Below the pieces are notes generated by a model that worked only from the letters and a program-made list of their open reading frames with translations, was not told the origin of the DNA and ran no database searches. Positions 1-64,000 of a DNA stretch of 64,000 nt are shown one piece after another. Origin of the DNA: Pseudoflavonifractor sp. MSJ-37. Lineage in GTDB: Bacteria > Bacillota > Clostridia > Oscillospirales > Oscillospiraceae. Within the stretch, counting starts at the first letter, position 1; each line of letters opens with the position of its first letter. A program made the position numbers and the translations under genes. Location of the stretch: positions 124,001 through 188,000 of the forward strand of contig NZ_JAHLPP010000002.1 of the NCBI RefSeq assembly GCF_018917965.1. Reading direction: 5' to 3'.

Positions 1-1262
1 TTGGACGGCCGCTCCGGCGCCGCCGGGGCAGGAGTCATCCGCGGAGCGGTATAGTCGTGGAGGGGCAGACGGTCCATCCGCTCCGGGGCGGAGCGGATCC
101 GATCCAGCGCCGACAGCCCCGGCCGGACCGGCTGTTTCTTCGGCGCGGCGGAGGCGGCGGACTGGGCCCCCATGGTCCGGTACTGCTCCGCCGTCATGGT
201 CTGGGATCTGGTCTGGTCCGGCGTCACGGAGTCGTGGGGGCGGGGCTTCTCCAACACCGCGGCCGGGCGGGTCCGGTCCCCCTCCAGGGCGGACTTGACG
301 GCGTAGTACACCGCGTCGAACACCTTGCGCTCACTGCCGAACTTGACCTCCTGCTTGGTGGGGTGGACGTTCACATCCACAGCATTGAGCCGGGTGGTCA
401 GGTGGAGGACGCAGCCGGGGAACTTGCCCACCATCTTCTGATTGGCATAGGCCTCCTCCAGCGCCGCCATCATGGTCCGGGACTTCACATACCGGCCGTT
501 GACGAAGAAGTGCTGATAGCCTCTGGTGCCCCGGCAGCAGGTGGGGAGGGAGGCGAAGCCGCTCACCGACATCTCCTCGCCGGAGCCCTTCACGGGCAGG
601 AGGCCCAGAGCCATATCCCGGCCCAGTACGGCGTAGACGGCGCTCTTGAGCTGACCGTCACCTGGGGTGAGGAGCTCCTGCTTCCCGTCCCGCAGGAAGC
701 GGACGCTCACTTCCGGGTGGGAGAGGGCCTGCCGCTGGACGGCGGCGAACACCGCCGCCCCCTCGGCAGAGTCCTTCTTCATGAACTTCAGCCGGGCGGG
801 GGTGTTGTAGAACAGGTCCCGGACCACCATCGTGGTGCCCTGGGGACAGCCGGCCTCTTCCCGTGAGATCGGCACACCTCCCGCCAGTTCCAGAGAGACG
901 CCGGTGGTCTCCTCCGCCGTGCGGGTGAGCAGATCCACTCTGGACACCGCCGAGATGGCCGCCAGGGCCTCGCCCCGGAACCCCAGCGTACCGATGGCCT
1001 CCAGGTCGTACTCGCTTCGGATCTTACTGGTGGCATGGCGGAGGAAGGCGGTCTCAGCCTCGTCGGCGGCGATGCCGCAGCCGTCATCGGTGACCCGGAT
1101 CAGGGTCATGCCGCCGTGCTGGATCTCCACCGTCACGCTGGAGGCGCCCGCGTCGATCGCGTTCTCCACCAGCTCCTTCACCACGGAGGCCGGGCGTTCC
1201 ACCACCTCGCCGGCGGCGATCAGATCCGCCACATGGGCGTCCAGCGTTTGGATATGGGGCAT
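1..1262 (-). CDS. mutL: DNA mismatch repair protein MutL (3' end outside window)
   Basis: GHKL-ATPase of mismatch repair that links MutS-bound mismatches to downstream processing. The ATG at 1260-1262 begins MPHIQTLDAHVADLIAAGEV. The ATPase motifs are visible in order: ENAIDAG (about residue 34), DDGCGI (about 60) and GFRGEAL (about 97). About 420 residues are visible, covering the ATPase and transducer domains plus the start of the linker; the C-terminal dimerisation/endonuclease domain lies beyond the window edge. The gene follows the CPBP protease gene by 43 nt and mutS is just upstream, so a miaB-mutS-CPBP-mutL operon on the minus strand is likely. The presence or absence of an endonuclease motif cannot be judged here. 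Confidence 0.96.
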   Translation of the reverse strand, partial: MPHIQTLDAHVADLIAAGEVVERPASVVKELVENAIDAGASSVTVEIQHGGMTLIRVTDDGCGIAADEAETAFLRHATSKIRSEYDLEAIGTLGFRGEALAAISAVSRVDLLTRTAEETTGVSLELAGGVPISREEAGCPQGTTMVVRDLFYNTPARLKFMKKDSAEGAAVFAAVQRQALSHPEVSVRFLRDGKQELLTPGDGQLKSAVYAVLGRDMALGLLPVKGSGEEMSVSGFASLPTCCRGTRGYQHFFVNGRYVKSRTMMAALEEAYANQKMVGKFPGCVLHLTTRLNAVDVNVHPTKQEVKFGSERKVFDAVYYAVKSALEGDRTRPAAVLEKPRPHDSVTPDQTRSQTMTAEQYRTMGAQSAASAAPKKQPVRPGLSALDRIRSAPERMDRLPLHDYTAPRMTPAPAAPERPS

Positions 1263-1305
1263 CGTGCTTCACCAGACTTTCGATACATAGATAGAGAGGG
1301 GCCGC

Positions 1306-2007
1306 TCAGGCGGCGGAGAGGGTCCGGAGCAGGACCACGCCGTCGATCGTCCCGTGGAGCAGGACCGCCGCCCATACGGAGCGGCTCCGGTCACAGCACC
1401 AGGTGAGGGCCAGGCCCGCCGGGAGCCAGCGCATCGCCAGCAGGAGATACCGCAGATCGACCCGGCCGTAGGAGAACACTAGCTGCCACACGCAGTATAG
1501 GGCGAAGCCGCCGCCGGAGACCACATAGGCCAGGACCGGGCTCCAAGGCCGGACGAGGCGGAACAGGAATCCCCGGAACACGGTCTCCTCCACCAGCGGG
1601 ATCAGCACCAGCAGGAGCATCAGCGTGGCGGCGGGGGACATGGTGAACTCCGCCGCCCAGCCCCAGGGAGTGGGGTCCTCCACCGGCAGAGGGATCCGGT
1701 CCAGGAGGAAGCCGAGCGCCTCCCAGACGCACAGGCCCGCCGCCAGGGTCCCCAGGCTCCGGGGCAGTCCGTCCAGCAGGACGTTGAAGTCCCGGAAGAG
1801 CGGAGCCCGGAGCAGGAGGAGGGCCGTCAGGCCCAGCAGGAGATAGTAGATCACGTTCAGCTCCGCCACCGGGGCCTCGCCCCCGATGGAGCGCTGGACC
1901 CGGGCCATGAGCAGAGGGAACAGGATGAAGTAGAGGACCAGCAGGATCCCGCCCCGGATCCGTTCCGGGCCGGTCAGCTCCTCCTGCCAGTCATGGCGTG
2001 GATACAC
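1306..2007 (-). CDS. CPBP-family (CAAX protease-like) intramembrane protein
   Basis: A 233-residue polytopic membrane protein of the CPBP/Abi family of putative intramembrane glutamic-type proteases. Motif 1 (EExxxR) is clear as EETVFR at residues 140-145, and a motif-3-like HGTID lies near residue 218. The usual motif 2 (FxxxH) reads FALYC, so the expected histidine is replaced by cysteine; activity is therefore uncertain. The start is a GTG with a strong AAGGAGG eight bases upstream. It lies between mutS and mutL in the same orientation, 22 nt after mutS, which suggests co-transcription without implying a role in repair. Substrate unknown. Confidence 0.85.
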   Translation of the reverse strand: MYPRHDWQEELTGPERIRGGILLVLYFILFPLLMARVQRSIGGEAPVAELNVIYYLLLGLTALLLLRAPLFRDFNVLLDGLPRSLGTLAAGLCVWEALGFLLDRIPLPVEDPTPWGWAAEFTMSPAATLMLLLVLIPLVEETVFRGFLFRLVRPWSPVLAYVVSGGGFALYCVWQLVFSYGRVDLRYLLLAMRWLPAGLALTWCCDRSRSVWAAVLLHGTIDGVVLLRTLSAA

Positions 2008-2029
2008 GATGCGTGCCTCCTTCGGTCAC

Positions 2030-4624
2030 TCACAGCTTCTGCTTGAGCTCATACAGCAGGTCCATGGCCTCGATGGGGGTCATGGTGTTCACGTCCACCT
2101 GCCTCAGACGGTCCAGGACCTGGGCCGCCCCCATGTCCATGAGGGAGACCTGATCCTCCGCCGGCGGGGCGACCGGGGCAGGGGCGGCGGGGCCGCCGCC
2201 GGCCTCCAGCTCCGCCAGGATGGTCCGGGCCCGGCGGATCACCCGGTCGGGGACCCCGGCCAGCTTGGCCACCTCGATGCCGTAGCTCTGGTCGGCGCCG
2301 CCCCGGACGATCTTCCGCAGGAAGAGGATGTCGTCCTTTTTCTTTTTGGCGGCGATGCTGTAATTCTTCACGCCGGGGAGCTCCCCCTCCAGCACGGTCA
2401 GCTCGTGGTAGTGGGTGGCGAAGAGGGTCTTGGCCCCCAGGCGCTTTTTGTCGGCGCAGTGCTCCAGCACCGCCCGGGCGATGGCCATGCCGTCATAGGT
2501 GCTGGTGCCCCGTCCGATCTCGTCCAGGATCAGCAGGCTCCGGCGGGTGGCGTTCTTCAACAGCTCAGCCACTTCCATCATCTCCACCATGAAGGTGGAC
2601 TGTCCGGCGGACAGGTCGTCGCTGGCGCCGATCCGGGTGAACACCCGGTCCACCACGCCGATCCGGGCGTATTTAGCGGGGACGAAGGAGCCCATCTGGG
2701 CCATGAGGACGATCAGGGCCACCTGCCGCATATAGGTAGATTTGCCCGCCATGTTGGGGCCGGTGATGATCGCGGCCACCTCGCCGGAGCCGTCCATATG
2801 GGTGTCGTTGGGGACGAAGAGGCTCCCGGTGAGCATCTTCTCCACCACCGGGTGGCGGCCGTCCCGGATCTCGATCGTATCGGACAGGTCCACCTCCGGG
2901 CGGCAGTAGTTCCCCTCCTCGGCCACGGCGGCGAAGGAGACCAGCACGTCCACCTGGGCCGCGGCGGCGGCGGAGCGCTGGATGGCCCCCACCTGAGCGG
3001 CGGTCTTTTCCCGGATCTGGCAGAAGAGCTCGTATTCCAGGGCGCAGATCCGGTCCTGCGCCGTCAGGATGGTGTGCTCCATGTCCTTGAGCTCCTGGGT
3101 GATGTAGCGCTCGCAGTTCACCAGAGTCTGCTTGCGGATGTAGGTGTCCGGCACCTGATCGTAGTAGGACTTGGAGACCTCGATGTAGTAGCCGAACACC
3201 TTGTTGTAGCCCACCTTCAGGCCCTTGATCCCAGTCTTTTCCTTCTCCCGGGCCTCGATGGCGGCCACCATGTCCTTGCCGTTGACCATGATGTCCCGGA
3301 GGCGGTCCACCTCCGCGTCATAGCCGTCCCGGATGAAGCCGCCCTCCCGGACGGAGAACGGGGGATCGTCCTGGATCCCCCGGCCGATCAGGTCCCGGAG
3401 CTCCGGCAGATCGTCCAGCTCCTCCCTCAGGCTCTGGAGCAGGGGTGAGGACAGAGGGGCGATCAGCTCCCGCAGAGCGGGGAGCTTCCCCAGGCCCGCC
3501 GCCAGCGCGGCCAGGTCCCGGCCGCCGGCGGTGCCGTAGACGATGCGGCCGATCAGCCGCTCCAGATCGCCGATCTCCCGAAGGCAGAGGGCCAGCTCCT
3601 GCCGGGCGATGGGGTCCTTCACCAGAGCCTCCACCGCCCCCAGCCGGCGGCCGATCGCCGCAGGGGAGAGGAGGGGACGCTCCATCCAGGTCCGGATCAG
3701 GCGGCGGCCCATGGCGGTGCGGGTCTTGTCCAGCACCCACAGGAGGGAGCCCTTCTTCTCCTTGGCCCGGAGGGTCTCCGTGAGCTCCAGGTTCCGCCGG
3801 GCGGTCAGATCCAGCTCCATATACTGCCCGGTGGTGAACCAGTTCAGCGTGGACAGATGGGAGAGATCGGTCTTTTGGGTCTCATACAGGTAGGAGAGGA
3901 GCCCGCCCACCGCCTGCACTGCGTGGCTGTCCCCCTCCGGGAGCGTGTCCTCCCGGAACTGCTTCTGTACGGCGGAGCCGGCCACGTCGGGGCGGTAGCG
4001 GGCCTCGCCGCCGTTCTCACAGCGGCACTCCAGCCGTCCGGTCAGGAACTCCAGCAGGGCGGCGTCGCTGTACGCCCCATCGGAGAGGATGGCCTCCCGG
4101 GGGGAGAAGCGGCCCAGCTCGTTCTCCAGATGAGTCCGGGCGTCGGACCCGTGGAAGGAGGTGGCGGAGACCTCGCCGGTGGAGATGTCGCAGAAGCACA
4201 GGCCCATGCCCAGAGAGTCCTCATAGACGGAGCAAATGAAGTTGTTCTTCCCCTCGTCCAGCATGGAGGAGGAGATCACCGTACCAGGGGTGATGATGCG
4301 GATGATGTCCCGGTCCACCAGCCCCTTGGCGGCGGCGGGGTCCTCCATCTGCTCGCAGATGGCCACCTTGTACCCCTTGGCGATGAGGCGGGAGATATAG
4401 GCGTCGGCGGAGTGGTAGGGCACGCCGCACATGGGGGTGCGCTGGTCCTCCGGCTTGCCCCGGTCCCGGCTGGTGAGGGTGAGCTCCAGCTCCTTGGAGA
4501 CCAGCTTCGCGTCCTCATTGAACATCTCATAGAAGTCGCCCAGCCGGAAGAAGAGGATGCAGTCCGGGTGGTCCTGCTTCATGGAGATGTACTGCCGCAT
4601 CATAGGGGTGGTATCAGCTGGCAT
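2030..4624 (-). CDS. mutS: DNA mismatch repair protein MutS
   Basis: Mismatch-recognition ATPase of 864 residues, full length for bacterial MutS. The N-terminal mismatch-binding domain includes the Phe-x-Glu signature within the segment GDFYEMF (near residues 29-35). The ABC-type ATPase carries Walker A GPNMAGKST, the STFMVEM segment and Walker B DEIGRGTST. The ATG is preceded by AAAAGGAG at a good distance. Its product acts with MutL, encoded two genes downstream. The C-terminal part contains an Ala/Pro-rich linker (PAAPAPVAPP) before the terminal helical segment, as is common in this family. Confidence 0.98.
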   Translation of the reverse strand: MPADTTPMMRQYISMKQDHPDCILFFRLGDFYEMFNEDAKLVSKELELTLTSRDRGKPEDQRTPMCGVPYHSADAYISRLIAKGYKVAICEQMEDPAAAKGLVDRDIIRIITPGTVISSSMLDEGKNNFICSVYEDSLGMGLCFCDISTGEVSATSFHGSDARTHLENELGRFSPREAILSDGAYSDAALLEFLTGRLECRCENGGEARYRPDVAGSAVQKQFREDTLPEGDSHAVQAVGGLLSYLYETQKTDLSHLSTLNWFTTGQYMELDLTARRNLELTETLRAKEKKGSLLWVLDKTRTAMGRRLIRTWMERPLLSPAAIGRRLGAVEALVKDPIARQELALCLREIGDLERLIGRIVYGTAGGRDLAALAAGLGKLPALRELIAPLSSPLLQSLREELDDLPELRDLIGRGIQDDPPFSVREGGFIRDGYDAEVDRLRDIMVNGKDMVAAIEAREKEKTGIKGLKVGYNKVFGYYIEVSKSYYDQVPDTYIRKQTLVNCERYITQELKDMEHTILTAQDRICALEYELFCQIREKTAAQVGAIQRSAAAAAQVDVLVSFAAVAEEGNYCRPEVDLSDTIEIRDGRHPVVEKMLTGSLFVPNDTHMDGSGEVAAIITGPNMAGKSTYMRQVALIVLMAQMGSFVPAKYARIGVVDRVFTRIGASDDLSAGQSTFMVEMMEVAELLKNATRRSLLILDEIGRGTSTYDGMAIARAVLEHCADKKRLGAKTLFATHYHELTVLEGELPGVKNYSIAAKKKKDDILFLRKIVRGGADQSYGIEVAKLAGVPDRVIRRARTILAELEAGGGPAAPAPVAPPAEDQVSLMDMGAAQVLDRLRQVDVNTMTPIEAMDLLYELKQKL

Positions 4625-4652
4625 GGCGGTGGCTCCTTTTCTGTCGATGGTC

Positions 4653-4682
4653 CCCGCAGGGGCAGGTCGGAGCCCCTGCGGG
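4653..4682 (-). other. intercistronic stem-loop between miaB and mutS
   Basis: Perfect 11-bp inverted repeat (CCCGCAGGGGC / GCCCCTGCGGG, 8-nt loop) in the 138-nt miaB-mutS gap. It lacks a T-tract on either strand, so it is more likely an mRNA-processing or stability element than a terminator. Confidence 0.5.
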
Positions 4683-4762
4683 ATACGATATGGTGTCGTG
4701 GGGGAGGATGGTCCAGTCCCGCCCCGGATCGGATGCGATCGGTCCGTCGAAGAGGTGTGCCC

Positions 4763-6169
4763 TTACGCCTGCTCGCCGAAGAGGGACCACTTGTTGGCGC
4801 CGGTGATGTGGATGGGCACGAAGCGGCCGATCAGGCTCTCGCCGCCGGTCAAACGGACCAGGCGGTTGCCGGGGGTGCGGGCGGTGAGGCCCTTCTCGTC
4901 CTTCCCGTCCACCAGGCAGCGGACGGTCCGTCCGATGTAGGCCGCGTGCTTCTCCTCCGAGATCTGGTCCTGACGCTCCACCAGGCGCTGGAACTCTTTG
5001 AGCTTCTCCTCCCGGCTCATCGGGTCGGGGAGCGAGGCCGCCGGAGTGCCCACGCGGGGGGAGTAGATGAAGGTGAAGAGGGCGTCGAACCGCACCTCCT
5101 CGATCAGCGTCATGGTCTCCTCGAACTCCTCGGGAGTCTCGCCGGGGAAGCCCACGATCACGTCGGAGGTGATGACCGCATCGGGCACCGCGGCCCGGAG
5201 ACGGCGGACCTTGTCCAGATAGCCCGCCCGGTCATAGACCCGGTTCATGGCCTTGAGCACCCGGTCGCTGCCCGCCTGGAAGGGCAGGTGGAAGCAGGGG
5301 GCGATCTTCTCCGGCCAAGCCGCCATCGTGTCGAACAGCTTCTGGGAGGCGTCCTTGGGGTGGCTGGTCATGAAGCGCAGGAGGAACTCCCCGGGAATCT
5401 GGGCCGCCCGGGCCAGCAGGTCGGCGAAGTCCATGGGCTCATCCAGATCCTTGCCGTAGGAGTTCACGTTCTGGCCCAGCAGGGTGATGTCCTTATAGCC
5501 CTCCTCCGCCAGGCCCCGGATCTCAGCCAGGATGTCCTCCGGCTTCCGGCTCCGCTCCCGGCCCCGGACGTAGGGCACGATGCAGTAGGTGCAGAAATTG
5601 TTGCATCCATACATGATGGAGACCCAGGCCTTCACGCCGTCCTGCCGCACCACGGGGATGCCCTCGGCGATGGAGCCGGGCTCCTCCGTGCGCTCGAACA
5701 CCCGCTTGCCAGTGGCCCGGAAGCGCCACAGCAGCTCCGGGAAGCGCCAGAGCGCGTGGGGCCCGAAGAGCAGGTCCACCTGCCGATAGGACTCCTTCAC
5801 CTTTTTGGCCACGTGTTCCTCCTGGGCCATACAGCCGCAGAGGCAGACGATCTGGTTTGGATTGGCCCTCTTGGTGTGGGTCAGGGCGCCCACGTTGCCC
5901 AGCACCCGCTGTTCCGCGTGCTCCCGGATGGCGCAGGTGTTCACCAGCACCAGGTCCGCCTCATGCTCGTCGTCGGTGAAGCCGTAGCCCATCTCGCTCA
6001 GGTAGCCCCGCAGACGCTCTGAATCGGCCTCGTTCTGCTGACAGCCATAGGTGTCCACCATGGCCAGGGGGGTGTGGTCCATTCCGGCGTTCATGGCGTG
6101 GACCTTCATGCAGTAGTCCATCTGGGCCGCGATCTGGGCCGGTCCGATCTGTGTCGTCTCTCGCTTCAA
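4763..6169 (-). CDS. miaB: tRNA-2-methylthio-N6-dimethylallyladenosine synthase MiaB
   Basis: Radical-SAM methylthiotransferase that adds the 2-methylthio group to i6A37 of tRNAs reading U-starting codons. The N-terminal UPF0004 domain begins at DTYGCQQNEAD. The radical-SAM CxxxCxxC motif reads CNNFCTYC followed by IVPYVRGRERSR, and a C-terminal TRAM domain ends near LIGRFVPIHI. The reading frame is open further upstream, but the only good promoter lies at 6214-6242. I therefore place the start at the TTG at 6167-6169, which has GGAGG just upstream and gives 468 residues. It is the first gene of the probable miaB-mutS-CPBP-mutL operon. Confidence 0.95.
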   Translation of the reverse strand: MKRETTQIGPAQIAAQMDYCMKVHAMNAGMDHTPLAMVDTYGCQQNEADSERLRGYLSEMGYGFTDDEHEADLVLVNTCAIREHAEQRVLGNVGALTHTKRANPNQIVCLCGCMAQEEHVAKKVKESYRQVDLLFGPHALWRFPELLWRFRATGKRVFERTEEPGSIAEGIPVVRQDGVKAWVSIMYGCNNFCTYCIVPYVRGRERSRKPEDILAEIRGLAEEGYKDITLLGQNVNSYGKDLDEPMDFADLLARAAQIPGEFLLRFMTSHPKDASQKLFDTMAAWPEKIAPCFHLPFQAGSDRVLKAMNRVYDRAGYLDKVRRLRAAVPDAVITSDVIVGFPGETPEEFEETMTLIEEVRFDALFTFIYSPRVGTPAASLPDPMSREEKLKEFQRLVERQDQISEEKHAAYIGRTVRCLVDGKDEKGLTARTPGNRLVRLTGGESLIGRFVPIHITGANKWSLFGEQA

Positions 6170-6213
6170 GTCGGTTCCTCCGCTCTCTGTTTCCTTGTTT
6201 TTGTGATCGAGAT

Positions 6214-6242
6214 ATGATACCACTTTTCGCGCGAAAACACAA
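6214..6242 (-). promoter_or_regulatory. miaB promoter with palindrome in spacer
   Basis: On the minus strand TTGTGT (6237-6242), a 17-nt spacer and TATCAT (6214-6219). The spacer holds a perfect palindrome, TTTTCGCGCGAAAA (6224-6237), which could be an operator. Confidence 0.6.
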
Positions 6243-6274
6243 GGTTCCGCCCCGCTATCCTCTGACGTAGTTTG

Positions 6275-6303
6275 TTGACGATAGCCATAAAAACAGGTAT
6301 AAT
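6275..6303 (+). promoter_or_regulatory. promoter of the dtd-MBL-hemZ operon
   Basis: TTGACG (6275-6280), 17-nt spacer, TATAAT (6298-6303), about 58 nt before the dtd start. It is divergent from the miaB promoter, with 32 nt between the two -35 boxes. Confidence 0.75.
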
Positions 6304-6360
6304 CAGGGGCAAAGAACGTGCCCGGCCCGGCGGCCGGGGCAGGATGAGAAGGATGATGGT

Positions 6361-6804
6361 ATGCGCGCAGTCGTAACGAGAGTGAAGAACGCCTCCGTAG
6401 AGATCGGCGGGAAGGTCAACGGCTCCATCGGCCAGGGCTTCCTGGTCCTGCTGGGCGTCGGTCCCGGGGACACAGAGGAGCAGGCGGCCAAGCTGGCCGA
6501 CAAGATCTGCGGTCTGCGGGTCTTCGAGGATGAGGCCGGCAAGATGAACCGGAACCTGGAGGCTGTGGCCGGGAGCCTGCTGGTGGTCTCCCAGTTCACC
6601 CTGTACGCCGACACCAAAAAGCGCCGGCCCGGCTTCACTGGGGCCGCCAAGCCTGACCTGGCCGAGCCCCTCTACCGGACCTTCATGGCCGACTGCGAGG
6701 CCCTGGGCTTCCACGTAGAGCACGGCGAGTTCGGCGCCGATATGCAGGTCTTTTCCCAGAACGACGGACCTGTGACCATTTTGCTGGATACTGACCATAT
6801 GTGA
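6361..6804 (+). CDS. dtd: D-aminoacyl-tRNA deacylase
   Basis: Hydrolyses D-aminoacyl-tRNAs (and mischarged Gly-tRNA-Ala), recycling tRNA after incorporation of the wrong chirality. At 147 residues it is full length for DTD. It has the characteristic segments GQGFLVLLGV, the SQFTLYAD motif containing the catalytic-site SQxT, and KKRRPGF near residue 85, followed by the C-terminal helical end. The ATG is preceded by GAAGGATG. It is the first gene of a plus-strand run with the MBL-fold hydrolase 28 nt downstream. In many Firmicutes dtd follows relA; that gene is not present here. Confidence 0.95.
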   Translation: MRAVVTRVKNASVEIGGKVNGSIGQGFLVLLGVGPGDTEEQAAKLADKICGLRVFEDEAGKMNRNLEAVAGSLLVVSQFTLYADTKKRRPGFTGAAKPDLAEPLYRTFMADCEALGFHVEHGEFGADMQVFSQNDGPVTILLDTDHM

Positions 6805-6832
6805 GGCGCAAAGGCGCTCTGAGGTGACTGAT

Positions 6833-7444
6833 ATGAAGATCGAGACTGTCCTCCTGCCCGCTGTGTCCACCAACTGCTACATCGTTGGGGACGAGGGCAC
6901 CGGCCTGTGCGCCGTCATCGACCCCGGCGATTCGGACGAGCGGATCCTCCAGACGGTCCGGGACAACGGCTGGACCGTGGCCTGCATCCTGCTGACCCAC
7001 TGCCACTATGACCACACCATGGGCGTGCCCGCTCTGCGGGAGGCCCTGCCCGATGTGCCGGTCTACGCCCACCCCGGCGACCTGGAGATGCCGAAGCCCT
7101 TCTTCCGCATCGATGAGATGGGGACCATCACCCCCTATGAGGAGGGGGACACGGTGACGGTGGGCGGACTGACCTTCCAGGCGCTCCACACCCCCGGACA
7201 CACCAAGGGCTCCGTGGTCCTACGGGCCGGCCGGACCCTCTTCACCGGCGACACGCTCTTCAAGGGCTCCATGGGCCGCACCGACCTGCCCGGTGGGAGC
7301 TATGAGGAGATGCACGCCTCTCTCCACCGGCTGGGCACGCTGGAGGGGGACTACACCGTCCTCCCCGGCCATATGGATCCCTCCACGCTGGACCATGAGC
7401 GGAAATACAACTACTATCTGAAGGAGGCGATGGCGGACGGCTGA
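6833..7444 (+). CDS. metallo-beta-lactamase-fold hydrolase (glyoxalase II-like)
   Basis: Small soluble MBL-fold hydrolase of the YcbL/glyoxalase II-like group. The metal-binding HxHxDH motif reads HCHYDH at residues 56-61. Further ligands are in GHTKGSVV (His), FTGDTLF (Asp) and the terminal GHMDPST (His), so a dinuclear metal site looks complete. An in-frame GTG lies 9 nt earlier, but the ATG at 6833 has GAGG at a better distance and yields MKIETVLLP. The protein has 203 residues, shorter than true glyoxalase II because the C-terminal substrate domain is missing. The substrate cannot be assigned. Confidence 0.88.
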   Translation: MKIETVLLPAVSTNCYIVGDEGTGLCAVIDPGDSDERILQTVRDNGWTVACILLTHCHYDHTMGVPALREALPDVPVYAHPGDLEMPKPFFRIDEMGTITPYEEGDTVTVGGLTFQALHTPGHTKGSVVLRAGRTLFTGDTLFKGSMGRTDLPGGSYEEMHASLHRLGTLEGDYTVLPGHMDPSTLDHERKYNYYLKEAMADG

Positions 7445-7466
7445 CCCTCAGCCCGTCCCCCCTCTT

Positions 7467-8969
7467 ATGTACCTGACCTTTCAAGGACATGACTGCCGGT
7501 ATGCCGCCGAGCAGATGCTCCTCACTCTCTTCCCGGAGGAGCGCCCCCAATACGCCGGCGGTCCCGTCCCGCCGGAGGCGGACCACGCTTTCCTCCGCCT
7601 GACCCAGGACGGGGAGAGGCTGACCGCCGAGGCCCAGGTCCGCTGGCAGGGCCGCTCTGCCGCGGGGGAGGCCGACGCGCCCGTCCCCCCGGAGGATGAT
7701 CCGCTGGTCCGGGACCGGGTGCGCCAGCGGGTGCTGAAGCTGGCCTTCTACCGGGCAGGCACCGCTCTGCTGGGCAGGGAGCCCCCCTGGGGCGCCCTCA
7801 CCGGGGTGCGCCCGGTGAAGATCCCCACCAAGGCCATGGAGCGGGGCCTGAGCCCCGCCCAGGCGGAGGCAGAGCTCACCGGCACCTACCGGGTCTCCCC
7901 CGGACGGGCGGCGCTGGCCATGGACTGCGCCAAAGCCAGTCTGGCCGCCAAGCGGAGCCTGGCCCCGGACGAGGTGTCCCTCTATATCGGCATCCCCTTC
8001 TGTCCCACCCGGTGCGCCTACTGCTCCTTCGTCTCCGCCGATGTGGGGCGGGCGCTGAAGCTGGTGCCCGCCTTCCTGGACGTGTTGACGCAGGAAGTGG
8101 ACTGGACGGCGGAGGAGCTCCGCCGGGCCGGATGCTCCGTCCGCTCCATCTATGTAGGCGGCGGCACTCCCACCACCCTCAGCGCCCCCCAGCTGGACCG
8201 CCTGCTGGGCCGGGTGGGCGAGAAGTTCGACCTGTCCCGCTGTACGGAGTACACGGTGGAGGCCGGACGGCCCGACACCATCACCGCCGAGAAGCTCGCC
8301 GTCCTGCGCCGCCACGGGGCACAGCGGGTCTCTGTCAACCCCCAGACCATGCGGGACAGCGTCCTCGCCGCCATGGGCCGGGCCCATACGGCGGCGGACA
8401 TCCTCCGCTCCTATGAGCTGGTCCGGGCCGCCGGCATCCCCTGTGTGAACATGGACCTGATCGCCGGGCTCCCCCAGGACGACCCGGAGGGCTTCCAGTC
8501 CTCGCTGGACCAGGTGCTGGCCCTGGGGCCGGAGAACATCACCGTCCACACTCTGGCCATGAAGAAGGGCTCCCGCCTCATGGGCGGCGGCGCCGGCCAT
8601 GGGCCCGTCCTCCCCACGGCGGAGGACGTGGACCAGATGCTCTCTTACGCCTGGTCCGCCCTGCGGGCCCACGGGCAGACGCCCTACTACCTCTACCGCC
8701 AGAAGTATATGTCCGGCTCCTTCGAGAACGTGGGCTGGTCCCTGCCCGGCTGGGAGAGCCTGTACAACATCTGCATGATGGAGGAGCTCCATCCGATCCT
8801 GTCTCTGGGCGGCGGCGGGATCACCAAGCTGATCGACCCCCGCACCGGTCACATCGACCGGATCTCCAACCCCAAGTATCCCCACGAGTATGTGAACAGT
8901 CTGGAGAAGCTCCGGGCCGGCAAGCGTCAGGCCGCGGACTTCCTCCTCGCGATACAGCAGGGGCGCTGA
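7467..8969 (+). CDS. hemZ: HemZ-type coproporphyrinogen dehydrogenase (radical SAM)
   Basis: A 500-residue radical-SAM enzyme of the HemN/HemZ family. It has an N-terminal region of about 165 residues typical of HemZ, then IGIPFCPTRCAYCSF with cluster cysteines 179, 183 and 186. YVGGGTPTTL and the conserved NMDLIAGLPQD segment follow. The family has been linked to anaerobic oxidation of coproporphyrinogen III, but many clostridial members sit in genomes without a full haem pathway, so the substrate is uncertain. The ATG has no clear Shine-Dalgarno site and lies 22 nt after the MBL gene, suggesting translational coupling. No other haem genes are visible nearby. Confidence 0.85.
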   Translation: MYLTFQGHDCRYAAEQMLLTLFPEERPQYAGGPVPPEADHAFLRLTQDGERLTAEAQVRWQGRSAAGEADAPVPPEDDPLVRDRVRQRVLKLAFYRAGTALLGREPPWGALTGVRPVKIPTKAMERGLSPAQAEAELTGTYRVSPGRAALAMDCAKASLAAKRSLAPDEVSLYIGIPFCPTRCAYCSFVSADVGRALKLVPAFLDVLTQEVDWTAEELRRAGCSVRSIYVGGGTPTTLSAPQLDRLLGRVGEKFDLSRCTEYTVEAGRPDTITAEKLAVLRRHGAQRVSVNPQTMRDSVLAAMGRAHTAADILRSYELVRAAGIPCVNMDLIAGLPQDDPEGFQSSLDQVLALGPENITVHTLAMKKGSRLMGGGAGHGPVLPTAEDVDQMLSYAWSALRAHGQTPYYLYRQKYMSGSFENVGWSLPGWESLYNICMMEELHPILSLGGGGITKLIDPRTGHIDRISNPKYPHEYVNSLEKLRAGKRQAADFLLAIQQGR

Positions 8970-8996
8970 CCCCCGCTTCTGGAAAGGAGATCTACC

Positions 8997-9944
8997 ATGG
9001 CCTACGAACTCTCTGACATCCTGCGCGAGACCAAAGCGGACCCCGCCGCCTTCCTGGCCCACTGCGACGAGGCATATCAGAAGCGGATCTGCCGGGCGGC
9101 GGACACCATCCTGGACCGGATGGCCCAGAGCCCCATCGTCCTCCTCTCCGGCCCCTCCGGCTCCGGCAAGACCACCACCGCCCTCAAGCTGGAGGAGGAG
9201 CTGGAGCGCCGGGGCGTGAACACCCACACCATCTCCATGGACAACTACTTCCGCACGCTGGACCGGAGCCGGGCCCCCCGCACCCCCGAGGGCGACATCG
9301 ACTACGAGTCCCCACAACTGCTGGATATGCCCCTGCTGGACGAGACCTTCACTAAGCTCTCTCAGGGCGAGGAGGTCATCATCCCCAAGTTCGAGTTCGC
9401 CCGGCAGATGCGCAACGACGCCCGGGGCCGCCCCCTGCGGCTCGCTAAGAACGAGGTGGCGATCTTCGAGGGCATCCACGCGCTGAACGACGACATCGCC
9501 GGCCGGCACCCGGAGGCCACCACCCTCTATGTCTCCGCCCGCTCCAACATTCTGGACGGGAAGGAGGTCCGCTTCAAGGGCACCTGGATGCGCATCACCC
9601 GCCGGGCCGTCCGGGACTACAATTTCCGGGGCACCGACCTGACCACCACCCTTGCCATGTGGCACAACGTCCGCCGGGGCGAGAAGCGGTACATCTCCCC
9701 CTTCAAGGGCCGGGCCACGATCATCGTGGACTCCTCGCTGCCCTATGAGGTGCCGGTGTTCGCTAACTACGCCGCTCCTCTGGCCAAGGCGCTGGAGGAC
9801 CTGCCGGAGGACAATCCCCGCTTCCGGGAACTCCACGATCTGGCGGATTCCTTCCGCTGGTTCCAGCCCATCGACCCGGCCCTGGTCCCGCCCAGCTCCC
9901 TGATCCGGGAGTTCATCGGCGGCGGGACATACAAATATAAGTGA
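8997..9944 (+). CDS. P-loop nucleoside kinase (uridine kinase-like)
   Basis: A 315-residue phosphoribulokinase/uridine kinase-family P-loop enzyme. Walker A GPSGSGKTT is at residues 52-60. SMDNYFRTLDRS carries the conserved Asp-Asn-Tyr-Phe of uridine-kinase lids, and EGIHALND is the usual EGxHAL segment. Unlike the longer clostridial fusions, it lacks an N-terminal TGS/ThrRS-like domain. A strong GGAAAGGAG precedes the ATG. It lies between hemZ and the Mrp ATPase on the same strand and is probably co-transcribed. The exact nucleoside is not deducible. Confidence 0.85.
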   Translation: MAYELSDILRETKADPAAFLAHCDEAYQKRICRAADTILDRMAQSPIVLLSGPSGSGKTTTALKLEEELERRGVNTHTISMDNYFRTLDRSRAPRTPEGDIDYESPQLLDMPLLDETFTKLSQGEEVIIPKFEFARQMRNDARGRPLRLAKNEVAIFEGIHALNDDIAGRHPEATTLYVSARSNILDGKEVRFKGTWMRITRRAVRDYNFRGTDLTTTLAMWHNVRRGEKRYISPFKGRATIIVDSSLPYEVPVFANYAAPLAKALEDLPEDNPRFRELHDLADSFRWFQPIDPALVPPSSLIREFIGGGTYKYK

Positions 9945-9998
9945 TCCCCCAGACATCTGGAGAAGATAAGAGAATGCTACAAGAAAGAAGGAGAACCC

Positions 9999-10823
9999 AT
10001 GTCTGAATGTACCCACGACTGCTCCTCCTGCGGCGAGAGCTGCGGCGAGCGCACCAGTCCCCAGAGCTTCCAGGCTCCGGCCAACCCCCTGTCCAGCATC
10101 AAGAAGGTCATCGCCGTGGTCAGCGGCAAGGGCGGCGTCGGCAAGAGCCTCGTCACGTCCTCTCTGGCCTGCGCCATGGCGGCGATGGGCAAGAAGGTCG
10201 GCATCCTGGACGCCGACGTCACCGGCCCCTCCATCCCCAAGGCCTTCGGCCTCCACACCCACGCCCTGGGCAGTGAGCAGGGCATCTACCCTGTGGACTC
10301 CAAGGGCGGCATCGAGGTCATGAGCCTCAACCTGCTGACCGAGAACGAGACCGACCCCGTGGTGTGGCGCGGCCCCGTGATCGCCGGCACCGTCAAGCAG
10401 TTCTGGACCGACGTGATCTGGGGCGAGCTGGACTATCTGTTCGTGGATATGCCGCCGGGAACGGGCGACGTGCCCCTGACCGTGTTCCAGTCCCTGCCCG
10501 TGGACGGGATCGTGATGGTCACCGCCCCCCAGGATCTGGTCAGCATGATCGTGACCAAGGCCGTGAAGATGGCGGAGCTGATGCACATCCCCGTGCTGGG
10601 CCTGGTGGAGAACTACAGCTATTTCCAGTGCCCCGACTGCGGCAAGCGGCATCCGATCTTCGGTGAGAGCCACATCGATTCCGTGGCCGCCGAGCACGGT
10701 CTGGAGGTCCTGGCCCGTCTGCCGATCGACCCCAAGCTGGCCGAGGCCTGCGACAAGGGCGAGATCGAGTCCTTCCAGCCCAACTACCTCACCGCCGTGG
10801 CCGGGAAGCTGGCCCAGCTATAA
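9999..10823 (+). CDS. Mrp/NBP35-family Fe-S cluster carrier ATPase
   Basis: A 274-residue Mrp/ApbC-type ATPase that binds and transfers Fe-S clusters. The N-terminus is cysteine-rich (CTHDCSSCGESCGE), as in NBP35-type members. The deviant Walker A reads GKGGVGKS at about residues 44-51. The switch region DMPPGTGD and the cluster-binding CPDC near residue 208 are present. The ATG has AAGAAGGAG upstream. It is the last gene of the dtd-hemZ run, closed by the strong hairpin at 10837-10872. Confidence 0.92.
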   Translation: MSECTHDCSSCGESCGERTSPQSFQAPANPLSSIKKVIAVVSGKGGVGKSLVTSSLACAMAAMGKKVGILDADVTGPSIPKAFGLHTHALGSEQGIYPVDSKGGIEVMSLNLLTENETDPVVWRGPVIAGTVKQFWTDVIWGELDYLFVDMPPGTGDVPLTVFQSLPVDGIVMVTAPQDLVSMIVTKAVKMAELMHIPVLGLVENYSYFQCPDCGKRHPIFGESHIDSVAAEHGLEVLARLPIDPKLAEACDKGEIESFQPNYLTAVAGKLAQL

Positions 10824-10836
10824 GAAAATAGTGCGA

Positions 10837-10880
10837 AGCCCGCCCGGCCTCATGATGGGGGCCGGGCGGGCTCGTTTGTC
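10837..10880. terminator. bidirectional terminator between mrp and ychF
   Basis: 13-bp GC-rich hairpin (arms 10837-10849 and 10860-10872) followed on the plus strand by a T-rich stretch (CGTTTGTCTTTTG). It sits between convergent genes. A second small hairpin at about 10912-10930 directly abuts the ychF stop. Confidence 0.85.
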
Positions 10881-10933
10881 TTTTGTGTTTGTGTTCCAGG
10901 CACGCCGCGGGACGGCCGCACGGCCGTCTGTTC

Positions 10934-12043
10934 TTACACGTTGAACCGGAAGAGGACGATGTCGCCGTCGTTCATGACGTAGTCCTTGCCCTCGGAGCGG
11001 ACCAGGCCCTTCTCCTTGGCGGCGTTCATGGAGCCGGTGGCCTTCAGGTCCTCGAAGTTCACCACCTCGGCGCGGATGAAGCCCCGCTCGAAGTCGGTGT
11101 GGATCTTGCCGGCGGCCTGAGGGGCCTTGGTGCCCCGGGTGATGGTCCAGGCCCGGCACTCGTCCTCACCGGCGGTGAGGAAGGAAATCAGACCCAGCAG
11201 GGCGTAGCTGGCCTTGATGAGCCGGTCCAGACCGGACTCGGCGATGCCCAGATCCTCCAGGAACATGGCCTTCTCGTCGCCGTCCAGCTCGGCGATCTCG
11301 GCCTCCAGCTTGGCGCAGACAGGGATGACTTGGGCCCCCTCCTTGGCGGCCCGCTGGGCCACCTGCTGGTAGTACTCCACCCCGTCGGGGGCGGCGAAGC
11401 CGTCCTCGTCCAGGTTGGCGGCGTAGATCACGGGCTTCAGAGACAGGAGCTCGCTGGTGGCGATCACTGCCTTCTCATCCTCGTCACACTCGAAGGAACG
11501 GGCGGAATTGCCATCGTTCAGCCAATCCCGCAAGCGGGAGAAGAGCTCCACCTCCTGGAGGAACTTCTTGTCGCCCTTGGCGGCGGTCTCCGCCTTCTTG
11601 ATGCGGCGCTCCACCATCTCCACGTCGGCCATGATCAGCTCCAGGTCGATGGCGTCGATGTCGCCCATGGGGTCCACGGGCACGTTCAGGTTCGTGTTCT
11701 CCACCACGTGCATGATGTTCTCATCGTCGAAGCACCGGACCACATGGACGATGGCGGAGCACTCCCGGATGTTGGCCAGGAACTTGTTGCCCAGACCGGC
11801 GCCCTTGCTGGCGCCCTTGACCAGACCGGCGATGTCCACGAACTCGATCACGGCTGGGGTGGTCTTTTTGGGCTGGTAGAACTCGCTGAGCCAGTCCAGC
11901 CGCGCGTCGGGCACGGCCACCACGCCCACATTGGGGTCGATGGTGCAGAAGGGGTAGTTGGCGCTCTCCGCGCCGGCGTTGGTGATGGCGTTGAACAGGG
12001 TCGATTTGCCCACGTTGGGGAGACCCACGATACCGAGCTTCAT
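10934..12043 (-). CDS. ychF: redox-regulated ATPase YchF (Obg family)
   Basis: Obg-family P-loop protein that prefers ATP and associates with ribosomes. G1 is GLPNVGKST at residues 6-14; the G4 position carries the non-canonical NLDED typical of YchF in place of NKxD; the C-terminal TGS domain ends in the expected [11 protein letters not shown]. The frame is open seven codons further up, but [10 protein letters not shown] at 12041-12043 has AAAGGACG at the right distance and is the canonical start, giving 369 residues. It is a single-gene unit with its own promoter at 12088-12116. Confidence 0.97.
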
Positions 12044-12087
12044 ATCAAAACGTCCTTTCGGCATGAAAATACGAAATAAGCCTATCT

Positions 12088-12116
12088 ATTATACCGAACG
12101 GCGCGGGAAAAGACAA
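12088..12116 (-). promoter_or_regulatory. ychF promoter
   Basis: Minus strand TTGTCT (12111-12116), 17-nt spacer, TATAAT (12088-12093), about 45 nt before the ychF start. Confidence 0.75.
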
Positions 12117-12171
12117 GGGCGGGGCAGACCTCTCGATAAAATTTGAGTCCCTAGCTTCGATGGGACCGGAT

Positions 12172-12244
12172 CATATCATCCGCCGTCCCGTAGGCTATGG
12201 CGGATGAAACATGAGCCGCCGCCCGGTGCCGGGCGGCGGCTCTC
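12172..12244 (-). terminator. pnp terminator region, two tandem hairpins
   Basis: Downstream of pnp on the minus strand comes a 14-bp hairpin (arms 12213-12226 and 12229-12242), then a second (TCATCCGCC/GGCGGATGA, about 12174-12207). The T-tract is poor (ATGTTTCATCC), so termination may rely on stem strength. The rest of the 12044-12276 gap holds only the ychF promoter. Confidence 0.55.
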
Positions 12245-12276
12245 ATCTGTTCTATTCGATCGTTCCGGGGGCGCGC

Positions 12277-14427
12277 TTACTTCACGGCCTCGCCAGCGGC
12301 CTTGCGGGCCTTGATCTCCTTGAGGGCATCCTTGTAGGACAGGTTCACGCGGCCCTTCTCGTCGATGTCGGTGACCTTGACCCAGATCATGTCGCCGATG
12401 TTGACCACGTCCTCCACCTTCTCCACGCGGCGGTCCGCCAGCTTGGAGATGTGGACCATGCCGTCCTTGCCGGGAGCCAGCTCCACGAAGGCGCCGAACT
12501 GCAGGATGCGGACCACCTTGCCGTAGTACAGCTGGCCCACCTCGGGCACGAACACGATGGTCTCGATGATCTTCTTGGCGGCGTCACAGCTCTCGGCGTT
12601 CTCACCGGCGATGTAGATGGTGCCGTCGTCCTCGATGTCGATCTTGGCGCCGGTGTCGGCACAGATCTTCTGGATGACCTTGCCGCCGGAGCCGATGACC
12701 TCGCGGATCTTATCCACGTCGATCTTCATCTTCACCATCTTGGGCGCAGTGGGAGCCACCTCGGGACGAGGCTCGGAGATGCAGGGCAGCATGATCTCGT
12801 CCAGGATGGCGAAGCGGGCGTCGCGGGTGATCTCCAGCGCCTGCTTGATGATCTCATGGGACAGGCCGTCGTTCTTCAGGTCCATCTGGATGGCGGTGAT
12901 GCCCTTCTTGGTACCGGCGACCTTGAAGTCCATCTCGCCGTGGAAGTCCTCCACGCCCTGGATGTCGATGAAGGTCTGGAAGGAGCCGTCGTCATCCTGG
13001 ATCAGGCCGCAGGAGATGCCGGCCACGGGGGCCTTGATGGGCACGCCGGCGTCCATGAGGGCCAGAGTGGAGCCGCAGATGGAGCCCTGAGAGGTGGAGC
13101 CGTTGGAGCTCAGGACCTCAGAGACCACGCGGATGGCGTAGGGGAACTCCTCCACGGAGGGGATCACGGGCTCCAGGGCCCGCTCGGCCAGCGCGCCGTG
13201 GCCGTACTCGCGGCGGTTGGTGGACCGGGCGCCCCGGGCCTCGCCCACGGAGTAGGAGGGGAAGTTGTAGTGGTGCATATACCGCTTCTCGGTCTCCTCC
13301 CAGATGGTGTCCAGCTTCTGGGCGGCGGAGAGGGTGTTCAGGGTCGCCACGGACAGGACCTGGGTCTGGCCGCGGGTGAACAGGCCGGAGCCATGCACAC
13401 GGGGCAGGACGCCCACCTCGGCGGAGAGGGGACGGATCTCGTTCTTGGCGCGGCCGTCCACGCGGTGGCCCTCCAGCAGCCAGGCCTTGACGATCTTCTT
13501 CTGGAATTTGTAGGTGATCTCATCCAGATACTTGTCCATCTCGGGATACTCGTCCAGGAACAGCTCGTGCCAGCGGTCGATCAGGGCGTTCCAGCGGGTC
13601 TCGCGGACGTTCTTGTCGTCGGTATCCATGGCGGCCTTGGCCTCGTCCATGGTGGCGGCCACGATCTTGTCGAAGAGCTCCTGATCGAAGTCGGCGTGCT
13701 CATACTCCATCTTGGGCTTGCCGATCTCGGCCACGATGCCGTTGATGAAGGCCACCTGCTTGCGGATCTCCTCATGGGCCTTCACGATGCCCTCGTACAT
13801 GATCTCGTCGGGGATCTCCTTGGCGCCGGCCTCGATCATGACGACTTTGCCGTCGGTGGCGGCCACGGTCACGTCCATCTGGGAGGTCTTGCGCTGCTCC
13901 TGATCGGGGTTCAGGACGATCTGGCCGTCGCAGTAGCCCACCTCCAGGCAGCCGATGGGGCCGGCCCAGGGGATGTCGGAGTAGGACAGGCAGACGGAGG
14001 TGCCGATCATGGCGGCCACCTCGGGGGAGCAGTCGTAGTCCACGCTCATGACGGTGCAGGTGACGCACACGTCGTTGCGGAAGTCATAGGGGAACAGGGG
14101 ACGGATGGGCCGGTCGATCAGGCGGCTGGCCAGCACGGCGGGCAGGGAGGGGCGGCCTTCCCGGCGCATGAAGGAGCCGGGGATGCGGCCCACGGCATAG
14201 AGCTTCTCCTCGAAGTCCACGCTCAGGGGGAAGAAGTCCACGCCGTCCCGGGGACGGGCGGAGGCGGTGACGGCCACCATGACGGTGGTCTCGCCGTACT
14301 TGACCATGCAGGCGGCGTTGGCCAGCTCGGCGACCTTGCCGATCTCGATGGTCAGGGGACGGCCGGCCACGTCCATGGTCCAGGTCTTGAAGTTGGGGAA
14401 CTCTCTGTGCTTGATGATAGTGGACAT
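12277..14427 (-). CDS. pnp: polyribonucleotide nucleotidyltransferase (PNPase)
   Basis: 3'-5' phosphorolytic exoribonuclease of mRNA decay. The ATG at 14425-14427 is preceded by AAAAAAGGAGG and yields 716 residues, close to the usual 700-720. The order is: first RNase PH domain from residue 1, an all-alpha linker, the second RNase PH domain with GSSTSQGSICG, the KH domain containing VIGSGGKVIQKI, and the S1 domain ending KGRVNLSYKDAL. A short Lys/Ala-rich tail closes the protein. It lies downstream of rpsO, the classical rpsO-pnp arrangement. A long stem-loop in the intercistronic gap is a candidate processing site. Confidence 0.98.
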   Translation of the reverse strand: MSTIIKHREFPNFKTWTMDVAGRPLTIEIGKVAELANAACMVKYGETTVMVAVTASARPRDGVDFFPLSVDFEEKLYAVGRIPGSFMRREGRPSLPAVLASRLIDRPIRPLFPYDFRNDVCVTCTVMSVDYDCSPEVAAMIGTSVCLSYSDIPWAGPIGCLEVGYCDGQIVLNPDQEQRKTSQMDVTVAATDGKVVMIEAGAKEIPDEIMYEGIVKAHEEIRKQVAFINGIVAEIGKPKMEYEHADFDQELFDKIVAATMDEAKAAMDTDDKNVRETRWNALIDRWHELFLDEYPEMDKYLDEITYKFQKKIVKAWLLEGHRVDGRAKNEIRPLSAEVGVLPRVHGSGLFTRGQTQVLSVATLNTLSAAQKLDTIWEETEKRYMHHYNFPSYSVGEARGARSTNRREYGHGALAERALEPVIPSVEEFPYAIRVVSEVLSSNGSTSQGSICGSTLALMDAGVPIKAPVAGISCGLIQDDDGSFQTFIDIQGVEDFHGEMDFKVAGTKKGITAIQMDLKNDGLSHEIIKQALEITRDARFAILDEIMLPCISEPRPEVAPTAPKMVKMKIDVDKIREVIGSGGKVIQKICADTGAKIDIEDDGTIYIAGENAESCDAAKKIIETIVFVPEVGQLYYGKVVRILQFGAFVELAPGKDGMVHISKLADRRVEKVEDVVNIGDMIWVKVTDIDEKGRVNLSYKDALKEIKARKAAGEAVK

Positions 14428-14470
14428 TGGATATCCTCCTTTTTTGGCACCCGCAGAGCCTGTCAGCCCT

Positions 14471-14527
14471 TTAGCACTTGGATACGGTGGGGAAGGGAGG
14501 CCCGTCCTCTCCATATCCAACTGCTAA
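14471..14527 (-). promoter_or_regulatory. long rpsO-pnp intercistronic stem-loop
   Basis: Near-perfect 17-bp inverted repeat (arms about 14471-14487 and 14511-14527, two mismatches) in the pnp leader, ending about 44 nt before the pnp start. There is no T-run after it on the minus strand. By analogy with enterobacterial pnp, where RNase III cleaves a leader stem and PNPase autoregulates, it may be a processing site; this is inference. Confidence 0.6.
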
Positions 14528-14592
14528 AAAAGCCTTCCGGCCCACAGGCGCGGCGTTTGATGTTTTTGGTCCTGCTGTTTTGGTCCTGCTGG

Positions 14593-14626
14593 AAGAAAAG
14601 GGTGGTGCGGAAGTCCACACCACCCT
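14593..14626 (-). terminator. rpsO terminator
   Basis: On the minus strand an 8-bp GGGTGGTG/CACCACCC hairpin (14600-14625) followed by TTTTCTT, 14 nt past the rpsO stop. It probably gives partial termination before pnp. Confidence 0.75.
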
Positions 14627-14638
14627 CATTTCAACAGA

Positions 14639-14905
14639 TCACTTACGGATGCCCAGCTTGGCGATGATGGCGCGGTAACGCTCGATATCCTTGGCAGCCA
14701 GGTAGTCCAGCATCTTGCGGCGCTTGCCGACCATCTTCAGCAGGCCGCGACGGCTGTGGTTGTCGTGGATATGCACCTTCAGATGCTCGGTGAGCTCCTT
14801 GATGCGGGCGGTCAGGATGGCGATCTGGACCTCGGGGGAGCCAGTATCGGTCGCGTGGGTGCGGTTGGCCTCGATGACGGCCGTCTTTTCGTCCTTACGG
14901 ATCAT
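14639..14905 (-). CDS. rpsO: 30S ribosomal protein S15
   Basis: Primary 16S rRNA-binding protein of the small-subunit platform. The start [12 protein letters not shown] at 14903-14905 has AAAGGTGG at the right distance and gives 88 residues, the normal S15 length. An ATG four codons earlier has no suitable ribosome-binding site. The RNA-binding [15 protein letters not shown] and the terminal [14 protein letters not shown] are typical. A promoter and a structured leader of about 115 nt precede it, fitting the known autoregulation of rpsO by S15 binding to its own mRNA in several bacteria. Confidence 0.98.
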
Positions 14906-14935
14906 GGGAAATTCCACCTTTCAAATGATTCCCCG

Positions 14936-15000
14936 GTGACTGAGTCGAGGGCCAGTGGGCCCCTGCGTATGAGCGAGGGATGCTCCCTGGACTAGGTCAC
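14936..15000 (-). promoter_or_regulatory. candidate S15 autoregulatory mRNA leader (three-way junction)
   Basis: In the rpsO leader RNA an outer stem (14990-15000 with 14936-14946, 9 of 11 pairs) encloses two hairpins: AGGG/CCCT at about 14975-14988 and a GGGCC-rich one at about 14947-14964. A three-helix layout resembles the S15-binding leader described in Geobacillus. The folding is by eye only. Confidence 0.5.
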
Positions 15001-15027
15001 GGGTCTGCACAGTTCACGTGCTTTCCT

Positions 15028-15056
15028 ACTATACCATGATCTTTCCCGTGTGTAAA
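15028..15056 (-). promoter_or_regulatory. rpsO promoter
   Basis: Minus strand TTTACA (15051-15056), 17-nt spacer, TATAGT (15028-15033). An inverted repeat GCGGAAAA/TTTTCCGC (about 15065-15100) lies just upstream, toward the divergent DUF4397-type gene. Confidence 0.75.
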
Positions 15057-15139
15057 GGAAAAGATGCGGAAAACTTCCCTAGTTTCGGGCACTTTTCCGC
15101 CGGGCCGATCATGCACTCCTCCCTCGGTCCCGGCGTAGG

Positions 15140-16126
15140 ATGGAGCATCCTGTGGAAAGGGGGTGGCGCGCGGGGGGACGGACTCCCGCGCCGACCCATA
15201 TGGACCATGATATCCCTGCGGTCCCTCTGCCCGATCCGGGGGAGGGCGGACCCGTCTGGCCCGGCGATGCCGATACGCCTGAGATCCCTCTGCCCAGACC
15301 CGGCGAGGGGGGACCCGTCTGGCCCGACGATGCCGATACGCCTGAGATCCCTCTGCCCAGGCCCGGTGAGGGGGGACCCGTCTGGCCGGGGGACAGCGGC
15401 TCTGACGACGCCGGCATCCCGTCGGTCCCCCTGCCGGAGCCGGGAGAGGGCGGACCTGTCTGGCCCGGCCTCCAGCGGCCCCTGCGCTATGCTAAGATCC
15501 GGTTCCTGAACGCCGCCGCCGGACGGCGGCCTCTGCGGATCCTGCTGGGCCGGAGCCGGATCGCGTCGGCTCTGAGCTTCGCCGCCTTCACGCCCTGGCG
15601 GCCGGCGATCCCCGGCTACCGGACCGTCACGGTGCTGGCCCAGGACGGCACCGTCCTGCTCCAGCGGGGCCTGCCCTTCCCGGCGGACGGCGTCTACACC
15701 GTGGCGGTGGTCCCGACGGCCCGGGGGCTGGACCTGGTGCAGATCTCCGACGCCTGCTGTCGGTCCGGCGGCGGCTGGTCCAGCCTGCGGGTGTGCGCCC
15801 TGGCCTATGACGCCCCGCCTCTGGATGTCCTGCTGGGGGACGGCCGGGTGGTATTCGCCGACGTGCGCTTCAAAGAGGTCACCAGCTTCCGGCGGGTCTG
15901 GCCGGGCTCCTATCAGTTCTGGTTCGCCGCCGCGGACCTGCCGGCCATGCCGATGGGGATGGATGTGGAGACCATGGACCCGGCCTTCCTGGGGGCGGCG
16001 GATCCGCTGACCAACAGCTTCGCCGCGCTCCGTCTGGACGTGGCCCGGCGGACGGACTACACCCTCTATCTCCTGCGGGACGGAGGCGGCGGAATCCAGG
16101 TCCTCCCGGCGGAGCGCCGGTCCTGA
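15140..16126 (+). CDS. DUF4397-type protein with proline-rich repeats
   Basis: A 328-residue protein with no signal peptide or membrane span that I can see. Residues about 25-110 are four tandem copies of a unit built around PLPxPGEGGPVWP. The middle copies are 21 residues (63 nt) apart with near-identical DNA. From about residue 118 a globular part begins KIRFLNAAAG and continues with TVTVLAQDGTVLLQ, resembling the beta-sandwich DUF4397 family that is often found on cell surfaces of spore formers. The start is uncertain: the ATG at 15140 has only a weak ribosome-binding site, and in-frame GTG (15152) and ATG (15200) are alternatives. Function unknown. Confidence 0.7.
   Translation: MEHPVERGWRAGGRTPAPTHMDHDIPAVPLPDPGEGGPVWPGDADTPEIPLPRPGEGGPVWPDDADTPEIPLPRPGEGGPVWPGDSGSDDAGIPSVPLPEPGEGGPVWPGLQRPLRYAKIRFLNAAAGRRPLRILLGRSRIASALSFAAFTPWRPAIPGYRTVTVLAQDGTVLLQRGLPFPADGVYTVAVVPTARGLDLVQISDACCRSGGGWSSLRVCALAYDAPPLDVLLGDGRVVFADVRFKEVTSFRRVWPGSYQFWFAAADLPAMPMGMDVETMDPAFLGAADPLTNSFAALRLDVARRTDYTLYLLRDGGGGIQVLPAERRS
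15220..15465 (+). repeat. tandem coding repeat, 63-nt unit
   Basis: Direct repeats encoding PLPxPGEGGPVWP with spacers DADTPEI. Copies around 15266 and 15329 differ at only a few bases, implying recent expansion or gene conversion. Confidence 0.8.
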
Positions 16127-16136
16127 TAGATTCTCC

Positions 16137-16165
16137 TTGCATCTGTCCCCACCATGATGTATGCT
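16137..16165 (+). promoter_or_regulatory. promoter of the M20 amidohydrolase gene
   Basis: TTGCAT (16137-16142), 17-nt spacer, TATGCT (16160-16165), about 40 nt before the start codon. Confidence 0.65.
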
Positions 16166-16204
16166 CCCTAACAGATACTTCACCATGACAGAGAGGGCGA
16201 TACC

Positions 16205-17305
16205 ATGGATGGACTGCTGACCACCTACCGCCGGGACCTGCATCAGATCCCGGAGCTGGATACGGACCTGCCGGAGACCACCGCCTACCTGCGCCGAGTG
16301 CTGGAGGGCCTGCCCTGCCGGGTCTTTTCTCCGGACGACCGCGGGCTGTGCGCCTACTTCGACGGGGGAAAGGCGCGCACCGCCGCCTGGCGGGCCGATA
16401 TGGATGCCCTCCCCATCGTGGAGCGCTCCGGAGCCCCCTATGCCTCCCGGCATCCGGGGAAGATGCACGCCTGCGGCCACGACGGCCACATGGCCATGGC
16501 GCTCGGTCTGGCCGGTTGGACGGCCGAGCATCTGGCCGAGCTGCCCCGGAACGTGCTCTTCGTGTTCCAGCCGGCGGAGGAGACCACCGGCGGCGCGCGG
16601 CTCATCTGCGCGTCCGGCGTCTTTTCGGAACACCGGGTGGAGCGGATCTTCGGCTTCCATCTGTGGCCCGACCTGCCTGCCGGACAGATCAGCAGTCGTC
16701 CCGGCCCTCTCCTGGCCCGGGCCAGCGAGGTGACGGTGGACATCACCGGCAAGAGCGCCCACATCGCCAAATGGCGGGAGGGGGACGACGCCCTCCTGGC
16801 CGCCGCCCGCTTCCTCTGCGGAGCGGACCGGGCTATGGAGGACCTGCGCCGGACGGCCGGTCCCTGCCTCCTGAAGTTCGGCCGCATGGAGAGCGGCACC
16901 GTCCGCAACGCCATCAGCGCCCACAGCCAGATCCTGGGCAGTCTCCGGGTGTTCTCCGATGACGCCTTCGACCGGGCAAAGGCTCTGCTGGAAGGTCTGG
17001 GCCGGACCGTGGGGGAGGAGACGGGCACCGCCTTCCGGGTGGGCTTCTCCACCGGATATCCCCCCGTGCGGAACGATGAGGATCTGCTCCGGCGGGCGGA
17101 GGCGGCCCTGCCGGGGCTGAGCATCCTGCCGGAGCCTCTGCTGATCGCGGAGGACTTCGCCTTCTATCAACAGATCCTGCCGGGACTGTTCCTCCTGCTG
17201 GGCACCGGCACCGGGATCCCCCTCCACGCCGACACCTTCGATTTCGACGAGTCCATCCTGGCCGCCGGCGTGGCGGCGGGGCAGAAGCTCCTGTCCATGG
17301 ACTGA
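16205..17305 (+). CDS. M20-family amidohydrolase/peptidase
   Basis: A 366-residue metal-dependent amidohydrolase of the M20D group (hippurate hydrolase, N-acetyl-diaminopimelate deacetylase, IAA-amino acid hydrolase). The metal-site segments are ADMDALPI, the CGHDGHMAMALG block and FQPAEETTGGA. A lid domain begins near ASEVTVDITGKSAHIA, and the C-terminal EDFAFYQQ and HADTFDFDE supply the remaining ligand. An AGAGAGGGCG ribosome-binding site precedes the ATG. It has its own promoter and is followed by a perfect terminator. No dap genes are adjacent, so the N-acyl amino acid substrate is undetermined. Confidence 0.88.
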   Translation: MDGLLTTYRRDLHQIPELDTDLPETTAYLRRVLEGLPCRVFSPDDRGLCAYFDGGKARTAAWRADMDALPIVERSGAPYASRHPGKMHACGHDGHMAMALGLAGWTAEHLAELPRNVLFVFQPAEETTGGARLICASGVFSEHRVERIFGFHLWPDLPAGQISSRPGPLLARASEVTVDITGKSAHIAKWREGDDALLAAARFLCGADRAMEDLRRTAGPCLLKFGRMESGTVRNAISAHSQILGSLRVFSDDAFDRAKALLEGLGRTVGEETGTAFRVGFSTGYPPVRNDEDLLRRAEAALPGLSILPEPLLIAEDFAFYQQILPGLFLLLGTGTGIPLHADTFDFDESILAAGVAAGQKLLSMD

Positions 17306-17313
17306 CACCGATG

Positions 17314-17361
17314 AAAACACCGGGAGAGACTGCTTCGCCGCAGTCTCTCCCGGTGTTTTTC
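17314..17361 (+). terminator. rho-independent terminator
   Basis: A 20-bp perfect hairpin (arms 17314-17333 and 17340-17359) with an A-rich foot and a TTTTT tail; it works for the plus-strand gene and probably also for the convergent 17396 gene. Confidence 0.92.
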
Positions 17362-17395
17362 TCACTGGCAGGCGGGACGGTCCGCCATTTTCCGT

Positions 17396-18106
17396 CTACT
17401 GGAACATCATGTTGCCGAGGCCGACATACAGACTAGAAAATACAAAAGTGTCCGTCTCCGTTGCGATCTTCAACTGAAGGCCATGGTTTAGTGGGATCGT
17501 GACCTTCTGGGGAAGATCTCCCGCCCCCACTGTATAGTTGGCCACTCGCACATCATCCACATAGAAGGTCACTTCAGCATCAGCTGTACCAGAGTTGTCG
17601 ATAGGACCCAAGTCCAACGTGAGGCTGTTGTAGGCACCATTCAGATTGAATAGCGCATACTGCTCACCACCCCAGCTCGTAGCAACTCCGTTTCCGTACT
17701 CCTTGCCACCCATCGTCATGGTCTCTGTGCCCGTATAGGTTCTCACATAGGATGAAGTGCGATACGGCTTGCAGACATCCTCCATGCGGTAGCTCCCGGT
17801 GGTCATGGGGGAGGTACCGATGTAGGCCCGCTTGGTATTGCCGTCATAGCTGACGGCCTTGCCCAGGGCCTGGCTCACGGCCCGGAGGGGGATGTAGGTG
17901 GTGCCGTTGTAGACGAAGGTCTCCACGCTCTTGCCGTTGGCGTCCTTGGGGTCCAGACGGACCCCGTCCACGAAGATCTCGATGCCTTGCAGAACATCGA
18001 TCTTCTTCCCGGTCAGCACCGCCGCCCCGGCGGGGACGGCCACGCCCATGGTCAGAGCCATCACGAGGGCTCCGGCCGCGAAATCGCGCGCCCGATGCAG
18101 TTTCAT
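17396..18106 (-). CDS. secreted protein with copper-amine-oxidase-like stalk domain and NPCBM-like domain
   Basis: A 236-residue exported protein. Residues 1-28 form a signal peptide ending in VPAGAA. Residues about 30-100 are a stalk domain of the copper amine oxidase N-terminal-like type (TTYIPLRAVSQALGKAVSYD). Residues about 105-236 look like an NPCBM carbohydrate-binding module (YGNGVATSWGGEQYALFNLN, then DLGPIDNSG and VTFYVDD). The DNA encoding the C-terminal module is visibly less GC-rich than that for the stalk, suggesting domain acquisition. A strong AGAGGAGGAA precedes the ATG. Likely role: cell-surface glycan binding (inference). Confidence 0.82.
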   Translation of the reverse strand: MKLHRARDFAAGALVMALTMGVAVPAGAAVLTGKKIDVLQGIEIFVDGVRLDPKDANGKSVETFVYNGTTYIPLRAVSQALGKAVSYDGNTKRAYIGTSPMTTGSYRMEDVCKPYRTSSYVRTYTGTETMTMGGKEYGNGVATSWGGEQYALFNLNGAYNSLTLDLGPIDNSGTADAEVTFYVDDVRVANYTVGAGDLPQKVTIPLNHGLQLKIATETDTFVFSSLYVGLGNMMFQ

Positions 18107-18142
18107 GTCAGATTCCTCCTCTTTATTTTGTTTTCCGTTGCT

Positions 18143-18171
18143 ATCGTATCATAGTTTCACCGGGGTTTCAA
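18143..18171 (-). promoter_or_regulatory. promoter of the NPCBM-type gene
   Basis: Minus strand TTGAAA (18166-18171), 17-nt spacer, TACGAT (18143-18148). Confidence 0.65.
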
Positions 18172-18188
18172 CCAGTCGTGGTATTTTC

Positions 18189-18288
18189 CCCCGCCGCAGG
18201 CGGGGCCTTTTGTCCACGGCGGCACAGATGGGCGTTTTTGGCCGCCCAACGGGGCGGGACGGGGGCTGTCCTCGCTCGTTGGGCGGGA
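18189..18288. terminator. GC-rich hairpins after the aminotransferase
   Basis: CCCCGCC/GGCGGGG hairpin at 18189-18205 followed on the plus strand by CCTTTTG. A larger one built on CGCCCAAC/GTTGGGCG spans about 18230-18285 and is followed on the minus strand by CCAAAAACG. They probably terminate the aminotransferase transcript, though T-tracts are weak. Confidence 0.5.
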
Positions 18289-18292
18289 CCCC

Positions 18293-19414
18293 TTACAGCC
18301 GCTCCACGAACCGCCCGATCCGGTCCAGGCCCTCGGCCAGCTGATCCTCGGAGCAGCAGTAGGAGAGCCGGGCATAGCCCTCCGCCCAGAAGAAGCTGCC
18401 GGGCACCAGCGCCACGCCGCCCTCCTCGATCAGCCGGCGGCAGAACTCCTCAGAGCTCATCCCGAAGCGGGCGATGGAGGGGAACGCGTAGAAGGCGCCC
18501 TGAGGCAGCTTGACCTCCAGGCCGGCCTCGGTGAGGCGGCGGTACACCAGATCCCGGCGGCGGCGATAGCTCTCCCGGACGTCGGACACATCCTGCTCCA
18601 GCGCCTCGGCACAGCCCCACTGGGCGAAGGAGGGGGCGGACACCACGGTGAACTGGTGGACCTTGGCGATCTGGGCCATGACCTCCCGCTGGGCCATGAC
18701 CCAGCCCATGCGCCAGCCCGTCATGGCGTATGGCTTGGAGAAGCTGTTCACCACGATGACCTGCTCCCGCAGGTGGGGGAAGGAGGCGGCGAAGCCGGGA
18801 CAGTCCCCGAAGGCGATGTCGGCATACACGTCGTCGCAGAGGACGAAGCTCCCGGTCTCCCGGGCCACGTCGGCGGCGGCCTCCAGGCTCTCCCGCGTGT
18901 AGACACAGCCGGTGGGGTTGTTGGGGGAGGTGAGGATCATCAGCTTGGTCCGGGGACCGCACGCCGCCCGGAGCCTGTCCCGGCGGAGCTGGAAGCCGTC
19001 CCCCTCTGTGGGCACTGTGACCACCTTGGCGCGGCACAGCGCGGCGATGGAGGCATAGAGTCCGAAGGCGGGAGTGGGGAGGAGGACCTCGTCCCCCGGC
19101 TCCAGCACCGCCATCATGGCGGCGTAGAGGCCCTCGGTGGCACCGATCGTCACGATCGTCTCGTCATAGTCATAGCGGAGCCCACGGCCCCTCTCTTTTT
19201 TCACGATGGCCTTCCGCAGGAAGTCGAAGCCCACATTGGGCGGGTAGTGCGTCTGTCCAGCGGCCAGAGCGGCGGCCGCCGCGGCTTTGATCGGGGCGGG
19301 AGTGTCGAGCTCCGGCTCCCCCAGCGCCAGGGAGATGCACCCCGGTGTGGCCCGGGCCAGAGCCGTGAAGCGCCGGATCGCCGAGGGGGCCATGCCCACG
19401 ACGGCCTCGTTCAT
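18293..19414 (-). CDS. class I/II PLP-dependent aminotransferase
   Basis: Fold-type I aminotransferase of 373 residues, close to PatA/AspC-like enzymes. It shows SLALGEPELDTP near the start, the substrate-binding YPPNVG loop, TSPNNPTG (PLP ring contact), the Lys-bearing NSFSKPYAMTGWRMGW and a C-terminal Arg in YARLSYCCS. Upstream reading frame exists, but MNEAVVGMAP at 19412-19414 has GAAGG at a suitable distance and lies just downstream of a promoter. It is a single-gene unit. Substrate (aspartate, N-acetyl-diaminopimelate-type or aromatic amino acid) is not decidable from sequence alone. Confidence 0.9.
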   Translation of the reverse strand: MNEAVVGMAPSAIRRFTALARATPGCISLALGEPELDTPAPIKAAAAAALAAGQTHYPPNVGFDFLRKAIVKKERGRGLRYDYDETIVTIGATEGLYAAMMAVLEPGDEVLLPTPAFGLYASIAALCRAKVVTVPTEGDGFQLRRDRLRAACGPRTKLMILTSPNNPTGCVYTRESLEAAADVARETGSFVLCDDVYADIAFGDCPGFAASFPHLREQVIVVNSFSKPYAMTGWRMGWVMAQREVMAQIAKVHQFTVVSAPSFAQWGCAEALEQDVSDVRESYRRRRDLVYRRLTEAGLEVKLPQGAFYAFPSIARFGMSSEEFCRRLIEEGGVALVPGSFFWAEGYARLSYCCSEDQLAEGLDRIGRFVERL

Positions 19415-19491
19415 AGATGCCTTCAAATCGGTCACCGCTTTCTGTGCCGGCCCCTCCGGCCCGGACACTTTTGCATATTGATGTGTTGAAG

Positions 19492-19520
19492 TATAGCACG
19501 ATCCCTCCGTCCTGTCCATG
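19492..19520 (-). promoter_or_regulatory. aminotransferase promoter
   Basis: Minus strand TGGACA (19515-19520), 17-nt spacer, extended -10 TGCTATACT with hexamer at 19492-19497. Confidence 0.7.
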
Positions 19521-19934
19521 CCCTTCTCCCGTCCATGCCGGACGGACGCCCGCTCCGTCGCCGCGGATGCCGCGATCCTGCAAGTTTTGGTCCGTCACCC
19601 TTCATATGGCCATTCGTCCGTTTTCCGTGGACGTTCCTCCGTCTTGACGTTCACACTCATTTCATCTCATATTTCCCACATCCCTCCCATTTTTCGTCTT
19701 GTTTTTGATTGGTACCGCTCATTTTCCAAAAGATCCGCTTTTCATCTTTCCTCGCTCTGTATCGCCTCCCGCGGACAAAAATATTCCACAAAAAGTCATC
19801 GAAATATCACCGCTTTTTTTACCCTTCGTCCGATCCTTTCGAAAAAGCACTGATATCCCAACCTGTCGCTCGAAAAAACCCAGTTATCCCCGCAAAACGT
19901 CGCCCGATCCATATGACGGTCCTGCCGTCTCCCC
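19521..19934. other. intergenic spacer, low GC
   Basis: About 410 nt between the divergent aminotransferase and ABC transporter promoters, clearly more AT-rich than the flanking genes (many T-rich runs). Small open frames here lack ribosome-binding sites and protein-like composition. I see no RNA gene or repeat in it. Confidence 0.6.
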
Positions 19935-19975
19935 TTGCAAACCTTCCCGAGTGCGGGTATAATATACCGCATGAA
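19935..19975 (+). promoter_or_regulatory. promoter of the branched-chain amino-acid transporter operon
   Basis: TTGCAA (19935-19940), 17-nt spacer, TATAAT (19958-19963). The -10 box is embedded in the palindrome GGTATAATATACC (about 19956-19968), so a repressor could cover it. Confidence 0.7.
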
Positions 19976-20028
19976 TACAGATGTCCGCGAAAGAGGAACA
20001 TCAAAACCACCGTGAGGAGGACTCTACA

Positions 20029-21252
20029 ATGAATTGGAACAAGGCACTTTCTCTTGGTCTGGCCGGCGTCATGGCCGCCGGGATGCTCACCGGCTGCAGC
20101 GTCAGCTCCACCGGCGGCGCCCAGCAGGATGCTCAGCAGACCGGCGGCGGCTCCACTGGCGACAAGGTCGTGAAGATCGGCATCTTCGAGCCCTCCACCG
20201 GTGACTCCGGCGCCGGCGGCAAGCAGGAGACTCTGGGCATGCAGTACGGCAATTACGAGACCCCCACCGTGGAGATCGGCGGCGAGACCTATCAGGTCGA
20301 GCTGGTCTACGCCGACAACGGCTCCACCACCGACAAGGCCGTGTCCGCCGCCTCCAAGCTGGTGGACGAGGAGGTCTCTCTGGTGCTGGGCTCCTATGGC
20401 TCCAGCGTGTCCATCGCCGCCGCCCCCACCTTCGCCGATGCCGGCATCCCCGCCATCGGCGTGACCTGCACCAACCCCAACGTCACCGCCGGCAACCCCT
20501 ACTATTTCCGCGCCTGCTTCATGGACTCCTTCCAGGGCACCGTGCTGGCCAACTTCGCCGCTGACAAGTTCTCCGCCACCAAGGCCTACTGCCTGGGCGA
20601 GCTGGGCAACGAGTATGATCAGGGCCTGATCGAGTACTTCACCAAGGGCTTCGAGGCCAAGGGCGGCACCGTGGTGGCCGACTCCTTCCCCACCAACAAC
20701 TCCGACTTCACCTCTTATCTGAACAAGGCCAAGAACGAGGGCGCTCAGGTCATCTTCTGCCCCGTGTCTCTGGCCTACTCCACTCAGATCATCAAGCAGG
20801 CCGCTTCTATGGGCCTGGACATCCCCCTGCTGGGCTCCGACACCCTGGACAGCAACAAGGTCCTGGAGGCCGCCTCCGGCACCGACGTGCAGGTCTACGT
20901 CTCCACCTTCTATCAGGAGGGCGGCTCTCAGGAGTTCGACGACGGCATCAAGGCCTGGATCAACTCCGACTCCACCGCCAAGACCAACAACGGCGGCAAC
21001 GACACCATCTCCGGCCTGACCGCCATGGGCTATGACGCCTACTACATGGCTCTGGAAGCCCTGAAGGCCGCCGGATCCACCGATCCCCAGGCCGTGTACG
21101 AGGCTCTGCCCAACGTCACCTGGTCCGGCGTGACCGGCGACATCGCCTTCGACGATGTGAACGGCGACGCCATCCGCGACACCGCCTTCATCAAGACCGC
21201 CGACACCGCTAACGACGCCTGGGTGCTGGAGACCGTCCAGAAGGCCGACTGA
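20029..21252 (+). CDS. branched-chain amino-acid-type ABC transporter substrate-binding lipoprotein
   Basis: A 407-residue LivJ/LivK-type periplasmic-binding-fold protein. The N-terminus has a lipoprotein signal with lipobox LTGC (Cys at about residue 22), followed by a Ser/Gly/Gln-rich linker and KIGIFEPSTGD. The start at 20029 (MNWNKALSLG) has GTGAGGAGG just upstream. It is the first gene of a five-gene transporter operon (SBP, two permeases, two ATPases). Ligand specificity (Leu/Ile/Val or another amide) cannot be told from the family alone. Confidence 0.92.
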   Translation: MNWNKALSLGLAGVMAAGMLTGCSVSSTGGAQQDAQQTGGGSTGDKVVKIGIFEPSTGDSGAGGKQETLGMQYGNYETPTVEIGGETYQVELVYADNGSTTDKAVSAASKLVDEEVSLVLGSYGSSVSIAAAPTFADAGIPAIGVTCTNPNVTAGNPYYFRACFMDSFQGTVLANFAADKFSATKAYCLGELGNEYDQGLIEYFTKGFEAKGGTVVADSFPTNNSDFTSYLNKAKNEGAQVIFCPVSLAYSTQIIKQAASMGLDIPLLGSDTLDSNKVLEAASGTDVQVYVSTFYQEGGSQEFDDGIKAWINSDSTAKTNNGGNDTISGLTAMGYDAYYMALEALKAAGSTDPQAVYEALPNVTWSGVTGDIAFDDVNGDAIRDTAFIKTADTANDAWVLETVQKAD

Positions 21253-21423
21253 CCGCACCCCTGAAATCCATGTTCGACCGGAAGGTCCGGCGGGCTGCTG
21301 AAACAGTCCGCCGGACCATTCCTGCCATAATGACCCGACGCCGGGCCGCGTCCCGTGGACAGGAGATCCCACGGGAGACGGCCCGACCGCTCCGAGACCT
21401 TACTGAGAAAGAGAGGGACCCCT

Positions 21424-22305
21424 ATGGAATATATCGTATCTATCCTGCTCTCCGGCATCGCCGTGGGCGGGCAGTACGCCCTCATCGCCATCGGATACAC
21501 CATGGTCTACGGCATCCTCCGCCTGATCAACTTCGCCCACGGCGACGTGTTCATGGTGGCGGGCCTGATGATGGTGTACCTGAACGCCGCCGGCCTGCCC
21601 CTGCTGCTGACCATCCCGGCGGTGCTGGTGCTGACGGTGGTGCTGGGCTTCGTGATCGAGCGCGCGGCGTACAAGCCCCTGCGCTCCGCCCCCCGCATGA
21701 GCGTCATGATCTCCGCCATCGGCGTGAGCTATCTGCTCCAGAACATGGCCACCTATGTGACCGGCGGCCTGCCCCAGATGTACCCCACGATCCCCATCCT
21801 GTCCGACTCCGTGCCTCTGCTGGGCAGCAATCCCAAGGTGGTGGTCCTGGTGACCCCCTTCCTGGTGGCGGTCCTGGTGTTCGGTCTGACCATGCTGATC
21901 GGCCACACCAAGATCGGCATGGCCATGCGGGCCGTGGCCAAGGACTTCGAGACCAGCCAGCTCATGGGCATCAAGATCGACCGGGTCATCTCCATGACCT
22001 TCATCATCGGCTCCTTCCTGGCGGCGGTGGGCTCCATGCTGTACTTCACCAACTACCCCTCCATCGTGCCCCTGTCCGGCGCCATGCCCGGCCTGAAGGC
22101 TTTCGTGGCGGCGGTGTTCGGCGGCATCGGCTCCATCCCCGGCGCGGTGATCGGCGCCTTCCTGATCGGCATCTGCGAGAACATCATCAAGGGCCTACCC
22201 GGGATGACCGTCTTTTCCGACGCGTTCACCTTCGCTCTGCTCATCGTGGTGCTGGTGGCCAAGCCCACCGGCCTCTTCGGTGAGAAGGCCACCGACAAGG
22301 TCTAA
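21424..22305 (+). CDS. livH: ABC transporter permease LivH
   Basis: A 293-residue inner-membrane permease of the LivH family with about eight hydrophobic spans. Characteristic are the opening MEYIVSILLSGIAVGGQYAL, the GYTMVYGILRLINFAHGD block near residue 25-42, and FGGIGSIPGAVIGA near residue 240. The start is the ATG at 21424, preceded by AGAGAGGGA. The 171-nt gap after the SBP contains GC-rich inverted repeats that may limit read-through, which would favour SBP over permease expression. Confidence 0.94.
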   Translation: MEYIVSILLSGIAVGGQYALIAIGYTMVYGILRLINFAHGDVFMVAGLMMVYLNAAGLPLLLTIPAVLVLTVVLGFVIERAAYKPLRSAPRMSVMISAIGVSYLLQNMATYVTGGLPQMYPTIPILSDSVPLLGSNPKVVVLVTPFLVAVLVFGLTMLIGHTKIGMAMRAVAKDFETSQLMGIKIDRVISMTFIIGSFLAAVGSMLYFTNYPSIVPLSGAMPGLKAFVAAVFGGIGSIPGAVIGAFLIGICENIIKGLPGMTVFSDAFTFALLIVVLVAKPTGLFGEKATDKV

Positions 22306-22317
22306 GGAGGGCGTGAC

Positions 22318-23481
22318 ATGAAACAGAACAAAAGCAAGAAGGGCCTCGTCATCGCCCTGATCGCCATCGCCGCCCTGCTGGCTGTGGTGATCGTGCTGGA
22401 GAACACTCTCAAGCCCACCTCCATGCTCTTCACGGTGCTGAAGAAGGGCGCGGTGTACTCTCTGGTGGCCGTGTCCCTGAACCTGCTCAACGGCTTCACC
22501 GGCCTCTTCTCTCTGGGTCAGGCCGGCTTCATGCTGCTGGGCGCGTACACCTATGCGATCCTCACTGTGCCCACCGCCAGCCGGGACACGGTGTACTACC
22601 TCTATGGCGGCTCCGCCGTGAACTTCTCTCTGCCGGAGCTCTTCGGCGGCGGCGCGGCGGGCCTGATCGTCGGCGTGACGCTGGGCCTGATCCTGGCGGG
22701 CCTGGCGGCGGCCTTCTTCGCGTGGCTGATCGGACTGCCCGTCCTGCGGCTCAAGAGCGACTATCTGGCGATCGCCACTCTGGGCTTCGCCGAGATCATC
22801 CGGGCCGTGTTCCAGTGGGACAAGCTGGGCCCCGTCACCAACGGCGCCAACATGATCAAGAGCTTCCCCACCTTCACCGACTTCAACATCAAGGACGCCG
22901 GCGGCCAGGTGGTCCTGCGGCTGTCCACCTTCTTCCCCTTCCTGGTGGCGGTGATCTGCATCGGCATCATCGTCCTGCTGATCCACTCCTCCTACGGCCG
23001 GGCCTTCAAGGCCATCCGGGAGGACGAGATCGCCGCCGAGGCCATGGGCATCGACCTGGCCCGGCACAAGATGCTGTCCTTCTGCATCAGCGCCTTCTTC
23101 TCCGGCGTGGGCGGCGCTCTGCTGGCCATGTACTCCAATCAGGTGCAGGCCAAGCTCTTCACCTCCGCCCTGAGCTATGAGCTCCTGCTGATCGTGGTCA
23201 TCGGCGGCATCGGCTCCGTGACCGGAAGCTGTCTGGCCTCCTTCCTGTACATCGCCGCCAGCGAGTGGTGGCTCCGCGGTCTGGATGAGGATCCCTTCGT
23301 GATCGGCAACATCGCCATCAGCGCCCCCGGATTCTTCCGCACCGGCCTGCGGATGGTGGTGTTCTCCGTGATCATCATGGTGGTGGTCCTCTTCTTCCGC
23401 CGGGGCATCATGGGAGACAAGGAGCTCCCCAATCTCTTCAAGCCCAGAAAAAAGTCGAAGCAGAAGGAGGCGGCGAAATGA
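22318..23481 (+). CDS. livM: ABC transporter permease LivM
   Basis: Second permease subunit, 387 residues, LivM family. It shows LNLLNGFTGLFSLGQAGFM in the first third, the EAA-like RLKSDYLAIATLGFAEIIR segment and VVIGGIGSVTGSCLASF near the C-terminus. The C-terminal tail is basic (RKKSKQKEAAK). Shine-Dalgarno AAGGAGGG precedes the ATG 12 nt after livH. The stop overlaps the livG start (ATGA), indicating translational coupling. Confidence 0.94.
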   Translation: MKQNKSKKGLVIALIAIAALLAVVIVLENTLKPTSMLFTVLKKGAVYSLVAVSLNLLNGFTGLFSLGQAGFMLLGAYTYAILTVPTASRDTVYYLYGGSAVNFSLPELFGGGAAGLIVGVTLGLILAGLAAAFFAWLIGLPVLRLKSDYLAIATLGFAEIIRAVFQWDKLGPVTNGANMIKSFPTFTDFNIKDAGGQVVLRLSTFFPFLVAVICIGIIVLLIHSSYGRAFKAIREDEIAAEAMGIDLARHKMLSFCISAFFSGVGGALLAMYSNQVQAKLFTSALSYELLLIVVIGGIGSVTGSCLASFLYIAASEWWLRGLDEDPFVIGNIAISAPGFFRTGLRMVVFSVIIMVVVLFFRRGIMGDKELPNLFKPRKKSKQKEAAK

Positions 23482-24329
23482 GCCGGAACGTCCTGCAAGC
23501 AGAACACGTGACCATGCAGTTCGGCGGCGTGGTCGCCGTCAACGACCTGAGCCTCACCGTAGACGAGGGCGAGATCGTGGCTCTGATCGGTCCCAACGGC
23601 GCCGGAAAGACCACCGCCTTCAACTGCATCACCGGGGTGTACGAGCCCACCAACGGCCGGGTGTCCTTCCTGGGGGAGACCATGCTGGAGAACTACCCCC
23701 AGGGCAAGATGGACAAGAACTATCTGGGGGAGAACAAGGGCCTCTTCACCCATAAGATCAGCCCCACCCCCGACAAGATCACCAAGCTGGGCATCGCCCG
23801 CACCTTCCAGAACATCCGGCTGTTCTCCAATTTGACCGTGCTGGAGAACGTGCTGATCGCCAAGCATATGCGGGCCAAGCACAATTTCTTCACCGCCACC
23901 TTCCGCCTGAGCCGCGGAGAGGAGAAGCGGATGCAGGAGGAGGCCATGGCCCTGCTGGAGGAACAGCACCTGGACCATCTGAAGGACGAGATCGCCGGGA
24001 GCCTGCCCTACGGCCTCCAGCGCCGTCTGGAGATCGCCCGGGCCCTGGCCACCAGCCCCAAGCTCCTGCTCCTGGACGAGCCGGCCGCCGGTATGAACCC
24101 TCAGGAGACCCAGGAGCTCACCGACTTCATCCGTCAGATCCGGGATGAGTATCACCTGTCGATCTTCATGATCGAGCACCATATGGATCTGGTCATGCAG
24201 ATCTCCGACCGGATCTATGTCCTGGACTTCGGCAAGCTGATCGCCCAGGGCGTTCCCGCGGAGATCCAAAACGATCCTCGTGTCATCGAGGCTTATCTGG
24301 GGGTGGCAGACGATGCTGAAGATCAGTGA
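23478..24329 (+). CDS. livG: ABC transporter ATP-binding protein LivG
   Basis: A 283-residue ATPase. Walker A is GPNGAGKTT, followed by the LivG-specific insertion of about 25 residues before the Q-loop region IARTFQNIRLF. The signature reads LPYGLQRRLEIARAL and Walker B LLLLDEPAAGMNP; the switch His is in EHHMD. The start overlaps livM by 4 nt and the end overlaps livF by 17 nt. Confidence 0.95.
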   Translation: MSRNVLQAEHVTMQFGGVVAVNDLSLTVDEGEIVALIGPNGAGKTTAFNCITGVYEPTNGRVSFLGETMLENYPQGKMDKNYLGENKGLFTHKISPTPDKITKLGIARTFQNIRLFSNLTVLENVLIAKHMRAKHNFFTATFRLSRGEEKRMQEEAMALLEEQHLDHLKDEIAGSLPYGLQRRLEIARALATSPKLLLLDEPAAGMNPQETQELTDFIRQIRDEYHLSIFMIEHHMDLVMQISDRIYVLDFGKLIAQGVPAEIQNDPRVIEAYLGVADDAEDQ

Positions 24330-25011
24330 CCTGAAAGTCCGCTACGGCGGCATCGAGGCCGTCAAGGGCATCAGCCTGGAGGTGCCTGAGGGCCAAATCG
24401 TGACCCTGATCGGCGCCAACGGCGCGGGCAAGTCTACTACTCTGCGGACCATCGCCGGCCTGGTGAAGCCCGCCGAGGGCCGCATCCAGCTCAAGGGGGA
24501 GGACATCACCGGCCTGGCCCCCGACAAGATCGTGACCCAGGGCATCACCCTGGTGCCCGAGGGACGCCATGTGTTCCCCGACATGACTGTGCTGGAGAAC
24601 CTGAAGATCGGTGCCTACCTCCGCAAGGACAGCCTGGAGGAGGACCTGAAGTGGATCTACGACCTGTTCCCCCGCCTGAAGGAGCGCTCCTGGCAGGCGG
24701 CGGGCACCCTGTCCGGCGGCGAGCAGCAGATGCTGGCCGTGGGCCGGGCCCTCATGTCCCACCCCAAGATCATGATGATGGACGAGCCCTCTCTGGGCCT
24801 GGCCCCCATCGTGGTGAAGGGCATCTTCGACATCATCCGGGAGGTCAACCGCCAGGGCGTCACGATCCTGCTGATCGAGCAGAACGCCAACATGGCCCTG
24901 AAGGTGGCCGACCTGGCCTACGTCATGGAGACCGGCCACATCACCCTCTCCGGCCCCGGCCAGGAGCTGATGAAGGACGAGGCCGTCAAGAAGGCCTATC
25001 TGGGCAAATAA
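24313..25011 (+). CDS. livF: ABC transporter ATP-binding protein LivF
   Basis: A 232-residue partner ATPase of LivG. Walker A is GANGAGKST, the LivF-typical ITLVPEGRHVFPDMTVLENL follows, then signature LSGGEQQMLAVGRAL and Walker B IMMMDEPSLGLAP. The start MLKISDLKVRYG at 24313 lies inside the end of livG with GGGGGTGG as ribosome-binding site. It closes the operon, with a strong terminator 15 nt downstream. Confidence 0.95.
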   Translation: MLKISDLKVRYGGIEAVKGISLEVPEGQIVTLIGANGAGKSTTLRTIAGLVKPAEGRIQLKGEDITGLAPDKIVTQGITLVPEGRHVFPDMTVLENLKIGAYLRKDSLEEDLKWIYDLFPRLKERSWQAAGTLSGGEQQMLAVGRALMSHPKIMMMDEPSLGLAPIVVKGIFDIIREVNRQGVTILLIEQNANMALKVADLAYVMETGHITLSGPGQELMKDEAVKKAYLGK

Positions 25012-25025
25012 CGGCATATGGACGG

Positions 25026-25057
25026 AGCGGACCGCCTGGAGGCGGTCCGCTTTTTTC
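25026..25057 (+). terminator. terminator of the liv operon
   Basis: 10-bp GCGGACCGCC/GGCGGTCCGC hairpin (25027-25050) with a TTTTTT tail. Confidence 0.92.
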
Positions 25058-25100
25058 GTGGCGCGTGGAACACAGGGCGGGATCCATCCCGGAAAAAGCC

Positions 25101-25129
25101 TTGTGCCTTCCATGGCGGTCATGTATAAT
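25101..25129 (+). promoter_or_regulatory. selAB promoter
   Basis: TTGTGC (25101-25106), 17-nt spacer, TATAAT (25124-25129), about 40 nt before selA. Confidence 0.7.
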
Positions 25130-25169
25130 AGGCACGTATCGAAATAGATGGAAACAGGAGGGACCCTCG

Positions 25170-26564
25170 ATGGATCGACCGCTTCTCCGGCAGCTCCCCA
25201 AGATGGACGCGCTCCTGGCCTGTCCGGCCTTCACCGCCGCCCGGGAGGAACTGCCCTACTTCGCCCTGAGGGACGCCGCCCGGGCCGAGCTGGACGCCCT
25301 GCGGCAGGGCATCCTGGACGGCTCCGTGGAGGCCCTGCCCGAGCCGGACGCCCTGGCCGCCGCCGCCGTGGTCCGGGCCCGGACCGCCTGCCGCCCCCAT
25401 CTCCGCCGGGTGATCAACGGCACCGGCGTGGTGCTCCACACCAATCTGGGCCGCGCCCCCATGGGCGAGGCCGCCGCCAAAGCCGTGTATGAGACCGCCC
25501 TGGGCTACTCCGATCTGGAGTACGACATCGACGCCGGACGCCGGGGGAGCCGCTTCGACCATGTGGAGCCCCTGCTCCGCTCCCTCACCGGGGCGGAGGC
25601 CGCTCTGGCGGTGAACAACAACGCCGCCGCCGTGTTCCTCATGCTCTCCGCCCTGGCCGCGGGGAAGAAGGTGGCCATCTCCCGGGGGGAGCTGGTGGAG
25701 ATCGGCGGGTCCTTCCGAGTGCCGGAGATCATGGCCCGCAGCGGGGCCGAGCTGGTGGAGGTGGGCACCACCAACAAGACCCACCTCTCCGACTACCGCC
25801 GGGCGGTGGAGGAGCAGGGGGCCCAGATCCTGCTGAAGGTCCACACCAGCAACTTCAAGCTGATCGGCTTCACTGAGGAGGTCCCCCTGGCGGACCTGAC
25901 CGCTCTGGGCCGGGAGCTGGGCGTCCCCGTGCTCCACGACCTGGGCAGCGGGGCCCTCTTCACCGATCCCGCTCTGGGCGTGCCCGAGGGCCCCACCGTG
26001 GAGGACAGCGTGAAGGCCGGGGCCGACGTGGTCTGCTTTTCCGGAGACAAGCTCCTGGGCGGGCCGCAGGCCGGCATCGCCATCGGCCGGAAGGACCTGA
26101 TCGGCGCCATGAAGCGGGACCAGTTCGCCCGGGTGGTCCGGATCGACAAGCTGGGCCTGGCCGCTCTGGAGGCCACGCTCCGGGCCTATCAGGACCACGC
26201 CTACGCCGCCGCCCACATCCCCGTGCTGGCCATGCTGGGGGCCAGCCCCGCCGAGCTGGAGCGGCAGGCCCGCCTTCGGGCGGGGGAGCTCGCCGCCCGG
26301 CTGGGGGACCGCTGTGTCCTCTCCGCCGTCCCCGACGTGGGAGAGGTGGGTGGCGGGAGCCTCCCCGGCGTGGAGCTTCCCACCTGGGTGGTGGAGCTCC
26401 GTCCCGCCCGGATGTCCGTGGCCGCTCTGGAGAAGGCCCTCCGGAGCTGGGAGGTCCCCATCGTGGGGCGGGTCAGCCATGACCGCTGTCTCCTGGATCC
26501 CCGGACCCTGAGCGCCGCCGACTGGGCGGACATCACCGCCGCCCTGGACGCCATCCTGCCCTGA
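25170..26564 (+). CDS. selA: L-seryl-tRNA(Sec) selenium transferase SelA
   Basis: PLP enzyme that converts Ser-tRNA-Sec to Sec-tRNA-Sec using selenophosphate. It has 464 residues with the canonical RVINGTGVVLHTNLGRAPM and YDIDAGRRGSR motifs. The PLP lysine is in SGDKLLGGPQAG (K294), and the C-terminal VSHDRCLLDPRT is also typical. The ATG has CAGGAGGGA upstream; longer readings of this frame run back into livF and are not real. It is followed by selB after 47 nt and the tRNA-Sec gene 2 kb on, so the locus carries three of the four dedicated Sec components; selD is not in the window. Confidence 0.97.
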   Translation: MDRPLLRQLPKMDALLACPAFTAAREELPYFALRDAARAELDALRQGILDGSVEALPEPDALAAAAVVRARTACRPHLRRVINGTGVVLHTNLGRAPMGEAAAKAVYETALGYSDLEYDIDAGRRGSRFDHVEPLLRSLTGAEAALAVNNNAAAVFLMLSALAAGKKVAISRGELVEIGGSFRVPEIMARSGAELVEVGTTNKTHLSDYRRAVEEQGAQILLKVHTSNFKLIGFTEEVPLADLTALGRELGVPVLHDLGSGALFTDPALGVPEGPTVEDSVKAGADVVCFSGDKLLGGPQAGIAIGRKDLIGAMKRDQFARVVRIDKLGLAALEATLRAYQDHAYAAAHIPVLAMLGASPAELERQARLRAGELAARLGDRCVLSAVPDVGEVGGGSLPGVELPTWVVELRPARMSVAALEKALRSWEVPIVGRVSHDRCLLDPRTLSAADWADITAALDAILP

Positions 26565-26611
26565 GGGCGGACCCATATCGCAATGATAATGATGAAGAAG
26601 GAGCGCTTCCC

Positions 26612-28516
26612 ATGAAGCATATCATCATCGGCACCGCGGGCCATGTGGACCACGGAAAGACCTGCCTCACCCGCGCCCTCACCGGCGTGGACACCGACCG
26701 GCTCAAGGAAGAGCAGAAGCGGGGCATCACCATCGAGATCGGCTTCGCCCAGCTGACCCTCCCCAACGGACAGACCGCCAGCATCATCGACGTGCCCGGC
26801 CATGAGAAGTTCATCCGCAATATGCTGGTGGGCGCCGCCGGCATGGACGTGGTCCTCATGGTCATCGCCGCCGACGAGGGCTTCATGCCCCAGACCCGGG
26901 AGCATCTGGGCATCCTCTCCCTGCTTGGGGTGCAGAACGGCATCCTGGTCATCACCAAGGCCGACATGGTGGACGAGGAGTGGCTGGAGGCCATCGAGGA
27001 GGAGGCCCGGGAGGACGTGAAGGGCACCTTCCTCCAGGACGCCCCGATCGTGGCCGTGTCCTCCTACACCGGCCAGGGCATCGAGGAGCTCAAGCAGCTC
27101 ATCGTCAAGCTGGTGGAGGGCGCGGAACAGCGGAACCAGGACCGGCCCTTCCGCCTGCCCGTGGACCGGGTGTTCTCGGTGGACGGCTTCGGCACCGTGG
27201 TCACCGGCACCCTGATCGAGGGCTCCATGGAGCTGGGGGAGGAGGTCTGCCTCTATCCCAACGGGAAGAAGGCCCGGATCCGGGGCCTCCAGAACCACGA
27301 CACCCCCGAGGAGCGCGCCAGCGCCGGCATGCGGGTGGCCGTGAACCTGTCCGGCATCGACAAGGCCGACGTGAAGCGGGGCGACACCGTGGCCAAGCCC
27401 GGCTCTATGCTCCTCTCCCGGCAGATGGACGTCCAGCTCACCATGCTCCGGGACGCCCCCTATCCCGTCAAGAACGACTCCCAGCTCCACTTCCACCACG
27501 GCAGCCGGGAGCTGGTGTGCAAGTGCGTCCTGCTGGGGAAGGACAAGCTGGAGGCCGGGGAGACCGGCTTCGCCCAGCTCCGGTTCCAGGAGGACGTGGC
27601 CGTGAAGAACGGCGACCACTACGTGGTCCGGTTCTTCTCCCCCATGGTGACGGTGGGCGGCGGCATGATCCTCAACGCCGAGCCCGGCCGCCACAAGCGC
27701 AGCGATCCCAAGGTGCTGGAGGGTCTGGCCGCCCGGGCCTCCGGCTCCTCCGAGAAGCAGGTGACAGAGGCCCTGAAGCAGGCGGGGTCCGCCATGCCCA
27801 AGCACCGGGATCTGGCCAAGGCCGCCGGGCTCACCGAGAGCGAGCTGGACGAGTGTCTGGAGCGCCTGATGGCCGACGGCGAGGTGGTGGAGCTGGGCGG
27901 CCGCTACGTCTCCCACGACACCATCGAGGCCCTGTGGGAGAAGGCCGTGAAGCTCCTGGGGGCCTATCATGAGGCCCAGCCCCTCCAGCCCGGCATGAAC
28001 CGGGGCGAGTTCCGGGGCAAGCTCCTGCCCACCGCCTCCCCGGCGGCGATCGACGCTCTGGTGGACTACTACGCCCAGCACCGGGGCCTGCGGATCGAGG
28101 GCCCCACGATCGCCCTGCCCGACTTCCAGGTGGTGTGGAACTCCTTCTACACCGGCCTCAAGGACCGGCTCTTGGACCAGTGGGGCAAGGCCGGTCTGGC
28201 CCCGGAGAACGCCGACGACATCCTGGCCGCCTTCGGCAAGAAGGAGGAGGGCGCCCGTCAGGTGGTCCAGCGGCTCCTCTACGACGGCGATCTGGTGGCC
28301 CTGAACGGACAGATCCTCCTGCGGAAGGACTTCTACCAGAAGGCGCTGGACGCCCTGTACGGCCTCTTCGCCCAGAAGCCGGAGGTGATCCTGGCCGAGC
28401 TCCGGGACGCTCTGGGCATCTCCCGGAAATACGCTCTGGCCCTGCTGGAGCACTGGGACAGCGAGGGAATCACCCGCAAGACCGGCGACGTCCGCACCCT
28501 GCTGAAAAAAGTCTGA
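26612..28516 (+). CDS. selB: selenocysteine-specific elongation factor SelB
   Basis: A 634-residue EF-Tu-like GTPase that carries Sec-tRNA-Sec to UGA codons bearing a SECIS hairpin. The G1 motif is GHVDHGKT at residues 10-17, G3 DVPGHEKF, and G4 ITKADMVD. Beta-barrel domains follow, and the C-terminal third consists of winged-helix repeats (DLAKAAGLTESELDECL, LRDALGISRKYALALLEH) that bind the mRNA hairpin. AAGAAGGAG precedes the ATG. I saw no selenoprotein gene with an in-frame UGA in this window, so its clients lie elsewhere. Confidence 0.97.
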   Translation: MKHIIIGTAGHVDHGKTCLTRALTGVDTDRLKEEQKRGITIEIGFAQLTLPNGQTASIIDVPGHEKFIRNMLVGAAGMDVVLMVIAADEGFMPQTREHLGILSLLGVQNGILVITKADMVDEEWLEAIEEEAREDVKGTFLQDAPIVAVSSYTGQGIEELKQLIVKLVEGAEQRNQDRPFRLPVDRVFSVDGFGTVVTGTLIEGSMELGEEVCLYPNGKKARIRGLQNHDTPEERASAGMRVAVNLSGIDKADVKRGDTVAKPGSMLLSRQMDVQLTMLRDAPYPVKNDSQLHFHHGSRELVCKCVLLGKDKLEAGETGFAQLRFQEDVAVKNGDHYVVRFFSPMVTVGGGMILNAEPGRHKRSDPKVLEGLAARASGSSEKQVTEALKQAGSAMPKHRDLAKAAGLTESELDECLERLMADGEVVELGGRYVSHDTIEALWEKAVKLLGAYHEAQPLQPGMNRGEFRGKLLPTASPAAIDALVDYYAQHRGLRIEGPTIALPDFQVVWNSFYTGLKDRLLDQWGKAGLAPENADDILAAFGKKEEGARQVVQRLLYDGDLVALNGQILLRKDFYQKALDALYGLFAQKPEVILAELRDALGISRKYALALLEHWDSEGITRKTGDVRTLLKKV

Positions 28517-28543
28517 CCGATGCGTCATTTCGGCTCCGGCCGA

Positions 28544-28572
28544 TTGACAAAATCATCGGATCATGCTATGCT
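28544..28572 (+). promoter_or_regulatory. tRNA-Sec promoter
   Basis: TTGACA (28544-28549), 17-nt spacer, extended -10 TGCTATGCT with hexamer at 28567-28572. It is the best consensus promoter in the region. The inverted repeat ATATCAC (28584-28590)/GTGATAT (28612-28618) in the 5' leader ends exactly at the tRNA 5' end. Confidence 0.85.
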
Positions 28573-28618
28573 CATAGCCGTGAATATCACATTTGCCGAT
28601 AAAGCACGGCTGTGATAT

Positions 28619-28714
28619 GGGGATAGAAGGGTATCTGGTGAGCCCCGCGGTCTTCAAAACCGTAGAGGGCGGCGATCCCGCCTTGGTGAGTTCGATTCTT
28701 ACCTGTCCCCGCCA
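28619..28714 (+). tRNA. selC: tRNA-Sec (anticodon UCA)
   Basis: 96-nt tRNA with encoded GCCA end. The 8-bp acceptor stem pairs GGGGATAG with CTGTCCCC, as bacterial tRNA-Sec requires. The anticodon arm CGGTCTTCAAAACCG carries TCA. It has a long variable arm (about 28662-28687) and TTCGATTC in the T loop. It lies downstream of selA-selB with its own promoter and terminator. Confidence 0.96.
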
Positions 28715-28719
28715 GAACG

Positions 28720-28763
28720 AACGCCCCGGACTTCTGTGGATACAGAGGTCCGGGGCGTTTTTC
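28720..28763 (+). terminator. tRNA-Sec terminator
   Basis: AACGCCCCGGAC/GTCCGGGGCGTT hairpin (about 28720-28758) with a TTTTT tail directly after the tRNA. Confidence 0.92.
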
Positions 28764-28808
28764 ATGGATGAGAGGGGACCGCGGGGCCGATCTCCCCGCA
28801 GGGTCCTC

Positions 28809-29125
28809 TCATCTGTGTTCGGTCCGCTTTTGATACATCTTCATCGATTCCGCGACACAGGAGCTTTCGGTGGTGGTCCTGATGTCGAACCCGTAGGCCC
28901 GCATGACGGCTCTATCGTTCTGCTGGTGGGCCGCCAGACTGCGATCCGGGTGGAGTTTTCGAGCGTCTAAAATAGCTTGTGCGGTCTGCTCGATCTCTTT
29001 CTTTTGTACTTCGGCAGGCATCGGCCGCAGGAAGTTATTGTAAACAATTTTTGTGGAATAGTCATGATCACTTTTTGATCTGCCACATACGACCCGCACC
29101 CATGCCATATGCAAGTTCTGCGCCT
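28809..29125 (-). pseudogene. remnant: C-terminal fragment of a MmeI-like/class I DNA methyltransferase
   Basis: A frame of about 105 residues matches only the C-terminal tail that I recognise from large MmeI-like DNA methyltransferases: HMAWVRVVCGRSKSDHDYS, STKIVYNNFLRP, IEQTAQAILDARKLHPDRSLA and NDRAVMRAYGF. The catalytic and most target-recognition parts are absent. A further internal deletion seems to have removed the segment normally between DRSLA and the AHQxND motif. There is no ribosome-binding site or full-length start. Its place immediately after tRNA-Sec suggests debris of a former mobile or restriction island. Family recognition is from memory of the motif, not a search. Confidence 0.6.
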
Positions 29126-29226
29126 GTATCAAAAATCTGTTGGAAAAAGCGGGCAAACGCCCGCTTTCAGTCTTGTATTTTGTGAAAAATAGAGGTAGAA
29201 TAATTTTAGAAACATAAATAGCGGCA

Positions 29227-29256
29227 GCTTACAGGGTGTTTGCACACCCTGTAAGC
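29227..29256. repeat. perfect 13-bp inverted repeat
   Basis: GCTTACAGGGTGT and ACACCCTGTAAGC separated by TTGC. It has no T-tract on either strand, so it is more likely an element end, operator or leader hairpin than a terminator. Confidence 0.6.
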
Positions 29257-29276
29257 CGATGTCGAGCAATTGCGCC

Positions 29277-29429
29277 ACTCAACACCACGGTTTATTCCGC
29301 ACCGCATCTCCATTATAACGGCAGACTGCGCGTTTTTTAAGAGCAGACCGTCGAAATGAGGGCATTGTGTTTCACTTTGATCGATGGCAGTCAGGCGGTG
29401 TTGAGTTATACGCTCAGCACCGCCTTTTT
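29277..29429 (+). promoter_or_regulatory. attenuator-like leader of the 29567 gene
   Basis: A terminator hairpin (GGCGGTGTTGAG/CTCAGCACCGCC, 29394-29423, plus TTTTT) stands 138 nt before the gene. Its 5' arm (29397-29406, GGTGTTGAGT) is also complementary to ACTCAACACC at 29277-29286. The two pairings are mutually exclusive, the arrangement of an attenuator or riboswitch. It does not match any riboswitch class I know. The rest of 29126-29566 shows no gene. Confidence 0.45.
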
Positions 29430-29566
29430 ATGTTTCTGGCGGGTCGTTCGTCGGAAATATATGGGCTGACTTTCGCGTTTTGTGTGTTGTGCCGCGAAAG
29501 AACGCCCAAAGGAAAGGGAGAGGGAGAAGAGACACAACAGAAAACTTACGAAATGGAGTACGAAAC

Positions 29567-30637
29567 ATGAAAAGAATCATTAGTCTTTCCCTTGCGCTGC
29601 TTCTCTGCGTGGCCTTGTCCGTGCCGGCCTTTGCCAGTGAACGCGCGGTTCCGTCCGTAGCCGAGGGCTTGGCTCCCGTGCAGATCACGCTGAATCAGGG
29701 CGGCGGTTCTTACGATTTTTCCTATGGCGCTAAAGATGCCTTTTTTGTGGAGTCACCGATGCGTGTCGGTATGGATGAAAGCGGTGCCGATGCTTTGGAT
29801 GGCTATCATGCCGTGAGTGGCAACAGCACATTCACCCTTCGTCACAACGGGAAGGCGGGTGATGGCTCCTTTATCGAAGTTAGCCTTGATAATTATGTAG
29901 ATGAGGACGGCACAAGGAATCTTTATTATTATGATGGCGGAGCTTATTTGGTCAACGCGGGCTACTTTATTGACCACGCATTGGATCCTGACGTGCCGGA
30001 GTTTGGCGGACTTGTAAACCTGACTGCCGGGCAGTCGGTTACATTCAGCGTTCCCTTCGATTCGGATTTGAATGATGGTGATGAGCTGGTTATGTTGCAT
30101 GTCTCTATCGTATATCCGGAATTGGATTATTCTTATTGGACGAACTGCTGGCTCAAGCTGGATGAGAAGAACGCCGCTATAAAGCCGCAGCCCACTGCGC
30201 CTACCACCCCCACCGCCTATGCTTCTACCCAAAATGTTCTGGTGAACGGCAAGAGTGTGGAGTTCCAGTGCTATGCGCTGAAGGACAAGAACGGCAACGA
30301 CACCAACTACATCAAGCTGCGTGATGTGGCAAATGTTCTCAACGGTACTTCCGTGCAGTTCCAAGTAGGCTGGGACGGCGCGGTGAACATCGAAACCGGC
30401 AAGAGCTACACCTCCACCGGCTCTGAGATGTCCACGCCCTTCTCCGGCGACCGGGCTTATGAGACTGCCACCGCAGAGACCCGCATCAACGGCACGGCGG
30501 CTGACCTCTCCGCCATTGTCCTGACGGATGACTCCGGAAATGGCTACACCTACTACAAGCTCCGCGACCTGGGATCTGCCCTGGGCTTCAAGGTCGATTG
30601 GGCTGCCGAGAAAGGTATTTTCATTGAAACGGCCTGA
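29567..30637 (+). CDS. secreted protein with tandem copper-amine-oxidase-like stalk domains
   Basis: A 356-residue exported protein. The signal peptide (residues 1-23, ending VPAFAS) follows the start at 29567; the ribosome-binding site is weak (GGAG). Residues about 25-205 form a domain I do not recognise. From about residue 215 two stalk-type repeats appear: NVLVNGKSVEFQCYALKDKN with NYIKLRDVANVL, then INGTAADLSAIVLTDDSGNG with YYKLRDLGSALGFKVDW. Codon use is clearly less GC-rich than in the surrounding core genes, consistent with the accessory patch after tRNA-Sec. Probably cell-wall associated; function unknown. Confidence 0.75.
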   Translation: MKRIISLSLALLLCVALSVPAFASERAVPSVAEGLAPVQITLNQGGGSYDFSYGAKDAFFVESPMRVGMDESGADALDGYHAVSGNSTFTLRHNGKAGDGSFIEVSLDNYVDEDGTRNLYYYDGGAYLVNAGYFIDHALDPDVPEFGGLVNLTAGQSVTFSVPFDSDLNDGDELVMLHVSIVYPELDYSYWTNCWLKLDEKNAAIKPQPTAPTTPTAYASTQNVLVNGKSVEFQCYALKDKNGNDTNYIKLRDVANVLNGTSVQFQVGWDGAVNIETGKSYTSTGSEMSTPFSGDRAYETATAETRINGTAADLSAIVLTDDSGNGYTYYKLRDLGSALGFKVDWAAEKGIFIETA

Positions 30638-30659
30638 ATAAAACTACATAGCGGAAACG

Positions 30660-30701
30660 AAAAAGGACCCACCTCTATTTTTCGAGGTGGGTCCTTTTTC
30701 G
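30660..30701. terminator. bidirectional terminator
   Basis: 16-bp hairpin (30660-30675 with 30684-30699) with A-run and T-run on both sides, between convergent genes. A further GC-rich hairpin (GATGCC/GGCATC type) lies at about 30726-30757. Confidence 0.92.
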
Positions 30702-30778
30702 CAAATACGATCTCGCTTAACTGAAGGATGCCCCCGGCCGAATGGCCGGAGGCATCTCACATCCGCTCGACTTGGGCC

Positions 30779-31501
30779 TCACTGCTCCACGATCTCCCCC
30801 TGAGTGGAGATCGTGACCACCTGCCAGGGGACGAGCTTGCCGCTGGCCCGGAGGGCGTTCTTCACCGCCATCTCGATGCCCCCACAGCAGGGCACCTCCA
30901 TCCGCGCCACGGTGACGCTCCGGATGTCGTTCCGGGCCAGGATCTCGGTGAGCTTCTCCGCGTAGTCCACGCTGTCCAGCTTGGGACAGCCGATCAGGCA
31001 GATCTTGCCCCGCAGCAAGTCCTGATGGAAGCTCGCGTAGGCGTAGGCGGTGCAGTCCGCCGCCACCAGCAGTCCGGCCCCGTCGAAATAGGGGGCCTGA
31101 GTGGGCGCCAGTTTGATCTGGACGGGCCACTGCATGAGCTGGCTCTCGCTCCGGGCCGCCGGGGCCGCGGGCGCGGTATTCTCCCGCCGGAGGGTCCGGG
31201 CGGCGCTCCCGGGACAGCCGGCGAACTTGGGCGCGGCGCTCCCCTGAGGTCTGAGCTTCGCGATGAGGGCCTTGTTGGCCTCCACGGCGGCGGCATCATA
31301 GGCGGCGGCCTCCCGCTCCACGAAATGGATCGCGTCGGCGGGACAGGCGGGCAGGCAGTCGCCCAGACCGTCGCAGTAGTCGTCCCGCAGGAGCCTGGCC
31401 TTGCCGTCCACCATGCCGATGGCCCCCTCGTGGCAGGCCCGGGCGCAGGCCCCGCAGCCGTTGCATTTCTCCTCGTCGATGTGGATGATCTTACGGATCA
31501 T
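30779..31501 (-). CDS. 4Fe-4S ferredoxin-type protein, Crp/Fnr-associated
   Basis: A 240-residue protein with two N-terminal [4Fe-4S] motifs: CNGCGACARAC (residues about 13-23) and CDGLGDCLPAC. A C-terminal half of about 150 residues has additional cysteines (ADCTAYAYASF, LIGCPKLD and the CCGG in MEVPCCGGIEMA). This architecture is common beside Crp/Fnr regulators in Clostridia, often linked to nitrosative or redox stress genes; the precise reaction is unknown. The start MIRKIIHIDEEKCNG at 31499-31501 has AAGGAGGACGAC upstream. It is divergent from the Crp/Fnr gene, with a shared operator. Confidence 0.85.
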   Translation of the reverse strand: MIRKIIHIDEEKCNGCGACARACHEGAIGMVDGKARLLRDDYCDGLGDCLPACPADAIHFVEREAAAYDAAAVEANKALIAKLRPQGSAAPKFAGCPGSAARTLRRENTAPAAPAARSESQLMQWPVQIKLAPTQAPYFDGAGLLVAADCTAYAYASFHQDLLRGKICLIGCPKLDSVDYAEKLTEILARNDIRSVTVARMEVPCCGGIEMAVKNALRASGKLVPWQVVTISTQGEIVEQ

Positions 31502-31546
31502 GGTGTCGTCCTCCTTGTATCTCCAGACGGCCGGAGCCGTTTCCTC

Positions 31547-31604
31547 TTGACTTTCCGGGGATATCATACTATGTTGGGGAGAGAACGTCAGTTGGAAAAC
31601 CAAC
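31547..31604. promoter_or_regulatory. overlapping divergent promoters with Crp/Fnr-type operator
   Basis: Plus strand: TTGACT (31547-31552)-N17-TATGTT (31570-31575) for the regulator. Minus strand: CTGACG (31586-31591)-N17-TATGAT (31563-31568) for the ferredoxin. The palindrome GTTGGAAAACCAAC (31591-31604) has 5-4-5 Fnr-like spacing. It is centred about 41.5 bp upstream of the expected minus-strand transcription start and downstream of the plus-strand start. Confidence 0.65.
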
Positions 31605-31620
31605 GGAAGGGGAGACGATC

Positions 31621-32292
31621 ATGGAAAAAACGCTGGAGCCGGTGCTCCTGTCCTGCCCCCTGTTCCGGGGGATCCGGGCGGAGGAGCTGGGGACCATGCT
31701 GGACTGCCTCGGGGCGGTGTCCGTCCGGTATCGGAAGGGCCAGACCATCTGGCAGGAGGGCCGGGCCGTCCATCAGGTGGGCGTGATCTGCTCCGGCCGG
31801 GTGCTGATCCTGCGGGAGGACTTCTGGGGGGACCGGAGCATCCAGGGCCAGGCCGGACCGGGGGACCTGTTCGGGGAGGCCTATGCCTGCGGGGACGAGC
31901 CTCTGGGGGTGACGGTCCAGGCGGCGGAGGACAGCCAGATCCTCTTTCTGGACACGGAGCGGGTGCTGGGGACCTGCTCCTCCGCCTGCCCCTTCCACCT
32001 GCGGCTGGTGCGGGATCTGGTGGACGTGCTGGCCGCCAAGGACCGGATGCTCAGCCGGAAGATCGACCACCTGTCCCAGCGTGGCATCCGGCGGAAGGTC
32101 CTCTCCTACCTGTCCTGGCAGGCCCGGCAGGTCGGGGACAGCCGCTTCACCATCCCCTTCGACCGGCAGGGGATGGCGGACTACCTGTCCGTGGACCGGA
32201 GCGCCCTCTCGCAGGAGCTGAGCCGCATGAAGCGGGAGGGCCTGCTGGACTTTTATAAAAACCAGTTCCAGCTCAAGGGGAACGGGGCTTGA
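31621..32292 (+). CDS. Crp/Fnr-family transcriptional regulator
   Basis: A 223-residue regulator with an N-terminal cyclic-nucleotide-binding-like beta-roll (LFRGIRAEEL, GDLFGEAYACG), a dimerisation helix and a C-terminal winged helix (FDRQGMADYLSVDRSALSQE as the HTH). N-terminal cysteine spacing does not give a clear Fnr [4Fe-4S] set (Cys near residues 11 and 24 only, with others in TCSSACPF), so the effector could be a cluster, haem or none. AAGGGGAG precedes the ATG. It is divergent from the ferredoxin gene, and the palindrome between them is the likely binding site for activation and autorepression. Confidence 0.9.
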   Translation: MEKTLEPVLLSCPLFRGIRAEELGTMLDCLGAVSVRYRKGQTIWQEGRAVHQVGVICSGRVLILREDFWGDRSIQGQAGPGDLFGEAYACGDEPLGVTVQAAEDSQILFLDTERVLGTCSSACPFHLRLVRDLVDVLAAKDRMLSRKIDHLSQRGIRRKVLSYLSWQARQVGDSRFTIPFDRQGMADYLSVDRSALSQELSRMKREGLLDFYKNQFQLKGNGA

Positions 32293-32304
32293 AGCTTCCA
32301 CAAA

Positions 32305-32616
32305 AAGTCCCGCCCCTGTGGAAAACTCCACAGGGGCGGGACTCAGCGTGTCGAACGGGTCCGACACGCTTCTCAGAAATGGCAGGGCCATTTCTTCGAG
32401 GGGATGCAGGCCGCCGCGCGCACTCGCTGTGCTCACACACTTGCGGCCTGAGAAGTGTTTTTTCCGAGGCGCATGTCCTCGGAAAAAACGTCTCTTATCT
32501 GGTTCCATCGCCCGCGGGCGACGGAACTCTGCGAGGCTTTTGCATCTCCCGGCGAAAAAATGACCGGATGACAGACTAAGTCCCGCCCCTGTGGAAAACT
32601 CCACAGGGGCGGGACT
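32305..32616. repeat. structured intergenic repeat, copy A, between duplicated terminator hairpins
   Basis: Two identical 39-nt copies of a terminator hairpin (32305-32343 and 32578-32616, core CCCGCCCCTGTGG/CCACAGGGGCGGG) flank a 234-nt insert (32344-32577). The insert holds at least five stem-loops: GTGTCG/CGACAC, AGAAATGG/CCATTTCT, CAGGCCGC/GCGGCCTG, TTTTTTCCGAGG/CCTCGGAAAAAA and TTCC..CGCC/GGCG..GGAA. The insert is about 75-80 % identical by eye to copy B at 34780-35040, whose flanking hairpins are a different sequence. The T-tract (minus strand, for hsp20) remains only beside the 32305 copy. No protein-like frame is convincing. Confidence 0.85.
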
Positions 32617-32649
32617 GGCTCATGCTACCGCTTCGTTCGGACGTTCCGG

Positions 32650-33090
32650 TCACTCGATGGCGATCTTGTTCTCCTTCTTGGCCGCTTCGCCGTCGGACTT
32701 GGGGATGCTGACGGTCAGGACACCGTCCTCATACTTGGCCTTCACGTCCTCCTCCTTCACGCTGCCCACGTGGAAGGTGCGGGAGCAGGCGCCGGTGTAG
32801 CACTCCTGATGCAGGTAGCGGCCCTCGCCGGACTGGTCCAGACGGTGCAGGCCCTTGGCGGCGCTGACGGTCAGGTAGCCGTCCTGCAGCTCCAGGTCGA
32901 TCTGGTCCTTCTTACAGCCGGGCAGGTCGATGCACAGCTCATAACGATCGGAGAACTCCTTCACGTCCGCCCGCATCAGGCCCTTGGCATGCTTGCCATA
33001 CAGGGGGTTCAGTCCACCGAAAAAGTTGCGCTCGAAGGAATCGTCGAGCAGATCACCGAACACGTTACGATCAAAGATACTGGGCACCAT
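32650..33090 (-). CDS. Hsp20/alpha-crystallin small heat-shock protein
   Basis: A 146-residue small heat-shock chaperone. An N-terminal arm with NVFGDLLDDSFERNFFGG precedes the alpha-crystallin domain from YELCIDLPGCKKDQIDLELQ to KYEDGVLTVSIPK, and a short Lys/Glu tail ends in IAIE, the I-x-I-type motif used for oligomer contacts. The ATG is preceded by GGAGGAATGA-like purines. A CIRCE operator overlaps its promoter, so HrcA-controlled heat induction is expected. Confidence 0.95.
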   Translation of the reverse strand: MVPSIFDRNVFGDLLDDSFERNFFGGLNPLYGKHAKGLMRADVKEFSDRYELCIDLPGCKKDQIDLELQDGYLTVSAAKGLHRLDQSGEGRYLHQECYTGACSRTFHVGSVKEEDVKAKYEDGVLTVSIPKSDGEAAKKENKIAIE

Positions 33091-33171
33091 AAGTCATTCC
33101 TCCATTCAGTATCTGGTAAAAACAGTCTCACCGGGGGGACCTCTTTTCGGCCCCCTCCTCGGTACGCCCAT

Positions 33172-33214
33172 AGGATAGTCCTCCCGATCAGCACTGTCAA
33201 TAGGAGAGTGCTAA
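33172..33214 (-). promoter_or_regulatory. hsp20 promoter overlapped by CIRCE operator
   Basis: CIRCE: TTAGCACTC-N9-CAGTGCTGA on the minus strand (33188-33214), 16 of 18 positions of the consensus TTAGCACTC-N9-GAGTGCTAA. Its spacer contains the -35 TTGACA (33195-33200), followed by 17 nt and TATCCT (33172-33177). The rest of 33215-33304 shows nothing. Confidence 0.88.
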
Positions 33215-33304
33215 TGTTCACAGAACATCTAAACTTCGTTCACGGAACATGCGATCTTCGCGACCGCGAGGCCTATCCTGGCCCAAAGCAGGGCTGTCCC
33301 CGCT

Positions 33305-33356
33305 CAAAATAGTCCGCCCCGGACACAGAGGAGAGAACTCTGCGTCCGGGGCGGAC
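33305..33356 (-). terminator. terminator downstream of the dctM remnant
   Basis: GTCCGCCCCGGAC/GTCCGGGGCGGAC hairpin (33312-33356) followed on the minus strand by TATTTTG. Confidence 0.8.
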
Positions 33357-33392
33357 GTGTCTGGTCCTGTCAGGCCAGCATATGGGAAGGTA

Positions 33393-34107
33393 TCAGCCGA
33401 AAAGCGTCACGAGTCCGGTGGTCAGCGGCGGCACGAAGGTGAGCAGGAGCAGCTCCACGATCAGCACCGTGAAGAACGGGACGCTCTCCTTGATGAAGTC
33501 CTTCAGCTTACATCCCGTCTCGTTGCACACCACGAACATCAGGGTGCCCATCGGCGGCGTTATACAGCCGATGGAGACGTTGAAGATGATGACCATGAGG
33601 ATCTGGACCTCGTTGATGCCGTACTGCATGGCGATGGGGAAGAGCAGGGGCACCAGGATGATTATGATCGCGTTGCCCTCCAGGAACATGCCGCAGATCA
33701 GCAGGAACACGTTCATCAGCAGGAGGAAGATGTACTTGTTGGGGCTGATCTGGAGCATCAGGTCCGTCAGGGTCTGGGGGATCCGCTCCTTGGTCAGGAC
33801 CCAGCTCAGGGCGGAGGCCGCGCCGATGATCAGCATGATGCCGGCGGTGGAGAGCGCCGTCTCCTTGAGGCCGGCCAGGATCTTTTTCCCGTCCAGCTCA
33901 TGATAGAGCAGGCCCAGGAACACGGAATAGACCACGGCGACCGCGCCAGCCTCGGTGGCCGTGAACGCGCCGACGCGCACGCCGCCGATGATGATGGGCA
34001 GGCACATGGGCAGGATGGCCGCCTTGATGATGGAGGCCGCCTCGCCCTCGGGGAGCTTCTCGCCCTTGGCGCGGGTGGGCTTATAGCCCCGCTTGTGGGA
34101 GATGACG
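33393..34107 (-). pseudogene. truncated TRAP transporter large permease (DctM), C-terminal half
   Basis: About 235 codons matching only the C-terminal half of DctM permeases (normally about 430 residues): ISHKRGYKPTRAKGEKLPEG, then ATEAGAVAVVYSVFLGLLYH, FLEGNAIIIILVPLLFPIA and NVSIGCITPPMGTLMFVVCN. Homology stops abruptly at about 34107, where the DNA becomes AT-rich. No start codon with a ribosome-binding site is available there, and neither DctQ nor DctP genes are adjacent. The remaining frame is intact and still has its terminator, so the loss of the 5' half looks recent. Confidence 0.85.
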
Positions 34108-34246
34108 GATCATCAAATTTTTTTCGTTCAAATCTAGATGATATGACCAGACCAAAGGAGCTGACAAGTCAGGACAGCTCCCTCTGGGCCAATGTCCTGT
34201 TTTTCGGACACAACAGCGCGTCCGGCCATTTTTGCTCCGCTCCCTC

Positions 34247-34294
34247 TTGCAAAACTCGAACATTTGTTGTATCATTCAATCGAACAAAAGTTCT
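34247..34294 (+). promoter_or_regulatory. SOS-type promoter with two LexA boxes
   Basis: TTGCAA (34247-34252), 17-nt spacer, TATCAT (34270-34275). CGAACATTTGTTGT (34257-34270) lies in the spacer and CGAACAAAAGTTCT (34281-34294) just after the -10. They match the Gram-positive LexA consensus CGAAC-N4-GTTCG in 8 and 9 of 10 positions. The 34108-34246 stretch upstream shows no gene. Confidence 0.75.
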
Positions 34295-34381
34295 TCTTCC
34301 GATCATGAAACGGAACGGGCCTTTCCAACGTCTAAAGCAATAGAGAGGTCCCTGCCAGTTCGACATAAGGGAGGGTCTGTT

Positions 34382-34723
34382 ATGGAGACCACGTATCTCA
34401 CCATCACCGGGCATCATATGACCGTGTTCCGCTCCATGGAGGGGGAGGAGGCCAGCGGCGGCAGCCGGGTCTGCTTCACCAGGCTGCCCCGGGCGCGGGT
34501 CCCCCAAATCGTCCCGCCGGCTGGGAAGATCGTAGACTTCACCGCCTATCTGGACCGGACAGACACGGAAGAAGAGACTGCCGCTCCGGAAGCCGTCCGT
34601 GAGGCGGGGCCTGTCCTGTCCAGGCGGGAGCGCTGGGGGCTGATCCTGGACCTGCTGGCCACGGCAGCGATCATCGGCATGACCGCGGGGGCCGCGATCG
34701 GCTTCCTCGGCTGGATCGGATGA
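34382..34723 (+). CDS. small predicted membrane protein under LexA-type control
   Basis: A 113-residue protein I do not recognise. The start at 34382 has AAGGGAGGG at a good distance. Residues 1-85 are soluble, with mixed charge (TYLTITGHHMTVFRSMEGEE; PRARVPQIVPPAGKIVDFTA); residues about 86-111 form a single hydrophobic helix (LILDLLATAAIIGMTAGAA), placing it at the membrane with a cytoplasmic or extracytoplasmic N-domain. There is no LysM domain, so it is not a YneA orthologue by sequence. The two LexA boxes in its promoter suggest DNA-damage induction. A checkpoint or division-inhibitor role is possible but is inference only. Confidence 0.75.
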   Translation: METTYLTITGHHMTVFRSMEGEEASGGSRVCFTRLPRARVPQIVPPAGKIVDFTAYLDRTDTEEETAAPEAVREAGPVLSRRERWGLILDLLATAAIIGMTAGAAIGFLGWIG

Positions 34724-34745
34724 AATGATATTGGATGATGATAGA

Positions 34746-35074
34746 GCGGGAGCCGTCCTGATGGCAGGACGGCTCCCGTCAGCGTGTCGAAAAAGTTCGA
34801 CACGCTTCTCAGAAATGCCAGTTCGTTCTTTGTGAAGAACGAACTGGCATTTCTTCGAGGGAGATGCAGACCGCCACGCGCACTCGCTGCGCTCGCACAC
34901 TTGCGGCCTGAGAAGAGTTTTTTCTGAGGCGCATGTCCCCAGAAAAAACGCCTTGTATCTTATTCCGTCACCTGCGGGTGACGGAACTCTGCGAGGCTCT
35001 TGCATCGTTCCCCGTGAGAGATCACTTTTTTGACAGACTGGCGGGAGCCGTCCTGATGGCAGGACGGCTCCCGT
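34746..35074. repeat. structured intergenic repeat, copy B, between duplicated terminator hairpins
   Basis: Two identical 34-nt hairpin copies (34746-34779 and 35041-35074, core GGAGCCGTCCT/AGGACGGCTCC) flank a 261-nt insert (34780-35040). The insert is homologous to copy A from CAGCGTGTCG at its start to GACAGACT at its end. The second stem-loop is longer (AGAAATGCCAGTTCGTTC paired with its complement, about 34811-34855). A mini-terminator (GTGA/TCAC, TTTTTT) lies near 35016-35035. Only the downstream hairpin copy keeps a T-rich tail (GTTTCGTT) for the plus-strand gene. Confidence 0.85.
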
Positions 35075-35079
35075 TTCGT

Positions 35080-35331
35080 TCATCCCGCCTTTTGCTTCTG
35101 GTGGCGGTATTTCTCCCGGGTGGCCATACCGCCCCGGATATGTCGTTCAGCCTTGTTCTCCTCCAGGACCTGTTTCACCCGCCGGTACAAAGGCTGGTCG
35201 AACCGCGGCAGGCGCTCGCTCAGGTCTTTGTGGACGGTAGACTTGCTGACGCCGAACTTCCCTGCGGCGGCCCGGACCGTGGCCTTGTGCTCGATGATGT
35301 ACAGGGCCAGCTCCACGGCCCGCTCCTCCAT
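35080..35331 (-). CDS. spoIIID: sporulation transcription factor SpoIIID
   Basis: An 83-residue DNA-binding protein active in the mother cell during sporulation, acting with sigma-E and controlling sigK. The HTH reads TVRAAAGKFGVSKSTVHKDL, followed by SERLP and the basic C-terminal helix ERHIRGGMATREKYRH. The start MEERAVELALYIIEHK at 35329-35331 matches the family N-terminus and has AAGGGA close upstream; an ATG at 35367 lacks a ribosome-binding site. Its presence shows that the organism belongs to an endospore-forming lineage. Confidence 0.93.
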   Translation of the reverse strand: MEERAVELALYIIEHKATVRAAAGKFGVSKSTVHKDLSERLPRFDQPLYRRVKQVLEENKAERHIRGGMATREKYRHQKQKAG

Positions 35332-35379
35332 GTTTCCCTTCACGATATGACCACACTCCCCGCTCATGTCTACGCTGGG

Positions 35380-35408
35380 ACTATATGTCAGGGGAGTGGA
35401 GATCATGC
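35380..35408 (-). promoter_or_regulatory. candidate sigma-E promoter for spoIIID
   Basis: Minus strand CATATAGT (35380-35387), like the sigma-E -10 CATACANT, with GCATGA (35403-35408) 15 nt upstream. Plausible because spoIIID belongs to the sigma-E regulon in Bacillus. The rest of 35409-35581 is AT-rich with a loose inverted repeat TTTAGGAA/TTCCTAAA (35437-35444, 35490-35497). Confidence 0.4.
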
Positions 35409-35581
35409 GGGGGAGGCGAACGAGGATATAAGGCTATTTAGGAAGTCTTTAGGTCTCTCTATGATTAAAAGAATATCCTTCTTTTATTTTTCCTAAAATC
35501 GCATTTCCGCTGTCTGCCCACATACTCCCAAGTCTGTTTTTGATGTTTGCTACAAAAATCACTAAACTTATCCATCCGTTA

Positions 35582-35611
35582 TTGACTTTATGTCCGACAT
35601 GGCACTATACT
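35582..35611 (+). promoter_or_regulatory. promoter of the BMP-ABC/UbiD operon
   Basis: TTGACT (35582-35587), 18-nt spacer, TATACT (35606-35611), leaving a 5' leader of about 150 nt. Confidence 0.65.
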
Positions 35612-35689
35612 TTTGACAACGAAGTTGCGGAATGGGCCGCATCCATCGGAAATTAAGGAAATCAAGAACTTCCAAGATAGGAGGGATAG

Positions 35690-35736
35690 TTGCCTTTGCC
35701 GAGCAGATCGGCAGATCGTCAGAGCAAGACCGGCAA
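35690..35736 (+). promoter_or_regulatory. structured leader of the BMP lipoprotein gene
   Basis: Outer TTGCC/GGCAA pairing (35690-35694, 35732-35736) encloses a TGCCGA/TCGGCA hairpin (35697-35713). It does not show the conserved loops of purine riboswitches, which often precede BMP/PnrA genes. Role unknown. Confidence 0.35.
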
Positions 35737-35766
35737 TCGATTCAAATTGAAGGAGGATCCTTTATC

Positions 35767-36825
35767 ATGAAAACCAAGAAAATGCTTTCTCTGGCACTCA
35801 CCGGTGTTCTGTCCATGTCTCTTCTCGCTGGTTGCGGCGGTTCCAGCTCCGGCTCCGCTCAGACTTCCGCGCCTGCCCCCTCTTCTTCCGGCGGCTCCGA
35901 TGGTGAGCCCGTCAAGGTCGCCATGCTCCTGACCGGCTATATCAACGACGCCGGCTGGAACCAGTCCGCTTACGAGGGCCTTCAGATGGCTGAGGAGGAG
36001 TTCGGTATCGAGGGCGCCTACACCGAGGCTGTCCCCCAGCCCGATTTCGAGACCGTCCTCCGGGATTATGCCGATCAGGGCTATGACCTGATCATCGCCG
36101 TTGGCAATGAGCTCTCCGATGCCACCCTGGCCGTGGCGGGCTCCTTCCCCGACACTACCTTCGCCATCATGAACGGCAACTCCGCTCAGGCCCCCAATGT
36201 GGGCGCTTACCGCTTCAACACCCCCCAGAGCGGCTTCCTGGCCGGCGCCATCGCCGCCATGTATTCTACCGATGGCACCGTCGGCATGATCGGCGGCACC
36301 ACCGCCCCTCACATCAAGGACTGTGTGGATGCCTTCGCGGAAGGCGCCAAGTACATCGATCCTGACATCACCGCTCTCACCGGCTACACCGACTCCATGA
36401 CCGACGTGGCCAAGGGCAAGGAGATGGGCATGGCCTTCATCGAGCAGGGCGCCGACGTCCTTTGCGCCAACGCCAACTCCTGCTCTCTGGGCGTGATCGA
36501 CGCCGCTAAGGAGAAGGGCATCCGCCATATCGGCTACATCAGCGATCAGTATGACGTGGCGCCTGACACCGTCATGGTCTCCGTGGTCCAGAGCAACCAG
36601 TTCATGATCCGTGCCATCGTGGAGTCCGTCATCAACGGCGAATTCACCCCGGAGCTCCATCTGTTCGGCATGAGCGAGGGCGCTCTGTATCTGAGCGACT
36701 ATCACGGCCATGACGACCAGCTCACCGATGAGCAGAAAGCCAAGATCGACGAGATCATCGAGGGCATCAAGGACGGTTCCCTGCGGGAGGCCGGTATCCT
36801 GCCCAAGTCCACCTTCGAGCAGTAA
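35767..36825 (+). CDS. BMP/PnrA-family ABC substrate-binding lipoprotein
   Basis: A 352-residue lipoprotein with lipobox LLAGC (Cys near residue 22), a Ser/Gly/Ala linker, and the basic-membrane-protein fold: KVAMLLTGYINDAGWNQSAY, the ADQGYDLIIAVGNELSD segment and IGMIGGTTAPHIKDCVDAF-like blocks. Family members bind purine nucleosides (PnrA, TmpC) or related compounds, so a nucleoside- or purine-like ligand is expected but not proven. GAAGGAGGATCC precedes the ATG. It is the first gene of a probable ten-gene locus with an ABC importer and catabolic enzymes. Confidence 0.92.
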   Translation: MKTKKMLSLALTGVLSMSLLAGCGGSSSGSAQTSAPAPSSSGGSDGEPVKVAMLLTGYINDAGWNQSAYEGLQMAEEEFGIEGAYTEAVPQPDFETVLRDYADQGYDLIIAVGNELSDATLAVAGSFPDTTFAIMNGNSAQAPNVGAYRFNTPQSGFLAGAIAAMYSTDGTVGMIGGTTAPHIKDCVDAFAEGAKYIDPDITALTGYTDSMTDVAKGKEMGMAFIEQGADVLCANANSCSLGVIDAAKEKGIRHIGYISDQYDVAPDTVMVSVVQSNQFMIRAIVESVINGEFTPELHLFGMSEGALYLSDYHGHDDQLTDEQKAKIDEIIEGIKDGSLREAGILPKSTFEQ

Positions 36826-36919
36826 GTTCCCAGAGGACGCATGCAGATATTCGCCCCCGGCGGGACATTCCGTCGGGGGCGTCGCGTAAACAGCGAACAT
36901 GAGCAGGAGGGAAATGAGC

Positions 36920-38455
36920 ATGGGAGAGAAGCTCCTGGAAATGCGGCACGTCACCAAGCGTTTCGGCAAGCTGATAGCCAACCGGAACGTCGATCTCGAT
37001 CTGGAACGGGGAGAGGTCCACGCGCTCCTGGGGGAGAACGGAGCGGGCAAGACCACCCTGATGAACTGTCTCTATGGCATCTATGCCCCGGAGGAGGGGG
37101 AGATCCTCCTCAACGGCGAGCCTTTGAAGCTCTCCGGCCCCAAGGACGCCATCGCCCACAACATCGGCATGGTCCACCAGCACTTCATGCTGGTACCGCC
37201 CCTGACCGTGCTCCAGAACATCGTTCTGGGGCAAGAGTGCAAGATCACGCCCATGGATCTGAGCAAGGCCCGGACGAAGGTGGAGGACCTCTGTGAGCGC
37301 TATCACCTCCAGCTGGACCTCGATGAGAAGGTCGCCGACCTTTCTGTTGGCGCTCAGCAGCGTGTGGAGCTGATCAAAGCCCTGTACCGGGGCGCGGATA
37401 TCCTGATCCTGGACGAGCCCACCGCCGTCCTTACCCCGCCGGAGGTAGAAGGCCTTTTCGATATCCTTCACCAGTTCGTGGCTCAGGGCAAGTCGATCAT
37501 CATCATCTCCCATAAGCTGTGGGAGGTCAAGCGGATCTCCGACCGGGTCACCGTCCTCCGCAGCGGCGAGGCGGTATCCACTGTGTTCACTAAGGACGTG
37601 GAGCAGGAGGACCTGGCCGCCATGATGGTGGGCAAGCGTGTCACACTGGAATACGATAAGGCCCCTGTCACCAGCCAGAAGGACATCCTGGAGCTGAAGG
37701 ACGTCTCTGCCAAGAGCGGGCAGAACGCCTCCTCTCTCAAGAACGTCTCCCTCCATATCCGAGAAGGGGAAGTGCTGGGCGTGGCCGGTGTGGATGGCAA
37801 CGGGCAGCTGGAGCTCTCCGAGGTCATCATGGGTCTGCGGCCCATCCAGTCCGGCTCCGTCCGCTACCGCGGGGAGGACATCACTCAGGTCTCTACCCGG
37901 AGGCGCATCGAGTCCGGCTTCGCCCATATCCCCGAAGAGCGGATGACGCAGGGCCTGGTCATGAACTTCACACTCAGCGAGAACATGATCCTCAACTGCT
38001 ATGACAAGCCTCCCTTTACCGTCCACCATCTCTTCGACAGCAAAAAGATGAAGGCCAATGGTGAGAAACTGGTGGAGGATTATGATGTGCGGCCCCGGAC
38101 CCCAGAGGCCCTGGCCCGGTCTCTCTCCGGCGGCAATCAGCAGAAGGTCATCATCGCCCGGGAGTTCTCGCAGGATCCCCAGCTGGTAGTGGCGGTCCAG
38201 CCCACCCGCGGTCTGGACATCGGCGCCAGCGATTTCGTCCATCAGAAGCTGTTGGGCCAGAAAGCCAAGGGGGCCGGCGTCCTGCTGATCTCCGCGGACC
38301 TGGACGAGGTGCTGGCAGTCTCGGACCGGGTGATCGTCATCAACGAGGGCGAGATCATGGGCGAGTTCGTGCCCGGTGAGATCGACTACGCCGAGATCGG
38401 TCTCATGATGGGCGGTACCCGGCGGACAGTCAAGAAGGAGGGTGAGCTGGCGTGA
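36920..38455 (+). CDS. tandem ABC ATPase of the BMP/nucleoside importer
   Basis: A 511-residue protein with two fused ATPase domains, as in sugar and nucleoside (RbsA/NupA-type) importers. Domain 1: GENGAGKTT, then LSVGAQQRVELIKAL and LILDEPTAVLTP. Domain 2 has the degenerate Walker A GVDGNGQLE, the signature SGGNQQKVIIAREF and the weak Walker B VVAVQPTRGLDIGA, a typical second-site degeneration. Of the three closely spaced in-frame ATGs, 36920 has AGGAGG at the best distance. The stop overlaps the permease start (GTGA). Confidence 0.93.
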   Translation: MGEKLLEMRHVTKRFGKLIANRNVDLDLERGEVHALLGENGAGKTTLMNCLYGIYAPEEGEILLNGEPLKLSGPKDAIAHNIGMVHQHFMLVPPLTVLQNIVLGQECKITPMDLSKARTKVEDLCERYHLQLDLDEKVADLSVGAQQRVELIKALYRGADILILDEPTAVLTPPEVEGLFDILHQFVAQGKSIIIISHKLWEVKRISDRVTVLRSGEAVSTVFTKDVEQEDLAAMMVGKRVTLEYDKAPVTSQKDILELKDVSAKSGQNASSLKNVSLHIREGEVLGVAGVDGNGQLELSEVIMGLRPIQSGSVRYRGEDITQVSTRRRIESGFAHIPEERMTQGLVMNFTLSENMILNCYDKPPFTVHHLFDSKKMKANGEKLVEDYDVRPRTPEALARSLSGGNQQKVIIAREFSQDPQLVVAVQPTRGLDIGASDFVHQKLLGQKAKGAGVLLISADLDEVLAVSDRVIVINEGEIMGEFVPGEIDYAEIGLMMGGTRRTVKKEGELA

Positions 38456-39573
38456 TCCAAATGAACATCGGCGGCGCACAGGTGCAGGTGACACGCAAGA
38501 AGCGCACCGAGAGCCCGCTGTTCCAAAAGGTCCTGGGCCTGGGACTGGCCCTGCTCCTGGTCATCCTGGTGACAGGGATCATCATCGCCCTGTCCGGAAA
38601 GTCCCCTCTGGTGGCTGGGCAGTGCATGATCCGAGGCGCCTTCGGCACCAAGAACAGCGTAGCCGAGACCCTGATCAAATCCGTTCCCCTTCTCCTCTCC
38701 GCCCTGGGTCTGACCATCTGCTACCGCACTGGCCTGACCTCCGTCGGCTCTGAAGGACAGATCATCATCGGCGGTCTGATGGCCACCATCGTGGGCGTGA
38801 AGCTGGCGGCCCTGCCCAGTATCGCCCTGATCCCGCTGGGCATGATCGTCGGCGCGATCGGCGGCGGCCTGTGGGCCAGCATCGCCGGCCTGCTCAAGGC
38901 CAAGCTGGGCGTCTCTGAGGTCATCAACACCATCATGCTGAACTATGTGGCCACCTATCTGGTGGGCTACCTGGTCGACGGCCCCCTCCAGGAGGCGGCT
39001 GGCTTCTATCCCCAATCCGATATGCTGGGCCAGAACGCCTGGCTCCCCACGATCCTCTCCGGTACCCGGATGCACATCGGCGTGATCATCGCGGCGGTCT
39101 CCGTGGTCCTGGTCTGGTTCCTGTTGTGGAAGCTCCCCTTGGGCTATCAGATGCGGGCGGCGGGCAGCAATCCCATCGCCGCCCGGACCAACGGCATCAA
39201 TGTGGCCAAGAACATGGTGCTGGCCATGTTCCTCTCCGGCGCATTCGCCGGTCTGGCCGGTTCCATCGAGATCATGGGCCTGCATCACCGGCTCATGAAC
39301 GGCTTCAGCTCCAGCTATGGCTTCGACTCCATGGCCGTGGCCCTGCTGGGCGGTCTGCATCCTGTGGGCGTGACGATTGCGGCTCTTTTCTTCGGCGCTC
39401 TGCGCACCGGAGCCAACACCATGCAGCGTACCCTGCAGGTCCCTGTATCGCTCGTCAACGTGATCCAGGGTCTGGTGATCCTCTTCGTGCTCACCCAGGC
39501 TCTGCTCAGCCGCTTCACTATCCGCGTCATCCAGCGGTACGCCGGGAAGAAGGAGGAAGATCATCATGCTTGA
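38452..39573 (+). CDS. ABC permease subunit 1 (BMP/nucleoside type)
   Basis: A 373-residue permease of the BPD_transp_2 family (NupB/YufP-like) with about nine hydrophobic spans. Landmarks are ICYRTGLTSVGSEGQIIIGG, KAKLGVSEVINTIMLNYVA (the conserved permease loop) and GFDSMAVALLGGLHPVGV near the C-terminus. The start is a GTG overlapping the ATPase stop; an ATG 9 nt later is an alternative. It overlaps the next permease gene by 8 nt. Confidence 0.92.
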   Translation: MIQMNIGGAQVQVTRKKRTESPLFQKVLGLGLALLLVILVTGIIIALSGKSPLVAGQCMIRGAFGTKNSVAETLIKSVPLLLSALGLTICYRTGLTSVGSEGQIIIGGLMATIVGVKLAALPSIALIPLGMIVGAIGGGLWASIAGLLKAKLGVSEVINTIMLNYVATYLVGYLVDGPLQEAAGFYPQSDMLGQNAWLPTILSGTRMHIGVIIAAVSVVLVWFLLWKLPLGYQMRAAGSNPIAARTNGINVAKNMVLAMFLSGAFAGLAGSIEIMGLHHRLMNGFSSSYGFDSMAVALLGGLHPVGVTIAALFFGALRTGANTMQRTLQVPVSLVNVIQGLVILFVLTQALLSRFTIRVIQRYAGKKEEDHHA

Positions 39574-40486
39574 TATCATCACCGGCTTTCTGGAGGCTAC
39601 GCTCCGTATGGCCTGCCCCATCATGCTGGCCAGCTTGGGCGCGCTCTTCACCGCCCGCAGCGGCATCATCAACTTCGCCATGGAAGGCATCATGATCACC
39701 GGCGCCTTCTTCGGCGTATACGGCTCTTACCTCACCGGAAGCCCCTGGCTCGGCGCTCTGCTTGGCATGGCAGGCGGCCTGGCCGCTTCTCTGATCCTTG
39801 GCATCATGAGCATCACCGTCAAGGTGGACCAGGTGGTGGCCGGCACTGGCGTCAACGTGCTCTTTCTTGGCTTGACCAGCTATTTCTGCACGGTGCTCTA
39901 TCCCAACGGCCAGCCCTCCTCTGTGAACGCGTTCCAGAGCGTCGTGGTCCCCGGCCTGTCTTCCATCCCCGTGATCGGCGTGTTCTTCCGCCAGAACCTG
40001 CTGACCTATATCACCTTCCTGCTGGTCCCTGTGATCTGGTACCTGCTGAACAAGACCACCTTCGGCCTGTGCCTCCGGTCCGTAGGCGAGCAGCCTCACG
40101 CCGCTGACTCCCTGGGCATCCACGTGGACCGGATGCGCTACATCGCCATCATCCTGGCCGGCCTGCTGGGTGGTCTGGGCGGCGCGGCCCTCTCTCTGGG
40201 GCAGGTCTCCTGCTTCATCGAGAACATGACCTCCGGCCGCGGCTATGTGGCTTGGTCCGCTGTCACCGTTGGCAAGTACAGCCCCATCGGCATCATGGGT
40301 GCCTCGATCCTCTTCGGCGGTGCCGAAGCCGTCCAGCTCCGGCTCCAGGCCATGGGCATCGAGATCCCCCAGCAGTTCTTCCAGATGCTGCCCTATGTGC
40401 TGACCATGGTCGTGCTGGCCGGCGTAGTCGGCAGGACGGTCGGCCCCAAGGCCATCGGCAAGCCCTTCGTGAAGGGAGAACGCTGA
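39566..40486 (+). CDS. ABC permease subunit 2 (BMP/nucleoside type)
   Basis: A 306-residue BPD_transp_2 permease (NupC/YufQ-like). It contains ARSGIINFAMEGIMITGAFF, KVDQVVAGTGVNVLFLGLT, LRSVGEQPHAADSLGIHVDR and a C-terminal FQMLPYVLTMVVLAG. It pairs with the preceding permease to form the importer channel. The following RibD-like gene starts 2 nt after its stop, so transport and metabolism are tightly coupled in one transcript. Confidence 0.92.
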   Translation: MLDIITGFLEATLRMACPIMLASLGALFTARSGIINFAMEGIMITGAFFGVYGSYLTGSPWLGALLGMAGGLAASLILGIMSITVKVDQVVAGTGVNVLFLGLTSYFCTVLYPNGQPSSVNAFQSVVVPGLSSIPVIGVFFRQNLLTYITFLLVPVIWYLLNKTTFGLCLRSVGEQPHAADSLGIHVDRMRYIAIILAGLLGGLGGAALSLGQVSCFIENMTSGRGYVAWSAVTVGKYSPIGIMGASILFGGAEAVQLRLQAMGIEIPQQFFQMLPYVLTMVVLAGVVGRTVGPKAIGKPFVKGER

Positions 40487-40487
40487 T

Positions 40488-41396
40488 ATGGCCTTCGATG
40501 CGGAGTTCCTCCGTTTCCCCGTCGTCTATCCCCAGCCGGAACTGCTGGCCGCTCTGACGGCTGACAGCCCCATGACTACCCCGGACAAAGTCCGGGCCGT
40601 CATGGGAGAGCTGGTGTTCCCAGCACCTCCGGCGGACCGCCCCTATCTTTATGGCTGTATGGTCCTCTCCTTCGATGGGAAGATGGGCTTCCCCGACGAT
40701 CCGGAGGGCACCCTCATCTCCAAAGAGAACCGGCTGGACCCGGTGGGGGGCAAGACCGATTTTTGGATCATGAACGTCTGCCGGGCCTATGCCGACGGCG
40801 TCATCATGGGAGCCGGCACGCTCAAAGCCCGCATGAACAAGATGTGGTACGCCGAGATATCCGACCCGGATCTGGCCGCCGCCCGGCCCTCTCTGGGCCG
40901 GAAGGGCCGTGGACCTCTGGGGCTGGTGGTCTCGGCAGACGGCTTGGACGTGCCTCTGGAGCACCCCATGTTCACCCGGGACGAACTGCCCGTGATCCTC
41001 ACCTCCAAGGCGGGGGCCCGCCGGATCATAGATCGATGGGCCCATCCTGCCGAGCTGGTGGAGGCCCCCCGGGATCTGCGTCCCGGTACGGACCGGCTCC
41101 AGATCCTGGCGGCCGGGGCAGATCTGCCGGATACGGCGGGCCTGATGGCCCTGTTGAAAGCCTGTGGGCTGGATTATGTATCCGTAGAGGCCCCCGGCTA
41201 TATCTGGCACCTGATCGGCGCCGGACTGCTGGACGAATACCTGCTCAACTACTCCGGCGTCATGGCCGGAGGGACAACTGCTCTCGGCGTCCACAGCGGC
41301 TTTACCGTAGAGCGGCATCCCCATGCAGCCCTGCTCAGCGTCGGCTGGCACGATGGTTTCATCTATACGCGCCAAAAATTGTATTACGATAAATAA
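40488..41396 (+). CDS. RibD C-terminal domain (dihydrofolate reductase-like) protein
   Basis: A 302-residue stand-alone RibD_C-family reductase: PYLYGCMVLSFDGKMGFPDD near residue 45, then DFWIMNVCRAYADGVIMGAGT (NADPH-binding fold), VSADGLDVP and a late GAGLLDEYLLNYSGVMAGG. Such enzymes reduce pyrimidine-, pterin- or deazapurine-like rings with NADPH. No riboflavin genes are nearby, so a catabolic reduction of the imported compound is more likely than riboflavin synthesis (inference). It follows the permease gene by 1-2 nt. Confidence 0.85.
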   Translation: MAFDAEFLRFPVVYPQPELLAALTADSPMTTPDKVRAVMGELVFPAPPADRPYLYGCMVLSFDGKMGFPDDPEGTLISKENRLDPVGGKTDFWIMNVCRAYADGVIMGAGTLKARMNKMWYAEISDPDLAAARPSLGRKGRGPLGLVVSADGLDVPLEHPMFTRDELPVILTSKAGARRIIDRWAHPAELVEAPRDLRPGTDRLQILAAGADLPDTAGLMALLKACGLDYVSVEAPGYIWHLIGAGLLDEYLLNYSGVMAGGTTALGVHSGFTVERHPHAALLSVGWHDGFIYTRQKLYYDK

Positions 41397-41419
41397 AAAG
41401 GATAAGGAGCAAGCGGCAT

Positions 41420-42058
41420 ATGATCAAGATCGTTGGACTGTGCGGCAGCCCTCTGAAGGGCTCTACCGAATATGTACTGGAGCAGGCTCTCGCCGCCGCC
41501 AAGGCATTCGCCCCGGATGAGATCGAGACCGAGCTGATCTCTGTCCATGGCAAGAAGATCTCCCCCTGCGTCGGTTGTGGCTACTGCAAGAAGAACAAGA
41601 CTTGGTGCTGCATCAAGGACGATATGCAGGAGATCTTCGACAAGATCGCCCACGCAGACGGCCTTCTGGTGGCCTCTCCGGTCTATGTGATGACTGCCAC
41701 CCCCCAGATCCACGCCATTGCCTCCCGGATGCGTCCAGCCATGCACTGCTATCCCGGGATGCTCCGCAACAAGTTCTTCGCCGCTATCGCTGTGGGCGGC
41801 ACCCGCAACGGCGGGCAGGAGGTCACGATCGACGACATCTGTCATCTCTTCGCTACCCGTTCCATGAACATGGTCAGCAATGAAGTCGGCGGCTACACCG
41901 GTGCCAAAGTCTGGACCGCTGATGGAGGGCCGGAGGCCGCCGCCGCCGATACGATCGGTATGAAGACCGCGCTGGATCTGGGCGGCAAGCTGGCCGAGGT
42001 CTGCCTCACCTATGACCTTGGCAAAAAAGCCCTCGCCCAGCGGGAGCCGGCGCGATGA
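41420..42058 (+). CDS. flavodoxin-like NAD(P)H-dependent FMN reductase
   Basis: A 212-residue flavoprotein of the FMN_red/flavodoxin-like family. It begins MIKIVGLCGSPLKGSTEYVL with the FMN phosphate-binding GSP..GST loop. A cysteine cluster CVGCGYCKKNKTWCC follows at residues about 52-66, as in iron-sulfur flavoproteins, then DGLLVASPVYVMTATPQ. It may carry a [4Fe-4S] cluster as well as FMN. It could supply electrons for the pathway or FMNH2 for the UbiX prenylation step; the latter is speculation. The stop overlaps the amidohydrolase start (ATGA). Confidence 0.85.
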   Translation: MIKIVGLCGSPLKGSTEYVLEQALAAAKAFAPDEIETELISVHGKKISPCVGCGYCKKNKTWCCIKDDMQEIFDKIAHADGLLVASPVYVMTATPQIHAIASRMRPAMHCYPGMLRNKFFAAIAVGGTRNGGQEVTIDDICHLFATRSMNMVSNEVGGYTGAKVWTADGGPEAAAADTIGMKTALDLGGKLAEVCLTYDLGKKALAQREPAR

Positions 42059-43404
42059 AGACCGCCTACCTCCACGTCCACATCGTCACGGTAGATGCCG
42101 ACGACCGGGAATTCCCCGACGGCGGCCTGCTCTATGAGGACGGTAGGATCCTGGCCGTGGGAGAGAGCGCCGATATCGAGACGCTGGCCCAGGCTCAGGG
42201 CGCGGACTGCCGGGACGGGCAGGGGAAATTCCTCTTCCCCGGACTGGTCAACACCCATACCCACCTCTATCAGGAGCTGACCAAAGGCTTGGGCAGCGAC
42301 CTGAGCTTGGAGGAATGGTTCCCCACCGCCATGGCCCCTGTGGGGGCTGCCCTCCGGCCCCGGCACATGGAGGCCGGCGTGGCTCTGGGCCTGGTGGAAG
42401 CCATCCGCAGCGGCGTCACCACCGTGGCCGACTATATGCAGCATCAGCCCGTGCCCGGGCTGGGCCGGGTGGAGCTGGACATCGCCGCTCAGATGGGCGT
42501 GCGCATGGTCTATGGCCGCGGCTACCGGGACATCGGCCGCAGGGAGGTCATCGAGGGCCCCGATCAGATCTTCGCCGATGTGGAGGACCTGAAGTCCCGC
42601 TATGAAGTCCCCGGCGGTATGGTGACCGTGTGGCTGGCCCCGGCGGCCAGCTGGGGCGTCACCGAGGACCTCCTGCGGGAGACCCGCCGCTATGCAGACG
42701 CCACCCACACTCCCATCATGATGCACCTCTTCGAGACCGGCTCCGATGAGTCCGGGAGCCAGAAGCGCTTCGGCAAGCCCGCCATCCAGTGGCTGGAGGA
42801 GAACCGCTTCCTGGGCCCCGACCTGCTGGCCGTCCACTCGGTGGCTTTGGGGGAGAAGGAGCTGGAGCGCTATGAGGCCAACCAGGTCATGGTGTCCTAC
42901 GATCCCGTATCCAATATGTACCTAGCCTCCGGCGCGGCCCCCATCCGGGCGCTGAAGGACCGGGGCCTCACCGTCGGTCTCGGCACCGATGGCGCCGGGT
43001 CCAACAACAATAACAATATGCTGGAGGCCATGAAGTCCGGCGCGCTCCTCCAGAAAGTCATCGCGCGGGACCCTCAGGCCATGACTGCCCAGGAGATGCT
43101 CCGCATGGCCACCATCGACGGCGCCCGGGCTTTGGGCCTGGCCGACACCATCGGCTCCATCGAGCCGGGCAAGGCGGCGGACTTCTTCCTCTTCGATCCC
43201 ATGGCCAGCGCCGTGGCCTGCCCCGTGTGCGGCTCTGCCGCCGCCGCGCTGGTATACGCCTCCGACTGCCGTGCGGTCGATACCGTAGTCATCGCCGGAC
43301 GGGCCGTGCTGGAAGGCGGCGTCCTCACCTGCGGAGACGAGAAGGCCATCCTCCGGCGGGCCGCCGATATGGCTGCCGACCTGATGGCCGCCATGCATCC
43401 CTGA
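42055..43404 (+). CDS. amidohydrolase of the TRZ/ATZ (ATZ/TrzA, 8-oxoguanine deaminase-like) group
   Basis: A 449-residue metal-dependent hydrolase/deaminase. The metal site is NTHTHLYQE (HxH), a His in MMHLFETG, a His in LAVHSVALG and the Asp in LGTDGAGSNNNNNM; these are the subtype III ligands used by guanine, 8-oxoguanine, SAH and chlorotriazine deaminases. A C-terminal beta-sandwich closes with GSIEPGKAADFFLFDP. In this locus it probably removes an amino group from, or opens, the imported nitrogen heterocycle. The exact substrate is not readable. It overlaps the upstream gene by 4 nt. Confidence 0.88.
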   Translation: MKTAYLHVHIVTVDADDREFPDGGLLYEDGRILAVGESADIETLAQAQGADCRDGQGKFLFPGLVNTHTHLYQELTKGLGSDLSLEEWFPTAMAPVGAALRPRHMEAGVALGLVEAIRSGVTTVADYMQHQPVPGLGRVELDIAAQMGVRMVYGRGYRDIGRREVIEGPDQIFADVEDLKSRYEVPGGMVTVWLAPAASWGVTEDLLRETRRYADATHTPIMMHLFETGSDESGSQKRFGKPAIQWLEENRFLGPDLLAVHSVALGEKELERYEANQVMVSYDPVSNMYLASGAAPIRALKDRGLTVGLGTDGAGSNNNNNMLEAMKSGALLQKVIARDPQAMTAQEMLRMATIDGARALGLADTIGSIEPGKAADFFLFDPMASAVACPVCGSAAAALVYASDCRAVDTVVIAGRAVLEGGVLTCGDEKAILRRAADMAADLMAAMHP

Positions 43405-43456
43405 CCCTTCATCCCCCACACACGACACGTCCCCAAGAAAGAAAGGAGCCTTTGAT

Positions 43457-44794
43457 ATGGATCAGATCCACGACCTGAGAAGCTTCATGGCCGCCCTGGA
43501 AGCACGCGGCCTCCTGTTCACCGCCAAAAAAGAGGTGGATTGGGACCACGAGATCGGTTCGCTCATCGCCACGCTGGAGCCCAGCGGCCGGGCCGGCTGG
43601 TTCCCCCAGGTGAAGGGCAAGCCCTTCGGCGTCTGCGGCAATATGCTGGGGTCCATGGACTCCATCGCCGTGGCTCTGGGCTGTGAGAAGAGCGAGATCA
43701 CTGACTTCCTGGCCGACCGGCTGGAGCATCCCATCCAGCCCCGTCTGGTCCGCCGGGAGGAGGCCCCCTGTCAGGAGAACGTCCTGCTGGGCGACGACGT
43801 GGATCTGGCCAAGCTCCCTGTGCCCATCCACGCCCCCAAGGACGGCGGCCCCATCATCACCGGCGGCGTGATCGTCTCCAAGGAGCTGGACGGCCCCAAG
43901 CAGAACCTGTCCTTCCAGCGGATGCATGTGAAGGGCAAAAACAAGCTGAGCATCATGATCAACGAGTGGCGGCACCTGAAGGAATTCTATGACGCCGCCG
44001 AGGCACAGGGCAAGGCCCTGCCCATCGCCGTGGCCATCGGCGCCGACCCCGTGGTCTATGTGGGCGGCGGCCTGCGCTACGACGGGGACGAGATGGAGAT
44101 CGCCGGCGCGATCCGGGGCCGTCCCATGGACGTGGTCAAGTGCGTCACCAACGACATCCACGTCCCCGCTGAGGCCGAGTTCATCATCGAGGGCGAGATC
44201 CTCCCGGGCCAGCGGGAGCTGGAGGGTCCCCTGGGCGAGTTCACCGGTCACTACTCCGCCCCCTGGAACAGCCCTGTGATTCATGTGACCGCCATCACCC
44301 ACCGGAACGGCGCGATCTATCAGACCATCAACGGCGCTTCCTTCGAGCATATCAATCTGGGCAATGTCCTGCCCCGGGAGCCTCTGCTGAAGAAGTTCAC
44401 CACCTATGTGAGCACGGGCGTCATCAACGTCCACATCCCGCCCTACGGCTCCGGCTTCCTGGCTCTGGTCCGCATCCGCAAGAAAAACCCCGGTGAGCCC
44501 AAGAACGTGGCGCTGGCCGCCATGATGACCTATGTGAACATCAAGAACGTGATCGTGGTGGACGAGGACGTGGACATCTACGACCCCGCCGACGTCATGT
44601 GGGCCCTGTCCAACCGGGTGGTGCCCGAAAAGGACATCTTCTATGTGCCCAACGCCCAGGGCCATGAGCTGGATCCCTGCTCCGACGAGCGGGGCGTCCA
44701 GACCAAGATGGGCATCGACGCCACCCTCAGCGACGAGAGCCGCTGTCTGGAGCGCGTCCGCTATCCCAAGGTGGATCTGAACGACTATCAGTGA
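43457..44794 (+). CDS. UbiD-family prenyl-FMN-dependent decarboxylase
   Basis: A 445-residue UbiD-type (de)carboxylase. It opens DLRSFMAALEARGLLFTAKK, followed by the metal/prFMN-binding Asn/Glu region SIMINEWRHLKEFYDAA and the catalytic E-R-E-type residues around AEAEFIIEGEILPGQRELEG, with PLGEFTGHYS directly after. Family members act on aromatic and heteroaromatic carboxylates, so a ring carboxylate is probably an intermediate. AAGAAAGGAGC precedes the ATG. The 52-nt gap from the amidohydrolase has no terminator. The flavin prenyltransferase UbiX that makes its cofactor is encoded next. Confidence 0.93.
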   Translation: MDQIHDLRSFMAALEARGLLFTAKKEVDWDHEIGSLIATLEPSGRAGWFPQVKGKPFGVCGNMLGSMDSIAVALGCEKSEITDFLADRLEHPIQPRLVRREEAPCQENVLLGDDVDLAKLPVPIHAPKDGGPIITGGVIVSKELDGPKQNLSFQRMHVKGKNKLSIMINEWRHLKEFYDAAEAQGKALPIAVAIGADPVVYVGGGLRYDGDEMEIAGAIRGRPMDVVKCVTNDIHVPAEAEFIIEGEILPGQRELEGPLGEFTGHYSAPWNSPVIHVTAITHRNGAIYQTINGASFEHINLGNVLPREPLLKKFTTYVSTGVINVHIPPYGSGFLALVRIRKKNPGEPKNVALAAMMTYVNIKNVIVVDEDVDIYDPADVMWALSNRVVPEKDIFYVPNAQGHELDPCSDERGVQTKMGIDATLSDESRCLERVRYPKVDLNDYQ

Positions 44795-44802
44795 CGGAGC
44801 CG

Positions 44803-44832
44803 TTGCCCGCTCCGCCGTCCGCGTGATATACT
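44803..44832 (+). promoter_or_regulatory. promoter of ubiX and regulator
   Basis: TTGCCC (44803-44808), 18-nt spacer, TATACT (44827-44832), suggesting that ubiX and the regulator can be expressed apart from the upstream genes. Confidence 0.55.
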
Positions 44833-44865
44833 GGGCAGGAACGAATGAAGGGGAGGGATGACACC

Positions 44866-45474
44866 ATGGGCGGCCGCTATATCATCGGCATCACAGGAGC
44901 CAGCGGCTCTCTGTACGGAGAGAAGGTCATCCGGCGGCTCCTGACCGCCGGATGCGAGGTCCACGTCTGCATCACCCAGGCCGGCCAGCTCGTCACCCGG
45001 GAGGAGCTGCCCTGGTCCTGGCCCGATGGGGCCGCGCCGGAGGCGATCCAGGCCGCCCTGCGGGACTGGTTCGGCTGTGGGGGAGAGCTGGTGTTCCACG
45101 ACATCCACGCTGTGGGTGCCTCCATCGCCAGCGGCTCCTTCCGCACCGACGGCATGGCGGTGGTGCCCTGCTCCATGGGCACCCTGTCCGCCATCGCCCA
45201 CGGCGCCTCCCACAACCTGCTGGAACGGGCCGCCGACGTGGTGCTCAAGGAGCGCCGCCGTCTGGTCCTGGCCGTGCGGGAGACCCCGCTGAGCACGATC
45301 CATCTGCAAAACATGCTCGCCCTCTCCCAGTGCGGGGCCACGATCATGCCCGCCTGCCCCTCGTTCTATCATGCGCCCGACTCTCTGGACGAGCTGGCGG
45401 ACTTTTTCGCCGCCCGGCTCCTGGATCAGTTCGGCCTCTCCGGCGATGACGTCCGCCGCTGGACCGGTATGTGA
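44866..45474 (+). CDS. ubiX: UbiX-family flavin prenyltransferase
   Basis: A 202-residue flavoprotein making prenyl-FMN from FMN and dimethylallyl phosphate for UbiD enzymes. It has IIGITGASGSLYGEKVIRRL at the N-terminus, VVPCSMGTLSAIAHGASHNL (the FMN/DMAP pocket), ERRRLVLAVRETPLSTIHL and GATIMPACPSFYH. The start at 44866 has GGGGAGGG upstream; an ATG seven codons earlier overlaps that site. Some acidic insertions (residues about 50-70, WPDGAAPEA) are longer than in E. coli UbiX. It is followed by the regulator gene. Confidence 0.93.
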   Translation: MGGRYIIGITGASGSLYGEKVIRRLLTAGCEVHVCITQAGQLVTREELPWSWPDGAAPEAIQAALRDWFGCGGELVFHDIHAVGASIASGSFRTDGMAVVPCSMGTLSAIAHGASHNLLERAADVVLKERRRLVLAVRETPLSTIHLQNMLALSQCGATIMPACPSFYHAPDSLDELADFFAARLLDQFGLSGDDVRRWTGM

Positions 45475-45513
45475 CTCCGGCCCGATCACGTCTCCGGGAA
45501 GGATGTGGATCCT

Positions 45514-46881
45514 GTGTCTGAAAAACTGGTGTTCCTCTCTACCGAATACGTCAAGCCCCATCTGGAGCGTGTCCTGCCCCGGCTTGGGCTGGACGCGTCG
45601 TTCCAGGTGCTGGCCTATCGCCCCTTCGAGGATATCTTCGCCTTCTTCCGGCAGGTGCCTCCGGACGCCGCCGGCATCATTACCAGCGGCAGCCGGTTCA
45701 GCTCCGCCTTCCAGGCCGTCTATCCGGACGATCCCCGAATCGTGCTCCCCATGGGCATCAATGACGCGGAGGTCCACCGGCTCTTCTGGCGGCTCAAGCG
45801 GGACCGGCCGGACCTGGACTTCCAGCGGGTCTACGCCGATTTTTTGGACGAGCTCCATCTGGACATCCCCAGCTTCCTCACCGTGGACCACGGCATCCCT
45901 CTGTCCGTCAGCATGAACGCGGTGGGGGAGAGCGGTCCGGAGGATTTCCTCCGGGGCGAACAGGAGCAGTTTCGAAAGCTCCTGTCCGTATGGGAGACCG
46001 GCCAGTTCCAGGTGATCATCACCCGGTACAGCGGCCTGATCCCCATGCTTCGGGAGCGGGGCGTCACCGTCTACTACCCCTTCAACAGCGTAGATGGGAT
46101 CCGCTCTGCCTGCACCCATGTCCTGCGGGAGATCGAGATGCGGCGGCTCCAAGACTTCCAGGCCGCCGAGATCCATGTGAACCTGTGGACTCAGGACCCC
46201 GCCTATACGGCGGAGACCCTCTATGAACAGAAGCTCCTCCAGCTCCAGCAGACCCTGATGGACTACTTCGGGGGCCAGGCGAAAGACCTGCTCTTCCGCC
46301 GCAGTCACTTCGGCATCGATATCCTCACCGACCGCAAGACAGTGGCCCTCTGCACCCGTAACTACACCTGCTGTGAGATCAGCGCCTTCCTGAACGCCCG
46401 GCTCAGTTTCCAGATCTTCGTGGGCTATGGGGTCGGGAAAGGGGTCTATCAGGCCCGGCTCAACGCCATCAGCGCCACCCGTGAGTCGGAGGTCTCCGGC
46501 GGGAGCTTCCTGATCAACGAGAACGATCAGCTCATCGAGCTGTGGCAGGCCCCTCCGCCTGATGTCAACCTCCGCTGGAGGAAGGCCTCCCACTCCGTCT
46601 ATGCCTATGTGCCCAGCCACACCGGGATCTCTCAGAGCACGATCGACCGGGTGTTCGCCGCCCTGCGGGCCGCTCCCAGTCAACGGATCACCTCTCAGGA
46701 GCTGTCTCAGGCCCTGTCCACCACCCGGCGGAGCGCCAACTACGCCCTGCGCTCCATGACGCAGGCCGGCCTGCTCCAGATCGTCAGCGAACGGAAGCCC
46801 GCCGGCCGGGGCCGCCCCGAGGCTGTCTACGGCCGGGGCCGCCCCGAGGCTGTCTACGGCCGGGCCCCCAAGACAGAGTAG
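45514..46881 (+). CDS. probable pathway regulator, sensor domain plus winged helix
   Basis: A protein of about 455 residues. The N-terminal half (LVFLSTEYVKPHLERVLPRL; AAGIITSGSRFSSAFQ; VIITRYSGLIPMLRERGVTV) resembles PrpR_N-type ligand-sensing domains by eye, though the match is weak. The middle is unassigned. The C-terminal 100 residues form a winged helix (ISQSTIDRVFAALRAA; TSQELSQALSTTRRSANYAL) and end in a 9-residue tandem repeat rich in Gly/Arg. GTG at 45514 is preferred over the GTG at 45505, which overlaps the ribosome-binding site. Position at the end of the locus suggests it controls the importer/UbiD genes in response to the substrate (inference). Confidence 0.7.
   Translation: MSEKLVFLSTEYVKPHLERVLPRLGLDASFQVLAYRPFEDIFAFFRQVPPDAAGIITSGSRFSSAFQAVYPDDPRIVLPMGINDAEVHRLFWRLKRDRPDLDFQRVYADFLDELHLDIPSFLTVDHGIPLSVSMNAVGESGPEDFLRGEQEQFRKLLSVWETGQFQVIITRYSGLIPMLRERGVTVYYPFNSVDGIRSACTHVLREIEMRRLQDFQAAEIHVNLWTQDPAYTAETLYEQKLLQLQQTLMDYFGGQAKDLLFRRSHFGIDILTDRKTVALCTRNYTCCEISAFLNARLSFQIFVGYGVGKGVYQARLNAISATRESEVSGGSFLINENDQLIELWQAPPPDVNLRWRKASHSVYAYVPSHTGISQSTIDRVFAALRAAPSQRITSQELSQALSTTRRSANYALRSMTQAGLLQIVSERKPAGRGRPEAVYGRGRPEAVYGRAPKTE
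46804..46864 (+). repeat. 27-nt tandem repeat at the 3' end of the regulator gene
   Basis: Two perfect 27-nt copies (46804-46830, 46831-46857) plus a 7-nt partial third. They encode GRGRPEAVY repeated and look like a recent slippage duplication. Confidence 0.9.
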
Positions 46882-46920
46882 CCTTTTTCCACCCCGGACC
46901 GGGCCTATCCCAAACAAGTC

Positions 46921-46957
46921 GAATGCCCCGGCGGAGCAGTGCTCCGCCGGGGCATTC
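46921..46957. terminator. palindromic terminator between convergent genes
   Basis: Near-perfect 37-nt palindrome (18-bp arms, GAATGCCCCGGCGGAGCA and its complement around one base). T-tracts are absent, so it probably acts as a strong bidirectional barrier. Confidence 0.65.
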
Positions 46958-46994
46958 CTGTATCATCCTTCTATGCTCATACGTTTGGATCCGC

Positions 46995-48254
46995 TCAGTC
47001 CTCGAACCGGAGCAGTCCCGTCAAATAACGGCGGACCAGATCGAAGGCGTTGTGGGCCGCCATGGTGCGCACCCGCTCCCGGCCGTTCCCGGCGTGGAGG
47101 GTCCGTACCACGGTGCCCTCCGGGGCAGCGATGGCCACATAGACCAGTCCCACCACGTTCCCCCGGTCGTCCGGATCCGGCCCGGCCACGCCGGTGGTGG
47201 AGACGGCGATGTCGCTCCCCAGTACCCGGCGGGCACCCTCGGCCATGGCCCGGGCCACTGGCTCGGACACGGCGCCGTACTGCTCCAGCAGGTCCGCCGG
47301 CACCCCCAGGACGCCGTGCTTCACCTCGTTGGTATAGCTCACCACGCCGCCCTTGAACACGGCGGAGGCGCCCGGCAGATCTGTGACGCGCTTGGCGATC
47401 AGGCCACCGGTGCAGGACTCGGCGCTGCCCAGGGTGACGCCCTTCTCCTTCAGGAGCGCAAGCGCGGCCTCCTCCAGAGAGCCCACGTCGGCCCCGTAGA
47501 TCTTATGTCCGAACAGGGCCCGCAGGTCGGCCTCCACCGGAGCGATCTTGGCCCGGGCCTCGGCCTCCGTGGGGGCCTTGGCGGTGATGCGCAGCTCGCA
47601 CTCGCCCTCCTTGGCATAGGGGGCCAGCGTGGGGTCCCGCATGGCGTTCATCTTGTCCCGCAGGAGGGCCTCCATCCCGGACTCGCCGATGCCGAAGAGC
47701 TTCAGCGTCCGGGAGACGATCACGCCGTCGGCCAGTCCCTCCAGATAGGGCTTGGCCCGGTACTGGAACATGGCCCGGCACTCCCGGGGCGGGCCGGGGA
47801 GCATGATGACCCGGACCCCGTCCTCTCCCTGGAAGGCACAGCCGGGGGCGGTGCCCCAGTCGTTCTGGAACACCTCGGCCCCCTCGGGCAGATAGAACTG
47901 CTGGGCGTTGTTGGTGGTCATCTCCCGGCCGATCTTTTGGAAGAAGGCCCGGCAGCGCTCCTCCGCCTCGGCGTTGTAGACCAGCTTCTTCCCGAAACAC
48001 CCGGCCAGCACGTTCTTGGTCAGGTCGTCGCAGGTAGGACCGAGTCCGCCGGTGGTCACGATCAGGTCGGCCCGGCTCCGGGCCAGCTCCACGGCGGCCC
48101 GGAGCCGCTCCGGATTGTCGCCCACCACCGTGTGGTAGTACACGTCGATCCCCAGCGCGGCCAGGCCCTGAGAGAGCATCTGCGCGTCGGTATTGGCGAT
48201 GCTCCCCAGCAGGAGCTCGGTGCCCACGGCGATCAGTTCAGCGGTATGGGACAT
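46995..48254 (-). CDS. cinA: CinA-family protein (nicotinamide mononucleotide deamidase-type)
   Basis: A 419-residue two-domain CinA. The N-terminal MoCF/COG1058 domain has AVGTELLLGSIANTDAQ and TTGGLGPTCDDLTKN; the C-terminal PncC-type amidase domain begins near LGSAESCTGGLIAKRVTD and contains VSTTGVAGPD. Family members act on NMN and ADP-ribose pyridine-nucleotide breakdown products, and CinA is competence-linked in some Gram-positives. It lies 50 nt after thiI on the same strand, so a thiI-cinA operon is likely. Confidence 0.95.
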   Translation of the reverse strand: MSHTAELIAVGTELLLGSIANTDAQMLSQGLAALGIDVYYHTVVGDNPERLRAAVELARSRADLIVTTGGLGPTCDDLTKNVLAGCFGKKLVYNAEAEERCRAFFQKIGREMTTNNAQQFYLPEGAEVFQNDWGTAPGCAFQGEDGVRVIMLPGPPRECRAMFQYRAKPYLEGLADGVIVSRTLKLFGIGESGMEALLRDKMNAMRDPTLAPYAKEGECELRITAKAPTEAEARAKIAPVEADLRALFGHKIYGADVGSLEEAALALLKEKGVTLGSAESCTGGLIAKRVTDLPGASAVFKGGVVSYTNEVKHGVLGVPADLLEQYGAVSEPVARAMAEGARRVLGSDIAVSTTGVAGPDPDDRGNVVGLVYVAIAAPEGTVVRTLHAGNGRERVRTMAAHNAFDLVRRYLTGLLRFED

Positions 48255-48304
48255 GAAAACGACACTTCCTTCCTGGATCGGTACGATGAGATGATAGGAT
48301 GGGA

Positions 48305-49483
48305 TCAGAGATCGGCGGTCACTTTGATCCGCTCGATGCCCTCCACGGCGGCCTGGACCATGGCGTCGATGTCCAGCGCCTGTTCGGCGGCCTCCACCTC
48401 GCCGGGCAGGGGGCGCAGGCGGGGATGGCGGGGCGTGAACACGGTACAGCAGTCCTCATAGGGCAGGATGGAGGTGTCGTAGGTGTCGATCTTCCGGGCG
48501 ATGGTGACGATCTCCTCCTTGTCCATGCCTACCACGGGCCGGAGGATGGGGAGGGAGCAGACAGACCCGGTGGCCTTCATGGCCTCCATGGTCTGGCTGG
48601 CCACCTGGCCCAGGCACTCGCCGGTGACGATGGCGCCAGCCTTGGTGCGCTCGGCCACCTTCTCGGCGATCCGCATCATGAAGCGGCGCATGATGATGGT
48701 GAAGAGCTCCTCGGGGCATTTCCGGCGCAGTTCCTCCTGGATGGCGGTGAAGGGCACCACATGGACCATGAGCCGTCCACACCAGGGGGTGAGCTTCTTA
48801 GCCAGGTCCAGCACCTTCTGCTTGGCCTCCTCAGAGGTATAGGGGTAGGAGAAGAAGTGGACCATCTCCAGCGCGATGCCCCGCTTGGCGATCATCCAGG
48901 AGGCCACAGGAGAGTCGATGCCGCCGGAGAGGAGGCTCACCGCCCGGCCGTTGATGCCCACGGGCAGGCCGCCGGCGCCGGGCTCCGGGTCCGCGTGGAC
49001 ATAGGCGGCGTAGTCCCGGACCTCCAGATGGACGGTCAGCTCGGGGTGATGCACGTCCACCTTCAAGTTGGGGTAGAGCTCGTCCAGCTCGCCGCCCACA
49101 TACTGGGAGAGCTGGATGGAGGTCATGGGGAAGGACTTGTCCGCCCGCTTGGATTCCACCTTGAAGGTCTTGGCGGCGGAGAGCTTGTCCCCCAGATACT
49201 CCTGGGCGGTCCTGAGCATGGCGTCCTTGTCCTTGGCGCAGGCCCGGGCCCGGGAGAGGCCCACCACGCCGAAGAGGTATTTCAGCGCCTCATAGGCCCC
49301 GTCCAGATCGCAGGTCTCCTCCTGCGGCTCCACGTAGAGGGTGGACTGCTTGGTGTAGACCCGGAACTTGCCATAGGGGCGCAGACGGCGCAGGGCGTTG
49401 CCCATGAGCTTGTCCTCGAAGCTGCGGCGGTTGAGGCCCTTGAGCACGATCTCGCCCAGCTTGAGCAGAATGATCTCTTCCAT
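48305..49483 (-). CDS. thiI: tRNA 4-thiouridine synthase ThiI
   Basis: A 392-residue ThiI lacking the rhodanese extension of the enterobacterial enzyme, as usual in Firmicutes. It starts MEEIILLKLGEIVLKGLNRR, then a ferredoxin-like/THUMP region (VESKRADKSFPMTSIQLSQY; EVRDYAAYVH) and the PP-loop LLSGGIDSPVASW, followed by GECLGQVASQTMEAM. The start at 49483 has AAAAGGAGT upstream and lies just after an extended -10 promoter; the longer open frame is not translated. It transfers sulfur to U8 of tRNA and may feed thiamin synthesis. Confidence 0.95.
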   Translation of the reverse strand: MEEIILLKLGEIVLKGLNRRSFEDKLMGNALRRLRPYGKFRVYTKQSTLYVEPQEETCDLDGAYEALKYLFGVVGLSRARACAKDKDAMLRTAQEYLGDKLSAAKTFKVESKRADKSFPMTSIQLSQYVGGELDELYPNLKVDVHHPELTVHLEVRDYAAYVHADPEPGAGGLPVGINGRAVSLLSGGIDSPVASWMIAKRGIALEMVHFFSYPYTSEEAKQKVLDLAKKLTPWCGRLMVHVVPFTAIQEELRRKCPEELFTIIMRRFMMRIAEKVAERTKAGAIVTGECLGQVASQTMEAMKATGSVCSLPILRPVVGMDKEEIVTIARKIDTYDTSILPYEDCCTVFTPRHPRLRPLPGEVEAAEQALDIDAMVQAAVEGIERIKVTADL

Positions 49484-49520
49484 GTATGTGACTCCTTTTC
49501 GTTCGTTGCTGATCCCGGAT

Positions 49521-49529
49521 ATTATACCA
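49521..49529 (-). promoter_or_regulatory. thiI extended -10 promoter
   Basis: Minus strand TGGTATAAT; no convincing -35 box. The palindromic ATAT flanks (GGATATTATACCATATCC-like) may be incidental. Confidence 0.55.
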
Positions 49530-49589
49530 TATCCCATGGGGGAGTGGGGAGTTTTTTGCGGATGGGGGACGTGGACAGTCCATTCCGCG

Positions 49590-49631
49590 CAAAAGGGCGT
49601 TTTGAGGATCCCGATGATCCCCAAACGCCCC
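49590..49631 (-). terminator. carD terminator
   Basis: GGGCGTTT/AAACGCCC-based hairpin (49595-49630) followed by TTTTG on the minus strand, about 120 nt past carD. Confidence 0.7.
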
Positions 49632-49748
49632 TTCGACTCTATCCGATCCACATTTTTCCGCGGTGATATGATGCCATCCTCAGATACGCATCGGGCACAA
49701 AAGGACCTGTCCTTGGAACGAGCGCCGTCCGGTCTCAGCGGAGCCCGC

Positions 49749-50249
49749 TCAGGACGCCTCCTCCAGCGTTTCGCGGATGTAGTCGGGGACCGCCTCCCGC
49801 TCCAGCTCCAGGGCCACGCTCAGCTCGCCGTAGAGCTGTTCCTCCGCCAGATGGAGGTAGCGTTCATCCAGCTTGCCCGGACGGCGGCCCCGCTCGATGG
49901 CCTCCTGACTGCGCAGACGGATCGTTTTGATCAGCCGCAGGAGCTCTACGCAGTCGGAGGTATGGTAGGCCTCCTGATAATACCGGGACAGGGCGGGCAG
50001 ACTGCGGATCTCGATGGTCTCGGTCTCGATGCTGGGGATGCTCCGCACCAGAGCCTCCGCCTCCTCCCGGGTCAGCACCGGGCGGAGGGCCACCTTGGTG
50101 TCCACCGGGGCGATGATCGTCTCCTTCGTGTAGATGGGCTCCAGCGTATAATAGAGACGGCCGTCCTTGTCTCCCGGTCTGGGGGCGACATCGCGCACCC
50201 GGCAGACGCCGTTCCGGCCATATACGATCAGACTACCAACTGGATACAT
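49749..50249 (-). CDS. CarD-family transcriptional regulator
   Basis: A 166-residue CarD/CdnL-type protein. The N-terminal RNA-polymerase-interacting Tudor-like domain reads MYPVGSLIVYGRNGVCRV, then YYTLEPIYTKETIIAPVDT; the helical C-terminal part has the conserved YHTSDCVELLRLIKTI and YLHLAEEQLYGELSVAL. The ATG at 50247-50249 has GAGGAGG upstream. Such proteins bind RNA polymerase beta and stabilise open complexes, often at rRNA promoters. It is transcribed alone. Confidence 0.92.
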   Translation of the reverse strand: MYPVGSLIVYGRNGVCRVRDVAPRPGDKDGRLYYTLEPIYTKETIIAPVDTKVALRPVLTREEAEALVRSIPSIETETIEIRSLPALSRYYQEAYHTSDCVELLRLIKTIRLRSQEAIERGRRPGKLDERYLHLAEEQLYGELSVALELEREAVPDYIRETLEEAS

Positions 50250-50401
50250 GGGACAGGCCTCCTCATTCACGATATAGTACGATGTCCTTCGTCGTTCGAC
50301 TCCTCTATTATAGCAGGATCCGCCCCGTTTCGCCTGCGTTATCTTGCACAAAAAGCATAAAAGTCCATCTTTTCCCCCTGTTTTCTTCCGGATATTGGGA
50401 C

Positions 50402-50641
50402 TCAGTCCAGATAGTGCCCCACGGAGTAGGAGTTGTATTCCTTCTTCAGCTCCACCAGGATGGAGCCATCGGGCTGGACGGTCTCCGCCAGGATCTTGTG
50501 CCGGGTATGGTGGCGGTCCAGAGCCTGCTTGTAATGCTCCACCTCCCGTCGGACCTGCGCCGCGGCCGCGGCAGAGTCCAGATCCTCCTTCTGGGTGAAC
50601 CGCACGGTCTGATAGAGACAGGCGGCCTTGATCCGTTTCAT
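50402..50641 (-). CDS. small conserved-looking protein, unknown function
   Basis: A 79-residue protein I cannot name. The start MKRIKAACLYQTVRFTQKED at 50639-50641 has GGAGGA nearby and a good promoter 33 nt upstream. It is predicted soluble: a first beta-rich stretch, a charged helix (AAQVRREVEHYKQALDRHH) and a final DGSILVELKKEYNSYSVGHY. Codon use is like its neighbours, supporting a real gene. Confidence 0.75.
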   Translation of the reverse strand: MKRIKAACLYQTVRFTQKEDLDSAAAAAQVRREVEHYKQALDRHHTRHKILAETVQPDGSILVELKKEYNSYSVGHYLD

Positions 50642-50673
50642 ATTCGTCTCCTCCATTTCGTTTTGATAACCTC

Positions 50674-50702
50674 ATTTTATCATTCAAAAACGCGAATTTC
50701 AA
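50674..50702 (-). promoter_or_regulatory. promoter of the 79-residue protein gene
   Basis: Minus strand TTGAAA (50697-50702), 17-nt spacer, TAAAAT (50674-50679). Confidence 0.7.
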
Positions 50703-50841
50703 ACGTAAAAAGTGTTCGATACAGCGCTTTCGTCTTTTCGGACGAAGCAGAGCGGCCCCCGTTTTGTGCAGATCGCCCACATATAGGAAACGCCCCCGGT
50801 CCTCATCCGAGGGCCGGGGGCGTGATATCATACCGCGTGGA

Positions 50842-52221
50842 TCAATAGCCGAACCCGAAGAAGGGCCAGCCGGAATAGCCGTTCCCGCCGCTGCTCTGCT
50901 GTTGCTGCTGGGAGGCCTGCTTCTTCTGCTCGCTCAGGGTGGTCTGGAGATCGCTCAGGGCATTCTGGCGGGTCTGGTTGTCCTCGTCCAGCGTGACGGA
51001 GACATCCTTCTTCTCGCCGTCCCGGTAGATCGTCAGGGTGACGGTGTCGCCGGCCTTCTTCTGCCGGACCGCATCCTTCAGCGCTGTGGTGGAGTCCACA
51101 TCGGTGCCGTCGATGGCGCAGATGATGTCGCCCTGCTGGATGCCGGCCTTGTCGGCACAGGAGCCGCTGAGGACGGCCTCCACGGAGGCGCCGGCGGGCA
51201 CGCCGTACTGGGTGGCGTAGCTGGGCACGTCGCTGAGCAGGACGCCCACATTGGGCTTGCCGGTGACGTAGCCATGCTCGATGATGTCGGTGATCATGCT
51301 CTTCACGTCATTGATGGGGATGGCGAAGCCAAGGCCCTCGATCGTGGCGGCGGAAGAGGAGCTGCCGCTGTTGGAGGCTTTGGCGGAGGTGATGCCGATC
51401 ACCTCGCCATAGGCATTGAACAGGGGGCCGCCGGAGTTGCCGGAGTTGATGGCGGCGTTGGTCTGGATCATATTGATGGTCTGGCCCTCACTGGTGGTGA
51501 CGGAGCGGTCTTTGGCGGAGACCAGACCGTCGGTCAGGGACCAGGTCAGCTCGCCCAGGGGGTTGCCGATCGTATAGACGGGCTCGCCCACCACCAGAGA
51601 GTCGGAGTCGCCCAGAGTCAGGGCATGGAGGCCGGTGGCCTCGATCTTCAACACGGCGATGTCGTTCTCAGCCTCGCCGCCCACCAGCTTGGCGTCATAG
51701 CTCTGGCCGTTGTGGAAGGCCACCTTGATGGAGGTGGCGTCCTTGATCACATGATAATTGGTGACGATGTAGCCATCGGAGGAGATCACGAAGCCGGAAC
51801 CGGCGGCGGCGCCCTGGACCACATAGCCGTACACATTGGTGTTGACCTGAGTGGTGATGCCCACGCAGGCGTCCACGTTGGCGGCGTAGAGCTGAGCGGC
51901 CGTCATGGCCTGACCGGACTTCACGGAGGTGGTGTCCACGTTGACGGACCGGCTCTCGCCCTCATAGAGGACGGTGTCGCCGCGGTCCTGGGAGACATAC
52001 CAGGCAGTGCCTCCGCCCACGGCTCCGCCGATCAGGGCACAGCACAGGCCCAGAGCCACCAGCCTGCCCGCCATACCGCCGCGCCTCTTCATGGGCGGCT
52101 TACGGCCGGACGTCCTGTTCTCCCACGGGTCGCCGTGGACCTGGAAGTCATCGGTCTCTATCACACGATCCCCCCGGCGCGGATCATTGGGATCGAAATT
52201 TTCATCATTGCGGTCGAACAT
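50842..52221 (-). CDS. HtrA/DegP-type membrane-anchored serine protease with PDZ domain
   Basis: A 459-residue protease. The cytoplasmic N-terminus is acidic (MFDRNDENFDPNDPRRGDRV); a single membrane span follows (RLVALGLCCALIGGAVGGG), then the trypsin-like domain with His in VTNYHVIKD, Asp in ENDIAVLKIEA and Ser in AINSGNSGGPLFNA, and a C-terminal PDZ domain (GVPAGASVEAVLSGSCADKA). The tail is Gln/Gly-rich and ends in aromatic residues. It degrades misfolded exported proteins in the envelope. ATG at 52219-52221 with AAAGGAG upstream; longer readings start before any promoter. Confidence 0.94.
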   Translation of the reverse strand: MFDRNDENFDPNDPRRGDRVIETDDFQVHGDPWENRTSGRKPPMKRRGGMAGRLVALGLCCALIGGAVGGGTAWYVSQDRGDTVLYEGESRSVNVDTTSVKSGQAMTAAQLYAANVDACVGITTQVNTNVYGYVVQGAAAGSGFVISSDGYIVTNYHVIKDATSIKVAFHNGQSYDAKLVGGEAENDIAVLKIEATGLHALTLGDSDSLVVGEPVYTIGNPLGELTWSLTDGLVSAKDRSVTTSEGQTINMIQTNAAINSGNSGGPLFNAYGEVIGITSAKASNSGSSSSAATIEGLGFAIPINDVKSMITDIIEHGYVTGKPNVGVLLSDVPSYATQYGVPAGASVEAVLSGSCADKAGIQQGDIICAIDGTDVDSTTALKDAVRQKKAGDTVTLTIYRDGEKKDVSVTLDEDNQTRQNALSDLQTTLSEQKKQASQQQQQSSGGNGYSGWPFFGFGY

Positions 52222-52302
52222 AAGTCGTTCGCTCCTTTCCTGTACCTTCTCTGGAACTGCATTTAGGATACCCCCGAAATATGTCCAGAACATGAAGAGA
52301 CT

Positions 52303-53481
52303 TTACACATTTTTTGAATTCCCATCCGGCCGGGGGCGGTGCTTCAGGAAGGCGGACAGGTCGGCGGCGGCCAGCCGCAGGTCCTCCAGCGTCGGCTCGA
52401 AGATGCCCAGACGGCCGATGTTCCAGACCACCATGCACACCACCGGCCCCAGGATCATGCCCGCCACGCCGGCCACACGCATCCCGATATAGATGCTGAT
52501 CAGGGACACCGCCGGGGGCAGCCCGGTCTGGTCGCCCACCACCTTGGGTTCCCACACCCGCCGGTAGAGGGCGATCAGCCCCCAGATCACCATCAGCTCG
52601 ATGGCCCGGCGCAGATCGCCCAGGCACAGGTCCACCACGGCCCATGGGACCATGACGGTGCCCGCGCCGATGATGGGGATGAAATCCATCACCGCCAGCA
52701 GGAAGGCCAGCAGGAGGGTGTATGGCTGGCCGATGACGGTGAAGCCTACGGCCAGGATGAAGAACACCCCCACCGACAGGATGAATTCCGCCTTCACATA
52801 GCCGCCGAAGGCGGACACAGCGGCGGCGCGGACCTCCCGCAGGAAGCGGCGGGGACGCCCGCGGAACAACTGGGCCACCCCAGCTCGGATGCTGGGATAG
52901 TCAGCGGTGAGATAATAGGTGCCCATCAGGAACATGACCGTGGCCACGGCAAAGGCGGGCACGCCCTTGGCCGTCCGGGTGGCCCAGGCGGCGGCCCGGC
53001 CCAGAGTGTCGGTCCCGGCGGACTGGAGCCAGTCCAGCAGGGCGTCCCAGTACTCCAGTCCCACGGTCCGCACCTCAGCTGGGATCAGGGACAGGGCGCG
53101 GGAGAGGGCCTTGTCCAGATCCGTCAGGCCGGTCTGGATCCCAGTCCAGATGTCGGTCCAGTTCTCATAGAGGGACACGACCTCGTCGGTGACGTTCCAC
53201 ACGAAGGCGGTGAGGAGGCCCCCCAGCCCGGCCAGGATCAGCAGGATCAGCACCAGAGAGATGAGCTTCCGGGGCAGACCCAGGCGCTTCTGGAGCCCCC
53301 GGACCAGGGGGTCCAGGAGCCAGGCGGCAGCGAAGGCCAGCACGAAGGGCATGAAAAGGGACAGCAGGGGCGGCCCCGCCAGCACCAGCCCCGCCAGCAC
53401 CAGGACCGTCAGGACCAGCCGGATGCCCAGCCGCATCCAAAGCCGTCCCCGCTCCCGCCAGGAAAGCTCCTGTTCTTCCAT
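52303..53481 (-). CDS. AI-2E family permease (YtvI-like)
   Basis: A 392-residue membrane protein of the AI-2E/UPF0118 family, with seven or eight hydrophobic segments: LVLTVLVLAGLVLAGPPLL, KLISLVLILLILAGLGGLL, FILAVGFTVIGQPYTLLLA. The conserved C-terminal block is DFIPIIGAGTVMVPWAVVDL. Clostridial and Bacillus members of this subgroup include the sporulation protein YtvI, which fits the presence of spoIIID, but transport function is unproven. An extended -10 (TGGTATACT, hexamer 53513-53518) lies about 35 nt upstream. Confidence 0.87.
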   Translation of the reverse strand: MEEQELSWRERGRLWMRLGIRLVLTVLVLAGLVLAGPPLLSLFMPFVLAFAAAWLLDPLVRGLQKRLGLPRKLISLVLILLILAGLGGLLTAFVWNVTDEVVSLYENWTDIWTGIQTGLTDLDKALSRALSLIPAEVRTVGLEYWDALLDWLQSAGTDTLGRAAAWATRTAKGVPAFAVATVMFLMGTYYLTADYPSIRAGVAQLFRGRPRRFLREVRAAAVSAFGGYVKAEFILSVGVFFILAVGFTVIGQPYTLLLAFLLAVMDFIPIIGAGTVMVPWAVVDLCLGDLRRAIELMVIWGLIALYRRVWEPKVVGDQTGLPPAVSLISIYIGMRVAGVAGMILGPVVCMVVWNIGRLGIFEPTLEDLRLAAADLSAFLKHRPRPDGNSKNV

Positions 53482-53575
53482 AAAAAGACCTCCCGCAATG
53501 GTATATACCGGAAGTATACCACGACAGGAGGCCGAAAAAAGCGACCGATCTGTAAATTTTTTGTGGAAAGAGGGC

Positions 53576-54319
53576 TCACCACCCCTTGCGCAGGACCTTG
53601 ACGGGCAGATAGCCCTTCCGGTAGTAGGAGCGGGCGTGGCAGACGATCTTCAGATCCTTGGAATAGACGATGTCGTCGATGACCAGGAAGAGCTCCTCCG
53701 GTCCCACCTGGAACAGCTCCTGGAGCTGGGCGTCGGCGTGGGTCACGTCGAAGGTGGCCATGCTGTACGCCACCGGTACCCGGCAGGATCTCTTCAGGAA
53801 GGAGAAGCAGCTCTCTTTCTCCAGCCGCGGGAACAGCTCTTCCTTCCCCTCGGCCAGCTCGCCCAGGATGTGGTCGATGGTGAGGACCACCGGCACGTCG
53901 TCGGCATAGAAGCGCTTGGAGACCTCCAGATAGGACTGGCACTCCGCCCCCATCAGAGGGTCGTTCTTCTGGACCATGCCCACGGAGGTCATGTCCGTGC
54001 GGGGGGTCCGGCCCATCTGGCGGATCATGCTGAAGAGGCCGGGGTCCGTGTCCAGGCGGCAGGTCTCCCGGGCCACCTTGGGATTGCCCAGCGTGCCCTT
54101 GCTCCGCTGGCGGGTCACCAGGCCCATCTCCTCCAGCGAGGCCAGCACGTCCCGGAGGGCGTTGCGGCTCACGCCCATCATCTGAGCGAGTTGGTCCTCG
54201 CTGGGCAGCTTGAAGGGCTCGTCGCTCTCCTGACTGCGGATCAGCTCGATGAGGGCGGCTTTGGTCTTGGCGGACAGCTCGGAGTTGTCTACCGGTTCGA
54301 TATGGATGGAGTTTCGCAT
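53576..54319 (-). CDS. GntR-family (HutC-type) transcriptional regulator
   Basis: A 247-residue regulator. The N-terminal winged helix reads FKLPSEDQLAQMMGVSRNAL and RDVLASLEEMGLVTRQRSKG; the C-terminal UTRA-like ligand domain contains SYLEVSKRFYADDVPVVLTI, VPVAYSMATFDVTHAD and a terminal CHARSYYRKGYLPVKVL. It lies 58 nt after the kinase gene and with it 58 nt after the HD gene, so the three probably form one transcript. The effector is unknown. Confidence 0.9.
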   Translation of the reverse strand: MRNSIHIEPVDNSELSAKTKAALIELIRSQESDEPFKLPSEDQLAQMMGVSRNALRDVLASLEEMGLVTRQRSKGTLGNPKVARETCRLDTDPGLFSMIRQMGRTPRTDMTSVGMVQKNDPLMGAECQSYLEVSKRFYADDVPVVLTIDHILGELAEGKEELFPRLEKESCFSFLKRSCRVPVAYSMATFDVTHADAQLQELFQVGPEELFLVIDDIVYSKDLKIVCHARSYYRKGYLPVKVLRKGW

Positions 54320-54377
54320 CGATCTTCGTGTCCTTTGCTTTGATGAGATAGTGGGATGGATAAGGATCGTCCGCCGC

Positions 54378-54878
54378 TCAGCAGCCGATCAGCGCCTGGA
54401 GCACCGCGGACAGGGTCTCCTCCAGAGAGCCCTTGTCCCCGTCCACCACGATGTCGGCATACTTCTCATAGAGGGGGGCCCGGTACTCGTAGATGTCCCG
54501 CAGGGTCTCGCCGGGCTTGAACGCGATGCCCCGGCTGCCCATGTTCTGGATCCGCTGCTCCAAGGCCTCGCAGGGCACCTTCAGATAGACCACCTTGCCC
54601 AGCGCCCGCAGATGCTCGATGCCCCGGGCGCGGCAGATGACGCTCCCGCCGGGGGCGATGACGGTGCGGTCGCAGTCCACCGAGCAGATCACATCGGCCT
54701 CGATGTCCAGGAACTCGTCGTTGGTGTGGCTGTCCACCACCTCCTGGAGCAGCGCGCCCTCCCGGGTCTGGATGACCAGGTCCGTGTCGATGAAGCCGAA
54801 GCCCAGGGTCTTGGCCAGCAAGACGCCCACCGTGCTCTTGCCGGAGCCGGGCATCCCGATCAAAGTGATGTTTTTCAT
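54378..54878 (-). CDS. shikimate kinase-like P-loop kinase
   Basis: A 166-residue small-molecule kinase of the shikimate kinase fold: Walker A GMPGSGKST, GFIDTDLVI, and the APGGSVICR segment in place of the GGG motif. The arginine of the usual FR substrate motif (after E in the helix following the Asp) is replaced: the segment here is NDEFLDIEADVI. This argues against shikimate as substrate. No aro genes are nearby; instead it sits between an HD-domain protein and a GntR regulator. I therefore avoid the symbol aroK. Confidence 0.75.
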   Translation of the reverse strand: MKNITLIGMPGSGKSTVGVLLAKTLGFGFIDTDLVIQTREGALLQEVVDSHTNDEFLDIEADVICSVDCDRTVIAPGGSVICRARGIEHLRALGKVVYLKVPCEALEQRIQNMGSRGIAFKPGETLRDIYEYRAPLYEKYADIVVDGDKGSLEETLSAVLQALIGC

Positions 54879-54936
54879 GGATCAGTTCTCCTTTGTCGCG
54901 AGATGAGAGGATATGCGTCTGGGGGACGGTACCGGG

Positions 54937-55530
54937 TCAGAATGCCCGGTCCTCCTCATTTTCCAGGAAATAGGTCGCCTCCATATCGGCCACGCTGAGG
55001 GCGAAGGCCAGCGGATACTGCTGGAGGGCCTGCCCCACCATCCGGGGGTCCTCCGAGCCGGAGAAGCCCATATGCCAGCGGATGGCCATGGCCTCCTCCC
55101 GGGTCAGGCGCATGAACCCGCTGAGGATGTACACGCTCTTCTCTCCGTGGCCGTAGGGCAGGCCGTCCTCATAGAAGAAGGTGGGCACCGTCTGCCATTT
55201 CCCGTCCGGGCCTTTCACATTGCGGGTGCCGGGCTTGTAGCAGCCGATCTTGCACACATCGTGGAGGAGGGCGGAGATGGCGATGCTCTCCTCACTGTAC
55301 TCCAGACCGTAGAGCTCCTTCACCCGCTCCCGCTCCAGATAGGCCTGGAGACAGTGGTACACGTTGACGCTGTGGTCACACAGACCGCCGGCATAGGCGC
55401 CATGGAACTTAGCCGAGGCGGGGCTGGTGAAAAAGTCGCTCTTGTTCTGCAAATAGTCCAGCAGGGCCCCGCTGCCCTCCCGGCGGATGTTGGTGGTGAA
55501 CAGCTCGATGAATTCCTCCCGGGCGCTCAT
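54937..55530 (-). CDS. HD-domain hydrolase
   Basis: A 197-residue HD-superfamily protein. The metal-binding residues appear as His in KFHGAYAGGLCDHSVNVYHC, the HD pair in SALLHDVCKIG, and a downstream Asp in ALSVADMEATYFLE. The start MSAREEFIELFTTN at 55528-55530 has GGAGGAG upstream. Such proteins are often phosphohydrolases of nucleotides; some are annotated as hydrolases next to kinases, as here. It is first in the HD-kinase-GntR run. Confidence 0.85.
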   Translation of the reverse strand: MSAREEFIELFTTNIRREGSGALLDYLQNKSDFFTSPASAKFHGAYAGGLCDHSVNVYHCLQAYLERERVKELYGLEYSEESIAISALLHDVCKIGCYKPGTRNVKGPDGKWQTVPTFFYEDGLPYGHGEKSVYILSGFMRLTREEAMAIRWHMGFSGSEDPRMVGQALQQYPLAFALSVADMEATYFLENEEDRAF

Positions 55531-55593
55531 GGGCGTCTCCTCCTTGTATGAGCATGAGCGGACGCTCCCGCGCCGCGCTGTCGTGATCGTGTT

Positions 55594-55646
55594 ATTATAG
55601 CATGATCGGCAGGGACTTGACAAATGGGTCTATGAGCGATCATGAT
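55594..55646. promoter_or_regulatory. back-to-back promoters sharing a -35 region
   Basis: Minus: TTGTCA (55618-55623)-N18-TGCTATAAT (hexamer 55594-55599) for the HD gene. Plus: TTGACA (55617-55622)-N18-CATGAT (55641-55646) for the SLH gene. The two -35 boxes occupy the same seven base pairs. Confidence 0.6.
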
Positions 55647-55689
55647 AACATCCGTACATACTTCCAATGAACGCAAAGGAGCGGATGAT

Positions 55690-56463
55690 ATGGGACAGAT
55701 CGGGACCCGGCTGACCGGGGGCATATTGACGGCGGCCCTGCTGATGGGGCTGGGCGTGGGGGCCTCCGCGGCGTCTTTCGCGGACGTGGCCCAGGACCAC
55801 TGGGCGGCCGCGGGCATCCAGCGCATGACGGAGCGGGGCCTGTTCCGAGGCACCGGGGCGGAGATCTTCTCCCCTCAGGCCCCCATGAGCCGGGCTATGC
55901 TGGTGTCGGTGCTCTACCGCTATGCCGGATCTCCCGCCGTGACTGGCTCCGCCGCCGCGGTGACGCCCTTCCAGGACGTGCCCGCCGGGAGCTGGTATGA
56001 GGACGCGGTGGTCTGGGCCTGTCAGGAGGACCTGATGCCGGAGTGGTTCCTCTACAGGAACGAGGAGGAATCCGGAGCGGAGCGGACCCGGTTCGAGCCG
56101 GAGCGCCCCATGCTCCGGATGGACCTTTTGGAGATGCTCCACAGCTTCTCGGTGGAGTTCGAGGGCGACACCTACTTCGACCGCTCCTATTTCCAGTATG
56201 TCGGGACCGGGACCCTCTTCCCGGACCTGGAGGAGGACGCCCTCCATCAGGCGATCGCGGCGGCCTATCCCGACTATCAGGCGGGGGAGAACGACAGCCT
56301 TGGCATCGACGATATCGTACTGTGCTGGGCCTATCCCCAGGGGATCCTGGCCGGCCGGGGCGACGGCCGCATGGATCTGACCGGCACGGTCAGCCGGGCC
56401 GAGGCGGCCGCCATCCTGGACCGGTATGACCGGCTGCCCCATTCTGGGGAGAGCGAGGAGTGA
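55690..56463 (+). CDS. exported SLH-domain protein (small)
   Basis: A 257-residue exported protein. A signal peptide (TGGILTAALLMGLGVGASAA) is followed by SLH repeats: FADVAQDHWAAAGIQRMTER with FSPQAPMSRAMLVSVLYRYA, then FQDVPAGSWYEDAVVWACQE, and a degenerate third repeat near YPQGILAGRGDGRMDLTG with SRAEAAAILDRY. A central insert of about 80 residues is unlike SLH. It probably binds secondary cell-wall polymer at the surface. AAAGGAGCG precedes the ATG at 55690. Confidence 0.85.
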   Translation: MGQIGTRLTGGILTAALLMGLGVGASAASFADVAQDHWAAAGIQRMTERGLFRGTGAEIFSPQAPMSRAMLVSVLYRYAGSPAVTGSAAAVTPFQDVPAGSWYEDAVVWACQEDLMPEWFLYRNEEESGAERTRFEPERPMLRMDLLEMLHSFSVEFEGDTYFDRSYFQYVGTGTLFPDLEEDALHQAIAAAYPDYQAGENDSLGIDDIVLCWAYPQGILAGRGDGRMDLTGTVSRAEAAAILDRYDRLPHSGESEE

Positions 56464-56476
56464 CGTATCCCGCTCC

Positions 56477-56505
56477 TTGTCCCCCGTCCTCCGGCGTGAT
56501 ACAAT
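56477..56505 (+). promoter_or_regulatory. lspA-rluD promoter
   Basis: TTGTCC (56477-56482), 17-nt spacer, extended -10 TGATACAAT (hexamer 56500-56505). Confidence 0.7.
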
Positions 56506-56545
56506 AGGGAGGACTCATCCGAACGCAAAAGGGAGGCTCCTTTCT

Positions 56546-57016
56546 ATGCTCTATGCCCTGCTCACCGTCCTGCTGGTGGCGCTGGATCAGACCGTGAAGT
56601 ACCTGGTCCGGGCCCACATCCCGCTGGGAGGCTCCGTGCCCTTCCTGCCCCATGTGATGGACTTCACCTACGTCCAGAACACCGGCGCCGCCTTCTCCAT
56701 CTTCGCCCAGCACACCTGGCTGCTGACGCTCCTGTCCCTGGCCGTGTCCGTCCTGCTGATCCTGGCGCTGGTCCGGGGCTGGGTGACCCGGACCAGGCCG
56801 GGCCGTCTCTGTCTGACACTGGTGCTGGCCGGGGCCGTCGGCAATCTGATCGACCGGGCCCTCTTCGGCTTCGTCACCGATATGTTCGAGACCCTGTTCA
56901 TCCACTTCGCCGTGTTCAATGTGGCGGACATCTGCGTGGTGGTGGGCGGCATCGGCTTCTGCGCCTACTACCTGTTCCTCTACGACAAGCTGGAGGGGAA
57001 GGAGGCGCCCCGATGA
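56546..57016 (+). CDS. lspA: lipoprotein signal peptidase (signal peptidase II)
   Basis: A 156-residue four-span aspartyl protease that cleaves prolipoprotein signal peptides. It has DQTVKYLV near the N-terminus, the VQNTGAAFSIF motif, the catalytic Asp in AGAVGNLIDRALFG, and the second in AVFNVADICVVVGG. The start at 56546 has AAAGGGAGG upstream. The stop overlaps the rluD start (ATGA), the common lspA-rluD pairing. It would process the LivK-like and BMP lipoproteins encoded in this window. Confidence 0.96.
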   Translation: MLYALLTVLLVALDQTVKYLVRAHIPLGGSVPFLPHVMDFTYVQNTGAAFSIFAQHTWLLTLLSLAVSVLLILALVRGWVTRTRPGRLCLTLVLAGAVGNLIDRALFGFVTDMFETLFIHFAVFNVADICVVVGGIGFCAYYLFLYDKLEGKEAPR

Positions 57017-57924
57017 CCCCGCTGGAGCTGACCGCCGATCAGGACGGGGAGCGGATCGACCGTTTCCTCGCCCGCTCGGTGCCGGAGCTGACCCGGTCCG
57101 CCGCCCAGCGCCTGCTGGAGGAGGGGGCCGTCACCCGGTCCGGCCGCCCGGCGCGGAAGAACGATAAGACTGCCCTGGGGGACGTGTTCTCCGTGCTCCT
57201 CCCGGACCCGGAGCCGGTGGACATCGTGCCTCAGGACATCCCCCTCCATGTGGTGTATGAGGACGAGGACGTGATCGTGGTGGACAAGCCGGTGGGCCTG
57301 GTGGTCCACCCCGCCGCCGGGCACCCGGACGGCACGCTGGTCAACGCCCTGCTCTACCACTGCGGGGACTCCCTCTCCGGCATCAATGGGGAGCGCCGCC
57401 CCGGCATCGTCCACCGGATCGACCGGGACACCTCCGGCCTGCTGATCGTGGCCAAGAACGACTTCGCCCATCTGGCGCTGGCGGAACAGCTCCAGGACCA
57501 CTCCCTTTACCGGGAGTACGAGGCGGTCTGCGTGGGCGATCTGAAGGAGGAGTCCGGCACCGTGGACGCCCCCATCGCCCGCCACCGCGCCGACCGGAAG
57601 AGGATGGCCATCGATCCCGCCGGACGGCGGGCCGTCACCCATTGGACCGTTCTGGAGCATCTGAGCGGCTATGCCCACATCCAGTGCCGGCTGGAGACCG
57701 GCCGCACCCACCAGATCCGGGTCCACATGGCCTCCATCGGCCACCCGCTCCTGGGGGACACCGTGTACGGCCCCAAAAAGCCCTGGCCGGGACTGGCGGG
57801 GCAGTGCCTCCACGCCCGGCGGCTCACCTTCCGCCACCCCCGCTCCGGGGAGCTGGTGACGGTGGAATGCCCTCTGCCGGACTGGTTCCAGACGGTGCTG
57901 GACAAGCTCCGCCGCCGGACTTGA
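57013..57924 (+). CDS. RluD/RluA-family 23S rRNA pseudouridine synthase
   Basis: A 303-residue pseudouridine synthase. The N-terminal S4 domain (RIDRFLARSVPELTRSAAQR) is followed by the catalytic domain, with the nucleophilic Asp in GIVHRIDRDTSGLLIVAKN and the downstream CRLETGRTHQIRVHMA and GHPLLGDTVYG. The architecture is that of RluD/YlyB, which modify helix 69-type positions. It overlaps lspA by 4 nt and is translationally coupled. Confidence 0.94.
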   Translation: MTPLELTADQDGERIDRFLARSVPELTRSAAQRLLEEGAVTRSGRPARKNDKTALGDVFSVLLPDPEPVDIVPQDIPLHVVYEDEDVIVVDKPVGLVVHPAAGHPDGTLVNALLYHCGDSLSGINGERRPGIVHRIDRDTSGLLIVAKNDFAHLALAEQLQDHSLYREYEAVCVGDLKEESGTVDAPIARHRADRKRMAIDPAGRRAVTHWTVLEHLSGYAHIQCRLETGRTHQIRVHMASIGHPLLGDTVYGPKKPWPGLAGQCLHARRLTFRHPRSGELVTVECPLPDWFQTVLDKLRRRT

Positions 57925-57950
57925 CAGTCTGATCGGCACTGGTATAGAAT
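57921..57950 (+). promoter_or_regulatory. promoter of the HAD hydrolase gene
   Basis: TTGACA (57921-57926) overlapping the rluD stop, with TATAGA (57943-57948, N16) or TAGAAT (57945-57950, N18). Confidence 0.6.
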
Positions 57951-57991
57951 GGTATCGATCATCCTGTGACAACGACAGAAGAGATAAGGCG

Positions 57992-58819
57992 GTGGCTCTT
58001 TTGGGCAGATTCGACGGCGTGCTCCTGGTCAGTGATTTCGACGATACGCTCTATGGCTCTGACTTTACCGTCTCGGCCGAGAACGTGGCGGCGCTCCTGG
58101 CCTTCCAGGCAGAGGGCGGCACCTTCACCGTCGCTACGGGCCGGGCCCGTCCGGCCTTCGCCCGCCACTGGGGCGAGGCCCCCATCAACGCCCCCGTGAT
58201 CCTGTCCAACGGCTCCGCCCTGTACGACTTCCGCACTGGGGAGATGGTCTGCGAGACCTTCCTGCCGGAGCCGATCCTCACCGACCTGATGGAGCTGACC
58301 TTCGTGGTGCCGGAGCTGGGTCTGGAGGCCTACCACGAGGACGAGATCTATCTCCACAACCCCAACATCATCACCCGGAACCACCTGGCCAAGGTGGGGG
58401 CCGCCGGGGAGGAGAAGGCCATCCGGGACATCCCAACGCCCCTCTCCAAGGTGCTGATCGAGCACGACCGGCGGGCGGTGCTGGACCGGGCCAAGGCCTA
58501 CATCCTGGACCGCTGGGGGGACCGCTATGAGGCGATCTTCTCCAATCAGGTCCTGCTGGAGCTGACCGCCAAGGGCAGCAGCAAGGGTGGCATGGTGCTG
58601 GAGCTGGCCCGCCGCCTGGGCATCGACCGGGACAAGATCTACTGCATCGGGGACAACGAGAACGACCTCCCCATGCTGGAGGTCTCGGCCGTCCCCTTCG
58701 CCCCGTCCAACTGTGCCCCGATCGTCCGGGACTGGGGCGCCCAGCTCGTGGGCTCCTGCGACGAGAGCTGTCTGGCCCAGGTGGTGGAGCGCCTGGGGGA
58801 GCGGTATCCGGAGAAGTGA
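57992..58819 (+). CDS. HAD-family (Cof-type) phosphatase
   Basis: A 275-residue Cof/IIB-type HAD hydrolase. Motif I is VSDFDDTLYGS (nucleophile and acid/base Asp), motif II Thr/Ser in VATGRARPAF, motif III Lys in TAKGSSKGGMV, and motif IV GDNENDLPML. The large cap domain in the middle is typical of phosphosugar and flavin-precursor phosphatases. The start is a GTG at 57992 or a TTG at 58001; AAGGCGG spacing favours the TTG, so nine bases are uncertain. Substrate unknown. Confidence 0.9.
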   Translation: MALLGRFDGVLLVSDFDDTLYGSDFTVSAENVAALLAFQAEGGTFTVATGRARPAFARHWGEAPINAPVILSNGSALYDFRTGEMVCETFLPEPILTDLMELTFVVPELGLEAYHEDEIYLHNPNIITRNHLAKVGAAGEEKAIRDIPTPLSKVLIEHDRRAVLDRAKAYILDRWGDRYEAIFSNQVLLELTAKGSSKGGMVLELARRLGIDRDKIYCIGDNENDLPMLEVSAVPFAPSNCAPIVRDWGAQLVGSCDESCLAQVVERLGERYPEK

Positions 58820-58833
58820 ATGACGAAGAGGAG

Positions 58834-58869
58834 AGCCGGACGGCATTTTGCCGCCCGGCTTCTTTTTTC
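58834..58869 (+). terminator. terminator of the HAD gene
   Basis: AGCCGG-CGGC/GCCG-CCGGCT hairpin (58834-58860) followed by TCTTTTTT. Confidence 0.88.
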
Positions 58870-58962
58870 GACCAAGTGGGCGGCGCGTCCTACGTTTCCT
58901 TTTTCCTCCAACAAAAGGCCGAAGATCGCCTATTTTCTCCATCCTATCTCATGCTTTGATGA

Positions 58963-58991
58963 TTTACACCGCCGTCAGGAGGGTGTATCAT
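58963..58991 (+). promoter_or_regulatory. promoter of the large SLH protein gene
   Basis: TTTACA (58963-58968), 17-nt spacer, TATCAT (58986-58991). Confidence 0.7.
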
Positions 58992-59003
58992 TAGGGCAGG
59001 AAT

Positions 59004-59047
59004 GACGAGGAAGCGCTTCCTCGTCCCATTTCACCGTGAAATGGGAC
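59004..59047 (+). promoter_or_regulatory. tandem stable hairpins in the SLH mRNA leader
   Basis: A perfect 22-nt palindrome (59004-59025) directly followed by, and sharing three bases with, a perfect 11-bp hairpin (59023-59047, loop CCG). They lie at the 5' end of the expected transcript, 33 nt before the start codon: a likely mRNA stabiliser or regulatory fold. Confidence 0.6.
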
Positions 59048-59079
59048 GCAACTACCATTCTGTCATAGGAGGGACCTGT

Positions 59080-61269
59080 ATGAAGAAACGACTTTTTAGC
59101 GTCCTCACAGCCCTGGCCCTGTGCCTGACCCTGCTGCCCATGGCGGCGCTGGCGGAGGAGGGCAATTCCTCTCCCACATACAGCGGCGGATCTGGTATGG
59201 AAGAGGATCCGTGGCTGATCTCTTCAAAAGAAGATCTCATCGCATTGGCTGCTTTTGTAAATTCTGGCGGCGCAGAAGAATTTGATACAACGGATTCCGG
59301 CGTTGGAAATTATCATGGCTACTATTTTGAGCAAACGCAGGATATCGATCTAACAGATATCGCTTGGGATCCTATCGGTTATTCAGGAAGTCATTATTTT
59401 GCGGGAAATTACAATGGTAATGGGCACATCATAAAAAATGTTACTTCTACCGGCAAACAGGATGAAGAAGGATATGCAACAGCCGGCATTTTCGGATGGG
59501 TCGCATTCGGTTCTGTCAGCAATCTGAATGTTAAAAATGCAGACTTCTCTGCAACAGGAGAAGGAAATTATAGTTATGTCGGCGGTATTGCAAGCGTGTG
59601 CTACGGCGCATCTATCACCAATTGTTCTGTAAAAGATTCCAAAATCGAAAGCAAGCGGGACAATAATAACAACTGTGCAGGAAGCATTGTGGGCTATTCT
59701 ACTGGTGGCACTTTCGTAAAATGTGGAGCTGAACATGATCAGGTCAAAACGATGGCCTATGGCGGTGGTTTTGTCGGCGAGATAGATGATGACCCTGATT
59801 ACAGTGCCGGCGATTCTACCTTTACAGACTGTATGGTCGCAAACTGCTCTGTAACGGCGGTAACTTCAGATGTTCAGGGACTCAGTTATGCTGGCGGCTT
59901 TGTCGGTGAAATGACAGACTCCACCTTGACTATCAAAAATTGTTATGTTTTCAATGTTGCACTCTCCACTGATGGAACCGCGGTACCGGGACTAAAAGCA
60001 ACGGGCATTTTTGCCGGCAATCTCTGGGGTGGAAGTACGATCGCCGACACAAATTGCTTCTATGGCAAATGTACTTCTACGGAAAATGCAGGGACCGCAA
60101 CCGAAAAAACAGAAGCCGAATTTGCTGACGGTACCGTCAAAGAGGCACTCGGTGATTCTTTCGTCCAAGGCCCCGGCTACCCGATCCTTGCTTCCTCTCC
60201 TGCTGACTACTCTGTCGTCGATGCCGCTATCGCTAAGGCAAACGCCTTGAACAAGTCTGATTATCAGGACTTTTCCACCGTAGAGGCGGCGATCTCTGCG
60301 GTCGTGCGCGGGAAGAATATCACGGAACAGGACAAGGTCGACGCCATGGCAAAGGCCATCGAGGACGCGATCGCCACTCTGGCGGAAAAGCCCTCCGAAC
60401 CAATTCCTACTCCGACCCCCACGCCCGCCGTCCGTGATGACGACGATGATGACGACGATCCCAGCTACCCCGTCACGGTCCCCGGCGGGAGCTCCGTGGC
60501 CAACGGCTCCATCCAGGTCACGCCCCGGAACGCCGAGAAGGGCAGCAGGGTGACGATCACGGTCGCCCCGGACCCCGGCTATGTGCTGGGCTCCCTGTCC
60601 GTCACCGACTACAAGGGCAATGCGCTGACGCTCACCGACGCGGGCGACGGCAAGTACACCTTCCTCATGCCCGGCTCCGCCGTCAAGACCAGCGTGTCCT
60701 TCGTCCCGGAGGCCGTCACGCCCGCTCCCGGTCCGGATCAGGCGTTCCCCTTCGCCGACGTAAAGGCGGACGCCTACTACCGGGAGGCGGTCCGCTGGGC
60801 CGTGGACGAGGGCATCACCAGCGGCACCTCCGCCACCACCTTCGGACCGGACCTGCCCTGTGACCGGGGCCAGATCGTCACGTTCTTGTGGCGGGCGGCG
60901 GGCTCTCCCACGCCCACCGGGGCCCTGACCTTCACCGATGTGGCGGAGGGCTCCTACTGCGCCGACGCCGTCCGCTGGGCGGCGGAGAACGGGATCGCCA
61001 GCGGCACCTCCAAGGAGACGTTTAGCCCGGACCTGCCCTGTACCCGGGCCCAGATGGCGGCCTTCCTGTACCGGAGCCAGAAGAGCCCCGCCGTGTCCGG
61101 TGTCTCTTCCTTTACGGACGTGAGCGCCGGGGACTACTTCCACGACGCGGTCCTGTGGGCCGCCCAGAACGGCATCACCAGCGGGATCTCCGCCGCCGCC
61201 TACGGCCCCGACGCCCTCTGCACCCGGGCCCAGATGGTGATGTTCCTCTACCGCCTCATGGGCAAGTGA
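59080..61269 (+). CDS. large SLH-domain surface protein, mosaic composition
   Basis: A 729-residue exported protein. The signal peptide ends near LPMAALAEEG. Residues about 40-375 form a GLUG/parallel-beta-type region (WDPIGYSGSHYFAGNYNGNG; IFGWVAFGSVSNLNV; YVGGIASVCYGASITNCSV). A helical linker and an acidic run (DDDDDDDD) follow, then a beta domain (SVANGSIQVTPRNAEKGSRV) and three SLH repeats from about residue 565: FADVKADAYYREAVRWAVDE, FTDVAEGSYCADAVRWAAEN, FTDVSAGDYFHDAVLWAAQN. DNA from about 59165 to 60400 is strikingly AT-rich compared with the signal and SLH parts, suggesting import of the exposed domain. AGGAGGGAC precedes the ATG. Confidence 0.9.
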   Translation: MKKRLFSVLTALALCLTLLPMAALAEEGNSSPTYSGGSGMEEDPWLISSKEDLIALAAFVNSGGAEEFDTTDSGVGNYHGYYFEQTQDIDLTDIAWDPIGYSGSHYFAGNYNGNGHIIKNVTSTGKQDEEGYATAGIFGWVAFGSVSNLNVKNADFSATGEGNYSYVGGIASVCYGASITNCSVKDSKIESKRDNNNNCAGSIVGYSTGGTFVKCGAEHDQVKTMAYGGGFVGEIDDDPDYSAGDSTFTDCMVANCSVTAVTSDVQGLSYAGGFVGEMTDSTLTIKNCYVFNVALSTDGTAVPGLKATGIFAGNLWGGSTIADTNCFYGKCTSTENAGTATEKTEAEFADGTVKEALGDSFVQGPGYPILASSPADYSVVDAAIAKANALNKSDYQDFSTVEAAISAVVRGKNITEQDKVDAMAKAIEDAIATLAEKPSEPIPTPTPTPAVRDDDDDDDDPSYPVTVPGGSSVANGSIQVTPRNAEKGSRVTITVAPDPGYVLGSLSVTDYKGNALTLTDAGDGKYTFLMPGSAVKTSVSFVPEAVTPAPGPDQAFPFADVKADAYYREAVRWAVDEGITSGTSATTFGPDLPCDRGQIVTFLWRAAGSPTPTGALTFTDVAEGSYCADAVRWAAENGIASGTSKETFSPDLPCTRAQMAAFLYRSQKSPAVSGVSSFTDVSAGDYFHDAVLWAAQNGITSGISAAAYGPDALCTRAQMVMFLYRLMGK

Positions 61270-61279
61270 ACAAAATATG

Positions 61280-61322
61280 CGCCGGGGGACGGCCTCATCA
61301 CGGGGCCGTCCCCCGGCGTTCG
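61280..61322. terminator. bidirectional terminator between SLH gene and coaBC
   Basis: 15-bp CGCCGGGGGACGGCC hairpin (61280-61294 with 61304-61318) between convergent genes; T-rich on the minus side (ATATTTTG), weak on the plus side. Confidence 0.75.
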
Positions 61323-61330
61323 TCTGTCTC

Positions 61331-62536
61331 TCATCCCTCCGCCCGGAGGGCCATCACCTCGTCCAGGATAAGGTGGGCGGTCTCAGCTTTGGAGAGGAGG
61401 GGGAGGGCGGTCTCCCGGCCGGCGGAGATCAGGGTCACCCGGTTGGTACTCCCGCCGAACCCGGCGCCCTCTTCTTTCAGATTGTTGGCCACGATCAGGT
61501 CCAAGTTCTTCTTGACCAGCTTCTTCCGGGAGTTCTCCACCATGTCCCGGGTCTCCATGGAGAAGCCGCAGAGGAACTGGCCCGGCCGCTTGTGGGCCCC
61601 CAGCCAGGCCAGGGTGTCCGGGGTACGCTCCAGCGTCAGGGTCAAGTCGCTGTCATCGGCGGACTTCTTGATCTTGTCCCCGGCCACCACGGCGGGGCGG
61701 TAGTCCGCCACGGCGGCGGGCTTCAAAATGATGTCCTGCTCCGCTGCGCGGCTGGTGACGGCCTCGAACAGGTCCTGAGCCGAGCGGATCGGCACGGTCT
61801 CCACATAGGCCGGGGCCTTCAGATGGGTGGGACCGGACACCAGCGTCACCTGCGCCCCCCGGGCGGCGGCGGCCCGGGCGATGGCATAACCCATGGTGCC
61901 GGTGGAGTGGTTGGTGAGGTAGCGCACCGGATCCAGGCTCTCCTGGGTGGGGCCCGCCGTGACCAGCACCCGGAGGCCCTCCATGTCCTTCTTATGGGAC
62001 AGGGCGTGCAGGACGCTCTCCAGCAGGTCCTCGGGCTCGGGCAGCTTGCCGGGGCCCACCGCGCCGCAGGCCAGACGGCCGGAGGCGGGCTCCAGGATCT
62101 CCCACCCGTAGCGGCGGAGGGCGGCCAGGTTGTCCTGAGTCACCGGGTTGAGATACATCTTGGTGTTCATGGCCGGGGCCGCCAGCTTGGGGCAGTCGCA
62201 GGCCAGCACCGTGGTGGTGAGCATATCGTCGGCGATGCCGTGGGCCAGCTTGGCCAGCACGTTGGCCGTGGCTGGAGCGATCAGCACCAGATCCGCCTTG
62301 TCCGCCAGCGCGATGTGCTCCACCTGATAGGTGTGGTTCCGGTCGAAGGTGTCGGTGACGGTCCGGTTGCCCGTCAGGTGCTCGAAGGTCAGGGGCGTGA
62401 TGAACTCCGTGGCATTCTTCGTCATGACGACCTGCACGTCGCAGTGCTGCTTCACCAGGGCGGAGGCCAGCGCCGCTGCCTTGTAGCAGGCGATCCCGCC
62501 GGTGACGCCCAGCAGTACGGTCTTTCCCTTCAGCAT
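61331..62536 (-). CDS. coaBC: bifunctional phosphopantothenoylcysteine decarboxylase/synthase CoaBC
   Basis: A 401-residue fusion for CoA synthesis. The N-terminal CoaC flavoprotein domain has LLGVTGGIACYKAAALASAL, the catalytic-His region and PAMNTKMYLNP. The C-terminal CoaB domain starts near LRVLVTAGPTQESLDPVRYL and has the NHSTGTMGYAIARAAAARGA nucleotide-binding segment and KIKKSADDSDLTLTLERTPD with the conserved Lys. ATG at 62534-62536. It is divergent from the putative pantothenate transporter and coaX, so three steps of pantothenate use cluster here. Confidence 0.97.
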   Translation of the reverse strand: MLKGKTVLLGVTGGIACYKAAALASALVKQHCDVQVVMTKNATEFITPLTFEHLTGNRTVTDTFDRNHTYQVEHIALADKADLVLIAPATANVLAKLAHGIADDMLTTTVLACDCPKLAAPAMNTKMYLNPVTQDNLAALRRYGWEILEPASGRLACGAVGPGKLPEPEDLLESVLHALSHKKDMEGLRVLVTAGPTQESLDPVRYLTNHSTGTMGYAIARAAAARGAQVTLVSGPTHLKAPAYVETVPIRSAQDLFEAVTSRAAEQDIILKPAAVADYRPAVVAGDKIKKSADDSDLTLTLERTPDTLAWLGAHKRPGQFLCGFSMETRDMVENSRKKLVKKNLDLIVANNLKEEGAGFGGSTNRVTLISAGRETALPLLSKAETAHLILDEVMALRAEG

Positions 62537-62579
62537 ATGGATCCCTCGTTTCCTGCCCGAACGGGCATTTTTCCTGCTT

Positions 62580-62608
62580 AGTATACCAGATCTCCCCGCC
62601 GATGTAAA
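62580..62608 (-). promoter_or_regulatory. coaBC promoter
   Basis: Minus strand TTTACA (62603-62608), 17-nt spacer, TATACT (62580-62585). Confidence 0.75.
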
Positions 62609-62652
62609 CGCCGCTCAAACTAAACGGCCGCGTACGAATATGCTCCGTCCCC

Positions 62653-62681
62653 TTGCGTTCGCCAGACGCTTCCTTTATAAT
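62653..62681 (+). promoter_or_regulatory. promoter of ECF S component and coaX
   Basis: TTGCGT (62653-62658), 17-nt spacer, TATAAT (62676-62681). Confidence 0.7.
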
Positions 62682-62832
62682 ATCAGGCTGTATACGGACG
62701 GTCTTGGACCGCGGTCGCCGCTGTACCCGCCGCGCGGGACGGCAGGCGCCCAAGGGACGGTCCGGGATACGCCGTAAATCTTATCCACGCTGTATCTCTC
62801 AGAGGGAGAGAACGGCAGCAGGAGGTCATTTT
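62682..62832 (+). promoter_or_regulatory. long GC-rich 5' leader of the ECF S component gene
   Basis: About 145 nt of leader with several complementary GC-rich stretches (GGACGGTC near 62696 and GGACGGTCC near 62756 with GGACCGC between them) and CTCTC/GAGAG near the ribosome-binding site. It may be a regulatory RNA; I recognise no known class. Confidence 0.35.
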
Positions 62833-63495
62833 ATGAACGGTACCATCACCACCCGCGCTGAGCGGAGCACGTCGATCCACGACATGGTGCTCCTCTCCCT
62901 GTTCACAGCCATCATCATCCTGATGGCGTGTACGCCTCTGGGTCTCATCGACCTGCCCATCATCAAGGCCACGATCCTCCACATCCCCGTGATCATCGGG
63001 GCGATCCTGCTGGGTCCCGGCCGCGGCGCGTTCCTGGGCGCGGTGTTCGGTCTCACCAGTCTGGTGAAGAACACCATGATCCCCGGCGTGCTCTCCTTTG
63101 CCTTCTCGCCCCTGATCCCGGTGCCCGGCACGGACCACGGGAGCCTGTGGGCTCTGTTCATCTCCATGGTGCCCCGGATGCTGATCGGCCCGGGCGCCTG
63201 GGCCGTGTACACCGGCCTGCATAAGCTGCTGGGCCGCAAGACCGCCGCCCGCGGTCTGGAGGCCGCCGTGGCCGGTGCGTCCGGCGCCATCATCAACACC
63301 GCTCTGGTCATGGGCACCATGGGCTCCGTCCTGCGGGACGGCTATGCCGCCGCCAAGGGCATCCCCGTGGATGCCGTCACCTCCGCCGTCATGGCGGTGG
63401 TCCTGGCCAACGGCGTGCCCGAGACCGTGGCCGCCGCCGTGCTGGTCCCCGCGATCGTGGTGCCGCTCCAGAAGGCCCTGAAGCGGGACGCCTGA
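62833..63495 (+). CDS. ECF transporter S component, putative pantothenate-specific
   Basis: A 220-residue integral membrane S component with about six spans: MVLLSLFTAIIILMACTPLG, VIIGAILLGPGRGAFLGAVF, FISMVPRMLIGPGAWAVYTG, NTALVMGTMGSVLRDG and a final valine-rich helix. The SLFTAIIILMA-type first helix and FGLTSLVKN loop match ECF S proteins that dock with the EcfAAT module through AxxxA-like helices. The gene lies between coaBC and coaX, which points to pantothenate (PanT-like) as the vitamin; this is contextual inference. GCAGGAGG precedes the ATG. Confidence 0.82.
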   Translation: MNGTITTRAERSTSIHDMVLLSLFTAIIILMACTPLGLIDLPIIKATILHIPVIIGAILLGPGRGAFLGAVFGLTSLVKNTMIPGVLSFAFSPLIPVPGTDHGSLWALFISMVPRMLIGPGAWAVYTGLHKLLGRKTAARGLEAAVAGASGAIINTALVMGTMGSVLRDGYAAAKGIPVDAVTSAVMAVVLANGVPETVAAAVLVPAIVVPLQKALKRDA

Positions 63496-63523
63496 CTGAT
63501 CCCATCCGAAGGAGCGTGACGAC

Positions 63524-64000
63524 ATGATCCTGGCTCTCGATGTCGGCAATACGAATACCGTCGTGGGCGGCTTCGAGGACGGCGTCCTCCGGTTCAGCCT
63601 GCGGATGCAGAGCGACCGGAGCAAGACGCTGGACGAATACGTCCTGCTCCTCCGGGGGCTTCTGGCGGACAAGGGGGTGGACCTCTCCCATGTGGAGGGC
63701 GGCATCCTCTCCAGCGTGGTGCCGGAGCTCCGGTATCTGCTGGGCAAGTCCATGGAGGTCCTCACCGGGAAGCGGTTCCTGGTGGTCAGCCATAAAATGG
63801 ATCTGGGCGGGATGCGGATCCTCACGGACATCCCCTCCCAGCTGGGCGCGGATCTGCTGGTGGACGCGGCGGCGGCCCTGTCCCTGTTCCGGCCGCCTCT
63901 GGTGATCTTCGACATGGGCACCGCCACCACCATGTCGGTGCTGGACGCCAACGGCGACTATATCGGCGGCGTGATCGTCCCCGGCCTGCGGCTTTCCATG
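63524..64000 (+). CDS. coaX: type III pantothenate kinase (3' end outside window)
   Basis: First 159 codons of CoaX, the acetate/sugar-kinase-fold pantothenate kinase that is not feedback-inhibited by CoA. It begins MILALDVGNTNTVVGGFEDG, with the phosphate-binding DxGNTxT motif, and shows SSVVPEL, GADLLVDAAAALSLF and the second phosphate motif FDMGTATTMSVL, then GGVIVPGL. AAGGAGCG precedes the ATG, 28 nt after the ECF gene. Truncated only by the window edge. Confidence 0.96.
   Translation, partial: MILALDVGNTNTVVGGFEDGVLRFSLRMQSDRSKTLDEYVLLLRGLLADKGVDLSHVEGGILSSVVPELRYLLGKSMEVLTGKRFLVVSHKMDLGGMRILTDIPSQLGADLLVDAAAALSLFRPPLVIFDMGTATTMSVLDANGDYIGGVIVPGLRLSM

Follow-up and report, generated by a model that had tools for sequence, protein, structure and literature searches.

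A miniature IS1182-family element of Pseudoflavonifractor sp. MSJ-37 flanked by duplicated copies of whole target hairpins

Introduction

The window analysed here is a stretch of 64,000 nucleotides (C2:124001-188000) from the genome of Pseudoflavonifractor sp. MSJ-37, which comprises 2.58 Mb in 18 contigs. In the middle of it, an insert stands between two identical hairpins, and the locus raises the question of how one hairpin came to lie, complete, on both sides of the same insert. A DDE transposase normally produces a target duplication of fixed length, and bacterial MITEs usually carry a short target repeat of fixed length. For the IS1182 family, repeats of 0-60 bp are listed in ISfinder.

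The staphylococcal elements IS1272 and TnSha1, which belong to the IS1182 family, are described in the available text of two papers (PMC4923244, PMC5678879) as having hairpin targets, several of them confirmed terminators, with no preference for primary sequence at the target. As given in the accessible portion of Wan et al. 2017 (PMC5678879), an attack on the 3' feet that deletes the hairpin is proposed for IS1272 (pathway a), and duplication of the stem-loop is drawn as a hypothetical branch (Fig 13, pathway b). The same portion cites Siguier et al. for palindromic targets of some IS1182 members and holds no detailed data on them.

Results

Copy A consists of an insert of 234 nt (32344-32577, plus strand; left end CAGCGTGTCGAA, right end ...GACAGACT) between a left hairpin at 32305-32343 and a right hairpin at 32578-32616. 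As the initial annotation had stated, the two are identical over 39 nt and each is a complete hairpin, with a perfect 17-bp stem and a 4-nt loop. A homologous insert had also been claimed at copy B, and the same plan is indeed present there, where 261 nt of the long form (34780-35040, plus strand; L020) lie between identical 34-nt hairpins at 34746-34779 and 35041-35074. When direct repeats were scored at random sites of the window with the same geometry, none of 3000 had a repeat of score at least 28 abutting both ends, and a chance origin of the arrangement at copies A and B is excluded.

A Crp-type regulator gene (31621-32292, plus strand; matches to cNMP_binding and HTH_Crp_2) ends shortly 5' of copy A and is convergent with an Hsp20 gene (32650-33090, minus strand). 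An A-run, a T-run on the minus strand, occurs only to the left of the first hairpin, so that the claim of a T-tract beside one hairpin only holds for copy A; hairpin and A-tract together could be the terminator of the Hsp20 gene. Beyond copy B, the spoIIID gene (35080-35406, minus strand) ends shortly after the right hairpin, and its spacer was used for the empty-site comparison described below. The copy A hairpins (32305-32616) can also be read as inverted repeats, with 47-nt arms that are 85% complementary. The palindromy of each hairpin copy makes them direct and inverted repeats at once, and the whole insert could therefore pair into one large hairpin, or invert. When the window was searched against Rfam, nothing matched at the element; the only match above the gathering score was tRNA-Sec (28619-28710), which lies with selA (SelA) and selB (TIGR00475) among the selenocysteine genes at 24960-28710.

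The core of the insert (at least 130 nt) is present in 30 copies in its own genome; a search at E <= 0.001 gave 35 rows, five of which are short. Its ends are fixed, CAG...CTG, and match the inverted repeats of IS1182-family transposons. Copies L001-L026 were oriented and their ends placed by the fixed CAGCGTGTCGAA... and ...TTTTTGACAG(T/A)CTG, except for the right ends of L001, L008 and L011, which are altered in sequence and were placed by hand; the right end of copy A, GACAGACT, is without the final G that other copies usually have. The TIRs, left CAGCGTGTCGAA and right, read inward, CAGACTGTCAAA, are alike at 9 of 12 positions and are of the CAG-n-n-TGTC type. The copies measure 229, 233-237, 241 and 260-261 nt, giving size classes of 229-241 and 260-261 nt, a difference located in the second internal hairpin. 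Only mechanical ORFs were found, and the spread of copy lengths makes a kept reading frame unlikely. L019 (C5:91224) is letter-identical to copy B across 261 nt although the two lie in unrelated hairpins, and movement therefore looks recent. Because the fixed ends match the inverted repeats of the family, the insert is assigned to a MITE of the IS1182 family. It is like bacterial MITEs in general in being short and without a kept frame, and in having TIRs, a target duplication and many copies; unlike them, it has as its duplication a complete hairpin of variable length.

No intact transposase of the IS1182 type was found in the 18 contigs; a C-terminal remnant with stops lies beside a CAGACTGTCAAA end and a hairpin. 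A genome of the same genus (G004) encodes an intact transposase of 526 aa, P0001, with CAGCTTGTCGAAAAGC at one end directly abutting a hairpin, and this sequence is present also in Pseudoflavonifractor sp. 524-17 (L169). P0001 scores 380 bits against the NCBIfam model NF033551 (IS1182; cut-off 270), and the autonomous relatives L071 and L304 score 385 and 442. Residues D148, D297 and E424, invariant in a four-protein alignment (A1), probably form the DDE triad. The right end of several MITE copies (e.g. L009), read inward as CAGACTGTCAAAAAAGTC, is identical across 18 nt to the left end of the IS in Chakrabartyella piscis. Autonomous partners with matching ends are thus present in relatives, and only a dead remnant in the own genome; the matching ends suggest that an IS1182-family transposase moves the MITE of copies A and B.

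The initial annotation had proposed that a non-autonomous element targets terminators and, on insertion, duplicates the whole hairpin. This is borne out by the own genome, where direct repeats of 20-41 nt flank 24 of the 27 copies that keep both ends and every such repeat is a complete hairpin specific to its site, and by the same pattern in autonomous elements of the IS1182 family. Among L001-L026, the repeats lie beside both ends, 0-4 nt off, in 24 of 26 copies. At these 24 sites, the hairpins differ between loci, again as claimed; within a locus, the two copies are letter-identical at 14 sites and differ at some positions at the other 10. The very long palindromic duplication that had been noted in the window (34-39 bp) is thus part of a range that varies with the hairpin, the feet of which lie 0-6 nt from the direct-repeat ends. 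TTT after the right hairpin or AAA before the left, within 6 nt, was seen at 16 of the 24 sites, as expected of intrinsic terminators.

The remaining copies are less complete. L016 and L017 keep both ends and have no duplicated repeat, L016 being without a hairpin; L028 keeps both ends with an internal deletion (208 nt) and has the right hairpin only; and in L027, L029 and L030 the left end is gone while the right hairpin is retained. Relatives of the MITE were matched in 20 of 60 genomes (own genome included) at E <= 1e-5. Among 40 loci from 12 of the other genomes, read by eye, 15 show a clear duplicated hairpin (L099, L101-L103, L105, L108, L110-L114, L122, L128, L133 and L134), the rest being partial, one-sided or without clear pattern.

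Sequence changes between hairpin copies of one site were also recorded. The two copies at L019 differ at 4 positions and are identical once one is reversed, and reversal likewise makes the copies at L072 identical, which differ at 2 positions. The inversion at L019 is probably recent, since its element is unmutated as compared to L020; an exact inversion next to such an element may mean that opening or re-copying of the hairpin is part of the transposition reaction. In L006 and L134, the copies differ by one paired stem change each, besides single changes, which could be due to terminator selection or to template-switch repair. The loop of the first internal hairpin of the MITE also occurs in both orientations, CTTG (L004, L021) and CAAG (L009, L018), resembling the inverted loops of the target hairpins.

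The inversions at L019 and L072 are template-switch-like events at target hairpins, and the copy A insert with its two hairpins folds much better than its shuffles (z -13), both of which would suit a structured RNA or hairpin that spreads by replication slippage or template switching, as the initial annotation had put forward. Against that origin stand the fixed TIRs, which also occur in a family that encodes a transposase, the dispersal of the MITE copies through the genome and an exact filled and empty phage pair for an autonomous relative. As fixed TIRs, dispersed copies and transposase-bearing relatives explain the data, slippage is needless; this claim was given up, and the explanation is considered very improbable.

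The phage pair gives an exact view of a site before and after insertion. In phage Javan87 (L304), an IS of 1538 nt lies between two 26-nt hairpins, and at the same position phage Javan90 (L306) carries a single hairpin; the flanks are identical over 90 nt to the left and 60 nt to the right, and the record lengths differ by 1564, that is, 1538 + 26. The empty hairpin of Javan90 stands 3' of a peptidoglycan hydrolase gene and runs into a T-run, so that by its look it would be a terminator. The inserted IS (record label transposase-IS1562), encountered only through the phage record, is autonomous and belongs to the IS1182 family by score.

For the MITE, all comparisons were made on diverged orthologous spacers, with a script that required stems of at least 8 bp. 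At the L028 site, one hairpin was scored in 7 of 9 orthologous spacers, and by eye the remaining two (L253, L258) have one imperfect hairpin each. One hairpin was present in two of three homologous spacers of the L022 site and two unlike hairpins in the third (L261), while at the copy B site a single hairpin occurs in G005 (L157) and two unlike hairpins in G008 (L150). A duplicated hairpin was not found in any of the diverged element-free spacers of these three sites. The single-hairpin empty sites called for by the initial annotation were thus mostly seen, and never a duplicated hairpin. For copy A, the spacer yielded no clean empty site, since the same gene pair was not found in the stretches examined from the six relatives that have the Crp-type gene. 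The spacer 3' of that gene in G005 and G008 (L147, L141) holds other repeat-like sequence, C/G-rich at its ends and containing TTTCTTTTC...GAAAAGAAA dyads, which may represent a further family of mobile repeats. For L301 and L305, the flanks matched only their own record, and those of L303 gave six full-length record matches, all six with the IS, plus one partial match.

It could be argued that the hairpins are owned by the element, or that they are two independent look-alike terminators of convergent genes; the genes around copy A do converge on the insert, and the diverged empty sites L261 and L150 have two unlike hairpins. Yet the hairpin varies between sites and is the same or nearly the same within a site, and for the autonomous relative one hairpin becomes two from Javan90 to Javan87, which contradicts both versions and leaves them the least probable of the explanations weighed here. 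Host-paired terminators as the origin of the hairpins were dropped on the strength of the Javan pair and the site-specific hairpin sequences.

Autonomous copies were surveyed in several sets. Relatives were present in 28 of 250 family genomes; among the 30 family loci listed, L068, L071 and L072 have duplicated hairpins of 29, 31 and 35 nt, and many others are incomplete or situated at the end of a contig. When 84,980 species genomes were scanned, 506 relatives were obtained, the best 80 of which were analysed with a uniform script. Both ends were seen in 62 of these 80, and 44 of the 62 have a duplicated hairpin (43 plus L234, with one mismatched stem pair in its repeat), 14 two different hairpins, 3 one and 1 none. 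The 14 with different hairpins are taken as possible products of recombination or misassembly between copies. In the other 18, where a single end could be read, that end adjoins a hairpin in 15 cases and has none in 3. Within these best 80, all nine copies in the complete genome of Chakrabartyella piscis and three of five in Oscillibacter valericigenes are duplicated. Independent insertion events are fewer than rows, because some loci recur within or across sets: L215 and L216 are apparently one insertion seen twice, and L176/L068, L173/L067, L169/L063 and L295/L072 are the same places. L228, an IS1182-type copy, has an 8-nt TAGCTCAA repeat and no hairpin, possibly a different insertion mode inside the IS1182-type group.

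In a sample of the phylum, the family model matched in 190 of 299 genomes, 51 above the cut-off. Of 30 loci listed, 26 were readable by eye, with hairpin repeats in 9 and none in 17; loci with GGGGCTGTC-type ends had no long repeat. The repeat scores of L275, L282, L289 and L290 in this set are meaningless, their windows being misplaced because the loci end short. Extra copies were fetched, 13 of 20 with a hairpin repeat and 7 without, the duplicated ones being distributed as 4/4 in G510, 3/4 in G314 and 2/2 each in G298, G415 and G479, as compared to 0/3 in G457 and 0/1 each in G426, G552 and G431. A relative was found in 330 plasmid and 13 phage records. Hairpin repeats were present in 5 of 7 loci (3 plasmid, 3 phage and a single viral-contig locus), and duplicated hairpins occur in three streptococcal phages and one Fusobacteriota plasmid. 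No repeat could be read at the copy on the Thermocaproicibacter plasmid, which lies where the record begins, and in one Enterococcus plasmid ISEfa7 is uninformative, its right end being cut by an IS66-family element. On the Thermocaproicibacter plasmid pTVN (L302), the IS1182 transposase adjoins a type III-A cas10 gene.

A first transposase tree of 94 rows was built after omission of 14 near-copies and of rows with ORFs under 380 aa; L284, L291 and L296 are absent from it, having no match to the query protein. In it, every hairpin-flanked row, 41 of them duplicated and 32 not, falls in a single group of 77 rows with a support of 98 (SH-aLRT, quick method), 4 rows inside the group being unflanked or unreadable. 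The G510 elements, from another transposase clade, also duplicate hairpins, and in a tree of 45 rows that includes it, the hairpin-duplicating L291 falls in a different, well-supported group. A single origin of hairpin duplication was dropped on the position of L291 outside the main group. As L291 groups apart, hairpin duplication either had two or more origins or is an old trait with later losses; its depth is unsure, since in both trees several long branches join and the label "none" given to L290 is provisional.

Discussion

The assignment of the insert to the IS1182 family, as a MITE with whole-hairpin duplication, has good support, and it is very probable that an IS1182-family (DDE) transposase mobilises it and duplicates whole target hairpins, presumably by attack at their feet. 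Over all sets, the repeat length is 14-41 nt and tracks the hairpin, with cuts at or near the feet. Given a length that is set by the hairpin and is not fixed, the probable point of attack is the pair of 5' feet of an extruded hairpin or cruciform.

An ordinary DDE insertion with a long, loose stagger has also to be weighed, in which terminators are merely safe places and selection keeps those insertions that leave them whole. Both window copies are intergenic, L016 has no hairpin, and terminator selection could explain the paired stem changes at L006 and L134, all in line with such a process. It fits poorly, however, with direct-repeat ends that coincide, or nearly so, with the stem feet over stem lengths of 7-17 bp, with a random expectation in which just 56 of 20000 sites abut a perfect 8-bp stem, and with the recurrence of the same pattern in the streptococcal phages and the Fusobacteriota plasmid. 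It is considered unlikely, and foot attack is preferred.

Judged from the sequences, structure-directed attack on an extruded hairpin or cruciform is the best inference. The transposase would recognise the four-way junction or the foot of an extruded hairpin (a cruciform, or a hairpin in single-stranded DNA), and the two 3' ends of the element would be joined to the two 5' feet of the hairpin. The hairpin would then protrude single-stranded from each flank, and its second copy would arise as the gaps are filled. In a cruciform, the two 5' feet would be together at the junction irrespective of arm length; the duplication would be as long as the hairpin because the joining points adjoin at the junction and are 14-41 nt apart linearly. 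Single-stranded hairpins formed during replication may serve as substrate just as well as a cruciform.

IS1272 and the MITE both belong to the IS1182 family and both insert at hairpins. They differ in that the hairpin is replaced or partly deleted without duplication by IS1272, whereas the whole hairpin is duplicated by the MITE and the autonomous relatives studied here. The IS1272 mode, with the target hairpin lost or shortened, was not observed: both hairpins are present at most copies, and the empty site has one. The proposed 5'-feet attack with fill-in corresponds to pathway b of Wan et al. 2017, as drawn in the available part of that paper (PMC5678879). Hairpin-duplicating members differ from ISPse1 of the same family, for which a 4-bp repeat is tabulated in the accessible part of PMC3281130, and from the GGGGCTGTC-ended loci. 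Whole-hairpin duplication as an observed rule of the IS1182 family was not found in the literature searched, as far as its text was available, and may stand in ISfinder or in subscription papers beyond that search.

The present observations turn a hypothetical branch of a published model, duplication of the whole stem-loop, into a repeated natural outcome with an exact before-and-after pair. They also explain how the element enters a terminator and still leaves a complete terminator behind, and a high copy number would therefore be favoured. Paired terminators in Clostridia can be scars of transposition, and the hairpin repeats may break assemblies. The duplications give a genomic record of hairpins that were extruded or accessible as DNA in cells. 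Somewhat more probably than otherwise, IS1182-type transposases in a large group recognise the shape of DNA and not its sequence, and strike the feet of hairpins or cruciforms extruded at terminators, in which case each duplication of variable length would be a fossil footprint of hairpin extrusion in living cells.
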